Part shown: positions 1 through 64,000 of the stretch, in pieces
Numbering within the stretch: the first letter of the stretch is position 1
Layout: each line of letters begins with the position of its first letter
NCBI GenBank assembly: GCA_902806435.1
Contig: CADCWO010000078.1
Location: 340 to 64,339, forward strand
Source of the DNA: an uncultured Synechococcales cyanobacterium
GTDB taxonomy: Bacteria > Cyanobacteriota > Cyanobacteriia > Thermosynechococcales > Thermosynechococcaceae
DNA: 64,000 bases
Direction of reading: 5' to 3'
Program-made: the position numbers and the translations under genes
Notes under the pieces: model-generated
The model's input: only the letters and a program-made list of their open reading frames with translations
Databases searched by the model: none
What the model was told of the DNA's origin: nothing

Positions 1-1
1 A

Positions 2-1198
2 GAAGGAGCCAAAAAGACGCTCAGTAGCTTGAGCCAGGGTGAAATTACCATTGGCCTTTCTGGAGTCAACGGCGGCTACTTTGCTAAGGATCACGATGGA
101 AACCCCTTGAATCTACGCGGCCTTCATCCTGAGCTGATGGTATTCGCTACCCCAGGCCGTGAGTTCCGCTTTGCCTTTGACCACGACATGAAGGCATCAA
201 CCATCTTCAACGTACGCCGGGACCTGGTTCGGACTGGGGAGCTGCTGGAACTAGAAGGTTGTAGGGTACAGGTGGTGCCGTGGCAGGTAGATAAGGGACT
301 GGATGATTTGATTGTGAATCAAGGGCCTGTTGCCTATGCCAAAGCTCAGGCCAATTCACTTCCACTAGCCTATGAAATACAAAAGCACTACAGGGGCGAG
401 TACACCCGCTTATCCAAACAAGTCAAAAAGAATCACCCTGCCTTAGCTGGTGAAGCACTTGATGCCCAGGTCTACAGGCTGGCTGTAGAGAAAGGAGATG
501 TTCGGGATGGAGCCAGGGTGATCGCCCAAAGTGATCAGGCTCGCTCATCACGAACTGGAATGCCCCAACAAGAGGCAGAGGCACAAATGTTGACATATAT
601 TCAGCACATTGAACAGCAGATTCACCAGTCTAAGGAGGCGACAGTAGAGCCGCTTGGCAAAACCAGCGTACATGTCCTTGCTGAGGTTAGTAGCCAGGAT
701 GTTGAGCAACAGCAAGCGGTCGCAGCTCTGAGCCAGAGACTACAGCAGCTAACACCTAAGCTGGAAAAGTTGAGTCATTCAGCTACCCATGAAGCTTGGG
801 AAGCGCTCCAGGATGAGGTTGCTACTTTCACTGAGCAACTGTCAGCCCAGCGGGTGGTTGAGGAGCAACAGCAACCCCCTGCTCCACAGCCAGCTAAGTT
901 CTCCTCTCAGCAGCTTTGGCAGCAGTATAGCCAGAGGGTTCCTGCCGCTGGTAGTTTCACAACAGCGCTCGCAGTTGCACGATTGAGTTGGAAGGAGGGA
1001 GTGCCAGAGGCAGAAATCCGGCAGATTCTGCAAGCCAGCCCCCACCTGCAAGAGTTTGGAGAAAAAGGGCGCAGAGACTTGGTAGAATTGCCCTTAGCAA
1101 AGGTGAAGCGGGAGGTGGCACTATCTCAGCAGCCCCCGCAGCAGGCTAGGCAACAGGGACGTCCTAGAAGAGGCCAAGATCTAGGACCACAGTTATAA
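2..1198 (+). CDS. DUF3854 (TOPRIM-like) plasmid-type protein, 5' truncated by window edge
   Basis: The frame is open from base 2, so the true start lies outside the window. The first ~110 residues are the C-terminal half of a DUF3854 domain, a TOPRIM-like fold found in cyanobacterial plasmid replication or mobilisation proteins. The motif FAFDHDMK probably holds the acidic metal-binding pair. Residues ~225-300 are Gln-rich and of low complexity. A helical tail (SWKEGVPEAEIRQILQASPH) resembles the repeated helices of plasmid relaxase/primase proteins. This suggests replication or transfer of a mobile element, but the catalytic N-terminus is not visible. An insertion sequence begins two bases after the stop codon. 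Family assignment is fairly sure; exact role is inferred. Confidence 0.72.
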   Translation, partial: EGAKKTLSSLSQGEITIGLSGVNGGYFAKDHDGNPLNLRGLHPELMVFATPGREFRFAFDHDMKASTIFNVRRDLVRTGELLELEGCRVQVVPWQVDKGLDDLIVNQGPVAYAKAQANSLPLAYEIQKHYRGEYTRLSKQVKKNHPALAGEALDAQVYRLAVEKGDVRDGARVIAQSDQARSSRTGMPQQEAEAQMLTYIQHIEQQIHQSKEATVEPLGKTSVHVLAEVSSQDVEQQQAVAALSQRLQQLTPKLEKLSHSATHEAWEALQDEVATFTEQLSAQRVVEEQQQPPAPQPAKFSSQQLWQQYSQRVPAAGSFTTALAVARLSWKEGVPEAEIRQILQASPHLQEFGEKGRRDLVELPLAKVKREVALSQQPPQQARQQGRPRRGQDLGPQL

Positions 1199-1200
1199 CT

Positions 1201-2259
1201 GACAGGACTTACGCAAGGGACATTTGAACGGATGGGTGTTTGAGTTGCTCAATCAAGTAATTCGACAACATCCCATGCTTGGTCTGGTAAATCGTTTTGC
1301 CGGTTTGATAAGAGATCGTTTTGAGGCGACTCCAAACGAGCAAGGCACAGGCAATATGGTTGCGTTGAATCCGTGCTTTGCGGCACTGACAAGCTTCGGC
1401 TCCCGTAAGCTGCTTCAGTTCGCGGTGAAACTCCTCGATCTTCCAACGGATACCATACACATCTTGTACAGCACTAGTGGAAGCTTGAGATAAGTCGTTG
1501 GTGGCAACAAACTCCGTCCTGCTGGTAGAAACAATGACCCGGAAGAGTTTCACCTTCTTGTCTTTGGGAAAGCCACGAATTTTGATGAGTTTGCCTTGTT
1601 GCAACTGTGCGTCATGCCAAACCAGTTCACTCACCCGTACATACGGTGTACTCCCGCCGCTATCATCCACGCGTCGATTGGTTTTGAGTGGGCAGTAATA
1701 CAGCTTCTCTAGCTGGTCAATCTCTGCCATCAGCTTCTGGGTGGCATACCAGCTATCCATCAGAACCGTGCTCAAGGGCAACTGCTTGCTGTAAACCACA
1801 CCTTTGAGCATGTCACTGACGTGGTCTAACTTGCTCTGCCCATCGCCATCAGGGTCATACAGGCGGTAATCAATTACCCAGAACTGTCCGGTTTCACCAT
1901 TGACGTACACACAGCTGACTAGTCCAATGCCTCGAAGCACGCGATGTTCATTGCCACTATATTGCCGCCTCGTTAGCTCAATCGAGGTCGAATGCCGCTT
2001 ATCTAAAACGGTATCATCGAACAAAAGATAAGCGTTTGCGGAGGGGCACAGCAGGGATTTGACGTTGTCCCACAACAAACGGGGGGTCAATTTCTCGCCG
2101 CACAGATAGCGGTTGATGTGGTCATGAGTGATCCCCTCCAGATGGTCAGCCAAGTTCGTTACGGTGTAGTTGATAGGACTGCTCAGCAGATACTGGCAGT
2201 AGTCTAGTTTGGTAAACCTCATTGCTTCAGTCTAAAGCTGCTTCCGCGTAAGTCCTGTC
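1201..2259. mobile_element. Complete IS element, IS4 superfamily (IS701/IS4-like)
   Basis: The ends are a perfect 14-bp inverted repeat, GACAGGACTTACGC at 1201-1214 and its complement at 2246-2259. They enclose one transposase gene on the minus strand whose TAA stop lies in the left repeat. The element is about 1.06 kb, the size of a simple IS. I see no clear target-site duplication: the flanks are AACT on the left and TGAC on the right. It therefore may have rearranged after insertion, or the duplication has decayed. Confidence 0.85.
1209..2222 (-). CDS. IS4-superfamily DDE transposase
   Basis: This 337-residue transposase is intact and fills the insertion sequence at 1201-2259. The catalytic carboxylates can be placed: Asp in LLFDDTVLDK (~residue 70), Asp in VLMDSWYAT (~155), and Glu in YGIRWKIEEFHRELKQ (~260). 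The last matches the Y-x2-R-x3-E-x6-K signature of IS4-type enzymes. The N-terminal ~60 residues are a basic helical DNA-binding region. It moves the element by cut-and-paste in this superfamily. The missing frameshifts or stops suggest recent activity. IS701 versus IS4 family assignment is uncertain without an ISfinder comparison. Confidence 0.88.
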   Translation of the reverse strand: MRFTKLDYCQYLLSSPINYTVTNLADHLEGITHDHINRYLCGEKLTPRLLWDNVKSLLCPSANAYLLFDDTVLDKRHSTSIELTRRQYSGNEHRVLRGIGLVSCVYVNGETGQFWVIDYRLYDPDGDGQSKLDHVSDMLKGVVYSKQLPLSTVLMDSWYATQKLMAEIDQLEKLYYCPLKTNRRVDDSGGSTPYVRVSELVWHDAQLQQGKLIKIRGFPKDKKVKLFRVIVSTSRTEFVATNDLSQASTSAVQDVYGIRWKIEEFHRELKQLTGAEACQCRKARIQRNHIACALLVWSRLKTISYQTGKTIYQTKHGMLSNYLIEQLKHPSVQMSLA

Positions 2260-2476
2260 TGACATTTGAACTTCTCCTCTGTTCAAGTGGATACTTTAAC
2301 GGAGCGGTCTCTCTACCGGCGCATTCTTCTCCTCAGCGTGGCTGGCGAACGCCCGGCATCATCCGCCGCCCCAAGCCTTTGATGTACATGGCGGGCAGCG
2401 TGTCGGCGGTTGGTGCATGCCGTTGTTGGGCGTGCCGTTGTACAAACCGGCCTTCACACTACCAGCACTCGACTGT

Positions 2477-2863
2477 TCAGAACATCGTGTTATCGTTAGC
2501 CGACGCTTCCGGGATGGTCTGAAGCACGTCCCAATGCTCGACTATCTTACCTTTATCATCCAGGCGGAAGATGTCGATGCCTGCCCAGTCGTTGTCGCCC
2601 GGCCATTGCTGGTAGCAATGCAAGACTACATAATCGCCTTCAGCGAAGACGCGCTTAAACTGGACGCACTTGCCCGGATATTCTTTCGCCATCCTCTCGA
2701 AATATTCGATGAAAGCCTGCTTCCCGTCGGCCACCGCTGGGTTGTGCTGGATGTACACATCGCCGACATATTTCTCGATGGCTTCTGCGGGCTGACACTG
2801 ATTGAACATCAGGTCATAAAATGCCGTGACCGTCTGTTTGTTTTGCTCAAGTTTATCCGTCAT
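2477..2863 (-). CDS. SnoaL-like / NTF2-like polyketide-cyclase-fold protein
   Basis: This 128-residue single-domain protein has the SnoaL-like NTF2 fold: an N-terminal helix ([15 protein letters not shown]), the [11 protein letters not shown] strand-loop typical of SnoaL-like proteins, and a C-terminal sheet with IVEHWDVLQ. Homologues are annotated as putative aldol-condensation or ester cyclases, mostly of unknown substrate. The gene sits between an IS and a transposase remnant in a locally GC-rich stretch, so it may have been acquired by transfer. The opposite-strand frame at 2417-2929 is rejected, because this frame has clear domain similarity. No operon partners are visible. Confidence 0.85.
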
Positions 2864-2937
2864 CCGTTCTACACCTCACATTATTCAAAACGCTCAACGG
2901 CTCAAATCAGCCTTGGCAAAGAAACTTGAACGCAGCA

Positions 2938-3699
2938 CTAGCGGCTTGAGACCGTCTGCTGCATTGTCAGCTGGCCGCTCTGGACACAGCACCTATTTAG
3001 ATTGACGTGAGGACGAGAACTGCTCGCGGAGCTGCGTAGAATGGTTCGCTGCGTTCCAGGTACCGCTGGTAGAAAGGCAGTTGCAGGTCCAGGCCGAGAG
3101 GTGAACTGAACGCCGTTGTCAGTCAACACGATGTGGATCTTGTACGGCACTACCTTAATCAAGTGCTCTAGAAATGCAGCCGCAACAGGCTTAGTCGCTT
3201 GGGGATGAATCTCGGTGTAAGCAAACTTGGAGGTCCGGTCAATGGCAACGAACAAGTAAAACTTACCCTCTTCACAACGTACTTCGCTGATATCGATGTG
3301 AAAGTAACCAATCTCGTATTGCTTGAACTTCGCTTTAACCCTCTGCTGCTGGAGCTTGGGCAGTCGAGAGATGCCGTGTCGTTGTAGGCAACGATGAAGA
3401 TTGGAACGACTCAGGTGAGGAATCATCGGTTGCAGCGCATAGAGTACGTCGTCTAGAGGCAGCAACGTCTTCATCCGAAAGGCAACAATCAGAGCTTCCT
3501 CTAGCTCAGACAGGATGCTTGTGCGTTGTCTCGGCCCCATTGGAGCATCCTTAACCCCCTCTCGATGCTTCCACTTGAGGACCGTTTTGAAGTTGATGTG
3601 ATAGCGTTTGGCTAATTCAGCAACTGACGCCTCAGTGTTTTGTATTTCTGCTCGGATAGTGTGCGTTGTCTTGGCGCATTGGTGGAGAACCTGTCCCAT
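2938..3699 (-). pseudogene. IS481-type transposase, C-terminally truncated
   Basis: The first ~200 residues are an IS481-like transposase: a Tnp helix-turn-helix (ELAKRYHINFKTVLKWKHR), then the integrase core with YFHIDISEV (first Asp) and VLTDNGVQF (second Asp). Just after the second Asp, near base 3110, similarity stops and is replaced by an unrelated tail of ~50 residues. The catalytic Glu and the conserved NGQVERMNR region are missing, so the enzyme should be dead. The break looks like a recombination junction rather than a point frameshift, because I find no continuation in the other minus-strand frames. Confidence 0.8.
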
Positions 3700-3828
3700 A
3701 GCTCACCTCGTTCGAGTTCTTCATATCTTACTCCATGACTTACTGGGACTATACACCTAGTCCTAATACCTTAGAAGGCGGGGCTATTAGTTTTTAAGGA
3801 CAATTTGATAATTGATTATGACAGCTCT

Positions 3829-3860
3829 CCGGTCAGGCCTCAACGAAATGGCCTGACTGG
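3829..3860. terminator. Stem-loop downstream of cobD
   Basis: GTCAGGCC at 3832-3839 pairs with GGCCTGAC at 3850-3857. One wobble and two G-C pairs extend it to about 11 bp around a 10-nt loop. It lies ~25 bp past the cobD stop, as a transcription end would, but no T-tract follows on either strand. It may protect a 3' end or act with a factor. Terminator function is inferred. Confidence 0.4.
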
Positions 3861-3882
3861 TCAAGAGTAATTTGGCAAACTA

Positions 3883-4995
3883 CTAGTTAAGAATTTGAGC
3901 TAAACTCTGCAACAATCGTTGGTTATCTGATTGAGAGCGCACAGCAACCCGAAAGTAGCGATCGCCTAATTCTGTAAAACTCAAGCAGTCTCGGATCAGG
4001 ATTTGGCTGGATTTTAGTAAGTCTGCTTGTAGCTGGGAGCTAGGTAATTGGGACTGCACCAGCAAAAAATTAGCTGCTCCCCAGTAGGGCCGTAAACTGG
4101 GCATCTTCTGGAGACCCTGGAAAAGCTGGAGCCGGGCGGGCTTTAACCAATCCCAAGTTTGTTGCTGGAAGGGACGATCGCCCAAAACGGCCTCAGCAGC
4201 GGCAACGGCCAAGGTATTTACCGGCCAGGGGTCACGCCACTCTTGCCACCGTCGCAAGCGCTCTGGATGGGCGATCGCGTAGCCGAGTCGTAAGCCCGGT
4301 AAGCTATAGAATTTGGTCAGCGATCGCAAAATCACTAAATTGGGATAATCCTGCACCAGCGGCAACAAGCTTTGTTCTTGGTCTGGGGATAGAAAATCCA
4401 TAAAAGCTTCATCAACCACCACCAAGCCAAACTGGTTCAGGTAGGGCAAAAGCGTTTCGGGTGAAAATATTTGCCCTGTTGGATTGTGCGGATTATTCAG
4501 GATCAATCCTGAAGTATGAGTAGCTGTTCGTGCCACAGGATGGCTTAGGACCTGCTCTAAGCTAATTCCTTTGGACACTAGCCCTTCGGTAGTGGATTGG
4601 GCTAGTTTGACCAGATCCAAGGGCCATGGCTGGACTCGCGCTCCAAATGCCTGCAAAGCCCGCCAGTAGTCCCCAAACGCGGGAGTGATTAAAACACTAG
4701 ATTCTAGGGCTGCCAACTCACGACCAGCCCAGGTTAGAAGTTCCGCCGAACCATTTCCCGGCAAAATCCACTCTGGGTCAAGGTGATGAAACTCACCCAA
4801 AGCTGCTTTGAGCGATCGGTATTGCGGATCGGGATATGCCCGTAGGTGCTCTAGGTGTGCTTGAATTGCCGCGATCGCACTTTTGGGAGGCCCTAAAGGA
4901 TTAATACTGGCAGAAAAATCTAAAATTTGCTCCGGAGGGCAACCTGCAAGGGTTGCAGCCCAAGCTAAATTGCCCCCATGCAGTGGTCTGGCCAA
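3883..4995 (-). CDS. cobD: Threonine-phosphate decarboxylase-like PLP enzyme (CobD/CobC)
   Basis: This 370-residue fold-type I aminotransferase-family protein matches CobD/CobC. CobD makes (R)-1-amino-2-propanol O-2-phosphate for the lower loop of adenosylcobalamin. Seen in the sequence are the N-terminal HGG motif and FSASINPLGPP typical of the family, NNPHNPTG, the VVVDEAFMDF aspartate that holds the pyridine nitrogen, and the PLP lysine in SLTKFYSLPGLRLGY (~residue 228). The start appears to be TTG, with AAGGA about 12 nt upstream. The gene begins 23 bp after hup on the same strand and may share its transcript. A histidinol-phosphate aminotransferase role is possible, but the HGG...FSASINP start favours cobalamin synthesis. 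Confidence 0.85.
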   Translation of the reverse strand: MARPLHGGNLAWAATLAGCPPEQILDFSASINPLGPPKSAIAAIQAHLEHLRAYPDPQYRSLKAALGEFHHLDPEWILPGNGSAELLTWAGRELAALESSVLITPAFGDYWRALQAFGARVQPWPLDLVKLAQSTTEGLVSKGISLEQVLSHPVARTATHTSGLILNNPHNPTGQIFSPETLLPYLNQFGLVVVDEAFMDFLSPDQEQSLLPLVQDYPNLVILRSLTKFYSLPGLRLGYAIAHPERLRRWQEWRDPWPVNTLAVAAAEAVLGDRPFQQQTWDWLKPARLQLFQGLQKMPSLRPYWGAANFLLVQSQLPSSQLQADLLKSSQILIRDCLSFTELGDRYFRVAVRSQSDNQRLLQSLAQILN

Positions 4996-5018
4996 AACCT
5001 AGGGCCGTCCTTATACCA

Positions 5019-5315
5019 TTACTTCTTTTTACCTTTTGCGGGGGGTGCAACCTTCTCCTTAAACAACTTACCAGCAGAAAAAGCGGGTACTTTTGTTGCT
5101 GGGATATCCATTTTGTTACCTGTTTTTGGATTGCGCCCTTCACGGGCTTTGCGCTGCCGGGGCTCAAATGAACCAAAGCCGACCAATGTAACTTTATCGC
5201 CCTTAGAGACGGCTTGCACAATTGTGTCGATAGTGGCAGTAATCACTGCATCGGCTTGCTTCTTAGTGACGCTAGCCTTGCCTGCAACTGCATCAACTAA
5301 TTCTCCTTTGTTCAT
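5019..5315 (-). CDS. hup: Nucleoid protein HU
   Basis: This 98-residue protein is a full-length HU/IHF-family DNA-bending protein. It starts MNKGELVDAVA and carries the dimer core VTLVGFGSFEPRQRKAREGRNPKTG followed by the minor-groove arm with IPATKVPAFSAGK. The C-terminus adds a short Lys-rich tail (PPAKGKKK). It compacts the chromosome and assists replication and recombination. An AGGAG ribosome-binding site lies upstream of the ATG. It is followed after 23 bp by cobD. A 1-kb gap without clear genes lies upstream and should contain its promoter. Assignment is secure. Confidence 0.96.
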   Translation of the reverse strand: MNKGELVDAVAGKASVTKKQADAVITATIDTIVQAVSKGDKVTLVGFGSFEPRQRKAREGRNPKTGNKMDIPATKVPAFSAGKLFKEKVAPPAKGKKK

Positions 5316-5762
5316 GGATTTGCTCCTAGTGAGTTTGGATGCCCGTTATGGTGAATTGAAACGACTTGACAGTCCGAAAGCCCAACCGTTAGAAAACGGC
5401 GCCAAACCTGAGTTGAGCTTACTTAACAGTGTTTCAACACTCCTTAGAACCTTGAATTCTCGATCATCTGAGGGCAATTTTAGCCTGAAGTAGCTGAAAG
5501 CCCCACAGGATCGAATCTTCAATGCTTTATTCTAAATTGAGCTGATCCAATATAGATCGTTGAAACCTTTAAGATATATGGATTTCAGAGTTCTTTATGC
5601 AGTTGCTATCAAAAGTTCAGTGTTATTACCTAATAAATTCCGTGATTTTAGGAGATTTTCTGCATCTAGTGCCCAATTTTGAGGATTATCAACGATGTAC
5701 CGTCGGATGTTGTTTCACGACTGTTCATCACGCACGATAGATATGTTAATGGTAATTTCGCT

Positions 5763-5935
5763 GCCACAGAGGCTGTCCTGAAGTGATAACAGGTGGTTCA
5801 CATGTCTGGCAGGTTGGATTTGAAAATACATACAGTATCCCTCATCAACAGGGGAGTCGCCTTAGAGAGGGCAACGGGTGTGCGCCGATTGATTGAATAC
5901 CCGTTATCCAGCCTAGGGGCGCTGCTTGCTGTGCC
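5763..5935 (+). ncRNA. ssrS: Structured RNA candidate, possibly 6S RNA
   Basis: The stretch folds as a nested rod. CACAG 5765-5769 pairs with CTGTG 5929-5933. GGTTGGAT 5812-5819 pairs with ATCCAGCC 5906-5913 (one G-U pair). AACGGGT 5873-5879 pairs with ACCCGTT 5899-5905. Small hairpins lie between (TCCCT/AGGGGA; GCC/GGC). The length of ~170-185 nt and a long closed rod with an internal bubble are the known layout of cyanobacterial 6S RNA, which binds RNA polymerase. The gap has no competing gene. The strand is inferred from the position of possible promoter elements upstream. I could not align it to the Rfam 6S model, so identity is tentative. Confidence 0.5.
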
Positions 5936-5988
5936 TTGAGTAGGTAAATTCCCATGAGTTAACGTATTTTCAATGGAAGGTGCCTATC

Positions 5989-6090
5989 ATGTCTAACGTT
6001 GAAATTTGGCAAACACTCTTAATTTTGGGTAAAGCTTATCCTGTCCCTACGATGACCATTTTCATGGATGTGGTTAGGGATAAACTATAA
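5989..6090 (+). CDS. Possible 33-residue ORF of unknown function
   Basis: An ATG preceded by GGAAGG with an 8-nt spacer opens a 33-codon frame (MSNVEIWQTLLILGKAYPVP...) ending TAA at 6088-6090. There is one weakly hydrophobic stretch and no motif. The ribosome-binding site is good, but the length is within chance expectation in a 1-kb gap. It follows directly after the structured RNA candidate. I do not recognise it. Confidence 0.22.
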   Translation: MSNVEIWQTLLILGKAYPVPTMTIFMDVVRDKL

Positions 6091-6344
6091 ATGGAAGAGA
6101 ACCGTGTGGTTAGATTCTGCCACGCATCCTGAACAAATTTCCCTGCATCATTCGACTGTATAATGCGGTTCACAACCTTTCCAAATAAACATTAACGGTC
6201 GCGCGTGCAGAAATTTTTCAATAGGCTCCTGCCTAAGAGTAATTCTATCCTTTGAGGCATGTAGAGTAACGATGATGTTTTTCAGGGCCAGACTTCACTA
6301 CCGACTGCTCACCTGGGATTAATATCCAGAGTAGCAAAAACTAT

Positions 6345-8570
6345 TTAACGCTTTGGCTGTAGAAGCTTCTGAGCTTCTGGACTGAGGTTGTATCGATAAC
6401 CATAGTTTGCCTGATCAGAATCATTCATAATGTGGGGTGTGACAAGTACAACCAATTCTCGTCGCTCCCTACTTTTTGTGTCTCGTCGGAATAGCCTGCC
6501 GAGTAGAGGAATATCACCAAGAATCGGTACTTTGGTAACATCCGCTCGGTCTTCATCTTGAATGATGCCTGTCATGATCAGGGTTTGTCCATCCCGTAAT
6601 CGCATCCGACCGGTCTCTAAGCGACGCTGTTGTAATAACGTACCTACTTCCCCTGCCACTTCAAATTGTCCGCTAGGAGCACTTACCTCAGGCGAGATTT
6701 TCATGGTCAAAAATCCATTGTCATCAATTTGCTCGACAGTCACATTGAGGATGACCCCTGAAGGCCTGATGATCGGCGTTTCTGTTATTGTTGGTAGTGC
6801 TCCAGTCGCACCAACAGCACTTGTCTCTCTTTTAACACCTGAAAATATTTCTTGAGTCAGATTGACTTGAGATGAACTACCCTCTTGGACCATTAGAGTA
6901 GGACTTGTAAGAATTTTGGCTGATCGATCTCGAATAGAGTTAGTTAAGTTGAGCAGGAAGTTATTACCTAAAACCGATCCAATTTGAAAAACACCATTGA
7001 TAAATCCAGACGCAATTGTGTTAGTTGAATTGAAATTAATGTCAGCATTGGCATTACGTTCTTTTAACAGATCGACATCCAGGATTTTGACAGCGATCGC
7101 TGCTTGTCTGCGGCGAGCGTCCATTTGCATAAGTAAGGAAGTACCAATTTCAACCACACGGGGCGAACCGATAAGCGTAATTGTATTGGCCCTCGCATCA
7201 GCAACAACCTCTAAACCCCTTAAAAGGGAAGAACTTGCTCCTTGTGCACCATCATTATTAGTACCATTTGCTCCTTGTCCACCCCCACTTTCTTCACCAC
7301 CTGCACTTACCTCACCATCCCCATTTGCTCCTTGTCCACCCCCACTTTCTTTACCACCCGCATTTGCTCCATAAGACTGTAGTATTTCCTTGGCTCCAAA
7401 GCTGCGGATTACATCTGTTGTTTTAGTGCCCCGATTAAGGGCAGTTACTGCAAGTGATGATGATTCTCCTGTTGCTGAGAATGTACCTCCCTCCTCACTA
7501 ATTTCTGCTGATCCAGAGGCCCCGCTAGCTGAACCACCAGTTTGAGCAGTGGAGGTAGTTGTGTCAATGATGGTTGTTTTGGCAGTAGCTTTAATTTGGT
7601 TCAGCCGAAAGGTTCGTACAACTCGGTTTTGAGCTGCACCTGGCAGACTCCTCCCGACAAAGATAGTTTTACCCACTCGATTTGCTTGCAGACCAGTGAC
7701 TTGAAGCACGTAGTTAAACACATCTTGAACTGGTTCATCCTCGATATCCAGTGAGATTGTGTCTACCTGTCCTGCTGGTTCTGGGGGCTTGGCCTCCTCA
7801 GATGTAGTTACTGACTCTGTATCGCCGTTCTCGGGATCCTCCGATGTTGTTTTAGTTTGTGACGGTATTGCTGGTTTTGCAGGCGTACTACCAGCCGGGA
7901 TGTAAATTAAATTAACTCCAGCGGCCCGGGCAAGTAGGGTTAGCACTTCTTGAACCGGGGCTTCGCGCAATAGTAGCTTAGGAATGCGCTCCGAGGTGCC
8001 CAGATCAACTGTGTCGGGCTTTAGTTCAAGAGGGGCAACGGAAATATCCCCTACAGGTGGGGCAACGGCACGTGGTAGTAGAGGTGGTACTAGGTTAGGA
8101 GTTGGTTTAGGGCTGGATGTCTGGGACCTTGCAGGTGTTTGGGTTTGAGCAACAGTAGTCCGATCAAAGTTAAGAGTGACACCAGGGCCACTGCGACGCA
8201 CCCGCCCAGTAGGGGCTGTAATGCTCCCATTGACAACAGCTCGCACGGTATTAGCCTCAATCTGACTCACTACAACTGAAGCAATGCCAGGGGCCGGATT
8301 GTTCTGCCGCCAGGATTTACTACCGGGCAAGCGGAGCTGGCTATTTGTGATGTCAGCAACGGTGCTTTTGCCGCGACTGACGGTAAAGACTGGGGGACGG
8401 TTACCTTGGGTGTTGAGGGTTAATTCAATGCCCTTAGCAGTAGGTTTTAGTTGAATAGCTGTTACTTGTGTTGGAGCCGCCCAACCCGGTTGAGCAAGCA
8501 AGGTTAAAGCCGTTGCTGCAATTGGTATGCCACTGAATCTGTAATACATCATTCCCCCACTCCCAGCCAT
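6345..8570 (-). CDS. pilQ: Type IV pilus secretin PilQ
   Basis: This outer-membrane secretin forms the gated pore for the type IV pilus used in motility and DNA uptake. Order of parts: signal sequence (to about residue 31), AMIN peptidoglycan-binding domain (~32-135), Pro-rich linker, STN/N0 domain (LLLREAPVQEVLTLLARAAGVNL), N1 domain with TISLDIEDEPVQDVFNYVLQVTG, and the C-terminal secretin barrel with VPILGDIPLLGRLF and the terminal LVVLVTPHIM. Two unusual inserts are a ~48-residue acidic segment inside N0 and a Gly/Asn/Glu-rich repeat (GGGQGANG twice, ~395-440). The ATG at 8552 has GGGGGA directly upstream and may be the real start. It is last in pilM-N-O-Q, 59 bp after pilO. Confidence 0.93.
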   Translation of the reverse strand: MAGSGGMMYYRFSGIPIAATALTLLAQPGWAAPTQVTAIQLKPTAKGIELTLNTQGNRPPVFTVSRGKSTVADITNSQLRLPGSKSWRQNNPAPGIASVVVSQIEANTVRAVVNGSITAPTGRVRRSGPGVTLNFDRTTVAQTQTPARSQTSSPKPTPNLVPPLLPRAVAPPVGDISVAPLELKPDTVDLGTSERIPKLLLREAPVQEVLTLLARAAGVNLIYIPAGSTPAKPAIPSQTKTTSEDPENGDTESVTTSEEAKPPEPAGQVDTISLDIEDEPVQDVFNYVLQVTGLQANRVGKTIFVGRSLPGAAQNRVVRTFRLNQIKATAKTTIIDTTTSTAQTGGSASGASGSAEISEEGGTFSATGESSSLAVTALNRGTKTTDVIRSFGAKEILQSYGANAGGKESGGGQGANGDGEVSAGGEESGGGQGANGTNNDGAQGASSSLLRGLEVVADARANTITLIGSPRVVEIGTSLLMQMDARRRQAAIAVKILDVDLLKERNANADINFNSTNTIASGFINGVFQIGSVLGNNFLLNLTNSIRDRSAKILTSPTLMVQEGSSSQVNLTQEIFSGVKRETSAVGATGALPTITETPIIRPSGVILNVTVEQIDDNGFLTMKISPEVSAPSGQFEVAGEVGTLLQQRRLETGRMRLRDGQTLIMTGIIQDEDRADVTKVPILGDIPLLGRLFRRDTKSRERRELVVLVTPHIMNDSDQANYGYRYNLSPEAQKLLQPKR

Positions 8571-8629
8571 GATCGCTGTACGTTAATTGAGCTTTGATCG
8601 AAGAAAAATCACTGAACTGCTACTAACTC

Positions 8630-9352
8630 CTACTTGGGTGGTGGAGTTGCGGCTTTTGCCGCTGCGGCAGCTTCTTCTGGCGTTAAAGGCACATACGCAT
8701 GCAACTTAAACGAAGAACGAACCAGCTCTTGAGGTTGGCTGCCTGGAACTACTGCTTGACCTGCGGCAGCATCTTTTAAGGTTGCGGAAAAGTCTTTGAT
8801 TACCAATAATGTTTGCAGCCGTTCCATGTTGCGGATGATCGTTAGGGTTTCACTAAACGAGCCATCAAAGACAACGGTGGTCACTTGTCGCTTCAGTTTG
8901 CTATTCAGTTCTGGACCCAAAGAGCCATCGCTGATCGGTCCGGAAGCGGCAAAATCCGGTGTAAAGGTAACGAGCTGGGCATCACTTTGAACAATCAAGC
9001 GATTCAGATCGAGTAAGAGGGTGTCTAAGGTTCTCTGAGTAGAGAATAAAGAGCGTACGTCAGCGTTGAGGGCTTTTGCCCGGTCTACACTTGCTTTTAT
9101 TTCGTTAATCTTCCTAACGGTTTGCTGCTTTTGGGTTAGATCTGTCTCTTTTTGTTCAACGCTGGCTTTCAGTTCTTGCTGGCGGGCATAAGCGGGTGCC
9201 AAAATTTTCATGCCAAAGTAAATCGCTCCCCCTAGCCCCACCACTGCAATTAATACCCCACTTACGGCGGGCGTCAGCGTTAGGCCGAACAATGTGGGAT
9301 ACGATTTTTCCTCAAACTGCTGCTCAGCAGTATATTCGCCACTGAAAGTCAT
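8630..9352 (-). CDS. pilO: Type IV pilus inner-membrane protein PilO
   Basis: This 240-residue protein has one N-terminal membrane helix (~residues 27-50, TLTPAVSGVLIAVVGLGGAI), a periplasmic coiled coil (~60-120) and a ferredoxin-like C-terminal domain, as PilO has. With PilN it forms the inner-membrane alignment platform linking PilM to the secretin. The ATG overlaps the pilN stop by 4 bp (9349-9352), so the two are translationally coupled. An Ala/Pro-rich tail follows. Sequence identity in this family is low; the assignment rests mostly on order in pilMNOQ and topology. No pilP gene lies between pilO and pilQ, which is normal in cyanobacteria. Confidence 0.9.
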   Translation of the reverse strand: MTFSGEYTAEQQFEEKSYPTLFGLTLTPAVSGVLIAVVGLGGAIYFGMKILAPAYARQQELKASVEQKETDLTQKQQTVRKINEIKASVDRAKALNADVRSLFSTQRTLDTLLLDLNRLIVQSDAQLVTFTPDFAASGPISDGSLGPELNSKLKRQVTTVVFDGSFSETLTIIRNMERLQTLLVIKDFSATLKDAAAGQAVVPGSQPQELVRSSFKLHAYVPLTPEEAAAAAKAATPPPK

Positions 9353-10119
9353 GGCTTGAGTACTCCTTTTTCTTTCAGGGATTGAATCCGAGTTACTAAC
9401 CCAGTGGCACCTTTACGGTTTAGCTCTAGCAGTAGTTCGGAGGCAGAAATATCGCTGATATCGCTTTGGAGCTGGTAGGTTGCTAAGGGCCGTGTGGCTT
9501 GGGTACTTTCTTCAAGTTGAGCTTGAGTAAGTTTTGTGGCCTCACCCTCGAGGAGGGGGGAGTTTTGCAATGCTAATACAAAGTCATTAATGTCGCCGAA
9601 AGAAAGCGCTTTGCCTTGAATCGTCAACCCGGCTGCAGGGGCAGCAGCTGGCGCGCTTCCTCCTGGTGCAGGCGACGGGCTAGGAGAGGGGGATGGCGCT
9701 GGGCTACCGGATGGTGCAGGTGCAGCCTGTTGAATACTGGTAATCTGGAGCCCTCTCGGGACGCGATCTCGGATATCTTGTAACATCGCTGACCAGGGTT
9801 TAACCTGGTTAAATACACTGGCTAAAGCACTGGTTTCAGCCTTCACTTGCTTTTCTTGCCCGATCAGGCTTTCTGCCTGGCCAAAGTCTGGAGCCAAGGC
9901 ACTTAACTGCTGCTCAAGCTCTTGCTCTCGTGCTGCCAATCGTTGATTGAGGAAGGTTAATACCATTAAGGCCGCTAAGGTCAAGCCTAGAAAGCCACCA
10001 CCCACTGCGGCTCCTAAAACTAAAGGTCCTTGGCTGAAACCGCCAAACATCGAGGATCGTGTTGTGTCTTGCCGATAGCCAGGCCGATCTTTAAGCAGAT
10101 TAACGTCAACTGAGTACAT
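9349..10119 (-). CDS. pilN: Type IV pilus assembly protein PilN
   Basis: PilN anchors cytoplasmic PilM to the membrane. Its first ~10 residues, MYSVDVNLLKDRPGY, carry the conserved INLL-type segment that binds the PilM groove. One transmembrane helix follows (~30-55), then a periplasmic helical region (~58-100) and a C-terminal ferredoxin-like domain. A Pro/Ser-rich linker (repeated PSPSP, ~140-155) is inserted in the periplasmic part. It starts 4 bp after the pilM stop and overlaps pilO by 4 bp, so pilMNO is a tight operon. Confidence 0.92.
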   Translation of the reverse strand: MYSVDVNLLKDRPGYRQDTTRSSMFGGFSQGPLVLGAAVGGGFLGLTLAALMVLTFLNQRLAAREQELEQQLSALAPDFGQAESLIGQEKQVKAETSALASVFNQVKPWSAMLQDIRDRVPRGLQITSIQQAAPAPSGSPAPSPSPSPSPAPGGSAPAAAPAAGLTIQGKALSFGDINDFVLALQNSPLLEGEATKLTQAQLEESTQATRPLATYQLQSDISDISASELLLELNRKGATGLVTRIQSLKEKGVLKP

Positions 10120-10123
10120 CTGG

Positions 10124-11233
10124 TTAAGCCTCTCGTAATCCTAAACCCATGACTACCCCTAAACCCGGTCGTTGCACTTGCGGAATTTCTGCGCTCACTT
10201 CCAGTGCTAGTGCCTCTATCGGATCGATTTGGGTTGTGGTCAAACTCAATCGCTGGCTAAAAAACTCATCGAGTTGACCAATTCCCGCCCCCGGCCCCGC
10301 CAGAAATACCTGGGAAACTTCCATTCCTTCACCCTGGTTGAGATAGAAGTCAATGGAGCGGCGCAACTCATCCGCCAACTCACCGAGAATCCGCAAGATT
10401 GCTGTAGCACCAGGATTAACACTTCTAGTGGTATCACCGATCGCCAGCGGTACAGTTATCTGATGCAGTAGTTCAACTCCAGCCATTGTGCCTGGAAGAT
10501 TCATTGCCCGGCTGACAGCACTTTGGATTTGAAAAGTACCAATCGGTACACGGCGCGTAAATTGGGGAATACCATCCATCACGATGCTGATTTCAGTGCT
10601 ATCAAACTCGATATCAGCGATCGCCACCACTTCTTGGGGCGAAAATTGCAGCAACTGTTCCCGGATCGTCCGAATCAGGGCAAAACTACTCACCTCCAGA
10701 ATGCTCAGGGTCAGCCCTGCCAGGCGAAACGTCTCCAGGTAAGAGTCTGTTACTTCTCTAGGGGTAGCCACCAGTAGGATATTCAGCCGCTCAATCCCAT
10801 CCTCGTCAACGAATGTACTGAGCCTCTGGAAGTCAACATCCGCCTCTTCTCGCGGGAACGGCAAGTAAAGGCCTGCTTCCTGATTCACATGGTCCCATAA
10901 TTCCCGGTCATCCATTTCAGCCGGCACTGGGGGTAGCAAGCGCACAATTGCTTCCCCGAGGGGAACTGCACTTGCGGCCTGCTTCGCTTTAATTTTCTTT
11001 TCTTCTAAACCGGAGCGAATCAACTCAGCCATTGCCGCTGGGTCAACCACTCGTCCTTCCTGAAATATACCTTCGGGAACTGAGATCGAAGTTAGTGCCT
11101 CTAGCTTCAAGGCTTGGTTCTGCTTCCGGAGCTGAACAATGTTAATTCGTTCTGGGGTTAACTCGATACCTACTCCCTTGGCACCTTGCGAAAAGAAGTT
11201 TTTCAGTGAGGCGACCACAGCATTATTCCACAA
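10124..11233 (-). CDS. pilM: Type IV pilus actin-like ATPase PilM
   Basis: This 369-residue protein has the FtsA/actin-like fold of PilM. Visible elements are the N-terminal phosphate-1 strand GVGIELTPERINIVQL, the VVAIADIEFDSTEISIVMDG phosphate-2 region (~residues 195-215) and the VFLAGPGAGIGQLDEFF adenosine-loop region (~310). It binds ATP and the N-terminus of PilN on the cytoplasmic face of the pilus machine. It is first in pilM-N-O-Q. The promoter should lie in the 157 bp shared with the divergent solute-binding-protein gene. Confidence 0.94.
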   Translation of the reverse strand: MWNNAVVASLKNFFSQGAKGVGIELTPERINIVQLRKQNQALKLEALTSISVPEGIFQEGRVVDPAAMAELIRSGLEEKKIKAKQAASAVPLGEAIVRLLPPVPAEMDDRELWDHVNQEAGLYLPFPREEADVDFQRLSTFVDEDGIERLNILLVATPREVTDSYLETFRLAGLTLSILEVSSFALIRTIREQLLQFSPQEVVAIADIEFDSTEISIVMDGIPQFTRRVPIGTFQIQSAVSRAMNLPGTMAGVELLHQITVPLAIGDTTRSVNPGATAILRILGELADELRRSIDFYLNQGEGMEVSQVFLAGPGAGIGQLDEFFSQRLSLTTTQIDPIEALALEVSAEIPQVQRPGLGVVMGLGLREA

Positions 11234-11390
11234 GTAAAAGATATGATTGGGACCAAAGACAACCAGCTTGATACCCGGAGCGTACCCACCTTACCTTCTA
11301 TTGCCTTCACTCCTTTTTATGCAGAATTTATAGACTTGTGCTTAGCTAACTCATTTGCAGTAACAATATTCCCGTGTTCAATTCAAACTC

Positions 11391-12692
11391 ATGATCAAGA
11401 TCAACTGGAAAAAATTCGGAATTTTTACTTTGTGCGGCTTGCTCCTTAGCTGGATGGTCAGTTGCAGTAGTGGTCCTTCTAGCTCCAGTAGTAACCAGCA
11501 GGCGGGGGGAACCCAGCAAGTCGAATTCTGGACGATGCAACTCCAGCCCAAGTTTACAGACTACTTCAACCAACTAATTGCCACCTTCGAGCAGCAGAAT
11601 CAAAACATTAAGGTGCGCTGGGTGGATGTGCCTTGGTCAGACATGGAACGCAAGATTCTCACGGCAGTCTCAGCCAAAACGGCGCCGGATGTGGTCAACT
11701 TAAACCCTGGTTTTGCTTCCCAACTGGCGCAGCGCAACGCCTGGTTAGAACTTGACACTAAGGTGCCTCAAGAAGTCCGCCAGCAGTACCTACCTAATAT
11801 TTGGTCAGCCAATACTCTCAACGGTAAAACCTTTGGCTTGCCCTGGTATCTAACGGCTCGGGTCCTCATTTACAACAATGACTTGCTTAAGCAAGCTGGA
11901 GTGACTAAACCGCCTGCAACTTATACGGAGCTGGCCCAGGTTGCCAAGCAAGTGAAGGATAAAACTGGCAAGTACGCCTTTTTTGCCACTCTGGTGCCGG
12001 AAGATTCCGCCGAAGTTTTGGAGTCTTTTGTCCAGATGGGGGTAAAGCTTGTCGATGATCAAGGTAACGCGGCGTTTAATACCCCCGCAGGCAAGGCTGC
12101 TTTCCAGTATTGGGTTGATCTCTATAAAAACGAGCTATTACCTCGGGAAGCCTTAACCCAAGGCCACCGGCATGCGATTGAACTTTACCAGCAGGGCGAG
12201 ACTGCGCTCCTGGCCTCTGGTCCAGAATTTCTAGACACGATCGCCAAGAATGCTCCCACGATCGCCAAAGCTTCCGCCTCTGCCCCTCAGATTACAGGGC
12301 AAACGGGGAAGAAAAACGTCGCTGTTATGGATCTAGTGATTCCCAAAGCGACGGATCAGCCTGAGGCGGCCTTGAAGTTCGCCCAATTCGTCACCAATAA
12401 CGAAAATCAACTTAGCTTTGCCAAAGCCGCCAATGTCTTACCTTCGACCTTAAAAGCCTTGGAGGATAATCACTTTAAATCTGCTGGCGACCAGGCTTCT
12501 GCCGTAGACCAGGCGCGGATTGTCAGCGCCAGCCAAATGAAAGACGCGGATGTATTAGTTCCAGCGATGAAGAATGTCAAGGATCTACAAAGAGCAATTT
12601 ATGACAACTTGCAGGCAGCCATGCTAGGCGAAAAATCTGTAGACCAGGCGATCGCGGATGCAGCCCAAACCTGGAATCAAGCTCGAGCCTGA
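11391..12692 (+). CDS. ABC transporter sugar-binding lipoprotein (family 1)
   Basis: This 433-residue extracellular solute-binding protein (SBP_bac_1 family) probably binds an oligosaccharide or polyol. The signal sequence ends in a lipobox-like WMVSC with Cys25 as the likely lipidated residue, then a Ser-rich linker. The mature part has VEFWTMQ and the family motif LPWYLTARVLIYNNDLLKQAGV. No permease or ATPase gene lies beside it; it is flanked by pilM (divergent) and folC (convergent, overlapping by 16 bp). The rest of the transporter must be elsewhere, as often in cyanobacteria. Substrate is not predictable from this sequence. Confidence 0.88.
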   Translation: MIKINWKKFGIFTLCGLLLSWMVSCSSGPSSSSSNQQAGGTQQVEFWTMQLQPKFTDYFNQLIATFEQQNQNIKVRWVDVPWSDMERKILTAVSAKTAPDVVNLNPGFASQLAQRNAWLELDTKVPQEVRQQYLPNIWSANTLNGKTFGLPWYLTARVLIYNNDLLKQAGVTKPPATYTELAQVAKQVKDKTGKYAFFATLVPEDSAEVLESFVQMGVKLVDDQGNAAFNTPAGKAAFQYWVDLYKNELLPREALTQGHRHAIELYQQGETALLASGPEFLDTIAKNAPTIAKASASAPQITGQTGKKNVAVMDLVIPKATDQPEAALKFAQFVTNNENQLSFAKAANVLPSTLKALEDNHFKSAGDQASAVDQARIVSASQMKDADVLVPAMKNVKDLQRAIYDNLQAAMLGEKSVDQAIADAAQTWNQARA

Positions 12693-13948
12693 GCGTGTCT
12701 GAGAAAATCACCGACCAGATACAGAGAACCGCATAGAACGACTGTCGAGTCAGGCTCCCCCTCGGCACTCTTTTGGGTTGCTGCCACCAGTCCGCTGGCT
12801 AGGTCTGGATGCTTACTGCACTCCGCCAAACCCGGACAAATTGCTTGGGCTAAAACTGCTAGATGTTCTGGATCAGCAGCATCATGGCCTGGGACGGGCA
12901 CTAGGTACAACTGATCGCCGGGCCTGAGTAAGGCTTGCAAAATATCAGCGTGATCCTTGGTGGCAAGCATCCCCATCACCCAGTTAACCGGACCGCTTCG
13001 ATCAGGACCGCTTCGATCATCTATGTATTGGCGCAGGGCTTGGGCAGCAGCCGGGTTATGCGCCCCATCAATTAAAATTGGATGCTCCTGCCAGTTTGTC
13101 CACTGGAGGCGACCAGGCCAGCAGGTCTTAGCCATGCCTGCACTAATTGTGGCTGGAGAAATTTTCCAACCTTGCTGCTGTAATTTTTGGAGGGTAGCGA
13201 TCGCCAGGGCGGAGTTTGTCAACTGCACGGCTCCCGGCAAGGGTAATGGATATTCAATCCCATCGTAGATGGCCCAACCATCACCCAGCGCTAACGCCGG
13301 TTTTACCCAGACGGTGGGACAGGCAAGTTCAGTGATTCGTTGCGTGACGACAGCTTTGGCCTCTCCTGGTAAGGGACCTACTACCGCCGGACATCCTGGC
13401 TTGAGAATTCCAGCTTTTTCTCTAGTAATATCCGCCAAGGTCGGACCTAACCGCTGCCAGTGCTCGCGGCTAATCGAGGTGATGATACTAGATAAGGGGC
13501 GATCAATCACATTTGTCGCATCCAGGCGCCCTCCTAAGCCAACTTCAAGTACGGCAACATCAACCTGTTGCTGGGCAAAGTAGAGCCAGGCAGCAGCAGT
13601 GATTACCTCAAATTGGGTGGGTGGTTCTCCAGGAGGGATGGCCGCTTGGACTAGTAAGAGCGATCGCTCTAGTTCTGCCGGTGTGATTGGCTGTTCGTTC
13701 AAGCAAATACGCTCACACCAAGTCACTAAATGGGGAGAGGTATAACGCCCAACGCGATACCCAGCCTGCGTGAGTACCGCAGAAAGATAGGCACAAACGG
13801 AACCTTTACCATTAGTTCCGGCCACGTGGAGTACAGGCACCTGATGGTGCGGATTGCCTAGGCTAGCTAGAAGTCGCTGAATCCGCTCCAGCCCTAGATG
13901 AATGCCGAAGCGTTCATAGCGCTTCAGGATGGCCTCAATAATGTCCAC
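12677..13948 (-). CDS. folC: Folylpolyglutamate synthase / dihydrofolate synthase
   Basis: FolC adds glutamate to dihydropteroate and folates; it belongs to the Mur-ligase family. Motifs are VPVLHVAGTNGKGSVCAYLS (ATP loop), the FEVITAAAWLYFA region, and ILIDGAHNP. I place the start at the GTG at 13948, giving 423 residues, the usual family length. The frame is open up to an ATG at 14125, but that 59-residue extension is basic and unlike other FolC proteins. A 15-bp perfect tandem duplication (12990-13019) codes DRSGPDRSGP in the C-terminal domain. The 3' end overlaps the convergent solute-binding-protein gene by 16 bp. A Pho-box-like array lies ~230 bp upstream. Confidence 0.93.
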   Translation of the reverse strand: MDIIEAILKRYERFGIHLGLERIQRLLASLGNPHHQVPVLHVAGTNGKGSVCAYLSAVLTQAGYRVGRYTSPHLVTWCERICLNEQPITPAELERSLLLVQAAIPPGEPPTQFEVITAAAWLYFAQQQVDVAVLEVGLGGRLDATNVIDRPLSSIITSISREHWQRLGPTLADITREKAGILKPGCPAVVGPLPGEAKAVVTQRITELACPTVWVKPALALGDGWAIYDGIEYPLPLPGAVQLTNSALAIATLQKLQQQGWKISPATISAGMAKTCWPGRLQWTNWQEHPILIDGAHNPAAAQALRQYIDDRSGPDRSGPVNWVMGMLATKDHADILQALLRPGDQLYLVPVPGHDAADPEHLAVLAQAICPGLAECSKHPDLASGLVAATQKSAEGEPDSTVVLCGSLYLVGDFLRHAQARA

Positions 13949-14181
13949 AGCACTTTTTAGAGTGGTCAATTTACACTTTTGAGAAGCAGTTCTATGACGA
14001 TGAATAGCATATTTATGAGGTTTAGTAACGCGACGCAAGTGGTAAAACCCCGGGCTCATGGTTTCAACTGTTAAGCGCCTGAACAATGGTTTCAGGCGCT
14101 TAGGGGCAAGAAAACCTACCAGCAAACTTTAATTGCGATCGCGTGTCACGAAGTAGGAAAACTGATGGCAGCAAATCCACT

Positions 14182-14222
14182 AGGTTAAGAAATAGTTAAG
14201 CATAGGTTAAATTTAAATTAAC
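14182..14222. promoter_or_regulatory. Pho-box-like tandem array (SphR/PhoB type)
   Basis: Four 8-bp units recur with an exact 11-bp period: AGGTTAAG (14182), TAGTTAAG (14193), AGGTTAAA (14204) and the weaker AAATTAAC (14215). The reverse complement of unit 1 is CTTAACCT, the unit of the cyanobacterial Pho box, which is three such repeats with 3-bp spacers. The array lies 51 bp before the DUF7219 start (+) and ~230 bp before folC (-). The CTTAACCT sense faces the minus strand, so which gene it serves is unclear. Confidence 0.55.
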
Positions 14223-14272
14223 AAGCCTAGAGTTAAACCGATAAGGGCAGTGAATGGCTCCCAATAAAAGCA

Positions 14273-14539
14273 ATGACAGAACCTGAGCACACAAACCAAC
14301 CAAAAGACAGCTTCCTCTACCCCCGGAGCCGCTATCATGGTCAGTTCAAGCCTGAGCATCTGGTGTTTAACGCCAACTTGCAAGAATTTACCCAGCGACT
14401 TACCTATATCTGTGCTTTAGAAACGGGGGGTAAAATTCCGCCGGAGGAAGCCTATGCCAAAATTAAGCATCTTTGGAAACAGTTAAAACAGAGCAAAAAG
14501 GAACTAGGTATTGGTAATACCCAGCCCTTAGAGGACTAA
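14273..14539 (+). CDS. DUF7219 family protein
   Basis: This 88-residue cyanobacterial protein of unknown function starts with a disordered polar segment, then SFLYPRSRYHGQFKPEHLVFNANLQEF, the conserved core, and two predicted helices ending in a Lys-rich region (KHLWKQLKQSKKELG). It has no membrane segment or signal peptide. It lies alone between folC (divergent) and panE (convergent), downstream of the TTAA-repeat array at 14182-14222. If that array is a real Pho box, the gene could respond to phosphate. The family has no known activity. Confidence 0.8.
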   Translation: MTEPEHTNQPKDSFLYPRSRYHGQFKPEHLVFNANLQEFTQRLTYICALETGGKIPPEEAYAKIKHLWKQLKQSKKELGIGNTQPLED

Positions 14540-14578
14540 GGACTAGAGACTGTCATAGATCAGTTTCATTCAAACCTA

Positions 14579-15583
14579 CTAGACGCTTGAGTGGCTTGAA
14601 CTAGGATGACTGGATGTTCCTGCTATTTGTTGACGGGCGTCAAGAAACTTGAGTTGCCGATAAAGCGTGGCAATTTTGGGTAGATCAATACCTGCCTGCT
14701 GTGCTGCCCGCAAAGGATTGCCAAAAATCGCTTCAACTTCTAGGGGACGGCCTGTCTCATAGTCAATCTTCATGCTCGTCCGGTAGGGTTGCATCCTTGT
14801 GGTATCCTCCAACAACTTCTGGATAAAATTTTCAGTAATCAGGCGATTCTCTGTAGAGGAACCTTCGCCAACGCATCTGTGAGCAGCGATCGCAACCTCA
14901 TCCATCAGCTCCTCGACTAAACTTCGGGCATCGGGATTAGCCATCAACTCAGCGGTTGTCGCATTCAGGACCACAGACAGCCCATTAAACGGAATATTCC
15001 AGACTAGTTTTCGCCAGCGGGCTAAGAGCAAGTCTTGCCCTACCTCTATGGGAATAGCGGCACGTTCAAAATCAGCAGCAATTTGGCGCAGGCGCTGTGT
15101 CACCTCAGTCGGCTGATAAGCAGGGCTATATTCTGCTAAAAAAATGGAGCTGTAATCCCACTGGCGGATGCGCCCTGGCCCAATTTTATTGGCGCAGACA
15201 AAGCACAGCCCCCCTATGACCCGTTGTGGTCCCACAATCTGCGCAACTTCCTCTTCCACACCCAGCCCATTCTGGAGTACCAGGACAACACCGCCGTCTT
15301 TGGCCACAGCCGGGAGCAAATGGGGCAGCAAATAATTTTGCGTTGTTTTCAGCGCCACGGCAACGACATCACAGCGGGGCATATCTTGCACATCACTGTA
15401 GGCATGAACCTGAGGAAGGGTAAAGTTACCCTCTGTAGACTCAACCACTAACCCATGCTGGCGGACGTGCTGGTAGTCACGATGCAGCAAAAAATGTACT
15501 TCCAAACCGGCCTGTTGGAGGCGGGCACCATAAAAGCCACCCAGTGCGCCAGTTCCCAGAATGGCATAACTTCGCTCGGACAT
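14579..15583 (-). CDS. panE: 2-dehydropantoate 2-reductase (ketopantoate reductase)
   Basis: This 334-residue protein has the ApbA/PanE layout. The NADPH-binding Rossmann motif ILGTGALGGFYGARL is at residues 7-21. The helical C-terminal domain carries RWRKLVWNIPFNGLSVVLN, with the conserved Lys and Asn of the active site, and later the conserved TSMKIDYETGRPLEVEAIFG. It reduces ketopantoate to pantoate for coenzyme A synthesis. The length suits the longer PanE subgroup. It is transcribed alone, convergent with the DUF7219 gene. Some members of this subgroup act on other 2-oxo acids, so substrate is likely but not certain. Confidence 0.88.
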   Translation of the reverse strand: MSERSYAILGTGALGGFYGARLQQAGLEVHFLLHRDYQHVRQHGLVVESTEGNFTLPQVHAYSDVQDMPRCDVVAVALKTTQNYLLPHLLPAVAKDGGVVLVLQNGLGVEEEVAQIVGPQRVIGGLCFVCANKIGPGRIRQWDYSSIFLAEYSPAYQPTEVTQRLRQIAADFERAAIPIEVGQDLLLARWRKLVWNIPFNGLSVVLNATTAELMANPDARSLVEELMDEVAIAAHRCVGEGSSTENRLITENFIQKLLEDTTRMQPYRTSMKIDYETGRPLEVEAIFGNPLRAAQQAGIDLPKIATLYRQLKFLDARQQIAGTSSHPSSSHSSV

Positions 15584-15710
15584 AGTCTTGGAATATCTAC
15601 CCTGCTAATGCCTGAATCTCATTAGTAAGCTGATCAGCATGGATTCTTAAGAGAGGCAGCTGAAATTATCCTATTGACCTGCAACTTAAGTGACGATTAG
15701 CTTATCACTG

Positions 15711-15760
15711 AAAGAGATATCTGTTGACACCCTGGAAAGGGATATCTGTTGGCACCCTGG
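15711..15760 (+). repeat. 25-bp tandem duplication in promoter region
   Basis: Two 25-bp units, 15711-15735 and 15736-15760, differ at two positions. Each contains GATATCTGTTG followed by CACCCTGG. The first copy contains TTGACA, a consensus -35 hexamer; the second has TTGGCA. They lie just upstream of the gene starting at 15787, so the duplication may duplicate a promoter element or a protein-binding site. Confidence 0.7.
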
Positions 15761-15786
15761 CCAGATCTACTAGGAGTCGTATTCTA

Positions 15787-16149
15787 ATGGCCACGGCCCT
15801 ACAACGCAGTTTGCTTACCCTAGTATCGATCGATTTGGTGAGTTGTCAGCCATTTAGCGTTGGTACGAATTCAATCAAAACTGTCAAAGGCCAATGGTCG
15901 CACTACTCAACAGTGCAGATCCAGGGCAGGATAGTTGAGCGGGTGCAGTTACTCGAAACCTGGACCTACGCCATTCAAGATTCCACGGGTAAAATTTGCG
16001 TTCTTGCAGATCAGACAACTCCCCGGCTAGGAGAGCAAGTGTGGTTGAGGGGAAAAGTTCGTTACCAAGCCGTTCTTGTTGGTAGCCAAAACTTAGGGGA
16101 AGCCTATATTGTGGAGGGAACCCGGCTCAAGATAACTACCTACCCTTAA
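15787..16149 (+). CDS. Small exported OB-fold-like protein, unknown function
   Basis: The ATG at 15787 is preceded by TAGGAG and gives 120 residues. The N-terminus (LQRSLLTLVSIDLVSC) looks like a short signal sequence ending in a possible lipobox Cys. Residues ~40-115 follow an OB-fold-type pattern seen in small cyanobacterial proteins: VQIQGRIVERVQLLETWTYA, then AIQDSTGKICVLAD and LGEQVWLRGKVRYQ. Such domains often bind nucleic acid or oligosaccharide, but no function is known. It is followed after 8 bp by a 72-residue membrane protein; the two are probably co-transcribed. Confidence 0.72.
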   Translation: MATALQRSLLTLVSIDLVSCQPFSVGTNSIKTVKGQWSHYSTVQIQGRIVERVQLLETWTYAIQDSTGKICVLADQTTPRLGEQVWLRGKVRYQAVLVGSQNLGEAYIVEGTRLKITTYP

Positions 16150-16157
16150 TCTACAAA

Positions 16158-16376
16158 ATGCCAGCAGACCTGCTTATTTTAATTGCCGCATTAGTGGTTT
16201 CAGGGCTATTGTTGACCTGGTTGCTCAAAGTTGTCAAGGCAACCTTTAGTGCTGCCCTGAGTATTGCGGCGATCGCTTTAGTACTACAACTTGTTTTTGG
16301 CATCGGTCCTAACCAGCTTTGGCAACAGGTGATTCAAGTTCCTCAGCAGCTATGGGAATGGGTTACAGGTTTTTAA
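16158..16376 (+). CDS. 72-residue membrane protein, unknown function
   Basis: There are two predicted membrane helices, ~residues 3-25 (LLILIAALVVSGLLLTWLL) and ~30-50 (FSAALSIAAIALVLQLVFGI), then an amphipathic Gln/Trp-rich tail (QLWQQVIQVPQQLWEW). It starts 8 bp after the OB-fold-like gene and ends before a strong terminator. Similar short proteins occur in other cyanobacteria beside the ATP synthase beta/epsilon genes, by my recollection. The ATG lacks a strong ribosome-binding site and may be translated by coupling. I do not know its function. Confidence 0.7.
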   Translation: MPADLLILIAALVVSGLLLTWLLKVVKATFSAALSIAAIALVLQLVFGIGPNQLWQQVIQVPQQLWEWVTGF

Positions 16377-16384
16377 GCTAGCCC

Positions 16385-16428
16385 AAAAAAATCCTCCTCA
16401 GAATCACTGTTCAAGAGGAGGATTTTTT
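16385..16428. terminator. Strong bidirectional Rho-independent terminator
   Basis: The 16385-16399 arm (A-run then TCCTCCTC) pairs with 16415-16428 (GAGGAGGA then T6), forming a perfect stem with A/T tracts on both sides. It serves the 72-residue gene on the plus strand and atpC on the minus strand, both of which end within 20 bp of it. Confidence 0.92.
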
Positions 16429-16442
16429 GCAAGTTATTGAGC

Positions 16443-16856
16443 TTAAAGTTGAACCGCGCCCCCAGCAGCTTGGAACCGCGCCCGGGCCCGCTTAAGCGCT
16501 TGAGTAGCCTGAATTTTCTCCTGAGCTGAGCCTTGCTGGGCTTGGTTAGACCGAGTTTCGGCTTCGCTCAGAGCAGTGCGAGCGTTTTCGCGGTCAATTG
16601 TCTCACCAGTTTCAGCGGCGTTGACCAAAACAGTTACTTCATCCTGGTCAACTTCCGCGAAGCCACCCATAATCGCGATCGCCACCCAATCCTTAGCGGG
16701 CCGAACCCGCATCACCCCTACATCTAGGGCAGTCAGGAGAGGAATATGACCACTCAAAATGCCTAGTTGACCTGTGGTACTGGGTAGTACAACTTCCTCG
16801 GCGGTATTATCCCAGACAGTTTTATCGGGGGCAATAATTCGAACCGTTAGTGTCAT
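16443..16856 (-). CDS. atpC: ATP synthase F1 epsilon subunit
   Basis: This 137-residue epsilon subunit of the thylakoid F1Fo ATP synthase has the N-terminal beta-sandwich ([41 protein letters not shown]) and a C-terminal helical hairpin rich in Ala, Glu and Arg ([19 protein letters not shown]...). It couples gamma rotation to the catalytic head and damps wasteful ATP hydrolysis. It begins 15 bp after atpD, the beta subunit gene, on the same strand. As usual in cyanobacteria, beta and epsilon form their own two-gene operon apart from the main atp cluster. Confidence 0.96.
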
Positions 16857-16871
16857 AGTTTTTCTCGGCGG

Positions 16872-18371
<1,500 letters not shown>

Positions 18372-18442
18372 TTAGATCTATGGCTGAAATTGCCACCTTC
18401 CACGGTATCACTTAACGCGAGCGTAGGTAAACTTTCTTTTCT

Positions 18443-18485
18443 GCTAAGCTCCGCGCCGCAGCTTAGCTCTCCTAAACTAGGGGAG
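18443..18485. other. Two adjacent stem-loops upstream of atpD
   Basis: GCTAAGCT 18443-18450 pairs with AGCTTAGC 18460-18467 (8 bp), and CTCTCCT 18467-18473 pairs with AGGGGAG 18479-18485 (7 bp, one G-U). They lie ~115-155 bp before the atpD start and ~80-125 bp after the minE stop. No T-tract follows on the minus strand, so they could be a 5'-leader structure of the atp mRNA or a processing site at the end of minE. The rest of 18330-18566 shows nothing else. Confidence 0.5.
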
Positions 18486-18566
18486 GCGTCGGTCGTGAGG
18501 TGCCAAGACAGGACTCGCCCAACCTGATCTACGGTAGGATTGTCCTCACCTATCGAATTCGGTTAC

Positions 18567-18848
18567 TTAATCAGGCGTCGACTTAGCTTTGACTCGCCGG
18601 ATCGGGAGGTTTGCAATCAAAGCAGTGGTGCGCTGGTCATTTTCAATCGCCACCTCTAGTCTTTCTGTATCTAGCTCTACGTAGCGAGAAACCACCTCTA
18701 AGATTTCTTGGCGCATGGCTTCTACCATTTGCGGCGTCAGCTCGGTGCGATCATGGGCCAAGACCAATTTCAGCCGCTGCTTGACTTCTTCACGACTGGA
18801 CGTTTGGTCTGGTCGAGAAAAAAGCCGGTCTAGAAGATCACTAAGCAT
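18567..18848 (-). CDS. minE: Cell division topological factor MinE
   Basis: This 93-residue MinE has the N-terminal membrane-binding segment ([12 protein letters not shown]), the MinD-stimulating contact helix and strand ([22 protein letters not shown]) and the C-terminal dimerisation domain ([22 protein letters not shown]). It triggers MinD ATP hydrolysis and drives the pole-to-pole oscillation that places the division septum. It is last in minC-minD-minE, 65 bp after minD. Its stop lies ~240 bp before atpD on the same strand. Confidence 0.96.
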
Positions 18849-18913
18849 GGAATTTTAAAAGCATCAGTAAAAAAATTGATGTCAAGGTTACTCCCAGCAG
18901 CGTCAACCCCTCG

Positions 18914-19711
18914 TTAGCCCAGAAACAAGCGGCGTAAGCGAGTTAAGAAGTTATCCTGAGAAACATTCAAATCGATAAACTCGACTTTCTCCCCCTCCAT
19001 GCGGCGGGCAATATTTTCAAAGGCAGTTCCGGCTTGGGAACGCTCCTCAGCCAAGACTAATGGTTCACCCCGGTTGGTGGAAACAATCACCCGCTCATCG
19101 TCCGGAATAACCCCCAGTAAGGGAATCGACAAGATTTCTTGCACATCCTGGACAGACATCATGTCGTTAGCTTGCACCATTGCCGGACGCAGTCGGTTGA
19201 TCACCAGATGCATCTTTTCAACCCGTTGGGCTTCTAGCAAGCCAACTACCCGATCGGCATCTCGGACCGCAGAAATTTCTGGCGTTGTCACAACTACAGC
19301 TTCTGAGGCCGCCGCGATCGCATTTTGAAATCCCATTTCAATTCCAGCGGGGCTATCAATCAAGATGTAGTCAAACTTTGGTTTCAGGTCCTCAACCAGT
19401 TTTTTCATCTGCTCCGGGGTGACCGCATCTTTATTGCGGTTTTGGGCAGCGGGCAACAGAACCAACTGGCTATGCCGCTTATCTCTTACCAGCGCCTGCT
19501 CTAGACGGCATTCCCCAGCCAGGACCTCAATAGCGGTATAGACGACTCGATTTTCTAACCCGAGCAGTAAGTCTAAATTTCTGAGGCCAAAGTCAGCATC
19601 GACTAGTGCCACTTGACGTCCCAAGCGGGCAAGCGCCATCCCTAGGTTAGCTGTGCAAGTGGTTTTACCCACCCCTCCCTTGCCAGAAGTAACAACAATA
19701 ACGCGATTCAT
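18914..19711 (-). CDS. minD: Septum-site determining ATPase MinD
   Basis: MinD is a 265-residue deviant-Walker-A ATPase. GKGGVGKTTCTANLG is at residues 10-24, VDADFGLRNLDLLLG is switch I, and YILIDSPAGIEMGF is the Walker B region. The C-terminal amphipathic helix NFLTRLRRLFLG targets the membrane. ATP-bound dimers recruit MinC to the membrane and block polar division. It lies 100 bp after minC and 65 bp before minE. Confidence 0.97.
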   Translation of the reverse strand: MNRVIVVTSGKGGVGKTTCTANLGMALARLGRQVALVDADFGLRNLDLLLGLENRVVYTAIEVLAGECRLEQALVRDKRHSQLVLLPAAQNRNKDAVTPEQMKKLVEDLKPKFDYILIDSPAGIEMGFQNAIAAASEAVVVTTPEISAVRDADRVVGLLEAQRVEKMHLVINRLRPAMVQANDMMSVQDVQEILSIPLLGVIPDDERVIVSTNRGEPLVLAEERSQAGTAFENIARRMEGEKVEFIDLNVSQDNFLTRLRRLFLG

Positions 19712-19811
19712 GAATGCCTAAACTCTTGAATAGACTACTGGCAGGTAGTTGCTCCCCCCAGCAGATACACAGAGTTTAAGGTAATTCCGTGAGCTTGAAT
19801 AGAGGTGTCGG

Positions 19812-20591
19812 TTAGTTTTTAGAAAAATCTGTCGCTTGGACAATCTGAATACCGCCAGGAGTGACGTAAGCAACCTCGGCCTGAAACTGCGTCGGTGGAG
19901 TTGCTGGCCCTCTCGCGACTTGATCAGCGATCCGTAACTGCGTTGGCTCCATTTGCAGAGCCATAATCCGGCACTGTCTATTTCCCTTAGCTCCGGCATG
20001 GGCGATACCCCGTAAGCGGCCCCAAACTACAACATCTCCGTCAGCGACAACAGCACTCCCCGGATTAAGATCGCCAACTATCACTACGGTACCAGGGTGA
20101 CGGACTTCGACACCGGAGCGCACGGTTGTCTGCAAGTAAAGCGGGTCAGCGAGGGCGCTAGCCGCTGTGGCTTGATTCAAAGCAGAAGGGGAGTCTTGCT
20201 CAACGGAGTAGCCGGCTGTTGCCGCAGCAACGGCAGTTTGACGCCGACTGGTATGAACTCGCTTCAGTTGCAGCTGGGCCGCTGCCAGTGACTCTGCGAT
20301 CGCTCCCAATTGGCGGCCATCTAGCAGACGATTGGCTACAACTAAATGCACAGGTGCCTGGAACTGCCAAAATCGCTTGCCCGCGCTCAGCCGCTGCTGA
20401 AGCTGCTGCAAAAGGTCAGACCACCCTAAACCAGCGGCCGGATCAGTTTCGGCGGGTAAAACCAGTAATAGCTGTCCAGCTTCAGTCCGAAACTGCACTT
20501 GCTCATTCTGTTGGCTGACAGCGGGTACCATCTCAGGAATACTTTCAGAGGCTGTTGATGCTGATGCTGTAGTGAAGGAATCCGCGCTCAT
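19812..20591 (-). CDS. minC: Septum-site determining protein MinC
   Basis: MinC inhibits FtsZ assembly at wrong sites. The 259-residue product (ATG at 20591) has a disordered Ser/Thr/Ala/Glu-rich head, an N-terminal FtsZ-binding domain (~35-125, with FRTEAGQLLLVLPAE), a linker and the C-terminal MinD-binding beta helix (~155-245) with HPGTVVIVGDLNPGSAVVADGDVVVWGRLRGIAHAG. The frame also opens at 20615, but the ATG at 20591 gives a more usual N-terminus. First gene of minCDE. Confidence 0.95.
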   Translation of the reverse strand: MSADSFTTASASTASESIPEMVPAVSQQNEQVQFRTEAGQLLLVLPAETDPAAGLGWSDLLQQLQQRLSAGKRFWQFQAPVHLVVANRLLDGRQLGAIAESLAAAQLQLKRVHTSRRQTAVAAATAGYSVEQDSPSALNQATAASALADPLYLQTTVRSGVEVRHPGTVVIVGDLNPGSAVVADGDVVVWGRLRGIAHAGAKGNRQCRIMALQMEPTQLRIADQVARGPATPPTQFQAEVAYVTPGGIQIVQATDFSKN

Positions 20592-20631
20592 GCTAGATGA
20601 ATTGTAAAGATACAAGCTTAGAGGTTGCAGC

Positions 20632-21501
20632 CTACTTTGACGTACTCTGACGAGCCACGACTTGCAAGCGTTGAGAGATTAACGTCATTCCTCCATCCCG
20701 GATCAATACAGCCGAAAGCCAACGACTAGTTGGTTGGGCTGGAGCTATACCCACCTTAAAAATACCGCCAGCTGAGAGGGTTGCCAGCTTCACTGGGTCA
20801 CTCTGCAAGTACTTATTAGCATTGACAGGCTCTTCCAAGGCTGCCCCGAGAAGTAAGTTATTGCCTAGGGGTTCTTTAACAATCACATCAAAGTTGTAGG
20901 CTTTACCCACTTGCACTTGCCTGGGCAATCGCAGCTCTACTGTTGGCGGCTTTGCGCCTGAGGTAACTTGACTGCGTTCAGAGACAATATCCTGGCGCAG
21001 AATCTTTTGACCAGTAATCTGTTGACGCGCCCTGATCGTGGCTTTAAGTACCTGCGCCTGGTTTGGAGAACGCCCATTACCACTAATATTTGTCAGGGTT
21101 TCAACCACAAACCCATTACCATCCGGTTTCCAAGATTGAACTTGGGTGGTGTATTTAAGCGTGTTATAGCGTTTCCAAAACTCAGCTGTGGTACTTTCTA
21201 CGGCCTGACGGGTTAATCCATCGCCGTGGCTGAAATTTGGGCTATAGAATTGCATGACAGCTTGCAGATCACGTCTATTAGCTGCTGCGTCTATTCCAGC
21301 TAAGGTATTTCGCAGGGATTGCGGAGCCGTAGATGTCGCCGCTACGGGCTGAGGTTGAGCCTTAACCAGAGGTATATTGAACCCGCCTATGCCACCAAAA
21401 ATGAGCGTTAACAGGAAGAGCCGCTGATAACCACACCATTTACTCTCAGCTTGCTTGACGAGGGGAGTGGTACATTTCAACGAAAAGGGATGTTTGGGCA
21501 T
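20632..21501 (-). CDS. Exported NTF2-like protein, unknown function
   Basis: The 289-residue protein (ATG at 21501; a TTG at 21537 is also possible) has a basic head, one hydrophobic helix (YQRLFLLTLIFGGIGGFNIP, ~25-45) serving as signal or anchor, and an NTF2/SnoaL-like domain (~65-165: IDAAANRRDLQAVMQFYSPNF). A second beta-rich domain (~180-280) contains VELRLPRQVQVGKAYNFDVIV. Similar cyanobacterial proteins have no known activity. It lies 40 bp upstream of minC on the same strand, so it could share the min transcript. No catalytic residues can be named. Confidence 0.7.
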   Translation of the reverse strand: MPKHPFSLKCTTPLVKQAESKWCGYQRLFLLTLIFGGIGGFNIPLVKAQPQPVAATSTAPQSLRNTLAGIDAAANRRDLQAVMQFYSPNFSHGDGLTRQAVESTTAEFWKRYNTLKYTTQVQSWKPDGNGFVVETLTNISGNGRSPNQAQVLKATIRARQQITGQKILRQDIVSERSQVTSGAKPPTVELRLPRQVQVGKAYNFDVIVKEPLGNNLLLGAALEEPVNANKYLQSDPVKLATLSAGGIFKVGIAPAQPTSRWLSAVLIRDGGMTLISQRLQVVARQSTSK

Positions 21502-21647
21502 AAGGGGTGTAGTAAAGGTTAATTGCACTACTGACAAGCATCAAGCCTGCTTACGTTATGGTTGTGCCAGTTTAATTGTTTAGATACTAAGTTAACCTTA
21601 AACGTTAAGTCCATAATGGCTTGAGATTAAATTTATTCTGGGTTGTT

Positions 21648-22772
21648 ATGCCACGGGAAGAAACCTTGTCAAGTGCGGGCACATTTGGAGGCGCCATTCA
21701 ACGACCAAAAGCTCAGCAAAAGCGGTTACTGATTGCAGCTAGTGGCACTGGGGGACATTTGTTCCCGGCGCTAGCTGTAGCTGAGCAGCTGTCAGATTAC
21801 CAGATTGAATGGTTAGGGGTACCGGATCGGCTAGAAACGCGCCTCGTTCCGGCCCAGTATCCTTTACACACGATCGCGGTCGAAGGATTCCAGAAACAGC
21901 TTGGTCTTGGGTCTTTTGTGATTTTCAGTCGCTTGGTCAGAGCAATTGTGCAGGTGCGACGGTTGCTGCAGCAAGGCCAATTTAGCAGTGTATTCACAAC
22001 CGGCGGCTATATTGCCGCCCCGGCAATAATTGCCGGTCGTTCTCTAGGGTTACCAACGGTGTTGCACGAGTCGAATGCCTTGCCGGGTAAAGTCACCCGC
22101 TGGTTAAGCCCTTGGTGTAGTTCAGTCGCCCTAGGCTTTGATGCCGCAGCCCAACAGTTACCGAAAGCGCGGAGTATCTATGTTGGCACTCCTGTACGGT
22201 CTGAATTTTGGCAACCGGCCAAGCTGGAGCTTGATATTCCAGCGGAAGTCCGACTGGTTGTGGTTGCCGGAGGCAGCCAGGGAGCTGTAGCTATTAACCG
22301 CCTAGTGCGCCAGTGCGCACTTACTTGGTTAAATGAAGGCATTTGGGTGGTCCATTTGACAGGCGATAACGATCCAGAAGTGAGTGAACTTATCCATCCT
22401 CACTACCTGCCGCTGCCCTTTTATCACAATATGGCAGCCCTACTTCAACGCGCTGATCTAGCGATCAGTCGTGCTGGAGCAGGTACTCTAACTGAGCTAG
22501 CGGCAACGGGAACCCCAGCAATTCTGATTCCTTTTCCCTACGCGGCGGAAGATCATCAAACCTACAATGCCAATGTTTTTGTCTCAGCGGGAGCGGCAAA
22601 GATTTTTTCGCAAGCCAGCTTAACCCCGGAACTGTTAGGGGCAGAAGCTTTAGATCTGCTGCGATCGCCCCAGGTCCTATCAAACATGTCTCAACAGGCG
22701 AGTAACTTAGCGGTACCCGACAGTACAGTCCAGCTAGCACAATTGGTGCGTCAAATGGTGGAATCCCGGTGA
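21648..22772 (+). CDS. murG: UDP-GlcNAc:lipid I N-acetylglucosaminyltransferase MurG
   Basis: MurG converts lipid I to lipid II on the inner face of the membrane in peptidoglycan synthesis. The N-terminal domain has LLIAASGTGGHLFPALAVAEQL, the GTGGH loop. The second domain has VVVAGGSQGAVAINRL and AISRAGAGTLTELAATGTPAILIPFPYAAEDHQTYNA, which binds UDP-GlcNAc. Length 374 from the ATG at 21648; the first ~28 residues are a non-conserved extension and a later start is possible. It stands alone, divergent from the NTF2-like gene, not in a dcw cluster. Confidence 0.95.
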   Translation: MPREETLSSAGTFGGAIQRPKAQQKRLLIAASGTGGHLFPALAVAEQLSDYQIEWLGVPDRLETRLVPAQYPLHTIAVEGFQKQLGLGSFVIFSRLVRAIVQVRRLLQQGQFSSVFTTGGYIAAPAIIAGRSLGLPTVLHESNALPGKVTRWLSPWCSSVALGFDAAAQQLPKARSIYVGTPVRSEFWQPAKLELDIPAEVRLVVVAGGSQGAVAINRLVRQCALTWLNEGIWVVHLTGDNDPEVSELIHPHYLPLPFYHNMAALLQRADLAISRAGAGTLTELAATGTPAILIPFPYAAEDHQTYNANVFVSAGAAKIFSQASLTPELLGAEALDLLRSPQVLSNMSQQASNLAVPDSTVQLAQLVRQMVESR

Positions 22773-22819
22773 AGCGAGGGGCTGGGAAGGGACAAAACTT
22801 ATTTTGATTCCTGCTTTAG

Positions 22820-23407
22820 CTAACTCGCTGGTTGCCCGCCATGACCTTTAGGATCATCCGGACGCACTTTAACAGCGGTCTGCACAACGGAAACTTTACC
22901 GGCTGCCTGTTGTTGAGGTAAGGGTTGGTTAGCAACTAACGCCGCTAGATTCGCGGCCATAATACTCCGAGGTTGTTGGCCAATTGCGCTGGCGACCGCT
23001 TCCCCCTTCGAGTTGAGAAAGACAAAGTAGGGAATTCCATCCACCCGGAAATGCAGCATCTCCGGTAGCCACTTGGTATTGTCAACATTCAACATCGCGA
23101 AATTAACTTGGCCGGCGTATTGCTGCTCCAGATCCTGCATATCCTGCGCCATAGCCTGACAGCTGGTGCACCAACTTGCGTAGAACTCCATTAAAGTTGG
23201 ATTTTGGTTTGTCAGAGCTACTTCCAAGGGTGTGGAGGCTTCAGCTAAAGCGTTCAGCGACACCGTTTGAGTTTGGGTCCGTAATCCTAGAAAGATGGCA
23301 ACACTCAAGGCAACCGCCACCAGCACAACTAACAGATTTTTGACTTGAACGCCCTCAGTGCTTGATTGATCCTGCTTGCTGGGTGAATTTGGAAGCTTAG
23401 CAGTCAT
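22820..23407 (-). CDS. txlA: Membrane-anchored thioredoxin-like protein (TxlA/HCF164 type)
   Basis: This 195-residue protein has one N-terminal membrane helix (NLLVVLVAVALSVAIFLGL, ~24-44) and a thioredoxin domain with the redox site YASWCTSCQAMAQDM (~80-95) and the cis-Pro loop DGIPYFVFL. HCF164/TxlA proteins face the thylakoid lumen or periplasm and deliver reducing equivalents for cytochrome c and b6f maturation. The C-terminus is Gln/Pro-rich. Between murG (convergent) and glgP; no partner such as ccdA is adjacent. Function inferred from family. Confidence 0.86.
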   Translation of the reverse strand: MTAKLPNSPSKQDQSSTEGVQVKNLLVVLVAVALSVAIFLGLRTQTQTVSLNALAEASTPLEVALTNQNPTLMEFYASWCTSCQAMAQDMQDLEQQYAGQVNFAMLNVDNTKWLPEMLHFRVDGIPYFVFLNSKGEAVASAIGQQPRSIMAANLAALVANQPLPQQQAAGKVSVVQTAVKVRPDDPKGHGGQPAS

Positions 23408-23572
23408 GGATACCGTGAGAATGAAAACGAACTACTTTTAGTTTAGTGCGAGATCGCAATGCTTTTGCTTAGCAAAGGTGAGAAGCAAGTGGCGAAGTAC
23501 TACGGGCAGTCATCTTCGAAGCGTCGGTTTGCCTTCTTTGGACCATCAGCGACCCGCTAGATAGGCAGACAA

Positions 23573-26221
23573 TCAGCCTGGAGAGGCTTTATACCCTTGC
23601 GCGTGTAGTCCCGCTGTTTCTTGGTTGTAAGCTTCCAGCTCGATAGTGATAGGCTTAGCGTGCCAGATATCTTGGCAGTACTCGCGAATCGTGCGGTCTG
23701 AGGAGAATTTACCCATCCGAGCAGTGTTGAGAATCGACATCCGGGTCCAGTGTTCCTGGTCACGGAAGGCTTGACTTACCCGCTCCTGGCACTCCACGTA
23801 GGATGGGTAGTCAGCCAAAAGCAAGTACTCATCTTTCTGAAGCAAAGAATCGACAATCGGTTGGAATAGGTTCAGGTTGCCAGGGGAAAAGTAGCCGCTG
23901 GCAATGCTGTCAATTACCGCTTTCAGTTCTGAGTTGGCGTTGTAGTAATCGCTTGGCTTGTATCCCCTAGCCTTAATGGCATAGACTTCCTTACTGGTCA
24001 GGCCAAACAGAAAGAAGTTTTCGGCGCCCACTTCCTCACGAATCTCTATGTTTGCCCCATCCAAGGTACCAATGGTGAGGGCTCCGTTGAGGGCGAACTT
24101 CATATTGCCCGTACCAGAGGCTTCCTTACCAGCGGTAGAAATTTGCTCTGAGAGGTCTGCAGCTGGGTAAACGTCTTCGCCTAGGGACACACAAAAGTTT
24201 TCTAGGAATACTACCTTCAATCGAGATTGGTCTGCAACGCCGCCGCGAGCTTGCATATCTGGGTCATGATTCACTACCTCTGCAACTGAGTTAATCAACT
24301 TGATGATCAACTTGGCCATGGTGTAGCCAGGGGCTGCCTTGCCACCAAAAATAAAGGTACGTGGCACAATGTCCAGATTGGGATTAGTTTTGATCCGGTT
24401 GTACAGTGTGATGATGTACAAGACATTCAGGAGCTGCCGCTTGTACTCGTGGATGCGCTTGACCTGAATATCAAATAGGGATTGGGGGCTAACTGTAATC
24501 CCGTGATGGTGTTGGATATACTCCGCCAAGTCTTGCTTGTTGTCCTGTTTGATCTGCCGCCAGCGATCGCGAAAGATGGGATCCTCCACAAACGCCTCTA
24601 ACTGCTTTAGATCTTCTAGGGATTTGATCCAGTTCTTACCAATCTTCTGGGTAATCAGCAGCGTAAGCTTGGGGTTGCTCTGAACCAACCAGCGGCGGGG
24701 GGTCACAGCATTGGTCTTATTGCTAAACTTCTCTGGCCATAGCTCGTAGAAGTCCCGCAGAACATCTTGCTTCAGCAGCTCGGTATGCAGAGCAGCGACA
24801 CCATTAATCGCATGACTACCCACACAGGCCAGGTGCGCCATCCTTACCTGCTTTTGCGGCCACTCTTCAATCAGGGACAGTCGCGCCAGCCGCTCAGGGT
24901 CATTGGGGTAACGAACCCGCACTTCCTGCAAGAAGCGATGGTTGATCTCGTAAATAATTTCCAAGTGCCTAGGCAAGAGGTGGCCGAACAAGGTGACGGG
25001 CCAGCGTTCTAGCGCCTCAGATAGCAAGGTGTGGTTGGTGTAGGCAAAGGTCTGCTGGGTAATCCGCCAGGCTTTGTCCCATCCCAGTTGGTGTTCATCC
25101 ACGAGCAGACGCATCAACTCCGCCACACCAATGGAGGGATGGGTATCGTTGAGCTGAACTGCAACTTTCTCTGGAAAGGCTTCAAAATTATCGTTGTGGT
25201 TGCGCTGGTAACGGCGAATACTGTCTTGGAGCGAACAGGTGACGAAGAAGAATTGCTGTTGCAGGCGTAGTTCTCGGCCCTGATAAGTCTGATCGTTGGG
25301 ATAGAGAACTTTAGCAATATTTTCAGAAAAGGTTTTATCGGCAACAGCACGAGTATAGTCACCGGAATCAAAAATTTGGAAGTCAAATTCTTCACTGGCG
25401 CGGGCGCTCCAGAGCCGTAGAGTATTAACGGTATTGGTGTTGTAACCAGGAACCGGGGTATCGAAGGGAGTACCGATCACTGTGCGCTCTGGAATCCAGC
25501 GCACTTGATAGTGACCCTGTTCATCTGTATAGGCCTCGGTGTAACCACCCAGCTTGACTTGCACCCGATATTCCGGGCGAGCGATCTCCCAGGGGTTACC
25601 AAAGCGCAGCCACTTATCAGGGGATTCTACTTGCCGCCCATCTCGGATTAACTGGTCAAAAATGCCAAATTCATAGCGAATACCGTAGCCAATCGCCGGA
25701 ATGTCTAAAGTAGCCAAGGAATCGAGGAAACAAGCTGCTAGCCTTCCTAACCCACCGTTACCTAGACCAGGCTCCTCTTCTTGCTCCATCAGATCATAGA
25801 GGTCGAACCCTGCCTCTTGAACAACCTGGCGTGCCACCTCAAACAGACCGACGTTGATCAAGTTGTTACCTAGCTGGCGGCCAATCAAGTACTCTGCTGA
25901 TAGGTAGCAGACAATCTTTGCATCTTGTTCAAAGTAGGTGTGTTGAGTCTTAATCCAGCGGTGAATCAGCCGATCACGAACGGTGTAAGCCAAGGCCATG
26001 TAGTAATCGTGGGGGGTGGCCCAGTCCTCACCCTTGCCCTGGATGTAGTACAGGTTATCTGCAAAGGCCCGCTTCAGAGCTTCGACGCTCATCCCTGTGC
26101 GATCGTCTTCGACCTGGCTCTCCACGGGTGCCGTCCGGTGGATATGCTTTTTCAAAGGGCTACGATGCTGGTTGACCGCTGGTAGGTTATGGTGACGCTG
26201 CTCTAAACGCTTACTATCCAT
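23573..26221 (-). CDS. glgP: Glycogen phosphorylase
   Basis: This 882-residue GT35 enzyme releases glucose 1-phosphate from glycogen. Identified motifs are [37 protein letters not shown] (glucan site), the [27 protein letters not shown] loop, and the PLP-lysine motif [28 protein letters not shown] near residue 700. The ~50-residue N-terminal extension is polar and not conserved. It is transcribed alone. Together with the debranching-type enzyme at 40 kb it would break down storage glycogen, though the two genes are not clustered. Confidence 0.97.
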
Positions 26222-26238
26222 AGATTTTGGCTGCCTGC

Positions 26239-27993
26239 TTATCTACTATTTTTGATATCTTTATCTCTAGGTTTCGGACGCTGCCGGGGGAATCGGGTCG
26301 CATCCAGCACCTGCTCTAGCTGCGATGCTTCCAGAGTTTGGATCAGGCTCAAGGTTAGTGGTGATTGGCTGATCGCCTTGGCATAAGCAGCTTGCAGGTA
26401 TACCTGGTACTCCGGCCGATCAGTAAGATAGGTTTGGGCAAAAGCTGCACTCAGTGCCTTGAGATAAACTTGGGCGGAAGCTGATGAGGTGGTGTTGAAA
26501 GCGGTAGGTAGCCGTGGTAGCCCCTCCCCCTCAGGAGACGGGCTCAGCAGGGAAAAGTGAGTAGCTTTTTCCACGAGTACTAGATATTTGTGCGGTGTTC
26601 TCAACCAGGTGAAGGGAACAATCTGCTCTGGCACTGGCGGAGTAAACACATCCGCACCACTGGCCACTAGCATCACAGGAACTTGAAGTTGGCTGAAGCT
26701 TTGTTTTCCAAAAATACTACTGGCTAACGGATTGATCGCAATTACAGCTTTCACTCGTTTGTCCTGCAAGTTATCGGTTGAGGGTAGCCGTCTAGCCTCG
26801 CACTGCACCAGCAATGACGAATTCCAGAAGGGGTTGCTTGTCTTAGAACTGCGGCAATCTTGACGAAGCTGGGCAAGGTTGATCTTGGCACCTGCCAAAG
26901 CTAGCGCTGTATACCCACCGACGGAATGACCAATTACACCCACCTGCTGCAAGTTTAAGCGGCCGGGCCAAGTTTTTTGGGATTGGGACCAGTGCTGGAG
27001 TTGATCGAGGAGATACGTCACGTCCAAAGGTCGATCAACCAGCTCAGCCGGTCCGGGTGACTTCGCGAAACCTGCATAGAACCGCCGGAAGCGCTGCGCG
27101 TTATCGCCATGTTCTAACACTGCCACTGCAAACCCGTAGGAAGCTAAGTGTTGTGCTAAATAGGCGAAGACAAAACGGTCTGAGGCGGCTCCGTGGGAGA
27201 TGACGACCACGGGAACAGTTCCAGCGCCCTGGGGCAGGTAGAGATCAGCTGGAAAAACACGCTGGCGAGCTTGATCCTTCAGCTTAAAGCTTGTTTTACG
27301 CCACTGAAACGGTCCCGGCTGCCGTAAATCTAGCTGTTGTGAGAAGTCTACGGAGCCCTCAGTTGATTTGACGGCTGAGCGTTGGCGCAGGTCCAGGATC
27401 ACGGCTTCTCTGATTGCCCGAGAGCGGGTAATCTCCCGGCTCAGCTTCAGCCCTCGGTTTAAATCAATCCGGACAGCGGCGGCCGGAAACTTGCGTAGCG
27501 TATTGAGCAGCGTTAAACCCTCCGGTTTGGCAGCAGCCAAGATCAGGGCAGCACGCAGGGCAAAGAAACCAGATTGACCGGATGGGGTTTGGACAACTCG
27601 GCCCAGCCGCTCAACCACGGTTGTACCAATCCGGGAGTAGGTAAATTGAGAAACAGTGGTGGAATTCACCTGCAAGGGGGTCTGCAAGATATACCGCAGT
27701 TGAGCGAGTTGTTGGGGGCTAAAGCGCCGGGCGTAGAAGGCAAATTCGTCGGTCACTTTGCCCTCCCTAGCGTAGGCTTCCAACGCATCCACAGGGAGAG
27801 AGAACTGCAAAGGACCGTAGACTAGCAACAGTCGCTCTGCCCCTAATCCAGGGCTAGCACTGATAGCGGTGGTTAATAGCCAAGAACCCAAAGAGCAAAC
27901 GGCCAGATGCAGCCAATTGGGGTACCTAGCAGGGTGAGTGACTCGGGGTAGGCAAGCTTGCAAGGTCCCATTGGCAAAAGGCGGAGATTTCAT
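26239..27993 (-). CDS. DUF1400-alpha/beta hydrolase fusion protein
   Basis: The 584-residue protein is exported (signal-like helix ~28-50). The DUF1400 domain (~55-185; [27 protein letters not shown]) is a cyanobacterial domain that precedes hydrolases. The alpha/beta hydrolase (~240-560) is of the acetylhydrolase/chlorophyllase-like type, with [28 protein letters not shown] and the nucleophile elbow GHSVGGYT. Asp in [11 protein letters not shown] and His in KATHFSLL complete a probable triad. It is usually called a lipase or dienelactone-hydrolase-like protein; substrate unknown. An 8-bp inverted repeat (28023-28046) lies 30 bp upstream of the start. Confidence 0.85.
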
Positions 27994-28192
27994 AGACCTG
28001 CACTTCCATCAGAAGGTGGTAGCGGTTATGGATGGGTTCATAACCGAATTCTGGCAAAGGATCTTTGATGCAATGCTATTGAGGATGCTGCCGGAGCAAA
28101 ACGAATTTTGAGCCGAGCATTAGGCTAAGGTTGGTCACAGACTATCATCTATTTGCATTCCAGGTACGTTCCAGAGGAGCGCAATCAGATGC

Positions 28193-29104
28193 CTACTTTT
28201 CGACAAATACCACATCTAACAGGTCAGGCTGAAAGAAAATCCGCTTGTTACTCTGGCGCAGCAGGTCACTAAGTTGCACTTCTACAGACGGTAGGGTTTC
28301 TATAGAGTCGAGTAGGAGTACGCGATCGTTTTGGCTAGGGTTTGAGAGCAGCCAATTTCTGAGGGTGTCTCGAAAGATATCCTCTTCATCCTGCCCCTCT
28401 AAGCTAGTATCCTTCAGGTAATCCGTACAACGGCGAAATAGCTTGGGCAGAATTAACTGGCTGTTAGGGCCAAGGTTATCCTGACTTTTTAAGGTAAAGC
28501 TGTCTGTAGTATCTAGCTCCCAGACGCCGCGTGACTTTTCCCGTGCCTTTGCAGTCGCTTGGCGCAACAATTGGCGATGTTCGAGCGGAGTCGAAGTATA
28601 GACCGTATAGTAAGCCATTCCCTCAGCCAGCAGGCGAAAGTTAAGAGTCTGCAGCAGCAGAGACTCATTGACTTGCACCCAGTCTCCATCTTTGAGTGAA
28701 TCAGTATCTGCGGCTAATAGAACGTAGGAGACAGGGCGGCCATTGGTTTCCACTGCCTTGGTGAGAATAGCTCCAGGGATGACCTCCGGCTGGGCCTCTC
28801 GGACTGAATTGGAGTTTTTGCCAGCAAATTCAATAGCCTTGAAGCCGATCCAGGCCAAAAGTCGATCTCGAGAAGCTTTACCCAACGGCTGTGCTGCCTT
28901 CCCGTAGTGAAGCTCTGGTGCATCTACCCCCTCGAACCGCAGCTGCACGCTGCTATCCTGGCGGGAGGGTTTAATGCGATCGTCTCGGTAAAGGCCTCGG
29001 TACGCGTTGCGCCGCTTGGCTATAAATCGGACCGAGTCCCCATCGGGTTCCTTACCGACAATCACAAACTGGCCCAGAATAACCTGGTAGAAGGGAGGTG
29101 ACAT
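28193..29104 (-). CDS. Thermonuclease-family (SNase-like) protein
   Basis: This 303-residue protein has a staphylococcal-nuclease-like domain in its first ~200 residues. Visible are RFEGVDAPELHYG, carrying the Asp/Glu pair that binds Ca2+ and water, the downstream RLLAEGMAYYTVYTS and the AREKSRGVWELD closing motif of the family. No signal peptide is seen, so it would act in the cytoplasm, unlike secreted thermonucleases. The last ~100 residues are acidic, unrelated to SNase and unknown. It lies alone between the DUF1400 hydrolase and the divergent epoxide hydrolase. Nuclease activity is inferred. Confidence 0.78.
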   Translation of the reverse strand: MSPPFYQVILGQFVIVGKEPDGDSVRFIAKRRNAYRGLYRDDRIKPSRQDSSVQLRFEGVDAPELHYGKAAQPLGKASRDRLLAWIGFKAIEFAGKNSNSVREAQPEVIPGAILTKAVETNGRPVSYVLLAADTDSLKDGDWVQVNESLLLQTLNFRLLAEGMAYYTVYTSTPLEHRQLLRQATAKAREKSRGVWELDTTDSFTLKSQDNLGPNSQLILPKLFRRCTDYLKDTSLEGQDEEDIFRDTLRNWLLSNPSQNDRVLLLDSIETLPSVEVQLSDLLRQSNKRIFFQPDLLDVVFVEK

Positions 29105-29298
29105 GAACTTCTCCTGGTTGGCAATTAACCTGCTCTCAACCTTATAAAGTCAAACTTAAGGTCAGTTAAAGCTGAGATTAAGGACGATTAGATTAGGGTT
29201 GTGGCCGGTGCTCAGGAAACCTGAGAGCCTGCTGGATTGTGACCCGGATTCTGGTAGTCAAAGCTAACATAGTCACTAAAGCCGCAAGGAAGCCAATT

Positions 29299-30168
29299 AT
29301 GTCTGTACTAGAGGGACCTTGGAAACATGAATATGTGATTAGCAATGGGGTGAAGCTGCATTATGTCACCCAAGGCGAGGGGCCTTTAATGCTAATGCTG
29401 CATGGGTTTCCTGAGTTCTGGTACTCCTGGCGGCATCAGATCCCAGAGTTTGCTAAAAATTTTAAGGTCGTTGCCCTTGATCTGCGCGGGTACAACAATA
29501 GTGATAAGCCCCACGATCGCTCTGCCTACGTCATGGAGGAGTTTATCGAAGATGTCAAGGGTGTCATTCAGGAACTAGGCTACGACCGTTGTGTGCTGGT
29601 GGGTCATGACTGGGGCGGTGCAATCGCCTGGAACTTCGCCTACACTTACCCGCCAATGGTCGATAAGTTAATTGTGCTCAATCTGCCTCACCCAGCCAAG
29701 TTTGCTGAAGGGCTGCGTAATCCCCAACAGTTGCTGCGTAGTTCTTACATCTTCTTTTTTCAACTGCCCTGGCTGCCAGAAGTGCTACTGCAGTGGTCAG
29801 ACTTCCAACCCGTTACAACTGCCTTAACCGGGATGGCTGTGAACAAACAAGCTTTTACTCAAGCAGACCTAGAAGCCTACAAAGATGCGGCTGCCAAGCG
29901 AGGAGCGCTCACGGCGACCCTGAATTACTACCGAAACATTTTTCAACAACGAATGCTCAGTCACGACTGGAGCGTCTTAGAAGTTCCAACATTAATGATT
30001 TGGGGCGAGCAGGATACAGCGTTAGGTAAAGAACTTACCTACGGCACCGCCGCCTATGTCAAAGACTTCCGGATCAAGTACATTCCCAGCGCTAGTCATT
30101 GGGTCCAGCAGGAGGAACCTCAATTGGTCAATCAGTACATCCGAGAATTTCTGGCCGGGGAAATTTAA
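29299..30168 (+). CDS. Epoxide-hydrolase-like alpha/beta hydrolase
   Basis: With the ATG at 29299 (AAGGA upstream) the product is 289 residues. It carries the family marks of soluble epoxide hydrolases: HGFPEFWYSWRHQ (oxyanion HGxP), the nucleophile elbow VLVGHDWGGAIAW, the acid in MIWGEQDTALG and the base His in SASHWVQQEEP. A helical cap lies between, carrying tyrosines such as LNYYRNIF that would activate the epoxide. Haloalkane dehalogenases share this fold, but the cap tyrosines favour epoxide hydrolysis. Physiological substrate unknown. Followed by a 36-residue membrane protein. Confidence 0.86.
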   Translation: MSVLEGPWKHEYVISNGVKLHYVTQGEGPLMLMLHGFPEFWYSWRHQIPEFAKNFKVVALDLRGYNNSDKPHDRSAYVMEEFIEDVKGVIQELGYDRCVLVGHDWGGAIAWNFAYTYPPMVDKLIVLNLPHPAKFAEGLRNPQQLLRSSYIFFFQLPWLPEVLLQWSDFQPVTTALTGMAVNKQAFTQADLEAYKDAAAKRGALTATLNYYRNIFQQRMLSHDWSVLEVPTLMIWGEQDTALGKELTYGTAAYVKDFRIKYIPSASHWVQQEEPQLVNQYIREFLAGEI

Positions 30169-30243
30169 GAAGTTGACTGCTAGCTACTTAGGCAGGCCAG
30201 TGCCACAATATAAGTTCATAAAACCTAGTAAAGAGGAATGGCA

Positions 30244-30354
30244 ATGAGCGAGAAAAAATACTCTTGGAAAGGTAGCCCCAACGCTGGCCTTGTACTGGCC
30301 ATTTTGGCTGGGGTCTGTGGCTTAGTTATTGTGCTAGCAGGCTTTGGTGGGTAA
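30244..30354 (+). CDS. 36-residue single-span membrane protein
   Basis: The ATG at 30244 has AGAGGA 5 bases upstream and opens a 36-codon frame. A charged head (MSEKKYSWKGSPNAG) is followed by one strongly hydrophobic Gly/Ala/Leu/Val helix to the C-terminus. The design resembles small photosynthetic or membrane-complex subunits, but I cannot match it to a known Psb, Psa or Ndh protein. It lies 75 bp after the epoxide hydrolase gene and could be transcribed with it. A hairpin follows the stop. Confidence 0.55.
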   Translation: MSEKKYSWKGSPNAGLVLAILAGVCGLVIVLAGFGG

Positions 30355-30389
30355 TTTAAAGCAGGGTAACAACTACCCATTGCGGCTAC

Positions 30390-30419
30390 CTTGGCCCCAA
30401 TCTATTGGGAGGACCCAAG
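30390..30419. terminator. Compound stem-loop between convergent genes
   Basis: CTTGG 30390-30394 pairs with CCAAG 30415-30419, and inside it CCCAA 30396-30400 pairs with TTGGG 30405-30409 around a 4-nt loop. It lies between the 36-residue gene (+) and amt (-), which converge here. There is no T-tract, so it is a weak or factor-dependent terminator at best. Confidence 0.35.
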
Positions 30420-30429
30420 AGTCGCTCAC

Positions 30430-31956
30430 CTACCTCACATCTTCTTTTTGAAAACCGCTGTAAGCTTCCATGCCATGCTCAGCGATGCCTAAGCCTGCCA
30501 CTTCTGCTTCTGGTGAGACTCGAATGCCAATCGTTGCCTGGAGTACTAGCCAGATTGCCGTACTAAACAGCACAGTAAATCCAGCCACTGCCAGAATTCC
30601 CAGGATCTGTGAGTTAATGGCACCCAAACCACCCCCTAAAAGAAATCCTGTTACTGGTCCTTCCTGGGCAGAGTACCAAGTATAAACATCGGGTCCAACG
30701 GCGAACAAGCCAAGGGCGAGAGTACCCCAGATTCCACAGACTAGGTGGACAGAAATTGCCCCAACGGGGTCATCAATGCGAAGCTGGTCGAAAAAAGTGA
30801 CGGCAAAGACAACGAGGATGCCAGAGATCGCCCCAATCACCGCAGCGCTGCCAAGGCTGACGAAAGCACAGCTAGCAGTAATGCCCACTAAGCCCGCTAA
30901 GATCCCATTAATGATCACCGAGAGGTCAGGTTTACCCAAGTAAAGCCATGCAGTGGCCGTGGCAGCAGTGCCCCCGAAGGCTGCCCCTGTGTTAGTCGTC
31001 AGAATAATGTGGGTAATTGCATTGGGGTCGGCAGCCAGTGTCGCCCCGGAATTGAAGCCAAACCACCCCAGCCAAAGAATGAAGCAACCTAAGGTCGCGA
31101 TCGCCATGTTATGTCCAGGCATGGCAATAGTCCGCCCCTCATCTAGATAGTGTCCCAACCGGGGTCCTAAGATCACTGTTCCTGTCAGGGCTGCCCAGCC
31201 CCCAACCGAGTGGACTACCGTTGCCCCAGCAAAATCTGAGAACCCTGCCGCCGCCAGCCACCCCCCGCCCCAAACCCAGTGACCTGTGACCGGATAGCAG
31301 AACCCAACTAGCAGCAGGCTGAAAATCAAAAAAGCGATAAATTTGACCCGCTCCGCGATCGCCCCAGAAACAATGGCGGCACTAATACCAGCAAGAGCAA
31401 GATGAAAGAAAAACTTGGCATTTAGGGGCACCGCGGCCCAGCTTAAGGCGCTGAAAATTCCCTGGTAGCCAGCGGCAATCATTGGACTATTGTCTGACCC
31501 TTGCAATAACCAGCCATTGGTTCCCAAAAAAGGAGTGCCATCCCCAAACATCAGACCAAAGCCAAGCGTCCAAAAGGCAACGGTTGTCAGAGCAAACCCA
31601 ATTAAGTTTTTTGCCAAAACATTAACAGCGGATTTCTGGCGGCACAATCCTGTTTCTAACATGGCAAACCCGGCGTTCATGAAGAACACTAGCAAGGCAG
31701 TAATCACCACCCAGATGGCGTCCAGCATCACCTTTAATTGCCCGATTGCTTCCGACGGCGAGGCGTTAGCGGATTGTGCCGCAGCAGCATCTGTCCAGCC
31801 CAGTAAAATAATCGTGACCCAAATCAAGCAGGAAGACCAGTTCTGTGACCATGGTTGCCTAGTCGTGATCCTGCTGGCGAGACGCTGCGCGATTCTCTGG
31901 CCGGGACGCTGCGCGAGCATGGGGTTAGAGTCATATTTTGCAGACTTGAGAGCCAT
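30430..31956 (-). CDS. amt1: Ammonium transporter Amt
   Basis: Amt carries ammonium across the plasma membrane. The 508-residue protein (ATG at 31956, AAGGA upstream) has a signal sequence ending ...TDAAAAQS, typical of cyanobacterial Amt1, and 11 membrane helices. Family motifs include FFMNAGFAMLETGLCR, the DFAGATVVHSVGGWAALTG signature, and conserved His residues in VHSVGG and SVHLVCG of the pore. The frame is open to 32070, but the extra 38 residues look like leader. A 12-bp motif GACGCTGCGCGA occurs twice in the head (31881, 31905). An NtcA-type site lies ~170 bp upstream, fitting nitrogen control. Confidence 0.94.
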   Translation of the reverse strand: MALKSAKYDSNPMLAQRPGQRIAQRLASRITTRQPWSQNWSSCLIWVTIILLGWTDAAAAQSANASPSEAIGQLKVMLDAIWVVITALLVFFMNAGFAMLETGLCRQKSAVNVLAKNLIGFALTTVAFWTLGFGLMFGDGTPFLGTNGWLLQGSDNSPMIAAGYQGIFSALSWAAVPLNAKFFFHLALAGISAAIVSGAIAERVKFIAFLIFSLLLVGFCYPVTGHWVWGGGWLAAAGFSDFAGATVVHSVGGWAALTGTVILGPRLGHYLDEGRTIAMPGHNMAIATLGCFILWLGWFGFNSGATLAADPNAITHIILTTNTGAAFGGTAATATAWLYLGKPDLSVIINGILAGLVGITASCAFVSLGSAAVIGAISGILVVFAVTFFDQLRIDDPVGAISVHLVCGIWGTLALGLFAVGPDVYTWYSAQEGPVTGFLLGGGLGAINSQILGILAVAGFTVLFSTAIWLVLQATIGIRVSPEAEVAGLGIAEHGMEAYSGFQKEDVR

Positions 31957-32092
31957 CAGCATCAGTCCTTGATCAGCAGTACAACAAGCTTTAACCAAGA
32001 CAAGACAGGCAGAAACGCTAGGCTTAGCCCAGCCTTCAAATCTGTCACCGTTCTTGAAGTGGCCCAACATTAGCCGTGAAGAAGATACTTGC

Positions 32093-32132
32093 GTGATACA
32101 TAGCTGTTTCTGTCAGAACGGCTATGTATCAC
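32093..32132. repeat. Long inverted repeat upstream of amt
   Basis: GTGATACATAGC (32093-32104) is perfectly inverted at 32121-32132. The pairing continues through a T-G wobble and GTT/AAC, giving a 16-bp stem with an 8-nt loop. It overlaps the NtcA-type site at 32126-32139. Lies in the 300-bp gap between amt (-) and the Tab2-like gene (+). Confidence 0.8.
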
Positions 32133-32139
32133 TATATAC
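32126..32139. promoter_or_regulatory. NtcA-type binding site (GTA-N8-TAC)
   Basis: GTATCACTATATAC matches the NtcA consensus GTA-N8-TAC exactly; NtcA is the cyanobacterial nitrogen regulator. On the minus strand a TATGTA hexamer follows about 23 nt downstream, the spacing of NtcA-activated promoters, though it is a poor -10 match. Known amt genes are NtcA targets. The site is inside a long inverted repeat. Confidence 0.6.
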
Positions 32140-32259
32140 AAGTACCAGGGCGCTACTAACATCAATTCTTGGTAAATCTAACGTCCTGGTACCAGTGTCA
32201 GGGATACTGGATTAAGGTGACGCTACTGCGCGCTTGCTACGGCTCGGAGATTGTGCAGC

Positions 32260-33096
32260 ATGGATACGGTTTGGGAGTTAGATTTCTACTCGCGCCCGCT
32301 GGTAGATGAACAGCAGAAGAAAATCTGGGAAGTTCTAGTCTGCGATCCTGGGCGGACGTTTAAGTACTCGAAATTCTGTCCCACGGGTCAGGTGAATTCG
32401 AGCTGGCTGCGAACGACTCTGGAAGAGGCGATAGCAGAAGCGCCGCAACCACCAACTAAAATTCGCTTCTTTCGTCGCCAGATGAACAATATGATTGTTC
32501 GGGCCTGTGAAGAATTAGGCATTCCTGCCCTGCCCAGTCGCCGCACCTTTGCCCTTTACCAATGGCTGCAAGAGCGAATGGAGCAGGTCTATCCCGTCCT
32601 GCCACGATTTCAACCCCAGGGGGTCACCCCAGTCCGTTACGATACTGCGGCGCTCAAGCCGTTGCCGGACGCTCTACTTGGACAGCAGTGGGCCTTTGTC
32701 ACCTTAGAGGCTAGTGCCTTTGCCGAGCAGGAGTGGGAGTTTGATTTTGGCGAAACTTTTGCTTTGCCAGTGACCAGCTCAAGTATGGAAACGAAGATTC
32801 CGGGGGTCGTGATTTTTACCAGTAGAGCCAAGCCATTAGCTGCCTGGATGTCCGGTCTGGAACCTGCTTTCATCAAGTTTGACAAGGGTCCGCCACCCCG
32901 GCTGATATTAGAGTCAGGGGCTAACGACCGCTGGATTGTTGCCAACCTGAAAGCACCGCAACTGCAAGCGGAAGCCCAAGAATTTGAAGCGGCCAAGCAG
33001 CAAGCCCAGCAGGTACATTTTTTGGCAGTGCAGTCAAACCCGCAAGCAGAGTCCTTTGCCGGATTTTGGCTGTTGCAGGAACTCGATTTAGCGTAG
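32260..33096 (+). CDS. Tab2/Atab2-family RNA-binding protein
   Basis: The ATG at 32260 has GGAGA 9 bases upstream; the product is 278 residues. It has the Tab2/Atab2 family start, WELDFYSRPLVDEQQKKIWEVLVCD, and the IRFFRRQMNNMIVRACEELGIPALPSRRTFALYQWL block. In algae and plants Tab2/Atab2 is needed for translation of psaB and photosystem I biogenesis; cyanobacterial homologues are less studied. It is soluble with no other domain. The gene is divergent from amt and followed after 24 bp by pmbA. Confidence 0.88.
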   Translation: MDTVWELDFYSRPLVDEQQKKIWEVLVCDPGRTFKYSKFCPTGQVNSSWLRTTLEEAIAEAPQPPTKIRFFRRQMNNMIVRACEELGIPALPSRRTFALYQWLQERMEQVYPVLPRFQPQGVTPVRYDTAALKPLPDALLGQQWAFVTLEASAFAEQEWEFDFGETFALPVTSSSMETKIPGVVIFTSRAKPLAAWMSGLEPAFIKFDKGPPPRLILESGANDRWIVANLKAPQLQAEAQEFEAAKQQAQQVHFLAVQSNPQAESFAGFWLLQELDLA

Positions 33097-33120
33097 GTTA
33101 GATCCAGTGGGGGAGTAGAG

Positions 33121-34461
33121 GTGAGCAATTCTCAAGGGCCAGGGCAACTGGCAGAACAACTGCTAGAACTAGCCAGGAAATCGGGTGCTCAGGCAGCAGA
33201 GGTATTTCAATCTCGTTCCTTATCGCGGCCGGTATTTTTTGAAGCCAACCGCCTGAAGCAGTTGGAAAGTGTGCAAGCAGAAGGTACTGCCTTGCGGCTA
33301 TGGCGAGACGGTTGTCCCGGTTTAGCTGTTGCTTACGGTCCTGTTGAGCCCCAAGCTTTAGTAGAGCGGGCAATCGCCCTGAGCTACTTAAATCCACCCG
33401 AATGGATTGAACTTGTAAGCGGGTCCGAGACTGTATACCCCGATCTAGGAGAAATGGTTCCTGTCGAGCAACTAGTAGATTGGGGCAAGCAGGCGATCGC
33501 ACTGGTTCGAGATAGGTATCCAGAGCTGCTATGTAGCGCCGAGTGGGACTGCGAGGCGGAAATGACCCGCTTGATTAACTCCCAGGGATTGGACTGTAGC
33601 TATACCGACACTACCCTTAGTTGCTACCTAGCAGCGGAATGGATTCGCGGCGATGACTTTCTCAGTATTGCAGACGGGCAAACCCAGCGCCATAAACTGC
33701 ACCCTACAGCTTTAGCTAACTTGATTTTGCAGCGATTGGAGTGGAGCCAGGAGAATGTGCTACCCCCGGCCAGCCGGGTACCGATTTTGTTCACCTCCAA
33801 AGCTGCTGATATGTTGTGGGGGACGGTTCAGGCCGCTTTGAATGGCAAGCAAGTGCTGGAGCGGGCCAGCCCCTGGAGCGATCGCTTGGGTCAACAAGTC
33901 ACTGCTCCTGCCCTGACCATTTGCCAACAGCCAGATGCGGGACCCTTTAGCTGTCCCTTTGATGATGAAGGCACACCGACACGATCGCTGGTATTTATCC
34001 AAGATGGCATCTTGAAAGCTTTCTATAGCGATCGCACAACGGGAAAGCGGCTAGGTACTGGCACCACCGGAAATGGCTTTCGGCCTGATCTAGGCAGTTA
34101 TCCAGCCCCGGGACTATTCAACCTGTTAATCAAGCCAGGAGGATGGCCTGTTGCTAACGCCTCTGCGGGAGAGGGAGCATCGTTAAGGGAGTTGATCAGC
34201 AGCTTGGATGAGGGATTGGTGGTGGATCAAATGCTGGGTGGAGGTGCTGGTATCTCCGGTGACTTCTCAGTTAACGTTGATTTGGGTTACCGAGTGCAAC
34301 AAGGTCAGATTACAGGCCGGGTTAAAGATACGATGGTTTCCGGCAATGTCTACACTGCGTTGAAACAACTGGTGCAACTGGGGGGCGACGCAGACTGGAA
34401 TGGCTCTTGCTATACTCCTTCACTGATTGTGGAGGGTTTATCGGTCACGGGGCGGCAATAG
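33121..34461 (+). CDS. pmbA: PmbA/TldE-type TldD-family protein
   Basis: This 446-residue protein of the TldD/PmbA (U62) family starts with GTG preceded by GGGGGAG. The family layout is visible: the N-terminal ELARKSGAQAAEVFQSRS, a middle domain, and the C-terminal half with GTPTRSLVFIQDGILKAFYSDRTTGKRLG and VDQMLGGGAGISGDFSVNVDLGYRVQ, typical of PmbA/TldE. TldD carries the HExxH site and forms a heterodimer with TldE. No HExxH is present here, so this is the TldE-like partner, which assists in peptide or antitoxin degradation. tldD is not in the window. Confidence 0.9.
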   Translation: MSNSQGPGQLAEQLLELARKSGAQAAEVFQSRSLSRPVFFEANRLKQLESVQAEGTALRLWRDGCPGLAVAYGPVEPQALVERAIALSYLNPPEWIELVSGSETVYPDLGEMVPVEQLVDWGKQAIALVRDRYPELLCSAEWDCEAEMTRLINSQGLDCSYTDTTLSCYLAAEWIRGDDFLSIADGQTQRHKLHPTALANLILQRLEWSQENVLPPASRVPILFTSKAADMLWGTVQAALNGKQVLERASPWSDRLGQQVTAPALTICQQPDAGPFSCPFDDEGTPTRSLVFIQDGILKAFYSDRTTGKRLGTGTTGNGFRPDLGSYPAPGLFNLLIKPGGWPVANASAGEGASLRELISSLDEGLVVDQMLGGGAGISGDFSVNVDLGYRVQQGQITGRVKDTMVSGNVYTALKQLVQLGGDADWNGSCYTPSLIVEGLSVTGRQ

Positions 34462-34544
34462 GATACACGTTTACTCCGCTTGCTCATGTTTGCTGAAGCC
34501 AGTAGAAAGGCATTACGGTACGGAACTGATCTGAGCCTATTTGG

Positions 34545-34560
34545 TAGTACATATGTACTA
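34545..34560. promoter_or_regulatory. LexA-type operator overlapping a -10 box
   Basis: TAGTACATATGTACTA is a perfect 16-bp palindrome. Its core AGTACATATGTACT matches the cyanobacterial LexA box RGTACNNNDGTWCB. The last two bases start a consensus TATAAT at 34559-34564. LexA bound here would cover the -10 region. The site is ~47 bp before the start of the phage-type ATPase gene at 34608. Confidence 0.7.
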
Positions 34561-34607
34561 TAATTAAACTATCTCAACTGTTACCCCTCAAGTCTGGGTG
34601 GAACTGT

Positions 34608-35585
34608 ATGCCCCGTTTCAAAAAAGCTATTTTAGAGCAAGCAAAAGTCCGCATTGCGCTCTGGGGTCCCTCAGGTGCAGGCAAAACTCGTACCGCCCTG
34701 GAAATTGCGACAGGCCTGGGCCAAAAAATTGCGGTCATCGATACCGAGCATGGTCGTTCGCGCCAATACGCCGATCGCTATGAGTTTGACCTGATTGAGC
34801 TAGAAACTTTCCACCCAGACCAGTACATCCAAGCTGTCCAGGCAGCAGAAGATGAAGGTTATGAAGTTTTGATCATTGATAGCCTCACCCACGCTTGGGC
34901 TGGGGATGGGGGGTTGTTAGAGGTTCACGCTGATATTGTGCGGCGAAGCACAATTAAGAATGAATTTAGTGCTTGGAATGAAGTCACTCCCATTCATCGT
35001 CGTTTGGTTGAAGCAATGGTTCGCTCCTCTTTCCATGTCATTGCTACGATGCGCAGCAAGACTGAGTACGCAATGGAGGTGAATGAACAAGGTAAGACGG
35101 TAATTCGAAAGGTCGGGTTAGGACCAGATCAGCGCAAAAACTTGGAGTACGAGTTTGATGTGGTTGGCTACATCGACCCTGACCACGCCTTGACCGTTGA
35201 GAAAGATTCCAGCGATTTGCTGCAAGATCAGGTAATCAAGTTACCGACAGCAGAATTAGGGCATAAGTTAGCAGCTTGGTTTTCCCGAGGGGAACGACCA
35301 GCTTGGAAGTTTTCTCACTTCCACCGGGACATTTTGATCAGGGCAAAAGTTGGCCAACGGTGGGAGCGCTCTGATACAGCAGCTTTATTGGCGCTCTATC
35401 ACTTAAATCGCCTGGAGGACATTCCGAACGAGAGTGTCTACCAACAAATTCGGCAAGCTCTAAGTCTGCCACCTATCGAAGGGTTAGAGCGAGCAGAGAA
35501 ATTAATTCAGGCTACATCCCATAGATCACGCGTGAAAGAGACTGACTCTAGTACTGACAAAACAACAAGCGCCATTGCTTCTTAA
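34608..35585 (+). CDS. Phage-type RecA-fold ATPase (AAA_24 / Sak4-like)
   Basis: This 325-residue protein has a RecA-like nucleotide-binding domain of the AAA_24 type used by phage single-strand-annealing recombinases such as Sak4. Walker A is IALWGPSGAGKTRTALEIA (~17-35), then VIDTEHGRSRQYADRYEFD, the Walker B-like VLIIDSLTHAW (~85-95) and VIATMRSKTEYAM with the sensor-like region. Residues ~225-325 are a polar tail that does not resemble Sak4. No other phage genes are adjacent. A perfect LexA-type palindrome overlaps its promoter, so it is probably induced by DNA damage. Recombinase activity is inferred from the fold and regulation. Confidence 0.75.
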   Translation: MPRFKKAILEQAKVRIALWGPSGAGKTRTALEIATGLGQKIAVIDTEHGRSRQYADRYEFDLIELETFHPDQYIQAVQAAEDEGYEVLIIDSLTHAWAGDGGLLEVHADIVRRSTIKNEFSAWNEVTPIHRRLVEAMVRSSFHVIATMRSKTEYAMEVNEQGKTVIRKVGLGPDQRKNLEYEFDVVGYIDPDHALTVEKDSSDLLQDQVIKLPTAELGHKLAAWFSRGERPAWKFSHFHRDILIRAKVGQRWERSDTAALLALYHLNRLEDIPNESVYQQIRQALSLPPIEGLERAEKLIQATSHRSRVKETDSSTDKTTSAIAS

Positions 35586-36131
35586 GGGGGTAGCTTGCCC
35601 AAGGCTTCCAAACCTTGTTTCATCGGCGGAGCAGGATTACCCGGCAGTCATTGCGCCTTTTGCTCTCTAAGACTTATTTAATAGACCTGCTTTGAAAATC
35701 AACGACTAACTCAATGGTCGGGTAGTAGAATCGGGACAAGTTGGACTTGATAGCCTAACTACTCGCTCTGCTGTTGCAGTTTTTTCAGGAGGGCTAATCT
35801 ATTTAATCTAGTCAAACAAGTTGGCTTAAAGGCAGGTGCCGGGTTTGCTTGTGGGCGAGCTGGACGCAATTAGTCTCAAATAGCTGTTCATTGAAAGCTG
35901 ACGTTAGTTGGGAGAAAGCGTGTTTGGTATATCAAACACGCTTTCTGCTCAAAAAATTGGCGTATCTTAACCCTATGGAGTATAAAGGCAGAGGCAAGAC
36001 TTATTAAACAGCCAAAGGCCTAGGCATTGGTATCAAACCAGATGAGCGTTGCTGGTTTATCTTGACGAATTTCTGGTTCTCGTAAAACCTTGACCACGCT
36101 GGGTACAGCTAATACGAATAAGCACAAGCAG
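35586..36131. other. Non-coding gap before the GGDEF/EAL gene
   Basis: No convincing gene is seen. There is a weak hairpin CAAGG/CCTTG just after the ATPase stop, a CTGC/GCAG hairpin followed by T6 near 35775-35790 that could end a short RNA, and a strong inverted repeat at 35913-35946. The rest has no recognisable signal. The last ~40 bases are an in-frame extension of the GGDEF/EAL gene and possibly non-coding. Confidence 0.5.
35913..35946. repeat. 14-bp perfect inverted repeat (stem-loop)
   Basis: AGAAAGCGTGTTTG 35913-35926 and CAAACACGCTTTCT 35933-35946 form a perfect 14-bp stem around a 6-nt loop (GTATAT). It is not followed by T-tracts on either strand, so it does not look like a terminator. 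It sits ~185 bp upstream of the GGDEF/EAL gene. It could be a leader structure or an operator-like palindrome. Confidence 0.8.
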
Positions 36132-38729
36132 ATGGAGGAAATACTTAAACAGGGGGGGGTACAATTTCGTGCTTTGGTAGAGCGCGCTGCTTCGGCAATT
36201 TTCATCCTACAGGGCAAGAAGTTTTGCTATGCCAATGCGGCGACTGTGGCCATGAGCGGTTACTCGCACGCAGAACTTCTAACAATGAATTGTTGGGATA
36301 TCATCCATCCTGACTTTCAGGCAACCGTGAAAGCCCATTATGAGGAGGTGAAATGTCAGCAAGAATACCCCTGCGACCGACCTGTCTTAGAGGTGAAATT
36401 TGCAACAAAAAGTGGCGAGGAGAGATGGGCTGAAGTTACGAGTACTGTCTTTGACCTTGCAAACGTTCCTGCTATTTTAGGGATAGCTTTTGATATCACG
36501 GCTCGCAAGCAAGCGGAGGCAGCACTTTGTCTGTCAGAGGAAAAGTTTTCTAAAGCTTTTCGGGCTAGCCCAGATGCAATTACGATCAATACTGTTGTTG
36601 ATGGCCGCTATATTGAGGTCAACGACGGTTTTCTACGGGCTACGGGTTACGCTCGTCAAGAAGTGATTGGGCGCACCACTATTGAGCTGGGTAACTGGGT
36701 TAATCCAGCGGATCGCGATTTGATGCACCGGATGTTGCAGCAGGATTTCTGGGTACGGGATCTAGAAGTTGCCTTTCGAATTAAGTCAGGAGAGGTACGG
36801 GTAGGCCTGGTGTCTGCGGAGCTGATTCATCTCGGAGGGGAGCTGTGCCTGTTGGCCGTGGTGCGTGATATCACAGAGCGCAAAAGGGTAGAGGAAGCCC
36901 TACGCGTATCAGAGGAGAAGTTCTCTAAAGCTTTTCGATCGAGTCCTGACTCAATTACCATCAGCACTCTTACTGATGGACGAGTGATTGAAGTCAACGA
37001 TAGTTTTCTGCGGATCACAGGTTATACGCGTGAGGAAGTGACTAACCGGACCGCTGCCGAGCTGAATATTTGGGCCAAGCCGACAGAGCGCATTTTGATG
37101 GAGCAGATGTTGCAGCAACAAGGAGAAGTGCTCAATCTTGAAGCTAGCTTTTGTGTCAAATCAGGTGAGGTGCGTACAGGCCTGGTGTCTGCTGAGGTGA
37201 TTCAGCTGGCTGGTGAACCTTGTTTGTTGATTGTGATCCGCGATATTACTGATCGCAAACAGGCTGACGCCCAACTTTTACGCAGTGCTTTATACGATCA
37301 CCTAACGGGTCTACCCAACCGTGCTTTATTTATGGACCGGCTGCGCTACGCCCTGAATCACGCCCGCCGTGATGACACCTACTTGTTTGCTATCCTCTTC
37401 TTAGACGTGGACCGCTTCAAGGTGGTCAATGACAGCTTAGGGCATATGATGGGTGACCAGCTGCTAATCGCGATCGCCGCTCGCCTCGAAGCGGCGATCC
37501 GGCCTGGAGACACAGTTGCCCGCCTGGGAGGAGATGAGTTTACCATCCTGCTAGACGATATTAAAGTGGCTAGCGATGCGATTGACGTCGCGGAACGCAT
37601 TCACCAGAAACTGCAACAACCGTTTAACCTGAGTGGCCATGAAGTATTCACTAGTGCCAGCATTGGGATTACCTTGAACCAGCTCTACGATCTGCAAAAG
37701 AGCAGGGCACAACCTATAAACCATCACTTCAACCCAGCCAGCCCAAAAGGGGTAGGCTCGGATATTTTGGCATTAAGGCAATACGAGCAGCCGGAGGATT
37801 TGCTGCGGGACGCTGATATTGCCATGTATCGGGCTAAGGCTTTAGGTAAAGCACGTCACGAAGTCTTTGACACTAGTATGCGGGTGCAGGCAGTATCCCT
37901 CTTGCAAATGGAGATGGATCTGCGCCGAGCCATTGAGCGCCAAGAGTTCCGAGTGCATTACCAGCCGATTGTCTTGCTAAAGACAGGCGAAATTACCGGC
38001 TTCGAGGCTCTGGTTCGTTGGCAGCATCCAAAGCGAGGTCTAATTTCCCCGACCGCATTTATTCCCGTAGCCGAAGAAACGGGACTGATTGTTCCAATTG
38101 GCTGGTGGGTCCTGCAGGAAGCTTGCCAACAGATGCGTTCCTGGCAGCTTGCCTATGCCCACCTGCTCCAGGAAAGTACTTCTGCACTGACGATTAGCGT
38201 CAACCTATCCGGCAAGCAGTTCCTGCAACCAGATCTGCTACCACAAATCAACCGAGTCTTGCAGGAGACTGGTTTGGATACCAGCAGCTTAAAACTAGAG
38301 ATCACGGAAAGCGTGATTATTGAACACACGGAATCGATCACAGCAATCTTATTAGAATTGAGAGCGCAGGGAATACAGTTGTACATTGATGACTTTGGTA
38401 CGGGCTACTCATCCCTCAGCCGCCTCCACCAGTTTCCAATCAATCGCTTGAAGATTGACCGCTCTTTTGTCAGCCGCATGCACCCTAACGGCAACCACAA
38501 CTTACAGGGTGATGCCTTGGAGGCAACTCCGATTGTTCGCACCATTATTACACTGGCAGATAATTTGGGTATGAATGTCACTGCCGAGGGAGTTGAAACT
38601 GCCCAACAACTAGCCCAGCTTAAAGCCCTAGGCTGTGAATGCGGTCAGGGGTATTTTTTCTCGCGGCCTATCGAAAGTAATAGGGTAGACGCAATGCTGG
38701 CCGCCTCTAAATACCTGCCCCTAGGCTAA
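36132..38729 (+). CDS. Triple-PAS diguanylate cyclase/phosphodiesterase
   Basis: The 865-residue soluble protein contains three PAS domains (~15-135, ~140-265, ~265-390), the second and third near-duplicates of each other (EEKFSKAFR, EVNDxFLRxTGYxREEV in both). A GGDEF domain with intact RLGGDEFTILLDD (~470) is followed by an EAL domain with GFEALVRWQHP and DDFGTGYSSL. It probably makes and/or degrades cyclic di-GMP in response to PAS-bound signals. GGDEF includes an insert of ~35 residues after SASIGIT. The ATG at 36132 is chosen over a TTG at 36090. No operon partner adjoins. Confidence 0.92.
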   Translation: MEEILKQGGVQFRALVERAASAIFILQGKKFCYANAATVAMSGYSHAELLTMNCWDIIHPDFQATVKAHYEEVKCQQEYPCDRPVLEVKFATKSGEERWAEVTSTVFDLANVPAILGIAFDITARKQAEAALCLSEEKFSKAFRASPDAITINTVVDGRYIEVNDGFLRATGYARQEVIGRTTIELGNWVNPADRDLMHRMLQQDFWVRDLEVAFRIKSGEVRVGLVSAELIHLGGELCLLAVVRDITERKRVEEALRVSEEKFSKAFRSSPDSITISTLTDGRVIEVNDSFLRITGYTREEVTNRTAAELNIWAKPTERILMEQMLQQQGEVLNLEASFCVKSGEVRTGLVSAEVIQLAGEPCLLIVIRDITDRKQADAQLLRSALYDHLTGLPNRALFMDRLRYALNHARRDDTYLFAILFLDVDRFKVVNDSLGHMMGDQLLIAIAARLEAAIRPGDTVARLGGDEFTILLDDIKVASDAIDVAERIHQKLQQPFNLSGHEVFTSASIGITLNQLYDLQKSRAQPINHHFNPASPKGVGSDILALRQYEQPEDLLRDADIAMYRAKALGKARHEVFDTSMRVQAVSLLQMEMDLRRAIERQEFRVHYQPIVLLKTGEITGFEALVRWQHPKRGLISPTAFIPVAEETGLIVPIGWWVLQEACQQMRSWQLAYAHLLQESTSALTISVNLSGKQFLQPDLLPQINRVLQETGLDTSSLKLEITESVIIEHTESITAILLELRAQGIQLYIDDFGTGYSSLSRLHQFPINRLKIDRSFVSRMHPNGNHNLQGDALEATPIVRTIITLADNLGMNVTAEGVETAQQLAQLKALGCECGQGYFFSRPIESNRVDAMLAASKYLPLG

Positions 38730-39007
38730 CTCAGCTCGCAGTTCACTCCCTTCAGAGTAGCTTCCGCCGAGTTTGCCTGATAATGCCGGTCAGTGGTCTG
38801 AGGCTGAGATATTATAGTGGCCGGGGTTACACCTCAAATCATGTTTGCGACTGAAGTAATGATTAGAATTTCGAAGCCAAGTAAAGTGGCATCTCCGTTG
38901 TGTAGCTTAAGCTGCCAGGCACCGACGGAATGGGGACTGCCTTGGTAGTTCGTAAACTCACCTGGACTTGTAGCCTCAACCTACATACTGTTTATCACTG
39001 CGACTTT

Positions 39008-40057
39008 ATGAAAATTGCTCAAATTGCCCCGCTTTGGGAACGCGTTCCTCCCTTCCGCTACGGAGGGGTTGAGTTAGTTGTTGCTCTGCTTACTGATGAG
39101 CTAGTCCGGCGCGGTCATGAGGTAACGCTTTTCGCTTCTGGGGATTCCCTCACAAGTGGTCGCCTGAAATCAGTTCATGGGAAAGCTTTGAGACTTGATA
39201 CCAACATCAAAGAGCCAGCGCATTACGAGCAAATGCTGCTAGGAGAGGTTTACCGGCATGCCGATGAATTTGATATTATCCACTCCCATATTGGCGGCTC
39301 GGCGTTAGCCTGTAGTAGCCTGGTGAAGACCCCCACATTACATACGCTGCACGGGGTGTTTACCTCAGATAATGAGAAGCTATTCCGCGCTTTTGCCGAT
39401 CAGCCCTACACCAGTATTACCAATGCCCAACGGGAACCACGCTTAGGGCTGAACTATGTTCGCACAGTTTACAATGGAATTTGTGTGGCAGATTACCCCT
39501 TTCAATCTGTCGTTGGCCCGACTCCCTATCTTGCTTTTGTGGGTCGAATTTCTCCGGAGAAAGGGCCAGCCCAGGCGATCGCTGTTGCCCGAGCCACAGG
39601 TTACCCCTTAAGGATGGCGGGAAAGGTTGATGCCGTTGATCAAGCCTTTTATCAAGAACAGATCAAGCCAGAAATTGATGGAGAACAGATCCAGTACTTG
39701 GGTGAAGTTTCCCACGAAGAGAAAGTGCAGCTGTTAGCTGGGGCAGTAGCTACCTTGTTTCCAATTACCTGGCGTGAACCTTTTGGCCTAGTAATGATCG
39801 AGTCAATGGCGACCGGCACTCCTGTTCTCGGGATGGCCCTAGGTTCCGTCCCTGAGGTGATCGAAGATGGTAAAACAGGTTTTGTTTGCCAGAGCTTGAC
39901 AGAAATGATTCAAAATGTGCCGGCAGCAGCAGCCTTGGAGCGCCAACGTTGCCGGGATTGGGTGGTCAACCACTTTAGCATTAGCCAGATGACGAATGAC
40001 TACGAAGCTGCTTACCAGCAGGTGCTGAAGCCAAAAACTATGGTTGCTCTCTCCTGA
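39008..40057 (+). CDS. GT4-family glycosyltransferase
   Basis: The ATG at 39008 gives 349 residues. The N-terminus is MKIAQIAPLWERVPPFRYGGVE with the GT4 Gly-rich loop, and the second domain has FVGRISPEKGPAQAIAVA and REPFGLVMIESMATGTPVLG, the E-x7-E donor-binding motif. It is a retaining, cytoplasmic sugar transferase. Both it and the next gene (a glycogen-debranching-type enzyme, 92 bp downstream) act on sugar polymers or conjugates and may be co-transcribed. The donor and acceptor are unknown. Confidence 0.88.
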   Translation: MKIAQIAPLWERVPPFRYGGVELVVALLTDELVRRGHEVTLFASGDSLTSGRLKSVHGKALRLDTNIKEPAHYEQMLLGEVYRHADEFDIIHSHIGGSALACSSLVKTPTLHTLHGVFTSDNEKLFRAFADQPYTSITNAQREPRLGLNYVRTVYNGICVADYPFQSVVGPTPYLAFVGRISPEKGPAQAIAVARATGYPLRMAGKVDAVDQAFYQEQIKPEIDGEQIQYLGEVSHEEKVQLLAGAVATLFPITWREPFGLVMIESMATGTPVLGMALGSVPEVIEDGKTGFVCQSLTEMIQNVPAAAALERQRCRDWVVNHFSISQMTNDYEAAYQQVLKPKTMVALS

Positions 40058-40149
40058 AGGGAATACTTTAAGTATTGACTTGATCAATCTTGGGCACCAG
40101 GATGTTCTGACATTTGATCCGTCCCTAGTGCCCCTAATGTTCTGATTTG

Positions 40150-42396
40150 ATGGATCTCTTTTGCAAGATGCCCAAAATGCTTGAGCTAGATGGTAGAACG
40201 TTTGTGACGGCAGAGGAGCTACCGATGCCAGAGTGGCCCTGCGTGCTAACAGAGCGCCCGCAGCCAGCCGCAACCTTGAAAGATGATGACTTGTTTCTAG
40301 TCACGGATACGCTGGGCAACATCTCTGGTTGCTTAGGCAGTGACTTGAACGCCAGTATGGGATTGTTCTGTGCTGACACCCGGTTTCTGAGCCGTTTAGA
40401 GCTGCAAGTTGAGGGGCGTTCCCCTGTCTTGCTCAGTAGTACAGCGGAAAAAGGATTTGTGCTTTCCGTCTTGTGTACAAATCCTTGGATTGAAAATCAC
40501 TTAGAGCCAGACACGATTGGTATCCAACGAGAGATTGTGCTAAACGGCGGTTTGTTTGAAGCTCTAAAGATATCTAATTACAGTACAGAGCCGATTCGCT
40601 TCGAGCTGAGTATCAGCTTTGATGCCGACTTCATAGACTTGTTTGAAGTCCGGGGACATGATCGTCGCTCTCAACGGGGTCAGTTGTTACGAGTGAGCCG
40701 CCATGAGCAAGCAACCGATCCGGTAGCTGAATTGACCATGGCCTACCAGGGCATAGATGACTCCCTGATGGAGTCTCGGATTCAGTTTGTGCATCATAAA
40801 CCCGATCTACTGAAGGGCAACACGGCAGTTTGGTATCTGGAATTAGCTTCGCACCAAACCCAGGAGTTGGGCTACCGCTTGCAAGTGTTTACCAACAATC
40901 ACCCCACCTCAAAGGTGAGCACTCCAGCCACCTTAGCGCAAGCGAAGGCGGCGGAATTTGTTGAGCAACAAACCTGGCGGGAGAAGATCACGCAGATCCA
41001 CACCGATAGCACCAGCTTTAACCAGGTAATTCGGCGGGCGGAGCAGGATGTTCACTTACTGCTGCAATCGTTTCAGGGAGAAACCGATGGCAAAGCCTTA
41101 TCCGCAGGGGTTCCTTGGTTCTCAACGCTGTTTGGGCGAGACGCAATTATCTCAGCCTCACAACTACTGATCCTCGATCCGACGATTGCCCGGGAAACCC
41201 TAAAGCTGTTGGCCTACTACCAGGGCAAAGCTGAAGATGATTGGCGGGATGAAGAACCGGGCAAAATCTTGCACGAGATTCGGGTTGGAGAGCTGGCCCG
41301 CTGTAATGAGGTTCCCCATACCCCCTATTACGGCACCGTAGATGCCACGCCGCTCTGGTTAATGCTCTACAGCGAATACTACGCCTGGACAGATGATCAA
41401 GAAACTGTGGAGGCACTATGGCCCCACGCGATCGCGGCAATGGCTTGGATTGACCGCAACTGTAAACAAACTGGTTATCTCAGTTATGGCCGCAAGTCAC
41501 AAAAAGGACTCGTCAACCAGGGATGGAAAGACTCCGGCAATTGTATTGTTAACCGCAAAGGACAAATGGCAAAGGGCCCGATCGCGCTTTGCGAAGTCCA
41601 AGCCTACGTCTATTCTGCCAAGATTCGCATGAGCAACATTGCTCAGTTGATGCATCGCCCAGACTTGGCCGAGCGTTGGCGAGAACAGGCTAGAGCTCTA
41701 AAGTCACGGTTTAATCACGACTTTTGGCTTGAGGATCAAGATTTCTGCGCCTTAGCCCTAGATGGAGAAGGCAAATTAGTAGACAGTATTACATCTAACC
41801 CCGGTCATTGCTTGAATTTGGGCATCTTGGTGCCAGAAAAAGCCTATAGTGTGGCGGAGCGGCTGCGGGCTCCAGATATGTTCAATGGTTGGGGGATTCG
41901 TACCCTGAGCAGCCTCTCCCCGGCTTACAACCCGATGGGCTATCACATTGGTTCCATTTGGCCCCACGACAACGCCTTGATTGCGCTCGGACTGCGATCG
42001 CTCGGCTTAATTGACCAAGCCTTAGAAGTGGCTCAAGGCGTGATTGACATGACCCTCCGCCAACCTTACTTCCGTCCTCCAGAGCTATTTTGTGGCCACG
42101 AACGGTTTGCCGATAGTGAGCCAGTCCAGTACCCCGTGGCCTGCTCTCCCCAAGCTTGGGCGACAGGTAGTATCTTTCAACTTTTGCAGATGATGGCAAA
42201 CTTAGTTCCTGATATCCCCAGTAACTGTCTGCGGATTATTGACCCAGCCCTGCCAGACTCGCTCAACCACCTATCCCTGCACAATCTAAGAGTCGGTACC
42301 ACGTTGCTTGACTTAGAATTTGAACGCTCTGGGGCTACTACTGCCTGCCGCGTTGCTAACAAACGCGGAAACCTGCGCGTGATCATTGAGGCATGA
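40150..42396 (+). CDS. Amylo-alpha-1,6-glucosidase-type glycogen debranching enzyme
   Basis: The 748-residue protein has an N-terminal bis-glycogen-debranching beta-sandwich domain (~40-260, LKDDDLFLVTDTLGNISG and GLFCADTRFLSRLEL) and a C-terminal (alpha/alpha)6 glucosidase barrel (~300-720) with PWFSTLFGRDAIIS, WMLYSEYYAWT-type and YHIGSIWPHDNALIALGL motifs. It is of the GDE_N_bis type found in cyanobacteria and resembles enzymes that hydrolyse alpha-1,6 or alpha-glucosidic bonds. Start is ATG at 40150. It follows a GT4 glycosyltransferase. Substrate (glycogen or a related glucoside) is inferred. Confidence 0.87.
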   Translation: MDLFCKMPKMLELDGRTFVTAEELPMPEWPCVLTERPQPAATLKDDDLFLVTDTLGNISGCLGSDLNASMGLFCADTRFLSRLELQVEGRSPVLLSSTAEKGFVLSVLCTNPWIENHLEPDTIGIQREIVLNGGLFEALKISNYSTEPIRFELSISFDADFIDLFEVRGHDRRSQRGQLLRVSRHEQATDPVAELTMAYQGIDDSLMESRIQFVHHKPDLLKGNTAVWYLELASHQTQELGYRLQVFTNNHPTSKVSTPATLAQAKAAEFVEQQTWREKITQIHTDSTSFNQVIRRAEQDVHLLLQSFQGETDGKALSAGVPWFSTLFGRDAIISASQLLILDPTIARETLKLLAYYQGKAEDDWRDEEPGKILHEIRVGELARCNEVPHTPYYGTVDATPLWLMLYSEYYAWTDDQETVEALWPHAIAAMAWIDRNCKQTGYLSYGRKSQKGLVNQGWKDSGNCIVNRKGQMAKGPIALCEVQAYVYSAKIRMSNIAQLMHRPDLAERWREQARALKSRFNHDFWLEDQDFCALALDGEGKLVDSITSNPGHCLNLGILVPEKAYSVAERLRAPDMFNGWGIRTLSSLSPAYNPMGYHIGSIWPHDNALIALGLRSLGLIDQALEVAQGVIDMTLRQPYFRPPELFCGHERFADSEPVQYPVACSPQAWATGSIFQLLQMMANLVPDIPSNCLRIIDPALPDSLNHLSLHNLRVGTTLLDLEFERSGATTACRVANKRGNLRVIIEA

Positions 42397-42425
42397 GGGT
42401 TCTGGGCGTTGATTCGAGGCTGGAC

Positions 42426-43793
42426 TTAATCAGGGGCAGACCTAGAAGGAGGGGACCAAACCGCATCCTTGAACCGAGCTTGGGCATCCTTAAAAGCTTG
42501 GTCCATCACTTTTTTGATCTTTTGCGGGTCTGGCTGCTTACCACCCATTAGATCGCCGAAGTAAACGCACGCGCCCTCCCCTAAAGCCCAGGTATAGGCG
42601 GCGGCCCAAGAGGCAGCGATCACACTGCCAAAACCAGGAATAAACTTCACCAACTCCCGCCCGACTAACTGGGCCATAAACCCCCCCGCGATCGCACTAG
42701 CCACACCACCGGCTTGGGAAGGGGTCAAAACCTGACCATACACTCGTCCCAGTAAACTCACCAACGTAACTTGCAGCGCTGTTAAAACTGGCATCGTCGC
42801 CAGTGGCAGGGGAACTGCGGCCAGAGTTCCGGCCATGATCGCAAAGGGAGCAATATACCGGCGACCGGCTTCCCGGTAAAGCTGACCAATTTGAAACCCT
42901 GCTTCTGACTCCTGCAAAAGCTGGTGGATGGCCTGAGATTCTGCCTGTGGCAGTAAGTCTGCTAGGGTAGCAACAAAGTGCTCTAAGCCATAAAAGACGG
43001 GCGTATAGCCGTCCTCCTCCAATGTGAAGTCAATCAATACAGCACTGTCGCACAGTTTGCCAAAGCGTTCTTTGATTTCAGAAAAAGCTCGAATTAAGTC
43101 AGGATAGCTAGGGGGATAAACTGGGTGCTGCGTGACTTCGGGGGGATAAATTTCATGTAAGCAGGTGACAGCTAATAGACAGGGAACCTCTGGATGCCGT
43201 CGCCGGATCTGGGCGACAATCTGCCACAAAGCATCGGTCGCAAAATCGTTGATTTTAACTGTTACCACAAGGACTTTCGCATTGGTGGAAACTCCCGATG
43301 GTTGAGACTGGAGTTCCCCCGTCAGCTCTTGAATCACCGCCAACTCCCCTACCCCTTCACCTAAGCCTACCGTGTCTGTAAACACCAGCAGGGGCAGCTC
43401 ACCCGTTGGATAGTTGTAGCGCTGGGTATGGGCAGTATGAGGACGAAAGCCCTGACCAACAATTTCCGCTGAGATACCTGTCAACCCCCGAATAATTGAG
43501 CTTTTGCCGGTTTGGGGCTTACCAATTAATAAAACTTCGGTTGTAGGTAGGGCAAGACGAACTTCTTCTAAGACTTGGCTGATTTCAGCCTCGTCGATTC
43601 GAAACCAGTGAGTCAAGCTAACAATCTTCTGCTGCCAAGGCTTCAACAGAAGGCCGGGAGCTAACTTCAGCCGAAAACGCTGGAACAAGCGACTTACAGA
43701 AGAGACAGGAACAGACTTTGGGAAGCTACTAGCTTCTACGGCTTTATCTTTGGAACTTGAATCAGCAGGTGATTCAGATTCTTCAGGCATCAT
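42426..43793 (-). CDS. Era-like GTPase with DUF697-type C-terminal membrane region
   Basis: This 455-residue protein has a GTPase domain (~85-290) with G1 GKPQTGKSSIIRGLTG and G3 VFTDTVGLGEGVGEL. A hydrophobic DUF697-like C-terminal half (~310-430) follows, with AIMAGTLAAVPLPLATMPVLTALQVTLVSLLGRVYG, a pattern shared with YcjF and similar membrane-attached GTPases. The ~75-residue N-terminal region is Ser/Pro-rich. It follows DUF2605 and DUF2973 genes on the same strand, 49 bp after the latter. The GTPase role is unknown in cyanobacteria. Confidence 0.85.
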   Translation of the reverse strand: MMPEESESPADSSSKDKAVEASSFPKSVPVSSVSRLFQRFRLKLAPGLLLKPWQQKIVSLTHWFRIDEAEISQVLEEVRLALPTTEVLLIGKPQTGKSSIIRGLTGISAEIVGQGFRPHTAHTQRYNYPTGELPLLVFTDTVGLGEGVGELAVIQELTGELQSQPSGVSTNAKVLVVTVKINDFATDALWQIVAQIRRRHPEVPCLLAVTCLHEIYPPEVTQHPVYPPSYPDLIRAFSEIKERFGKLCDSAVLIDFTLEEDGYTPVFYGLEHFVATLADLLPQAESQAIHQLLQESEAGFQIGQLYREAGRRYIAPFAIMAGTLAAVPLPLATMPVLTALQVTLVSLLGRVYGQVLTPSQAGGVASAIAGGFMAQLVGRELVKFIPGFGSVIAASWAAAYTWALGEGACVYFGDLMGGKQPDPQKIKKVMDQAFKDAQARFKDAVWSPPSRSAPD

Positions 43794-43842
43794 TAACCTC
43801 GCAGTCTAGCCGAAATCAAAAACTTGCAGCTAGCAAATTCGT

Positions 43843-44142
43843 TTAGACTTCGCCTCGTGCTTGGTCTCCATAACCTGGAGAAGAATCGTACAGGTGATCA
43901 AGCTGTTCACGAGCATCTTCAACCGTAATTGAGCGCATTACCAAGAGAGGCTCATCAATCACTCTACCTGTTTCATCTAGCAGCTCAGGATGAGCAACAG
44001 AAGTTGTGCCGGCTCTAGAACCGTTAGGCCGAGGATAACCTCGTTGAGATTCCAGGCCTAGGCTTAACAGGCTACGGAATAAGTTACTAAAAGCGAGAAA
44101 AGCAATAACTGTAAAAGCAAAGATATAGAGTAGTTGCAGCAT
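43843..44142 (-). CDS. DUF2973 protein
   Basis: This 99-residue cyanobacterial protein has one N-terminal membrane helix (LLYIFAFTVIAFLAFSNLFRSLL), a Pro/Gly/Ser-rich linker, and a conserved tail with HPELLDETGRVIDEPLLVMRSITVEDAREQLDHLYDSSPG, the DUF2973 core. Function is unknown. It is usually found next to DUF2605, as here (111 bp downstream of it). An adjacent GTPase gene follows 49 bp on. A structural or regulatory membrane complex is possible but not shown. Confidence 0.85.
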   Translation of the reverse strand: MLQLLYIFAFTVIAFLAFSNLFRSLLSLGLESQRGYPRPNGSRAGTTSVAHPELLDETGRVIDEPLLVMRSITVEDAREQLDHLYDSSPGYGDQARGEV

Positions 44143-44253
44143 CGTTACAATCCTTATAAACCGAGACTTAACCAGTGGTAATTTAGATTTTCCAAAGTAG
44201 CAGTTTAAAAAGTCTTTATAGACTATTGTTGCAGTTTAATTAGACATTAAAGA

Positions 44254-44604
44254 TTATTTTTCACCCTCAGAGCTTGGATTTAACCGGGCCGCCATCGCCA
44301 CTTGCCAACACTCGCTAACGAGCTGATGCCACTGCATCACAACTGGGGTATCAACACCCACTTGGCCATTCGTTACCCGGAATAAGCTTTGGGCAGCACT
44401 CACGTCTTTTTGAGCCTGCTCAACCCGCCCTAGCAGTTCTGACTGCTGCTCTTGATCGAGTCCCTGAAGCTGGTTGCCTTCTAGACGTAATCGTGCCTGA
44501 CTAAACCAGTACTGGAAATCTTCGAGTAACGGCTCTAATAAAACTTTCAATAAATCCGATTCCGGTAAATGAGAATCTAACATGATAATTAGGGTTGCCG
44601 ACAT
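44254..44604 (-). CDS. DUF2605 protein
   Basis: This 116-residue, all-helical soluble protein matches DUF2605: SDLLKVLLEPLLEDFQYWFSQARLRLEG and a later VVMQWHQLVSECWQVAMA. The reading frame starts at 44604, but an ATG at 44583 (MLDSHLPESDLL) is a good alternative and the more usual start. Function unknown. First gene of an apparent DUF2605-DUF2973-GTPase operon, all on the minus strand; divergent from thrS. Confidence 0.85.
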   Translation of the reverse strand: MSATLIIMLDSHLPESDLLKVLLEPLLEDFQYWFSQARLRLEGNQLQGLDQEQQSELLGRVEQAQKDVSAAQSLFRVTNGQVGVDTPVVMQWHQLVSECWQVAMAARLNPSSEGEK

Positions 44605-44720
44605 CTAAAATTTAACCTTCTTTACATTTTGTCACATAAATCAGCACCCTAAGTCATCAACCTTAAGCAGGAAAAAAAGCAGGTCAGTAAGATAGAAGGA
44701 ATTGCATAGTTCAGTAACCG

Positions 44721-46541
44721 ATGTCCGCTTCCCAGCTTTCCCCTGAGCAGCCTCAGAAAATTTCCTTGCCCCGAACCAGTGAGTCGGAGGCCCTACATAA
44801 GCTCCGTCACTCAACCTCTCATGTCATGGCAATGGCAGTACAGAAATTGTTTCCAAACGCACAGGTCACCATTGGCCCAGCGATTGAAAACGGCTTTTAC
44901 TACGATTTTGATAGCCCACAGCCTTTTACCGAGAAGGACCTGAAGGCGATCAAAAAAGAGATGATCAAAATCATCAATCGCAAACTGCCGCTAATCCGTG
45001 AAGAGGTAAGTCGAGAAGAAGCACAACGCCGGATTGCCCAAAATAATGAACCCTACAAACTAGAAATTCTGCAAGATCTCCAAGAGCCAATCACGATCTA
45101 TCATCTGGGAGACCAATGGTGGGATTTGTGCGCCGGCCCGCACGTGGAAAGTACGGCAGAACTAAATCCGCAGGCGATTGAACTCGAAAGCGTTGCCGGG
45201 GCCTACTGGCGGGGGGATGAAACAAAAGCCCAGCTCCAGCGGATTTACGGTACTGCCTGGGAAACCCCTGAGCAACTAGCAGAATACCAGCGGCGCAAAG
45301 CAGAAGCGCTACGGCGGGACCACCGCAAGTTAGGCAAAGAGCTTGGTTTGTTCATCTTCTCTGAGGAGGTGGGAGCAGGGCTACCATTATGGACCCCGAA
45401 AGGGACGATGCTGCGATCGCAACTGGAAGATTTTTTGAAGCGAGAGCAAATCAAGCGTGGCTACCAGTCAGTGGTTACGCCACATATTGCCCGCGTTGAT
45501 CTATTCAAAACCTCCGGTCACTGGCAAAAGTACCACGAAGATATGTTTCCGCTGATGAGCGAAACCGACGCGGAACGCTTGGGAGAACAGGGTTTTGTCA
45601 TGAAGCCGATGAACTGCCCCTTTCACATCCAGATCTATAAGAGTGAGTTGCGATCTTACCGTAGCCTGCCAATGCGCCTAGCAGAGTTTGGCACAGTCTA
45701 CCGCTATGAGCAATCTGGAGAGTTAGGGGGACTGACACGGGTTCGGGGTTTCACAGTGGATGACTCCCACTTATTTGTCACCCCAGAACAGTTGGATGAT
45801 GAATTCCTCAAGGTTGTTGATTTAATCTTGGATGTGTTCAATAACTTGCAACTGAAGAACTTTAAAGCACGGCTCAGTTTCCGTGACCCTGCCTCCGACA
45901 AGTACATTGGTTCTGATGAAGCCTGGGAAAAGTCAGAGAATGCAATCCGGCGGGCTGTAGAAACCTTAGGGATGGAGCATTTTGAAGGGATTGGGGAAGC
46001 GGCCTTCTATGGTCCCAAGCTCGACTTTATCTTCCAGGATGCGCTGGAACGGGAGTGGCAGTTAGGGACAGTGCAAGTAGACTACAATCTACCGGAACGG
46101 TTTAATCTAGAGTACGTTGCGGAAGATGGCACCCGCAAGCGCCCCGTGATGATCCATCGTGCTCCTTTTGGCTCTGTGGAGCGATTGATTGGCATTTTGA
46201 TTGAAGAGTATGCCGGAGACTTCCCCCTCTGGCTGGCCCCCTTGCAAGCTCGCTTGCTGCCAGTGAGTGATGAGCAATTAGCTTTTGCCCAGCAGGTGAA
46301 TCAACAAATGCTCGCCCAAGGGCTGCGCGTAGAGTTAGATACCAGTGGCGACCGCTTGGGCAAACAAATTCGTAATGCCGAAAAAGAAAAAATACCGGTG
46401 ATGGCGGTGATTGGAGCGAAGGAAGTAGAATCCAACAGCCTCAGCATTCGCACCCGTGCTTCCGGTGAGTTAGGAGCTATCCCTGTTCCAGAAGTGATCG
46501 AAAAAATGGAAGCGGCAATCAAGGAGCACAATTACTTCTAG
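44721..46541 (+). CDS. thrS: Threonyl-tRNA synthetase
   Basis: This 606-residue class II enzyme charges tRNA-Thr. The editing domain begins almost at the start (HSTSHVMAMAVQKLF, with the HxxxH metal motif), so the TGS domain common in other bacteria is missing, as in other cyanobacterial ThrS. The catalytic core (~240-500) has motif 2 VYRYEQSGELGGLTRVRGFT, zinc ligands including Cys in KPMNCPFHI, and motif 3 HRAPFGSVERLIGILIEEY. The anticodon-binding domain follows. ATG at 44721. A 30-residue membrane peptide ORF follows 4 bp after the stop. Confidence 0.97.
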   Translation: MSASQLSPEQPQKISLPRTSESEALHKLRHSTSHVMAMAVQKLFPNAQVTIGPAIENGFYYDFDSPQPFTEKDLKAIKKEMIKIINRKLPLIREEVSREEAQRRIAQNNEPYKLEILQDLQEPITIYHLGDQWWDLCAGPHVESTAELNPQAIELESVAGAYWRGDETKAQLQRIYGTAWETPEQLAEYQRRKAEALRRDHRKLGKELGLFIFSEEVGAGLPLWTPKGTMLRSQLEDFLKREQIKRGYQSVVTPHIARVDLFKTSGHWQKYHEDMFPLMSETDAERLGEQGFVMKPMNCPFHIQIYKSELRSYRSLPMRLAEFGTVYRYEQSGELGGLTRVRGFTVDDSHLFVTPEQLDDEFLKVVDLILDVFNNLQLKNFKARLSFRDPASDKYIGSDEAWEKSENAIRRAVETLGMEHFEGIGEAAFYGPKLDFIFQDALEREWQLGTVQVDYNLPERFNLEYVAEDGTRKRPVMIHRAPFGSVERLIGILIEEYAGDFPLWLAPLQARLLPVSDEQLAFAQQVNQQMLAQGLRVELDTSGDRLGKQIRNAEKEKIPVMAVIGAKEVESNSLSIRTRASGELGAIPVPEVIEKMEAAIKEHNYF

Positions 46542-46545
46542 GTCT

Positions 46546-46638
46546 ATGAACCAAACTAGTATTGCGATCGCCCTCATTGCTGTTCTGCTCGGCCTCCTTG
46601 GTGGGTTTACGTCCGCTGTGATCTTCGGCAGCCTCTAA
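46546..46638 (+). CDS. 30-residue single-span membrane peptide
   Basis: A 30-codon ORF starts 4 bp after the thrS stop. Nearly the whole product is a hydrophobic helix (Ala/Leu/Ile/Val/Gly, GLLGGFTSAVIFG at the end) with a short polar start MNQTS. The GxxxG-like glycines suggest helix packing. Such peptides are common as subunits of photosynthetic and respiratory complexes, but I cannot identify this one. Close spacing suggests co-transcription with thrS. No strong ribosome-binding site is seen, so chance is a real alternative. Confidence 0.4.
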   Translation: MNQTSIAIALIAVLLGLLGGFTSAVIFGSL

Positions 46639-46689
46639 CGTTGGAGTTCTAGTAACTGGCTACCTCTGTAATTAACGGAAAGCCTTGGG

Positions 46690-47006
46690 CTAACACTGCG
46701 CACTGGCTACATTGGCTAGGAGGTGGCGAGTCTGATCGGCGACATCGGGATGACGGATTTGCTTGGTAGTCTGGCAAGGGGGTTCTGTGTAAACTTGCCC
46801 ACCTTGCTTCAGGGAGGCCAGGTAGTTTCCCCTTTCCCCTGTTGCGTTAATTTGGCTTGAATTCTACTGTCTTTCAGGGTTATGCCATCTTTTTCCAACA
46901 GTTGCCCATCCACCCACTCCTTATGCTCCAGGGGATTGAGCCTAAAATCCTTAGGCGGGATTTGAGCGGTAGGAGAAGCTACGATAGGAATCCTTGTAAC
47001 CCGCAT
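46690..47006 (-). pseudogene. Uma2-family nuclease remnant, frameshifted
   Basis: The first frame (47006 to ~46830) encodes FRLNPLEHKEWVDGQLLEKDGITLKDSRIQAKL, the start of a Uma2 (DUF820) PD-(D/E)XK protein. The reading frame then breaks near a GGGGAAAGGGGAAAC tract, and the family continues in another frame as RGNYLASLKQGGQVYTEPPC...RHPDVA. It ends at 46690, far short of the usual ~190-230 residues. It is therefore a decayed copy. Uma2 proteins are abundant in cyanobacterial genomes and their role is unknown. Confidence 0.75.
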
Positions 47007-47056
47007 TCAAGCATAATTTTAGTGTGGGCAACTTAACAAGATCTCAGGTTAACGCT

Positions 47057-48202
47057 GTGGATATCTATCGATTAGGCATCCGTCCTCTGTTATTCTCTGG
47101 CCTGAAAGCTGATCCAGAGTGGGTGCAGCAGCAGGTGATGCAACTATGTGCTCAAATGGAACGGCAGGCTGATCGGCCTACTTTGCACTGGGTGCAGCAG
47201 CAAATTCAGCGTTCTTGTAGCTTTAGTGACCCGCAGTTATCACAGAAACTTTGGGGACTGACGTTCTCTAATCCTGTTGGCCTGGCCGCTGGATTTGACA
47301 AAGATGGGGTTGCTGCTAGTGTTTGGTCGAGTTTCGGGTTTGGGTTTGCCGAACTGGGAACGGTGACCTATCATGCTCAACCAGGAAATCCCCGACCACG
47401 CTTATTTCGCTTGCCCTTGGACCAGGCTGCCATCAACCGGATGGGATTTAACAATCAGGGAGCGGCGCAAATGGCTGCGGTGCTGAGACAGTTCCCGCAG
47501 CGAAGAATTCCGATTGGGATTAACCTGGGCAAGTCGAAGCTGACACCGTTGGATCAAGCTGTGGCGGATTACTTGGGTAGCTTCAAGTTGCTGAAAGACC
47601 TGGGAGACTACTTTGTTGTCAATGTCAGTTCTCCCAACACGCCGGGGCTGCGATCGCTGCAAGCAACAGAGCAATTAGGCCCAATCTTAGAAGCCTTACA
47701 ACAAGAAAATCAGGCCAAGAAACCCCTGCTGGTGAAGATTTCACCGGATCTGGACTGGGAAGCGATCGCTAGCCTGATTGAACTAGCCCAGGTGCACCAG
47801 CTATCAGGCATAATTGCCACAAATACAACGATTCACCGCCACAACCTAAAAACCGAGATTGTTCAGGCCACAGGTAGCCCTGTGATGCAAGAAGCAGGGG
47901 GTTTAAGTGGGGTCCCCTTGCGTCAGCATTCTACAGAGGTAATCCGGTTCATCTGGCAGCAAACTCAAGGTAAGCTGCCAATTATTGGTGTGGGCGGAAT
48001 TTTTACGGCTGAGGATGCCTGGGAGAAGATTACAGCAGGTGCTAGCTTGGTACAGGTTTACACGGGTTGGGTTTATGAGGGTCCCTGGATGGTGCGGCGA
48101 ATTCTAGAAGGACTGCAAGCTAAATTGGTACAGCAGGGATTGCCCAACTTTGCCAGTGCAGTTGGCGCAGCAGAAAGCTCGGCTTCTATCACCGCGAGCT
48201 AG
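47057..48202 (+). CDS. pyrD: Dihydroorotate dehydrogenase (quinone, class 2)
   Basis: PyrD oxidises dihydroorotate to orotate in pyrimidine synthesis, passing electrons to quinone at the membrane. The product, 381 residues from GTG at 47057, has the class 2 N-terminal helix ([26 protein letters not shown]), [15 protein letters not shown] (FMN site), [12 protein letters not shown], the base Ser in [16 protein letters not shown], and [32 protein letters not shown] at 47024 is also possible. comF follows 5 bp after the stop; the two probably form an operon. Confidence 0.95.
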
Positions 48203-48207
48203 CCGTC

Positions 48208-48903
48208 ATGATTCCACACAGGGCTCAGGATTGGCTGAATCTTTTTTTTACTTCCCCCTGCGGCCTATGTGGTCGTTCAGCCCCGCGAGAACTGTGCCCC
48301 TACTGTCAGCAACAAGTTGCTAGCTGCCAACTAGCTAACCCTCAACACTCTTGGCGAGCCAGCTTACCCTTGTTTGCCTGGGGAGCTTACCGTGGAGCAC
48401 TAAAGCGGGTGATTGCCGCCTTAAAGTACGACAACCAGCCGCAACTGGCCCGTCCTCTGGGGCAATGGCTGGCTGAAGCTTGGCTGGCATCCAGGTTGTC
48501 CCCCTTGCAACTGACGGTTGTTCCAATTCCTTTGCATCCGGATAAGCATAAAGTGCGTGGTTACAATCAAGCCGCTCTTTTAGCTCAAAGATTCTGCGAT
48601 GTTACAAGATTACCGCTCAGGTGCAGAGGTTTAGAGCGATCGCAGCCCACTGAAGCCCAGTTTGGCTTGTCAATTGTGGAACGAGAACAAAATTTAGCCC
48701 AAGCTTTTTGCTTGGGGAAAGACTTTTTACAGCGATCACCGGCACAGCCTGTACTTTTACTGGATGACATTTACACAACGGGTGCGACGGCCCGCGCAGC
48801 GCTCAAGACCTTGCGACGCTCTAGAATTCAAGTGCAGGGAATCGTCACCCTTGCCTTTGCTGAACAGCTGCGCAGCGAACATAAGGGTAGCGATCCGGTT
48901 TAG
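48208..48903 (+). CDS. comF: ComF-family phosphoribosyltransferase-like protein
   Basis: This 231-residue ComF/GntX-type protein has an N-terminal zinc-binding region with paired Cys (CGLCG and CPYCQQ), the ALKYDNQPQLARPLG block, VVPIPLHPDKHKVRGYNQAALLAQRF and the PRPP-binding motif PVLLLDDIYTTGATARAALKTLR. ComF assists DNA uptake; cyanobacterial homologues are needed for natural transformation in some strains. That would fit the type IV pilus genes elsewhere in this window. Starts 5 bp after pyrD. Confidence 0.9.
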   Translation: MIPHRAQDWLNLFFTSPCGLCGRSAPRELCPYCQQQVASCQLANPQHSWRASLPLFAWGAYRGALKRVIAALKYDNQPQLARPLGQWLAEAWLASRLSPLQLTVVPIPLHPDKHKVRGYNQAALLAQRFCDVTRLPLRCRGLERSQPTEAQFGLSIVEREQNLAQAFCLGKDFLQRSPAQPVLLLDDIYTTGATARAALKTLRRSRIQVQGIVTLAFAEQLRSEHKGSDPV

Positions 48904-48925
48904 TTCTGACACTCAAAATTTCGTC

Positions 48926-50047
48926 TTATCTTGTCAGGAGCTTCCCAGCTCGCTGTTTGAGTGCTGCTCTTAGGTGCTGCTGGATTTCAACAGGTCCAGC
49001 CAGCAATACCGTTATTTTGCCAGCCAGAACGCTACCCCAGTTCACGATAATCGCTCCCATTCCGCTTTCTGGATTGAACTCAATCCCGCTCAGGTCAATG
49101 TCCTGAATTGAGCGAAATTTGCCTGTGAATGTTTCGCTGGTCCAACTGGAAATATTGAGCTTATTGGCGATGCCTGTAGGGTAGGATGCACCATTAAAGC
49201 GGGGGTTGCACTCGATCGCAACGTAGTCTGTGGCTGTCGCTGATTCCACCACGGCGACGTCAAAAGCAAATATACCTTTCATCCCCTGCTGCCCTAACCA
49301 CCCAGCCATAGGTTCGATGCTCTCCCATGGTTGATGGACCGTCGGATAGCGATTGCCACTATGAGCGTAACCATCCAGGACCTGTTCCGTTGCTGCTAGG
49401 CGTTCAACCCCGTTTGCTGTAACGCAGTATTGCAAGTTTAAAAAAGAGGAGGCGATCGCCTCCTCCTGAACCTGCAATGGGCCAGTGTCTACCAGCAGGT
49501 TCAATGCCTGAATGAGCTGCTGTTCGTCCTCGCAGCGGCTAATGCCTGCCCCATCCACCGACACAGCGGGCTTGAGATAACAAGGGTAAGGCAAGGGGAT
49601 ATTGGCCTGGAGGGCTGCTTTGTTTTCAACGCGCACAGTTTTCGGTACCCTCACGCCTAACTCTTCTGCGAGCTGGATGAAATTGTTCTTGGAATTAATA
49701 AATTGGACCACAGCAAACCAGTTCGGATCGAGCTGCCGAAACCAATCAGCTTCCGTACTAGCTGGGTGAAGCGCATCTCCAAAGTAAAAAACCGACAGTT
49801 CATAGTCGCGGTAGTCGGCCAGCACAGCCAGGGAGGTATCCCATACAACATTTTTGCTGTGGCTTAAACCAATTCGAGCATAGTGTTCTGTAATCCCATG
49901 CCATTCCAGCTTCAGAGCAGGGTGTAGTTGAATAATATCCTCCGGCTCTGTCATCCCCAATACCCTGCCGCAATAGAGATAATTGCCGCTTACCCGCTCA
50001 TGGGTGCAATGCATGATGTCGTGGTTGTAAATTTTTTTCTGAGCCAC
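48926..50047 (-). CDS. ATP-grasp-domain enzyme, unknown substrate
   Basis: This 373-residue protein starts at GTG (AAGGAG upstream). The ATP-grasp core (~100-310) has YPCYLKPAVSVDGAGISRCEDEQQLIQAL and a metal-binding end VAIECNPRFNGASYPTGIANKL. Such enzymes make a carboxylate-amine or thiol bond through an acyl phosphate. The preceding region (~30-100) lacks a familiar domain. It lies between comF (convergent) and an HtrA-type protease with no biosynthetic genes nearby, so the product is unknown. A carnosine-synthase- or amide-ligase-like role is possible. Confidence 0.78.
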   Translation of the reverse strand: MAQKKIYNHDIMHCTHERVSGNYLYCGRVLGMTEPEDIIQLHPALKLEWHGITEHYARIGLSHSKNVVWDTSLAVLADYRDYELSVFYFGDALHPASTEADWFRQLDPNWFAVVQFINSKNNFIQLAEELGVRVPKTVRVENKAALQANIPLPYPCYLKPAVSVDGAGISRCEDEQQLIQALNLLVDTGPLQVQEEAIASSFLNLQYCVTANGVERLAATEQVLDGYAHSGNRYPTVHQPWESIEPMAGWLGQQGMKGIFAFDVAVVESATATDYVAIECNPRFNGASYPTGIANKLNISSWTSETFTGKFRSIQDIDLSGIEFNPESGMGAIIVNWGSVLAGKITVLLAGPVEIQQHLRAALKQRAGKLLTR

Positions 50048-50181
50048 TTTGGCGCTTTCTCCTTCAACCTCCTGACCCAGGCTCGCCTAAATTGACAGTT
50101 TAAACTGTTGAAAATAATACCTATTGCAGCACGCTTCCACTCGAACCGTTAGCCTTGTACTCTCAACACCGTGCCAATTTC

Positions 50182-51192
50182 CTAGACTTCTCTTAAGGGT
50201 GATTCCTCTGGGACTAGATCCAGCGCCAACTTTTGCGCATAGCGCAGGATCATGAGGGGGAATTTCACGCTCAGCTGTTCCTCAGTTAGTAGTTTGTGTA
50301 AGTCATCCACACTGGTGATCGGCTGATTACCGGCAGCAACGATCACATCTCCCTTCTGCAAACCCGCTTTCTGGGCCGGACTGTTTTCTTCCGTTGCGGC
50401 AACTAGAACACCGCTCTTGACGACGAGGTTATGAAAACGTCCAATACTGCTATGCAGCGGTACGGTTTGGCCGATGACTCCAATGTAGCTGCGGCGGATT
50501 TTACCGTCCTTGATTAGCTTGGCGGCAACAAACTTGGCAGTATTGATGGCGATCGCAAAGCAAATCCCCTGGGCTGGCATAATCATCGCGGTGTTGACGC
50601 CAATCACTTGCCCATGAGAGGTGACCAGTGGTCCACCGGAGTTGCCGGGGTTGAGCGCTGCATCGGTTTGGATAACGTTGTCAATTAGGCGCCCGGAGCG
50701 CGATCGCAGCGAGCGCCCTAAAGCACTGACCACACCTGCCGTTACCGAACATTGAAAGCCGTAGGGGTTGCCAATTGCAATTACCAACTGTCCAGCCCGC
50801 AGCGCTTGGGAATCTCCCAGCTCTGCTGCTACCAGTTGAGAAGCGTGGATGCGAATTACGGCCAGGTCCGTCTCCGGGTCATCACCGACCATTTCGGCTG
50901 AAAAGCGACGGCCATCGGCTAGAGTTGCTTCCAACCGTGTGGCATTGTGGACAACGTGGCTATTCGTTAAGACAAAGCCATCGGGTGTGAAGATAAAGCC
51001 GGAACCATTACCGCGTATATCGTGGGGAAAAGGTAGGCGCCGTCCTCTACGCCGTTGCTCCACCTCAATATTCACGACAGAGGGACTGACCTGCTCTGCC
51101 ACCTGGATGACAGCTTGGGAGTAGGCATCAAGCAGATTGTGATCTGCCCTGTTGGCTGCACTATTAGCTAAGTCGACGGGAACTTGTTGCAT
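50182..51192 (-). CDS. HtrA/Deg-type serine protease
   Basis: The ATG at 51192 with GAGGAG 8 nt upstream gives 336 residues; an upstream frame to 51372 is unlikely to be coding. The trypsin-like domain (~30-210) has the catalytic triad His in TNSHVV, Asp in ETDLAVIRI and Ser in NPGNSGGP. A PDZ domain (~235-325) follows with GLQKGDVIVAAGNQPITSVDDLHKLL. No signal peptide or membrane anchor is seen, unlike cyanobacterial HtrA and HhoA, so it may be cytoplasmic. It degrades misfolded proteins in this family. Downstream of a frameshifted hydrolase on the same strand. Confidence 0.88.
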   Translation of the reverse strand: MQQVPVDLANSAANRADHNLLDAYSQAVIQVAEQVSPSVVNIEVEQRRRGRRLPFPHDIRGNGSGFIFTPDGFVLTNSHVVHNATRLEATLADGRRFSAEMVGDDPETDLAVIRIHASQLVAAELGDSQALRAGQLVIAIGNPYGFQCSVTAGVVSALGRSLRSRSGRLIDNVIQTDAALNPGNSGGPLVTSHGQVIGVNTAMIMPAQGICFAIAINTAKFVAAKLIKDGKIRRSYIGVIGQTVPLHSSIGRFHNLVVKSGVLVAATEENSPAQKAGLQKGDVIVAAGNQPITSVDDLHKLLTEEQLSVKFPLMILRYAQKLALDLVPEESPLREV

Positions 51193-51380
51193 GGATTGCT
51201 CCTCAAGGGTGCGGTATGTCTGCAATAGGAGGATTCTTTTACCATGCCGTGGCACCGCAGCAACTGACATCCACTGAATGGGCAGGGGTAGCCTGGAAAA
51301 ATGGTTAGGAGCCTCTGGATTGGCTCTGGTGCCAACCATGCCCTTAATGCTGGTAACTACAGCAGTTTTCACCTTGAGGC

Positions 51381-52386
51381 TTACTTTCTCTCAAAGGAGG
51401 CAACGATTGGATTGGTAATCCTTAACAACTGCTCAAGCAACGGGGCTGCTTCCGGTTTTTTTCGAACATGAGTATCAATAAATAAACCAACTGTTTCGGC
51501 GATTAAAGAACGAGTTCTTTCTGCCGACTGTGTTGTCGGCAAGTCAAGAAAGGAGAGGGCAGCAGTGGTGTCTGGCGCGCCAGCGATGGAAAAGTGATTA
51601 GCTCCTTCTAGGAGCAGCAGATAGGTATCATCTCGTCCACCAGGAATCGCCTCACGGAAGGTGCGAACCACAGAGTGAGTGGCATCTCCAGTACTCATGC
51701 CATAACGCCCGCTATTGGCAACAATCACCCCCATCGCGGGTGCCACCCATCAGTAGCAAGGGTAGAACGCCAGGCAGCGATAAGACAACATTTGGTTCAA
51801 ACCCCAGCATGATTGGGGCAGCGGCATGTGCCCCATAGGCAAACGCTCCTGCCACTTGTGGAAAAAAGCGCGGATCAGCATTTTCTAGGGCAACTCTGCC
51901 ACCGGCCGAGTGACCGCCCAAAATAATCTGTTGTAAGTTCAGCATTCCGGCCAGCACTCCATCTGCTTGTAAACGCTCAAGAGCAGTTAGCAGGGCTGGC
52001 AGGGCGGAAGCTGTAGGCGCAGTGCCATAGGTGGTAGGGGTGACGGCCCCAGTGATGCCGGGAGTCAAGCCAACTATTCCCGGCAGGTATTCGGATACCC
52101 AGGCAAAGGTAACAACGACTAAACTGCGTTGGGCGAGTTGAACTGCTATCCATTCATACATCTCTGGGCCACAGTTAAAACCGCCGAAGAAAATCACGAT
52201 GGGAAACGGAGCCTGACTTGCATCGGCGGGTAGAACGCCGAAATTACGCTCCTGCTCGCTCCCCGATATCCAGGCCGGATAGAATACCTTGAAGTGGATA
52301 GTATCATACGGTGGTTTGGCGCTTGAAACTTTAGTGGCTTGGAAAAAAGCACGAACGGTCATATAGCCTCGCAGAAATTCAAACAA
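51381..52386 (-). pseudogene. Chlorophyllase-like alpha/beta hydrolase with one-base frameshift
   Basis: Two overlapping minus-strand frames make one protein. The 5' frame (52386-51712, 224 residues) has VIFFGGFNCGPEMYEWIAVQLAQRS and the nucleophile elbow LGGHSAGGRVAL. The 3' frame (51746-51381) supplies the C-terminus with VIVANSGRYGMSTGD and the catalytic His in LLEGANHFSI. They join at a run of five G (minus strand; 51728-51732), where four G would restore GTRDGVIVANS. This is a one-base insertion in a homopolymer: either a sequencing error, a recent inactivation or a phase-variable site. The family hydrolyses ester bonds, possibly chlorophyll-related. Confidence 0.78.
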
Positions 52387-52508
52387 TAGAACAAGACTTT
52401 GTTAGTACTTCAAGAGTTAATTACTGGTGATCATGGGTCCTCTACTAACCATCTATGGTCAAGGACTCCGTAATGTCTACTAAAGATGATTGAAGGGTGT
52501 GACTGGCA

Positions 52509-53030
52509 GTGCTGGGCGTGGGTAGAAAGGCAATGAAATGGCGGCGCCAGTTTCGCTATCTTTATTTGCGATTTATGCGGCTACAGGCTACACCGGCAAA
52601 TCTTGCGCGCGGTCTGGCGATCGGCGTGTTTTGGGGAATGTTTCCCCTGCCAGGAGTGCAGATGCTAATTGCGGTGCTGAACGCAGCACTGTTCCGCAGC
52701 AGCAAACTAGCAGCAGCAGCAGGAACATGGCTCAGTAATCCCCTGACAACACTGCCGCTGACGTTGTTTAATTTTCATGTTGGCCAATCGCTACTGAATC
52801 GCGAAGCAATTGAGTTTTCTACTGACCACCTGCGATCGCTCCAGAGCATTCTGGAACTAGGAACTGACTTTGCAATTAGTTACTTGTTTGGCTGCTTAGT
52901 CGTGGGTACGGTTGCTGCACCCCTAGCTTATTTTCTGGGGTTACCTTTGATTGCCTCAGGCCAGCGGCGAATTGTAGCCCGTCGGACAGCACGGCGCAAG
53001 CAAAAGTTACGTAGAAATAGGATGGGCTGA
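52509..53030 (+). CDS. DUF2062 membrane protein
   Basis: This 173-residue protein matches DUF2062: ATPANLARGLAIGVFWGMFPLPGVQMLIAVLNAALFRSSKLAAAAGTWLSNPLTTLPL, followed by a second hydrophobic segment (FAISYLFGCLVVGTVAAPLAYFLGLPL) and a strongly basic tail. It has two to three membrane helices. DUF2062 domains occur alone or fused to glycosyltransferases; the activity is unknown. The GTG at 52509 or an ATG at 52533 can serve as start; neither has a strong site. Followed 58 bp on by a methyltransferase gene. Confidence 0.82.
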   Translation: MLGVGRKAMKWRRQFRYLYLRFMRLQATPANLARGLAIGVFWGMFPLPGVQMLIAVLNAALFRSSKLAAAAGTWLSNPLTTLPLTLFNFHVGQSLLNREAIEFSTDHLRSLQSILELGTDFAISYLFGCLVVGTVAAPLAYFLGLPLIASGQRRIVARRTARRKQKLRRNRMG

Positions 53031-53088
53031 AGGGAAAATAATATCTTTTTAGAATGGGGGATAGAAATGCTCATTCTTGTTTGCACTC

Positions 53089-53736
53089 ATGCTATTAGAA
53101 CCCGGTCAACGCAATAAACTCGACGATACAGACGACCAGTTGTTTTATGACTACCCGCGATTTGTTACGCACGTCGATGTCGGTTTCATCCAACAGTTAG
53201 TAGACATGTACCGCGTTCGCTTGCAGCCCAGTACCCGGATCTTGGACTTAATGAGCAGTTGGGTTTCCCACTTGCCGGATGAAATGCAGTTCGCCCATGT
53301 GGAAGGTCATGGCCTAAATGCAGAGGAACTGGCGCGCAATCCCCAGCTTGATCATTATTTTGTGCAGGACTTGAATCAAAACCAAAAACTACCTTTGCCG
53401 GATCAATCCTTTGATGCCGTGCTGAACACAGTTTCAGTCCAGTACCTCCAGTACCCAGAGGTCGTATTTGCTGAAGTTTGCCGTATCCTTAAACCCGACG
53501 GCATGATGATTGTCAGCTTTTCTAACCGGATGTTCTACCAAAAAGCAATTCAGGCGTGGCGAGATAGTTCAGAAGCTGAGCGGATTGAGCTGGTAAAACG
53601 CTACTTTAGCTCCGTGCCAGGGTTTGGCCCTGCCGAAGTTGTAGCCCGGCCTAGCTCATCCGGCTTTCTTCAGTGGCTTAACCCGGCAGCGGGCGATCCC
53701 TTCTATGCTGTAATTGCTCATCGAAGGAATGAGTGA
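53089..53736 (+). CDS. Class I SAM-dependent methyltransferase
   Basis: The ATG at 53089 gives 215 residues. The SAM-binding fold is recognisable: motif I TRILDLMSSWVSHLP (weak, lacking the usual Gly-rich loop), DQSFDAVLNTVSVQYLQYPEVVFAEVCRILKPDGMMIVSFSNRMF (motif II to post-motif), typical of small-molecule methyltransferases of the UbiE/COQ5 type. The absent GxGxG in motif I is a point of doubt for catalysis, but such variants occur in this family. Substrate unknown. Confidence 0.8.
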   Translation: MLLEPGQRNKLDDTDDQLFYDYPRFVTHVDVGFIQQLVDMYRVRLQPSTRILDLMSSWVSHLPDEMQFAHVEGHGLNAEELARNPQLDHYFVQDLNQNQKLPLPDQSFDAVLNTVSVQYLQYPEVVFAEVCRILKPDGMMIVSFSNRMFYQKAIQAWRDSSEAERIELVKRYFSSVPGFGPAEVVARPSSSGFLQWLNPAAGDPFYAVIAHRRNE

Positions 53737-53883
53737 GCTTAAATTGTGCGATGTCAAGTAACTTAGCTTTTTTGTACCAATTACTTAACTACTCTTCCCC
53801 TGGGCCCTCGTGTCAATTAGAAAGCTTAAGGGATGGAAGATACTCATCCTAGCTCTTCCAGTGTATTTGGTAAGTAAGACTTC

Positions 53884-54510
53884 TCAGGCTTGAGCAAACT
53901 GCTTCCAAGCTTGAGCGAGAACTGTCCCGGCAGACTTGGCAAAGATAACAGTTATTAGAATTCCCACTATCAGGTCTGGTAAGGGTGAGCGCGTCAGCCA
54001 GACTAAGAACGCCGCGCCCAACACAGACGTATTAGCAATCAAGTCATTCCAAGAGCACAACCATACAGAAGACATATTGATATTGTCCTCGCGGTGCCGG
54101 GTCAGTAGCAAAAGACATACCAGGTTGGCACACAGCGCCAAAAAGCCAATTGAACTCATCAGCCCCAGCTCAGGGCTACTGTTGAGAAATACTTGATAGG
54201 TGGCTCTGGCAAAGACCACAATCGCAGAGCCAAACATAATTAAGCCCTTAAGCAGTGCAGAGGCTGCCTGAGATTTACTGCCCTTGTTGATGACGTAGAG
54301 ACTGCTGCCATAGGCAATGGTATCCCCCAGCATATCAAGAGAGTCTCCAGTCAAGGAGAGGGAGTTTGCCCGGATGCCCGCAACCAACTCGACAACGAAC
54401 ATGACGGCATTGATCCCTAAGACGGCCCAAAGCACCCTGCTCTGACTTTGGCCCAGCTGCACCAGGGTGTTGCTGATCGCAAGGATGAAATGATTGCTGA
54501 AACCTTGCAA
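53884..54510 (-). CDS. CDF-type cation efflux protein, short form
   Basis: This 208-residue protein has about six membrane helices and the CDF signature region ELVAGIRANSLSLTGDSLDMLGDTIAYGSSLYVI with its paired metal-site aspartates (DSLDMLGD). In the fifth helix the usual HxxxD site appears changed to SWNDLIAN, following HREDNINMSSVW. The cytoplasmic C-terminal domain of larger CDF proteins is missing, as in a short subgroup of bacterial transporters. It would export a divalent cation such as Co2+, Zn2+ or Fe2+. Metal not predictable. Downstream neighbour is the methyltransferase (convergent). Confidence 0.82.
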   Translation of the reverse strand: MQGFSNHFILAISNTLVQLGQSQSRVLWAVLGINAVMFVVELVAGIRANSLSLTGDSLDMLGDTIAYGSSLYVINKGSKSQAASALLKGLIMFGSAIVVFARATYQVFLNSSPELGLMSSIGFLALCANLVCLLLLTRHREDNINMSSVWLCSWNDLIANTSVLGAAFLVWLTRSPLPDLIVGILITVIFAKSAGTVLAQAWKQFAQA

Positions 54511-54733
54511 TCTCGTTCTAAACCAAGGAAAATCCTCCCGTCATTAAGCAATGCCGGATTTCTTTTGACAGCAATCATCTGTCATTGCCTACCCTCCAGT
54601 CATTCTTAGTTACTAGACTACCAATCCAAGATGAATTAACCTCTCCAGACGTCCTATAACGTAAGCGAGCACCTCGCCAACTTGGCTCAAGGGATAGATT
54701 GGCTGGCCGATGCTGCTAGAGAAGGCAGCGATG

Positions 54734-54779
54734 AAAAAACGGCGTGCCGATGGTGTACAAATACAACTCAAACACGCCG
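54734..54779 (-). terminator. Rho-independent terminator of dps
   Basis: On the minus strand CGGCGTG (54773-54779) pairs with CACGCCG (54740-54746) and is followed by T6 (54739-54734). It lies 22 bp past the dps stop. The loop is long (26 nt) but contains further partial pairing. Confidence 0.75.
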
Positions 54780-54801
54780 CTTCAATCAAGGTTTCAGCTG
54801 A

Positions 54802-55293
54802 TTAGCCGAGTAAACTTCTCAGCATCCAGGCCGTTTTCTCGTGAATCTGCATCCGCTGGGTGAGTAGGTCAGCCGTGGGCTCATCATGGGCGCCTTCAGC
54901 AGCAGGGAATACTGTTCGCGCCGTACGCACAACCGTTTCTTGACCTTCAACCAGTGATTTGATCATTTCTTCGGCAGAGGGAACACCCTTCGCTTCTGAA
55001 ATTGCAGAAAGTTCAGCAAACTCAGCGTAGGTTCCCGGTGCCGGAAAACCAAGAGCACGAATCCGCTCAGCAATGATGTCAACTGCTTCTGCGAGTTCTG
55101 TGTACTGGGTTTCAAACATCAGGTGCAGGGTCTGGAACATCGGTCCTGTAACGTTCCAGTGGTAGTTATGGGTTTTGAGGTAAAGCGTATAAGTATCAGC
55201 TAAAAGGCGAGATAAACCTAGTGCAATTTCTCCTCTCTGCTTTTCATCAATTCCGATATTGACAGGTGCGGTCTCATTTCTGATTGCTTGCAT
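54802..55293 (-). CDS. dps: Dps-family iron-storage and DNA-protection protein
   Basis: This 163-residue ferritin-fold protein is a Dps. The dimer-interface ferroxidase residues are visible in [43 protein letters not shown]: the His/His of NYHWN, then Asp and Glu in DIIAER. It oxidises Fe2+ with peroxide, stores iron and shields DNA. The rest of the fold continues to [21 protein letters not shown]. The gene lies downstream of a sulfiredoxin gene on the same strand; the 114-bp gap between them has a conspicuous inverted repeat. A T-tailed terminator ends it. Confidence 0.94.
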
Positions 55294-55340
55294 TATGGCT
55301 CCTTATTTGAGTTATGTAGCTTAGATGAATATCGCTGATC

Positions 55341-55402
55341 AGTTACTCGCTCCCCTGTTACTTAAGTTACTCTCAATCCTACTGTTGCTGAAAAGTAACA
55401 GG
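55341..55402. promoter_or_regulatory. GTTACT repeat / inverted-repeat cluster upstream of dps
   Basis: CCTGTTACTT (55354-55363) is perfectly inverted as AAGTAACAGG (55393-55402), and GTTACT occurs three times between 55342 and 55370. This is ~50-110 bp upstream of the dps start and directly after the sulfiredoxin stop. An operator for a stress regulator or the sulfiredoxin 3' stem-loop are both possible; I cannot name the regulator. Confidence 0.4.
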
Positions 55403-55407
55403 TTTCT

Positions 55408-55671
55408 CTAGGCTAAGTGCATTTGTAAGACTGAGCGGGGGGCGCGGCGGACTTGGCAACGGATGGTCTCATGGCCCAAGCGATCGCAAGCCTCATAACG
55501 ATGGCAGCCAGAAAACCCATAGTATTGGCCGTCGACTTCCAGCACATTAATTGGTTCTTGGAGACCAATTTCCTGAATAGATTCCATTAATGCTGCTACT
55601 TTAGCTTGGTCATTTTGCCGAAATAAGGGACGCCGGATTTGTCGAATCGGAATCTCTTGAATTCTAGCCAT
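55408..55671 (-). CDS. srx: Sulfiredoxin
   Basis: This 87-residue protein has the ParB-like fold of sulfiredoxin: the IPIRQIRRPLFRQNDQAKVAALMESIQEIGLQEPINVLEVDGQYYGFSGCHRYEAC block contains the catalytic Cys in FSGCHRYEA. Sulfiredoxin restores over-oxidised (sulfinic) 2-Cys peroxiredoxin with ATP. It sits 114 bp upstream of dps on the same strand, another peroxide-defence gene, so the two may respond to oxidative stress together. The length is typical. Confidence 0.92.
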   Translation of the reverse strand: MARIQEIPIRQIRRPLFRQNDQAKVAALMESIQEIGLQEPINVLEVDGQYYGFSGCHRYEACDRLGHETIRCQVRRAPRSVLQMHLA

Positions 55672-55861
55672 GCCTCAGTCTACTCCGTTGCTGCATCTTT
55701 CCTATAAATCATACTCGTTATGAGTACGATTTGCAAGTTTAATCAAGGACAGGCAAATCTTTAAACCTGCTGCGAAAAAATTGACTGAGGCTCCCAAAAC
55801 CAGTCTTGTGCGTGGATCATATAGGTAGCTCGTGTAATATGGCAAAGCGGAAGGAAAGCGT

Positions 55862-57652
55862 GTGAGAGAGCAGCAAAGCAGTTTTTATCTGGCTCAGAAT
55901 GCTACGAATCAGTGGCAACAAAAACCATGGCTTCGTTGGCCTCAGGGGGCTGTCGTAACGCTCTGTGTTTGGGGCCTGATCGGGGAATCGGCATCGGCAG
56001 CGCCAAACAGCTTGAATCCTCTCTTGAAGATCGGAATTGAACAGCGCTTTGGCACCAAACCTAGCGATCGCATCGTCTTAGAGGCTACTCCCGGTGATCG
56101 GCTGACGTTAACGTTCAAAGCTGAGAACGCCGTCAAAACCCTATATACCAACCAGGTGCAACTAGAAATCAAGCCGCAACCGTTAGTCAAGCCCCGGTTA
56201 GAAGAGCGGGTTGTTCTTAGCACCCACCGCAGCTTTGAAACAGCAGAAACCCAGGCAGCTTCGTGGCGAACCAAAGGGCTTGAGGTAGAAGTGGCTCAGC
56301 CCGAAAGCTGGCAGGTATGGGCCAAACGCAGTCGTTATAACAGCCCCTTACTGCGCCGGTTATTGCTCTACAGCCTGCAAGAGCAAGGAGTGAATAACGC
56401 CTACTTGGAGCGCCAAATCTTGCAGCAAGTTCCCCAGGCAAGCTGGGTTGTAAATGGCTACCGCTACAGCCGGAACAACTTGGATATTACAGCAGCCAAA
56501 GCGCAGATCCGAGTGAACAAAAAACTTTACGCTGGCAGCTTACGCTTACAACCGAATGCCTACGGCAACTACACTCTAGTGAATCAAGTTCCCCTAGAAA
56601 CTTACCTGCGTGGGGTTGTGCCTCATGAAATTGGTGTTAGTGCACCCATCCCGGCGATTCAAGCCCAGGCAATTATTGCCCGCACCTACGTGCTGCGAAA
56701 CTTACGGCGCTTTGCGATTGATAACTACGAGTTGTGTGCTGATACCCAATGCCAAGTGTACCAGGGGCTAGACGGTACGGTTCCAGTTGTCGATAGCGCG
56801 ATCGCTGCTACTACCGGACAAGTCCTGACGTATCAAAATCAACTGGTAGACGCACTTTATTCTTCTACTACTGGCGGTGTCACAGCCCCCTTTCAAGATG
56901 TCTGGGAGGGGTCAGCACGGCCTTACTTAAAAGCGGTAATTGATGCGGTGCCCAACCAAGTTTGGGATCTCTCTCGCTACCCTTTAGGCAATGAGCAAAA
57001 CTTACGAACATTTATCCAACTGCGCCAGGGGTTTAATGAAACAGGCTGGCGGCAGTTTCGCTGGCGTAGTGAAAGCCCTTTGCCCCAGATGAACCAAAGC
57101 CTCAAAACCTATCTAAAAGCCTCAAAAAGCCCCCAGGCTAGCTTCAAAACAATTCAGCAGGTGCAAGTCGCTCAGCGCTCACCCGCCGGACGAGTCCTTA
57201 AGGTCAAGGTGCAGACGGATCAAGGACAGATTGAGCTAGTCAAAGACGATATCTTGCGGGCCTTTGAAGCTCCCAATAGCTTACTGTTCTACCTGGAGCC
57301 GCTTTACCTACCAGAGGAAAGAACCTTAAAAGGTTATGCGTTTGTCGGCGGAGGCTTAGGGCATGGCGTGGGCTTGAGCCAAACTGGTTCCTACCGCTTG
57401 GGGCAGAGTGGCTGGTCGGCGGCCCGGATTTTAGGTTTCTATTATCCGGGTACTCAATTGCAGCCGTTGAACAAGTCCATCGTCTTCTGGCAGGAGCATG
57501 ACTTGACAACCCGCCCGCCAGGAAAGGCTGTTCGTTGGCCGGGCCCGGACAAAACCTCACCTGCTCCCATAACTTTGCCTGCCAACACAACCCACGCGAG
57601 TTGGCTTCAACCCTTCACTCAGTTACTAAGGTTACTGAAGTGGCTAGGGTAA
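55862..57652 (+). CDS. SpoIID/LytB-domain protein
   Basis: This 596-residue protein starts at GTG with AAGGAAAG upstream. A hydrophobic signal-like segment (~25-45, GAVVTLCVWGLIGESASAAP) is followed by an N-terminal beta-rich region and a SpoIID/LytB domain (~230-370) with VPLETYLRGVVPHEIG and QAIIARTYVLRNLRRF. The C-terminal part repeats GGGLGHGVGLSQTGSYRLGQSGWSAARILGFYYPGTQLQP, typical of SpoIID. In Bacillus SpoIID is a lytic transglycosylase of denuded peptidoglycan; the cyanobacterial role is unknown. Exported. Next gene is the lipid kinase fusion. Confidence 0.87.
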   Translation: MREQQSSFYLAQNATNQWQQKPWLRWPQGAVVTLCVWGLIGESASAAPNSLNPLLKIGIEQRFGTKPSDRIVLEATPGDRLTLTFKAENAVKTLYTNQVQLEIKPQPLVKPRLEERVVLSTHRSFETAETQAASWRTKGLEVEVAQPESWQVWAKRSRYNSPLLRRLLLYSLQEQGVNNAYLERQILQQVPQASWVVNGYRYSRNNLDITAAKAQIRVNKKLYAGSLRLQPNAYGNYTLVNQVPLETYLRGVVPHEIGVSAPIPAIQAQAIIARTYVLRNLRRFAIDNYELCADTQCQVYQGLDGTVPVVDSAIAATTGQVLTYQNQLVDALYSSTTGGVTAPFQDVWEGSARPYLKAVIDAVPNQVWDLSRYPLGNEQNLRTFIQLRQGFNETGWRQFRWRSESPLPQMNQSLKTYLKASKSPQASFKTIQQVQVAQRSPAGRVLKVKVQTDQGQIELVKDDILRAFEAPNSLLFYLEPLYLPEERTLKGYAFVGGGLGHGVGLSQTGSYRLGQSGWSAARILGFYYPGTQLQPLNKSIVFWQEHDLTTRPPGKAVRWPGPDKTSPAPITLPANTTHASWLQPFTQLLRLLKWLG

Positions 57653-57738
57653 CTTCCCTTTAATAGGGGGAAAATAAAGCTAGGGATGGGCAATATCGGA
57701 CACATTAACTGTTCATCGAAAAACTGGCTGAGGACACC

Positions 57739-59364
57739 ATGCCCCTGAAGAAACTGAAGGATTTTGACCCAAGCTACTTTGATGTTGATGATGGCGTTAT
57801 AGGGTTTAACGTATACATCGAGGCAACGGAAGAAAAGCTTGGTACAGTGCAAGACATTCTGCTGGATGAACGGGGTTACTTCCGCTACTTTGTCGTTGAT
57901 TTTGGTTTGTTAATTTTCAACAAGAAGGTTGTACTGCCCATAGGCCGCTGCCGAATTGATGACGAGGCCCAGCGGGTTTATGTCCTTGGCCTGGATAGAA
58001 CGCAGGCCGAAAGTTTACCGGAGTACAGCGATCAAGAACAGTTTAACGACGACTATCAAGAACAGATAAGAAGACTGTATGGCACTCCTGGCAATGCGTT
58101 GATCTTTTCACCTGAAGTTACCGCAACTACTACAGGTACCGCAGCGGAGCAGACCAGTGGTATTCCGGCCAAGCACAATCACTTTAACTACCAGCAGGAC
58201 AGCAATTTGTACGAGCTGAATGACTATGATCATCCAACCCTCAAGTTGTACCAACAGCGATTGCTGGCCCAAAATCAAGACAATTCCACAGTAGCGTCGA
58301 GTTCAAAAATCACAGTTAAAATTAGGCCGGCACCTGTCCAGCCGCAAAGCCAATCCCAACCAGCAGACTTTGGCAGTCCAGCTAGCAGTAAGCCGCAGCG
58401 TTTCGCCTGCCTGATTTTTAACCCGGTTGCGGGGCAGTCTGATCCAGAGCAAGATTTAGCAACTATTCGCCGGATATTGGAACCGGAATTTGATTTGGAT
58501 ATCCGGCTGACCACACCAGATGTCGGTGCTAACCAACTAGCGAGAGAAGCTGTAGAGCGTGGTGCCGCCATGATCATTGCCTCTGGGGGGGATGGTACCC
58601 TCTCTGCTGCGGCTGAAGCTGTGGTGGGTACGGGGACCCCTTTGGGCGTGATCTCGCGGGGAACAGCTAATGCCTTTGCCACAGCTCTAGAAATTCCGGT
58701 GGCGATCGAGGATGCCTGTGAGACGATTCTCGGCGGTATAACTCGTGTTGTTGATGCCGCTTATTGCAATGGTAAACCGATGGTTCTACTGGCAGGCATT
58801 GGCTTTGAGGCAGAAACTGTGGAGCGAGCTGACCGGGAATTTAAAAATCGGTTTGGGATGCTGGCCTACGTAATGGCCGGGTTTCAAAACTTGCGAAATC
58901 TGCAATCTTTTGAAACTCGGATTGAAACGGAAGACAAGATCATTACCCTTAGTGCAGCAGCCGTAACGATCGCGAATGCCGCACCAGCCACTTCCGTACT
59001 AGCCCAGGGGCCAGCGCAGTTGCGCGTTGATGATGGCTTATTGGATGTCACCTTAGTTGCTCCGGCAAACAGCCTAGGGGCGGTCGTAGCTGCCTATAAC
59101 CTGTTGCAATCGGCTAATAGTTCGGCAATGACGGATCGGCCAGATACTGGGTTTTTCCGCGCCAAGAGCATTAAAGTCACAACTAATCCCCCCCAAAAAG
59201 TTGTGCTTGATGGGGAAATAATTGGCTATACCCCCGTTGAAATCGAGTGCGTTCCTGGTGGACTAACTATTTTGGTGCCGGCTATTCCTGGAGATAGCCT
59301 TAACGAGAAGTTAGAGGGTCTGCCCAATCTTCACGTTGAGTTGAAGCCGCCAGCAGACAGTTGA
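57739..59364 (+). CDS. PRC-barrel/YegS-BmrU lipid kinase fusion
   Basis: The 541-residue protein joins two domains. Residues ~1-110 are a PRC-barrel (VIGFNVYIEATEEKLGTVQDILLDERGYFRYFVVDFGLLIFNKKVVLPIGRC). After a ~110-residue polar linker, residues ~215-530 are a diacylglycerol-kinase catalytic domain of the YegS/BmrU type, with ACLIFNPVAGQSDPEQDL and the nucleotide motif IIASGGDGTLSAAAEAVVGTGTPLGVISRGTANAFA. It would phosphorylate a lipid such as diacylglycerol. PRC-barrels are found in ribosome maturation and photosynthetic reaction-centre proteins, so the pairing is unusual. It is the second gene after SpoIID. Confidence 0.88.
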   Translation: MPLKKLKDFDPSYFDVDDGVIGFNVYIEATEEKLGTVQDILLDERGYFRYFVVDFGLLIFNKKVVLPIGRCRIDDEAQRVYVLGLDRTQAESLPEYSDQEQFNDDYQEQIRRLYGTPGNALIFSPEVTATTTGTAAEQTSGIPAKHNHFNYQQDSNLYELNDYDHPTLKLYQQRLLAQNQDNSTVASSSKITVKIRPAPVQPQSQSQPADFGSPASSKPQRFACLIFNPVAGQSDPEQDLATIRRILEPEFDLDIRLTTPDVGANQLAREAVERGAAMIIASGGDGTLSAAAEAVVGTGTPLGVISRGTANAFATALEIPVAIEDACETILGGITRVVDAAYCNGKPMVLLAGIGFEAETVERADREFKNRFGMLAYVMAGFQNLRNLQSFETRIETEDKIITLSAAAVTIANAAPATSVLAQGPAQLRVDDGLLDVTLVAPANSLGAVVAAYNLLQSANSSAMTDRPDTGFFRAKSIKVTTNPPQKVVLDGEIIGYTPVEIECVPGGLTILVPAIPGDSLNEKLEGLPNLHVELKPPADS

Positions 59365-59445
59365 AGTCAAAAAACTGGTTTACAGTGATGGAGTGGGTGG
59401 CGATCAAGCTTTTTTCAAGTTCCAGCTAGCCAGCCAAGACAAAAT

Positions 59446-59862
59446 ATGGCCCATTATCAACAATCGCTGAAAATTCAGACAACTGGTAAATCTTTGTGCA
59501 AGATTACCTCCAAGGTAGAAGCCTTGGTTCGTGAGTCCGGCATTACTACAGGCGTCTGCCATCTCTTTTTACGCCATACTTCCGCCAGCCTGATGATTCA
59601 AGAAAACGCTGATCCGGATGTGTTAAAAGACCTGGAGACCTTCTTCTCTTGCCTGATCCCAGAAGGGAAAAGTTACCGTCATAGCACCGAAGGCCCTGAC
59701 GATATGCCAGCCCATATTCGCACCGCCTTGACTCACACATCAGAATACGTTCCGATTGGGCAGCATAAGCTGCTCCTGGGTACCTGGCAGGGGATCTATA
59801 TTTGGGAGCATCGCCAGCACGGATCTTTGCGAGAGGTTGTTGTCCACGTCACAGGCGACTAG
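59446..59862 (+). CDS. YjbQ/UPF0047-family protein
   Basis: This 138-residue protein is full length for the YjbQ family: ESGITTGVCHLFLRHTSASLMIQENADPDVLKDLETFF and the end LLLGTWQGIYIWEHRQHG are conserved. The family folds as a compact beta sandwich with conserved His and Glu that can bind a ligand. E. coli YjbQ has thiamine phosphate synthase activity in vitro and can serve as a second thiamine-phosphate synthase; physiological role uncertain. Lies 81 bp downstream of the lipid kinase and overlaps none; a DUF421 gene follows. Confidence 0.88.
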   Translation: MAHYQQSLKIQTTGKSLCKITSKVEALVRESGITTGVCHLFLRHTSASLMIQENADPDVLKDLETFFSCLIPEGKSYRHSTEGPDDMPAHIRTALTHTSEYVPIGQHKLLLGTWQGIYIWEHRQHGSLREVVVHVTGD

Positions 59863-59932
59863 GGTTACTGGATCAAAACTGCTGTTGAGTGCTGGTCTGA
59901 GCGAACAGCTAGCTAAAATCTTTTTGCCATTT

Positions 59933-60541
59933 ATGAGTACACTATTTCAGGTTGACTGGCAACGGGTCTTCTTTCAGGTTGATTTGCAACAGGTTTTCGT
60001 ACCCCAAACATCGGTTGTCGAACTAGTCTTACGGGGGTCACTAGTTTATTTTGTGGTTGTAGCGATCCTGCGCTTTATGCCGAGCCGGCAGGTAGGAGGT
60101 GTCGGAATTGCTGATTTACTTGTGGTTGTGCTTGTGGCCACTGCGGCACAGGATGCGATGGCAACCGATGATTCATCGATTACCGGCGGCTTGATTTTGG
60201 TCACCACTATTATCGGCTGGAGCTATCTTTTTAATTGGGTGAGCTACAAGGTTCCGCACTTTCAGCGTTTTCTCAACCCGTCTCCTCTACTTTTGGTCAA
60301 AGATGGCGAAATCTCTCAACAAAACATGGAAAGTGGGCTGATCAATAAGCGGGAGTTGATGAGCCAGTTGCGACAACAGGGAGTGCACACCCTAAGTGAG
60401 GTGGAGCGAGCCTATATAGAGGGGGATGGCCGGATCAGCGTCTTTACTAAAGATTTAAAGAAAGAGGATGACAAGCATGGTTCCCAAACCCTTGCCAAGG
60501 AGACTCTTCTCAAAGATCTATCCGAGCAACAACTGGAATAA
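59933..60541 (+). CDS. DUF421 (YetF-type) membrane protein
   Basis: The ATG at 59933 gives 202 residues. Three N-terminal helices (~30-110) are followed by the DUF421 domain: PLLLVKDGEISQQNMESGLINKRELMSQLRQQGVHTLSEVERAYIEGDGRISVF. The family includes Bacillus YetF and YdfR, of unknown function, with two cytoplasmic repeats. A 27-bp tandem duplication (59945-59998, four mismatches) codes FQVDWQRVF/FQVDLQQVF at the N-terminus. The C-terminal ~30 residues are polar. Convergent with chlI, 18 bp apart. Confidence 0.85.
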   Translation: MSTLFQVDWQRVFFQVDLQQVFVPQTSVVELVLRGSLVYFVVVAILRFMPSRQVGGVGIADLLVVVLVATAAQDAMATDDSSITGGLILVTTIIGWSYLFNWVSYKVPHFQRFLNPSPLLLVKDGEISQQNMESGLINKRELMSQLRQQGVHTLSEVERAYIEGDGRISVFTKDLKKEDDKHGSQTLAKETLLKDLSEQQLE

Positions 60542-60559
60542 TTGAGATGCCTGTTGCAA

Positions 60560-61696
60560 TTACTGTCGACTACTAGCAGGCCGAGCTGCCCCATTTTGGG
60601 GTACTGCTACCGCGTCATCTGCTGCTTCCAAGCCAAAAACCTGGTTAAAAACTTTTTCCACTTTGTAACCAGAGTCAATAGATTCCAACGGATCTTTGCG
60701 CAAGCGATGGCGCAAGCAAAGGGTAATCACCCGGCGGATATCATTCACCGTGACTTTCGTGCGCCCTTCCAGTGCGCTTAAGGCCCTGGCAGCCCGATTA
60801 GTAACGATATCTCCGCGGAGCCCATCCACATCCAACTCAGAACAAACCTGCGAGATTTGGACGCGCAATTCATGATCCATAGTCACTGAGGGAAGCAACT
60901 CCTGCGCCGCAATCAGTTTTTGTTGCAGTTCTGCTTGCTGGGGCTGGTGCTCGTCAAGAAAAGTTTGGGGGTCTTGGTCAAATTGGGAGCGTTGCTCCAC
61001 AATTTCAACTCTTAAGGCTGGCTGTTTGACTGTCCGAATCTCAGCGTGCATTCCGAAACGGTCTAGTAACTGGGGCCGCAACTCGCCTTCTTCTGGATTA
61101 CCAGACCCAACCAGTACGAAGCGCGCTGGGTGACGAATCGAAATGCCTTCCCGCTCAACCGTATTCCAACCAGAAGCAGCGGAGTCTAACAACACATCCA
61201 CTAAGTGATCATCGAGCAGATTGACTTCATCGACGTAGAGAATCCCCCGATTAGCTTTAGCCAGTAAGCCGGGTTCAAAGGCTTTAACCCCTTCAGACAA
61301 AGCTTTTTCAATGTCAATCGTGCCACAAACGCGATCTTCTGTTGCGCCTAGGGGTAGATCAACCATCGGCACCTGCTTTTTGGCAATAGCTAAAGTCTGG
61401 CCAGTTTCCAGAGCTTCTTTGACCGCAAGGCTCATCAGCTCTGGGTCATGGGGATCGCTGTTAAAGGCGTCGTCTGTAACTACTTCAATTTCTGGCAAAA
61501 GATCGGCTAAGGCGCGGATGGTTGTGGATTTACCCGTGCCGCGATCGCCCATGATCATGACACCTCCGATCTTCGGGTCAATTACATTCAGAAGGAGCGC
61601 CAGCTTCATCTCCTCTTGGCCGACAATCGCAGCAAAAGGAAAAACGGCACGGCGTGGAACAGTACGGGCAATAGAACTCACAGAATTACCTAACAA
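60560..61696 (-). CDS. chlI: Magnesium chelatase ATPase subunit ChlI
   Basis: ChlI is the AAA+ motor of magnesium chelatase, which inserts Mg into protoporphyrin IX, the first committed step of chlorophyll synthesis. The 378-residue protein is full length, with Walker [27 protein letters not shown], Walker [14 protein letters not shown] and the sensor [23 protein letters not shown]. The first codon is TTG; a GTG at 61681 is an alternative and gives the more usual N-terminus. Monocistronic by spacing; upstream gene lepB is 115 bp away on the same strand. Confidence 0.97.
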
Positions 61697-61811
61697 GCTG
61701 GGACACGGCTACGAATCGGCTACCTTTCACATTTTGCCATACTCTCAGCACATGCTATTTCTGAAGGATTGCTAACAGCCAATCCAATATTGTTACCCGC
61801 TCTAGAGGTTG

Positions 61812-62438
61812 TCATTGTTTGGCTGCGAGTACCGAGGAAGAGGAGGTTAATTCGATCGACAGTGCTGGCCCAATTGGACCAACTTGCCCAGGCGGCCAGA
61901 AGCGAAAAACAGCGCGACCAACAATCTGCTGCTCTGGCAAAAAGCCCCAGATATGGGAATCATTGCTATTGTTGCGGTTGTCTCCCATCACAAATAACTC
62001 GTGTTCCGGGACACGCAGGGGCCCCCATTCGTATTGGGGTGCTTCGGCAATATAGCTTTCCACTACAGGTTGGTTGTCCAGATAAACTTTACCCTCGTGG
62101 ACTTGAACCACCTGACCGGGGGTGCCAATCACGCGTTTAATAAACGCTTGGTTGGCGCTGTAGCCGATCATTTGTAAAGCCTCCGGAGGCTCAAAGACGA
62201 CAATATCACCTAGATGCGGGGGACGAAAGCGGTAGGCGATTTTCTCAACCACTAACCGATCGCCTGGATACAGTGATGGCACCATGGAGTCCGAGGGAAT
62301 ATAGCGCGATTCTGCTAGGAAGGTGCGGATCAACAATGCCAGGATTAAGGCGATCGCGAGGGTGAGCAAGTTATCTCGCTGGGAGCGCCATACCCTCAAC
62401 CAAGCCGGAGTAGTGGAATTTTTTTTCTCAAAGGTCAT
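61812..62438 (-). CDS. lepB: Signal peptidase I
   Basis: LepB cleaves N-terminal signal peptides of exported proteins. The ATG at 62438 gives 208 residues. It has one membrane anchor (LLTLAIALILALLIRTF), the catalytic Ser in SRYIPSDSMVPSLYPGDRLVVEKI, and the catalytic Lys in AFIKRVIGTPGQVVQVHEGKVYLDNQPV. GDNRNNSNDSHIWGFLP is the family's box D/E. An extension to 62543 is unlikely coding. It lies between sds and chlI, all on the minus strand but with gaps over 100 bp, so not clearly an operon. Confidence 0.95.
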   Translation of the reverse strand: MTFEKKNSTTPAWLRVWRSQRDNLLTLAIALILALLIRTFLAESRYIPSDSMVPSLYPGDRLVVEKIAYRFRPPHLGDIVVFEPPEALQMIGYSANQAFIKRVIGTPGQVVQVHEGKVYLDNQPVVESYIAEAPQYEWGPLRVPEHELFVMGDNRNNSNDSHIWGFLPEQQIVGRAVFRFWPPGQVGPIGPALSIELTSSSSVLAAKQ

Positions 62439-62578
62439 AGAAATACAATTACAAAAAAATGGAGCCCTCATGCCATGAAATGATCCAGCGGCGCTATTAC
62501 TTACTGATTGATTATGATGCTTGGGCGGCCAGGGGAAACTCAATTAGCACTTGTCGCTAGTAGCTTGTATTAGTACCT

Positions 62579-63553
62579 CTAATGCAGCCGCTTGAGCACA
62601 TACTCAGTTAAGTTTATCAGCGCTTGCCGGGAGGTTGACTCAGGTAGATCTGCCAAGTATTTTACAGCCGCATCAGTATGCTCTGCTGCTAAGGCTCTGG
62701 CCCGCTCAATTCCCTGGCCTTCTTTCACCAAGGTGATCGCCTCTTCTAAGTCACCTGGTTTATGAAATTCTCGCTCAATTAACTCTTCCAGATAAGGCTG
62801 CTCTTCCAGGGCAAACAAAACAGGGGCAGTAAGGTTTCCGTCCCGAAAGTCGGAGCCCACAGGCTTGCCTAGGGAATCGGTTGAGCCAACAAAATCCAAA
62901 ATGTCATCAACGATTTGAAAGGCTAAACCAACGTGCCGCCCATAGTGATACATATCCTCCGCCAGCTTCGGCGAAACCCCACTCAGTACCCCCACTGCCT
63001 TCGCACTATTCGCCATTAAGGAAGCTGTCTTGTAGTAGCTCTTTTCTAAGTAAGCATCCAGGGAGAGGTTGAAATCAAATTGGCTTAATCCTTGCTGAAT
63101 TTCTCCTTCCGCCAGGTTCATAATCACCTTGGACAGGAGCTTGACCACTTCCAAACAATCCAAATTCGCTAAGTACCAAGAAGCTTGAGCAAATAGAAAA
63201 TCTCCCGCCAGTACCGCAATTCGGTTGCTACCAAAGCGGCTATGCACCGTTGGCATTCCTCGCCTCACCTCTGACTCATCAATCACATCATCATGGACCA
63301 AGCTGGCGGTGTGAATCATTTCCGTGATTTCTGCCAAGCGGCGGTGACGCGGCGTAATATCTTGATCCAACATCGTTGCCCGTGAGAGCAATAGTACGAT
63401 CGCTGGCCTGATCCGTTTTCCCTGAACCCCAAACAAGTGCTCTGCCGCAGCGTAAAGTATCGGATGGCGAGTACCAACAAGCTTTTTAAGATTGGTCGTT
63501 AGCAGGCTTAGGTCTGCTTCAACCGGAGCAAACAGGGAAGTCACTGAGGTCAT
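62579..63553 (-). CDS. sds: All-trans polyprenyl diphosphate synthase
   Basis: The 324-residue protein (ATG at 63553) is a long-chain trans-prenyltransferase, probably making the C45 solanesyl tail of plastoquinone. Both aspartate-rich motifs are present: LVHDDVIDESEVRRG (FARM) and QIVDDILDFVGSTDSLGKPVGSDFRDGNLTAPVLFAL (SARM). The residues just before FARM (ITEMIHTASL) lack bulky Phe/Tyr, consistent with a long chain. Geranylgeranyl synthase is less likely given the sequence. It is the upstream neighbour of lepB. The start at 63568 is also possible. Confidence 0.92.
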   Translation of the reverse strand: MTSVTSLFAPVEADLSLLTTNLKKLVGTRHPILYAAAEHLFGVQGKRIRPAIVLLLSRATMLDQDITPRHRRLAEITEMIHTASLVHDDVIDESEVRRGMPTVHSRFGSNRIAVLAGDFLFAQASWYLANLDCLEVVKLLSKVIMNLAEGEIQQGLSQFDFNLSLDAYLEKSYYKTASLMANSAKAVGVLSGVSPKLAEDMYHYGRHVGLAFQIVDDILDFVGSTDSLGKPVGSDFRDGNLTAPVLFALEEQPYLEELIEREFHKPGDLEEAITLVKEGQGIERARALAAEHTDAAVKYLADLPESTSRQALINLTEYVLKRLH

Positions 63554-63664
63554 GGATAAGCTGACCAAATGTCAGATTAAAGTTACAAAATTTTACAGAT
63601 CCCGCTCTTATTCTAAGCTAAGCTTCCTTTTCTACACTACCTATGTCTCTAGATAGGTGTGATT

Positions 63665-63741
63665 AACCCATTTGATTAGAAATAAGGTGGCCGATAGTAG
63701 CGCAATGGGTTCAAGATTGCTATGGGTAGCAACCCGTTTTT
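63665..63741 (+). promoter_or_regulatory. Attenuator-like alternate pairing with terminator
   Basis: Segment 1 AACCCATT (63665-63672) pairs with segment 2 AATGGGTT (63704-63711). Segment 3 ATGGGT (63722-63727) pairs with ACCCGT (63732-63737), followed by T5, a compact terminator with an AGCA loop. Segment 2 can instead pair with AACCCGTT (63731-63738), which would destroy the terminator. The design suggests a switch reading toward an ORF starting near 63940. No ligand can be named. Confidence 0.4.
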
Positions 63742-63788
63742 GCCACTGTTCAGCGGCTACAACGGATTGCTGTTGGTTAACCACACAG

Positions 63789-63820
63789 GCTAGCTCCAGT
63801 TTTGCTTTGAGCTAGCGTTT
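63789..63820 (+). terminator. Stem-loop with short T-tract
   Basis: GCTAGCTC (63789-63796) and GAGCTAGC (63809-63816) form a perfect 8-bp stem with a 12-nt T-rich loop, followed by GTTTTG. It follows the attenuator-like region by ~50 bp. T-tract is short. Confidence 0.45.
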
Positions 63821-63939
63821 TGTCTGTCGGTTGCAGGCATTGAAAACCCCTCAACTTAACACCTCAGTATTGGTGGCTGCAATCGTAGCATTTCACCCAA
63901 TCCAGGAACAAGAACTGGATATGACAATCTTTTTAGGGA

Positions 63940-64000
63940 ATGAATGAGCAGCGCTACATGCACGAATTAGCTCTCAAGCCAAGCAAAAAGACATTAGCCT
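63940..64000 (+). CDS. Possible partial ORF at right window edge
   Basis: An ATG at 63940 opens a frame (MNEQRYMHELALKPSKKTLA...) that runs off the window. An in-frame TAG lies just upstream (63934-63936), so this would be the true N-terminus. The ribosome-binding site is poor (AGGGA abuts the ATG). Twenty codons are too few to identify a family; it could be chance. Confidence 0.25.
   Translation, partial: MNEQRYMHELALKPSKKTLA

Follow-up and report, generated by a model that had tools for sequence, protein, structure and literature searches.

We analysed a 64,000-nucleotide stretch of cyanobacterial DNA, hereafter the window, in which a tandem array of TTAA-centred repeats lies between folC on the minus strand and, on the plus strand, a gene encoding a small protein of the DUF7219 family. 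The features discussed below are as follows.

12677..13951, minus strand: folC, divergent neighbour (TIGR01499, E=3.4e-102); pairing with the array not conserved
14182..14189, minus strand: Pho-box unit 1, reading CTTAACCT; distal to DUF7219
14185..14213, plus strand: candidate core promoter of DUF7219 within the array, predicted by consensus scoring only
14193..14200, minus strand: Pho-box unit 2, reading CTTAACTA
14204..14211, minus strand: Pho-box unit 3, reading TTTAACCT
14215..14222, minus strand: weak fourth unit, in register, reading GTTAATTT; the triple 14193-14222 has one mismatch
14273..14539, plus strand: DUF7219 small protein gene, 88 aa, the putative target (PF23856, E=1.5e-33; array association across cyanobacteria)
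28193..29104, minus strand: staphylococcal-nuclease-like gene behind a second Pho box (PF00565, E=1.9e-7)
29153..29182, minus strand: second Pho box in the window, in canonical forward orientation, with a -10 (TAAGGT) 8 bp beyond; does not belong to the DUF7219 locus

On the plus strand, the array consists of AGGTTAAG (14182-14189), TAGTTAAG (14193-14200), AGGTTAAA (14204-14211) and the weaker AAATTAAC (14215-14222), which recur with a period of exactly 11 bp and spacers of 3 bp. Read on the minus strand, positions 14182-14211 give TTTAACCTatgCTTAACTAtttCTTAACCT, that is, three perfect YTTAAYYW units in the order TTTAACCT-atg-CTTAACTA-ttt-CTTAACCT. All 24 of their 24 constrained positions fit the cyanobacterial Pho-box unit, and the fourth unit, GTTAATTT, fits it less well. 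The array thus has the make-up by which Pho boxes are recognized: an 8-bp CTTAACCT-like unit, directly repeated three times or more, with 3-bp spacers. A first-pass annotation had described the four TTAA units with this spacing and had equated the reverse complement of the first with the Pho-box unit; each unit was found where it had been placed, and the equation holds for three of them. The array ends 50 bp before the DUF7219 ATG (14273). The DUF7219 protein scores 114.7 bits against the PF23856 profile (curated cut-off, 27), and the GTG start of folC at 13951 was assigned from the typical FolC N terminus. Three other repeats were noted in the vicinity: a GC-rich inverted repeat in the folC leader (TAAGCGCCTGAA...TTTCAGGCGCTTA, 14070-14104) with no T run and no Rfam match, an exact in-frame 15-bp tandem duplication within folC (GGACCGCTTCGATCA, 12990-13019), and a near-perfect 25-bp tandem repeat (GAAAGAGATATCTGTTGACACCCTG, 15710-15760) between a ketopantoate-reductase-like gene and the next open reading frame.

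Allowing up to three mismatches, we observed 3 three-unit matches in the 64-kb window, compared with 0.01 expected by chance; these are two registers of the DUF7219 array and the site at 29153-29182. In a pattern search of the 4.79-Mb genome (4,792,292 bases), nothing but the DUF7219 array matched without any mismatch; the site that came next, apart from this array, had one mismatch. Other parts of the same genome carry related elements. A PhoB-like regulator and an adjacent PnpS/PhoR-like kinase (C208) are a probable SphR/SphS pair, judged by similarity and reading, both scoring below the curated PhoB/PhoR cut-offs, and a forward-oriented Pho array lies upstream of a PstS gene (C132). The gene at 28193..29104, behind the second box of the window, is likely to be a Pho-regulated nuclease comparable to nucH. 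A one-mismatch Pho box (L003, 1501-1530, plus strand) overlaps the 3' end of an ABC-transporter gene, around 190 bp upstream of a gene that reads as a HlyD-like secretion adaptor. A two-mismatch box in L004 (1501-1530, plus strand) lies between a histidine kinase, beyond which a PhoB-like response regulator is encoded (L335), and a small secreted-looking protein.

Of 155 genomes sampled from the class, 138 contain the DUF7219 family. We surveyed 249 DUF7219 loci by scoring arrays within 300 bp upstream, calling an array strong at a two-unit score of at least 16 or a three-unit score of at least 18. Of the 249 genes, 71 were preceded by a strong two-unit array and 52 by a strong three-unit array, where shuffled upstream sequence gave an expectation of 0.6 in each case (a two-base block shuffle that keeps dinucleotide content only approximately); such arrays are therefore commoner than chance upstream of this gene. 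Among 23 relatives scanned genome-wide with up to two mismatches, 12 of about 50 matches adjoined DUF7219. Among 39 relatives, arrays of the same kind stood directly upstream of one DUF7219 copy in several genera, next to differing upstream neighbours, among them alanine racemase (alr), acetate kinase (ackA), FHA and YHS proteins and, in named genomes, acsF-like, cobO-like, purC-like, gatA-like and Na/Pi-cotransporter-like genes (all names from reading the sequences). Because these neighbours differ, the array must travel with DUF7219. None of the other scannable DUF7219 copies in the genome of the window has a strong array; together with the varying neighbours, this assigns the array to one DUF7219 lineage. 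Array presence is clustered on the DUF7219 gene tree (23 changes versus 60 in shuffles, on a poorly resolved tree), and arrays are missing from most DUF7219 genes of the Nostocales and from many paralogues.

By contrast, the upstream regions of folC in 17 scannable relatives contained no array (best three-unit score, 11.4, versus 30.0 in the window). Only in the window does folC adjoin a surveyed DUF7219 gene, except that one other genome has a folC-like gene on the opposite side. We therefore rejected folC as the target of the array: of the two candidate genes, comparison among relatives selects DUF7219 and excludes folC. The first-pass annotation had raised phosphate control of one or the other and had suggested a conservation scan; its Pho-box reading is borne out by both sequence and conservation, the array being kept before DUF7219 and absent before folC.

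The orientation of the array is nearly invariant. Every one of the 52 strong three-unit arrays is directed away from DUF7219, as are 69 of the 71 strong two-unit arrays. With one vote per genus, a strong array occurs in 48 genera and is exclusively reversed in 46 of them. As a control, we applied the same scan to 30 genes of the pstS type, drawn from the surveyed genomes; in 27 of them the best box was oriented with the gene, including every strong score. The pst arrays also have a -10-like hexamer that begins 8 bp beyond the array. The staphylococcal-nuclease-like gene of the window, taken as an internal comparison, follows this canonical plan, with its forward box at 29153-29182 and TAAGGT 8 bp further on. 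A -10 at this spacing was not found on the DUF7219 side of the DUF7219 arrays, and on the divergent side it was absent except in five Acaryochloris-like arrays shared with pstS and in two others. The window array conforms to this pattern: unlike an activated Pho promoter of the pst or sphX type, it does not share the orientation of its gene and is not followed by a -10 at 8 bp in the direction of DUF7219. At around 20 loci, the array stops 7-40 bp short of the DUF7219 start codon, so that a promoter would have little or no space between the two; at about half of the boxed loci, it lies 80-174 bp from the presumed start codon. In the five Acaryochloris-like loci (L045, L046, L049, L050 and L051), divergent DUF7219 and pstS-type genes share one Pho array, with the -10 on the pstS side. 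A Brasilonema locus (L154) has a strong Pho array (2447-2465, minus strand) just upstream of a Na/Pi-cotransporter-like gene divergent from DUF7219, and a second, weaker array nearer DUF7219.

The best-scoring predicted promoter pair at the window locus, TTAAGA (14185-14190) and TAAATT (14208-14213) with 17 bp between them, falls entirely within the array; an alternative predicted -10 is TAGAGT (14228-14233). A weak further sign across DUF7219 arrays is that a -10-like word in the distal unit has a -35-like word 17 bp before it. A -10-like TANNNT occurred within the distal unit of 42 of 65 arrays; counting one array per genus, it was found there in 24 of 45 and in the second unit in 18 of 45, a difference that is only suggestive. 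In the window array, the -10-like TANNNT is not in the distal unit. The idea that the distal unit itself serves as the -10 was strong over all loci and weakened at one locus per genus, and we did not rely on it.

On balance, we consider it probable that the array is a conserved SphR/PhoB site that controls DUF7219, likely by repressing it when phosphate is limiting. The array would be bound by SphR, the PhoB-type response regulator of cyanobacteria, and would lie inverted across the DUF7219 core promoter or just beyond it on the downstream side. Under phosphate scarcity, SphR in its phosphorylated form would block RNA polymerase there and lower DUF7219 expression, while forward-oriented boxes would let the same protein activate the pst, sphX and nuclease genes. 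Two features point this way. The motif is directed away from DUF7219, opposite to the strong pstS-type boxes, which makes repression likelier than induction, and repression fits best with a reversed site placed over or beyond the core promoter. The first-pass annotation had overlooked this direction, and induction is what its phrase "phosphate control" would usually mean. PhoB is a dual regulator that activates or represses according to the position of its site (PMC10294691), and in Synechocystis its binding requires all three TTAA cores (PMC11126600).

Among the alternatives, the one with most to recommend it, although still unlikely, is that SphR activates DUF7219 under phosphate limitation despite the reversal, using an intervening promoter or non-canonical contacts. 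Activators of the PhoB type engage RNA polymerase in a single orientation, and the fixed orientation seen here is the opposite of that at pstS-type genes. The 80-174 bp that separate array and start codon at about half of the loci favour such activation, but towards DUF7219 no -10 was found at any fixed spacing, and the 7-40 bp at around 20 loci argue against it. Of the PhoB targets described in Synechocystis, the majority are activated (PMC11126600), which also speaks for this reading. We consider it less probable again that the array is read by some other regulator of the OmpR family whose motif is a TTAA direct repeat. The genome is rich in OmpR/PhoB-type regulators, and SphR is a putative binder at this site; however, the unit consensus of the DUF7219 arrays, CTTAACCT with columns mirrored, is the pst Pho-box consensus (see also PMC1906773), in the Acaryochloris-like genomes the array serves a pstS gene as well, and no other regulator with such a motif emerged from a literature search.

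Two further readings take the direction of the motif at face value, and both seem very improbable. If SphR activated folC in the canonical orientation, the motif would point at its target, the start of which lies around 230 bp away, but there is no -10 at +8 towards folC (the sequence there is TGCTGC), and the array stays in place while upstream neighbours vary, quite apart from its absence before folC in relatives. A divergent or antisense RNA affecting the region, driven from the array, would likewise agree with a motif directed away from DUF7219 at nearly all loci; against this, a divergent -10 at +8 is confined to the pstS-sharing arrays and two others, upstream sequence is not conserved past the array, and the 64-kb window contains no Rfam element. 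Single TTAA words are common, yet a chance AT-rich repeat without function can be dismissed almost entirely, given the match expectation, the survey counts and the conservation of the array.

The predicted structure of the DUF7219 protein is a two-helix hairpin (helices 27-51 and 57-78; mean pLDDT 80) preceded by a conserved FLYPRSRYxG segment. A structure search with this model gave no PDB match at E <=0.001, the best hits being generic coiled coils, and a profile search of PDB sequences returned nothing significant. NblA (PF04485), a small starvation-response protein, is likewise a small helical protein of cyanobacteria and has a short local resemblance to DUF7219. Homology to NblA was rejected: there was no profile match, and profile-profile comparison was not significant (probability 7%).

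The Pho box as a type of element, and its regulator, are already known (PMC1906773, PMC11126600). The boxes of Synechocystis sphX, pst and phoA-nucH described there share with the DUF7219 array the 8-bp unit, the 11-bp period, the presence of at least three direct repeats and the CTTAACCT consensus. The DUF7219 array differs in being reversed relative to its gene, in having no -10 at the canonical spacing and in preceding a small protein gene rather than one for phosphate uptake. Position-dependent repression, or roadblock, by PhoB has been described in Escherichia coli (PMC10294691); the arrangement at DUF7219, where repression is our proposal, is conserved across many families of cyanobacteria and stands before one gene family. 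What appears to be new is the conserved link between Pho box and DUF7219 together with the fixed inverted orientation. A literature search found no paper naming DUF7219; the supplementary target lists of PMC1906773 and PMC11126600 lay outside this search and may list orthologues by gene number.

More tentatively, and with somewhat less than even confidence, we suggest that DUF7219 is a widely conserved gene of a repressed branch of the cyanobacterial Pho regulon, encoding a small helical-hairpin protein that SphR would shut off through an inverted box at phosphate exhaustion and that may be a factor for growth or phosphate sufficiency, the orientation of the box giving the sign of regulation. 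If this is true, a widespread cyanobacterial protein family would be linked to phosphate status, and box orientation would separate activated from repressed SphR targets. Pho-regulon predictions made without regard to strand could then be re-read for other repressed genes.

Follow-up and report, generated by a model that had tools for sequence, protein, structure and literature searches.

A solitary phage-type RecA-fold ATPase gene under putative LexA control in a Thermosynechococcaceae cyanobacterium

Introduction

Why does a gene for a phage-type ATPase stand alone in a cyanobacterial genome, directly behind a sequence that looks like a LexA operator? Annealing ATPases of phages are usually investigated as tools of the phage itself. 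The question is raised by a 64,000-nt stretch of DNA (hereafter the window) from an uncultured Thermosynechococcaceae cyanobacterium. A sequence-only reading had described a perfect 16-bp palindrome fitting the cyanobacterial LexA box RGTACNNNDGTWCB, which overlaps a TATAAT about 47 bp ahead of a stand-alone AAA_24/Sak4-like ATPase gene in the core genome, and had proposed SOS control of a gene recruited into host DNA repair. As checks, it had named the operator at lexA and recA, the palindrome upstream of orthologues and the predicted fold of the protein.

Two strands of previous work frame the question. The Sak4 protein of phage HK620 anneals single-stranded DNA (ssDNA) using ATP and is stimulated by its own SSB, and up to 80% of sak4 genes adjoin ssb (PMC5928155); the Pfam family PF13479 (AAA_24) serves as a Sak4 signature (PMC8093625). 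Not every cyanobacterial LexA, in turn, behaves as a classical SOS repressor triggered by RecA (PMC13416735, PMC4759255). Here, we follow the ATPase, its operator and its only detected orthologue through the window genome, related genomes and viral databases. The features of the locus are compiled in Table 1.

Table 1. Positions within the window of the ATPase gene, its putative control elements and its neighbours.
Feature	Position	Strand	Basis or remark
TldE/PmbA-type metallopeptidase, upstream neighbour	33121..34461	+	ends 83 bp before operator
Putative LexA operator, perfect 16-bp palindrome TAGTACATATGTACTA	34545..34560	.	motif match, matrix, genome count, orthologue conservation
TATAAT, -10-like element	34559..34564	+	sequence; box plus TATAATTAAA conserved in YX3bin19 alignment
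Solitary AAA_24 / PHROG_1366 RecA-fold ATPase, 325 aa	34608..35585	+	Pfam, PHROG, AlphaFold/Foldseek, conserved residues
PAS-GGDEF-EAL protein, downstream neighbour	36090..38729	+	starts 504 bp past ATPase stop

Results

The ATPase has a predicted RecA-type fold

The open reading frame of the ATPase is intact over its whole length. Its product matches AAA_24 at 3.7e-24 (86.1 bits against a gathering cut-off of 27), PHROG_1366, annotated as unknown function, at 5.3e-88 over residues 3-243, and the Sak4-like PHROG_124 at 6.5e-15. Among 46 homologues, the Walker A motif GPSGAGKT (G23, G25, K26, T27), the Walker B residue D91 as well as E47, R149 and K151 are invariant or nearly so. An AlphaFold model based on 46 sequences reached a mean pLDDT of 88.6, falling to 56-65 around residues 231-270. 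Foldseek searches with this model returned RAD51 paralogues, RecA, RadA and KaiC with E values of 1e-6 to 1e-4, at query TM-scores of only 0.3-0.4, and AAA-domain phage proteins with E values down to 1.6e-23. Walker A, Walker B and the catalytic glutamate are thus present in a protein whose predicted fold is that of the RecA-type ASCE ATPases, and the fold assumed in the sequence-only reading is borne out by structure prediction.

The assignment as Sak4-like needs to be narrowed. The AAA_24 match and the RecA fold stand; the best profile is PHROG_1366, and hhalign against the single HK620 Sak4 sequence gave a probability of 2.4%, HK620 Sak4 itself matching PHROG_124 at 1.9e-5. Because this direct comparison failed, the name Sak4 applies to the protein at the level of the AAA_24 superfamily only. 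With the Sak4-like annealing ATPases (PF13479; PHROG_124/2872; HK620 HkaL) it shares the minimal RecA-fold ATPase with Walker motifs, and its mobile relatives adjoin ssb just as sak4 genes do. It differs from them in belonging to PHROG_1366, in a C-terminal helical region of its own and in being encoded by a solitary chromosomal gene under putative LexA control, flanked by tldE and the PAS-GGDEF-EAL gene instead of the ssb typical of sak4.

The operator belongs to a compact LexA regulon

The palindrome fits RGTACNNNDGTWCB on both strands and is the sole match to its sequence in the window at up to three mismatches, where 0.12 were expected. With a 14-bp scoring matrix trained only on the other LexA-type sites of the window genome it scored 23.96, the matrix maximum, compared with 15.6 for the runner-up within the window and 19.1 for the best site across 80 simulated 64-kb windows. 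TATAAT overlaps the last two bases of the palindrome, and the ATG of the ATPase gene lies 47 bp past its end, so that the coordinates agree with the arrangement first described. A good -35 hexamer was looked for before the ATPase gene, and none was found. The upstream TldE/PmbA-type gene lies on the same strand, so the operator cannot belong to a divergent gene, and this option was rejected. A weaker match to the degenerate box, AGTACATTGGTTCT at 45901-45914, is located within a threonyl-tRNA synthetase-like ORF (44721-46541) and most likely occurs there by chance.

We then scanned the genome (4.79 Mb, 278 contigs) for further operators. The degenerate box gave 83 strand-matches compared with 48 for the reversed control. 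The exact sequence TAGTACATWTGTACTA occurs at four places, each upstream of a gene: the ATPase, gyrA, an ssb and a gene for a 155-aa protein. Sites with one or two changes precede topA, lexA (about 51 bp upstream of the gene) and a second ssb, and were also found at a second place near the 155-aa gene and at a truncated umuC-like ORF. The regulon consensus of the window genome equals the footprinted cyanobacterial consensus AGTACWNWTGTACT as given in PMC3091678, and the ATPase operator fits it perfectly. The lexA product is full-length, with an Ala-Gly cleavage site (AIAAGG), the GDSM serine and the dyad lysine, as far as these residues could be assigned by eye. For recA, no clear box was found in the 316 bp available before the gene. 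The search thus succeeded at lexA and failed at recA; the proposed LexA control stands insofar as the operator is part of a real regulon (lexA, two ssb, gyrA, topA and the 155-aa gene).

Compared with the LexA regulon known from cyanobacteria (Nostoc PCC 7120, box RGTACNNNDGTWCB), the operator fit is perfect and lexA and ssb carry the box here as well, the difference being a phage-type ATPase among the targets. The main text of PMC3091678 makes no mention of phage or recombinases, and by this source such a target appears to be new.

Several of the other sites deserve attention of their own. The gyrA gene is preceded by two overlapping GTAC-type boxes, AGTACATATGTACTAATGTACT, in the window genome (L028:2760-2780) and in the related genome YX3bin19 (L237), and topA has a near-perfect box (L030:2710); by these boxes, the enzymes of supercoiling appear to be among the LexA targets here. 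The 155-aa protein (L026:2594-3100, region C2:23093; further loci L225, L229, L234 and L235), whose gene has a perfect box in the window genome and in YX3bin19, had no match in Pfam, NCBIfam or PHROG. Box-like sites were also found beside its homologues in three more genomes of the family (genus g11), with ftsH-like genes nearby. Judged by these sites, it is a conserved protein without assigned function whose gene is a predicted LexA target. At L032:2108-3348 on the short contig C193, which also bears transposase-like ORFs, a strong box, TAGTACACGTGTACTA, separates a GIY-YIG-like ORF from a truncated ORF for the C-terminal part of UmuC. The umuC gene appears to be disrupted.

Gene and operator are conserved in a second genome

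Orthologues were sought among 97 relatives, in 386 genomes across the phylum and in 29 genomes of the order. Within the order the gene is present in two genomes, including that of the window; the sole orthologue comes from the Thermosynechococcaceae metagenome-assembled genome (MAG) YX3bin19. No other orthologue was found among the 386 phylum-wide genomes, and a contig protein scan returned the YX3bin19 copy only. Its protein pieces are ~84% identical to the window ATPase at the amino acid level. With dN ~0.09 against dS of ~1.4-1.7 or saturated, and third positions just 47% identical, the substitution pattern indicates that the gene is under strong purifying selection.

Despite the near-saturated synonymous sites, the box and TATAAT are kept in YX3bin19 at 24 of 25 bases; the upstream DNA of the two genomes shows almost no alignment except GTAGTACAT(A/T)TGTACTATAATTAAA. 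The palindrome is thus retained upstream of the only orthologue found. YX3bin19 has exactly three perfect boxes, preceding the ATPase gene, gyrA and the 155-aa gene, so that in either genome the operator marks these same targets. A full lexA was not found in this MAG, which is 74% complete.

The ATPase copy in YX3bin19 is frameshifted. As the frameshifts are located at base runs, and tab2, tldE, gyrA and atpD are broken in the same MAG as well, they are probably assembly errors. We also considered that the copy might be a pseudogene, which we think unlikely in a MAG in which many genes carry indels.

The gene is solitary and accessory

In the window, the genes around the ATPase are amt, tab2, tldE, the PAS-GGDEF-EAL gene and carbohydrate genes. 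Neither phage or plasmid genes beside the ATPase nor defence genes in the neighbourhood were found, no convincing target-site repeats flank it, and it closely resembles the surrounding genes in base composition. It is probably monocistronic, and the PAS-GGDEF-EAL gene is an unlikely operon partner. Between these two genes lies a near-perfect, loopless inverted repeat of 34 bp (35913-35946, AGAAAGCGTGTTTGGTA/TATCAAACACGCTTTCT), which could be a terminator or a protein site.

In YX3bin19, the ATPase gene adjoins atpC and a SagB-like gene, while in the window ~18 kb separate it from atpC. A common insertion site was rejected, given these different neighbours (atpC/SagB-like vs tldE/PAS-GGDEF-EAL). 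In YX3bin19, tldE is followed by a transposase-like gene, and in genome G006 directly by an RdgB/ITPase-like gene (read by eye). The description as a stand-alone gene free of phage recombination neighbours, set among chromosomal genes, therefore holds; its placement in the core genome does not, since rarity and differing places together make the gene chromosomal but accessory.

Other relatives are mainly phage and plasmid genes

Relatives of the ATPase are mainly phage and plasmid genes, many of them with an ssb, a DNA polymerase gene or a helicase gene as neighbour. An ssb was present in the flanks of at least 21 of 80 viral homologue loci and close by in plasmid copies from Acaryochloris, Allochromatium and Pseudanabaena. 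A GTAC-type box was found at no more than one of the 80 viral homologues and at none of the cyanobacterial mobile ones, and the exact operator-promoter string is absent from IMG/VR. The PHROG_1366 ATPases, among them p81 of Myxococcus phage Mx8, gp79 of mycobacteriophage Yoshi, that of Alicyclobacillus phage MMB025 and plasmid copies, are 45-50% identical to the window protein over residues 1-230 and have their invariant residues in common with it. They differ in lying within phage or plasmid DNA-metabolism clusters and in lacking a GTAC-type LexA box; a long separate stem leads to the window lineage.

In the tree, the window protein and its YX3bin19 orthologue group with support of 100/100 on a long branch of their own (stem of 1.0 change per site) within the phage proteins, outside the clade of cyanobacterial mobile copies. 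The latter, ~46% identical to the window ATPase, form one well-supported clade lacking the box, which includes two copies from the window genome itself. Most of them have in common a deletion after residue ~98 that is absent from the window protein. The two copies in the window genome are located on short contigs (L060 on C274, L063 on C177) at 45-48% identity, and that on C177 has an internal stop codon. Descent from cyanobacterial plasmid or prophage copies, including these two, is rejected by the tree and the residue ~98 deletion.

Discussion

The comparisons point to an ATPase gene that is real, selected and, judged by its sequence, regulated; what is new is the combination of two known things. 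We consider it reasonably probable that a phage- or plasmid-type ATPase has been domesticated here, being repressed by LexA, released upon damage and acting on ssDNA together with host SSB. The sequence evidence, from operator, regulon membership and conservation to fold, purifying selection and solitary context, speaks strongly for its recruitment to the LexA response; LexA binding, damage induction, partnership with SSB and annealing activity are inferred.

The course of events could have been as follows. A forebear of the present Thermosynechococcaceae lineage would have acquired a RecA-fold ATPase gene of phage or plasmid type, which became solitary and came under the host LexA repressor. 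In the undamaged cell, LexA on the palindrome overlapping the -10 element would block RNA polymerase; once LexA is inactivated, the ATPase would be expressed along with lexA, ssb, gyrA and topA. By analogy to Sak4 (PMC5928155), the ATPase most likely acts on ssDNA with SSB: its substrate would be ssDNA, probably covered with the host SSB that is induced alongside it, and it might spend ATP on strand annealing or on remodelling recombination intermediates, as phage Sak4 does with its cognate SSB. Counting against domestication are the frameshifted copy and the missing full lexA in YX3bin19, the lack of a clear box at recA, the lack of a direct HK620 Sak4 profile match and the presence of the gene in two genomes only, at differing places.

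An alternative is a remnant of a prophage or plasmid, in which a mobile-element promoter would use host LexA for induction and the gene would have no role for the host. The family is overwhelmingly phage- and plasmid-borne, the gene occurs in few genomes and its location is not the same in the two, and LexA-controlled phage genes are common in general. However, no phage or plasmid genes adjoin the ATPase, coding sequence and operator have been conserved over a near-saturated synonymous distance, and the mobile relatives essentially lack the box, which makes a remnant improbable.

We regard it as similarly improbable that the LexA site is genuine and LexA here is a redox, light or salt regulator, the ATPase following metabolic state. 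This is the situation suggested by Synechocystis, whose LexA is reported not to cleave itself and to regulate non-SOS genes (PMC4759255, PMC7567884, PMC13416735), and cyanobacterial LexA may answer to signals besides RecA filaments (PMC13416735). The lack of a clear box at recA of the window genome speaks for it; yet the LexA of this genome retains its cleavage site and catalytic dyad, and the regulon is one of DNA metabolism (ssb twice, gyrA, topA, lexA).

A damage-induced role against phages, in which LexA responds to infection and the ATPase then disturbs the recombination or replication of the phage, seems very improbable. It draws on the description in PMC11846896 of defence systems that target recombinase-like phage proteins, and on one phage homologue annotated as DarB-like antirestriction. 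Against it, no PADLOC defence model was matched (best E 0.018), for which reason we rejected the ATPase as a defence gene, and the neighbourhood lacks defence genes. That the palindrome arose by chance ahead of an unrelated gene is essentially excluded, frequent as the degenerate box is, by the four exact 16-mers all upstream of genes fitting a LexA regulon, a matrix score exceeding every simulation and conservation in the orthologue.

Returning to domestication, the sequence evidence suggests that the cell has adopted a viral recombination protein for its response to DNA damage. More tentatively, and we would not put it above a plausible conjecture, a phage annealing-type ATPase may now serve specifically in the cyanobacterial LexA response: no longer tied to a cognate SSB, it would work with the LexA-induced host SSB and offer an annealing or repair route beside RecA.

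To our knowledge, Thermosynechococcus lacks lexA. The compact set of predicted targets described here (lexA, ssb, gyrA, topA, the conserved 155-aa unknown and the ATPase) supplies a LexA regulon for the family that includes this genus. If domestication is true, this host, in which a lone ATPase is both controlled by the damage repressor and kept by strong purifying selection, would illustrate it clearly, and a role of AAA_24/Sak4-type proteins in chromosomal repair would become directly testable.
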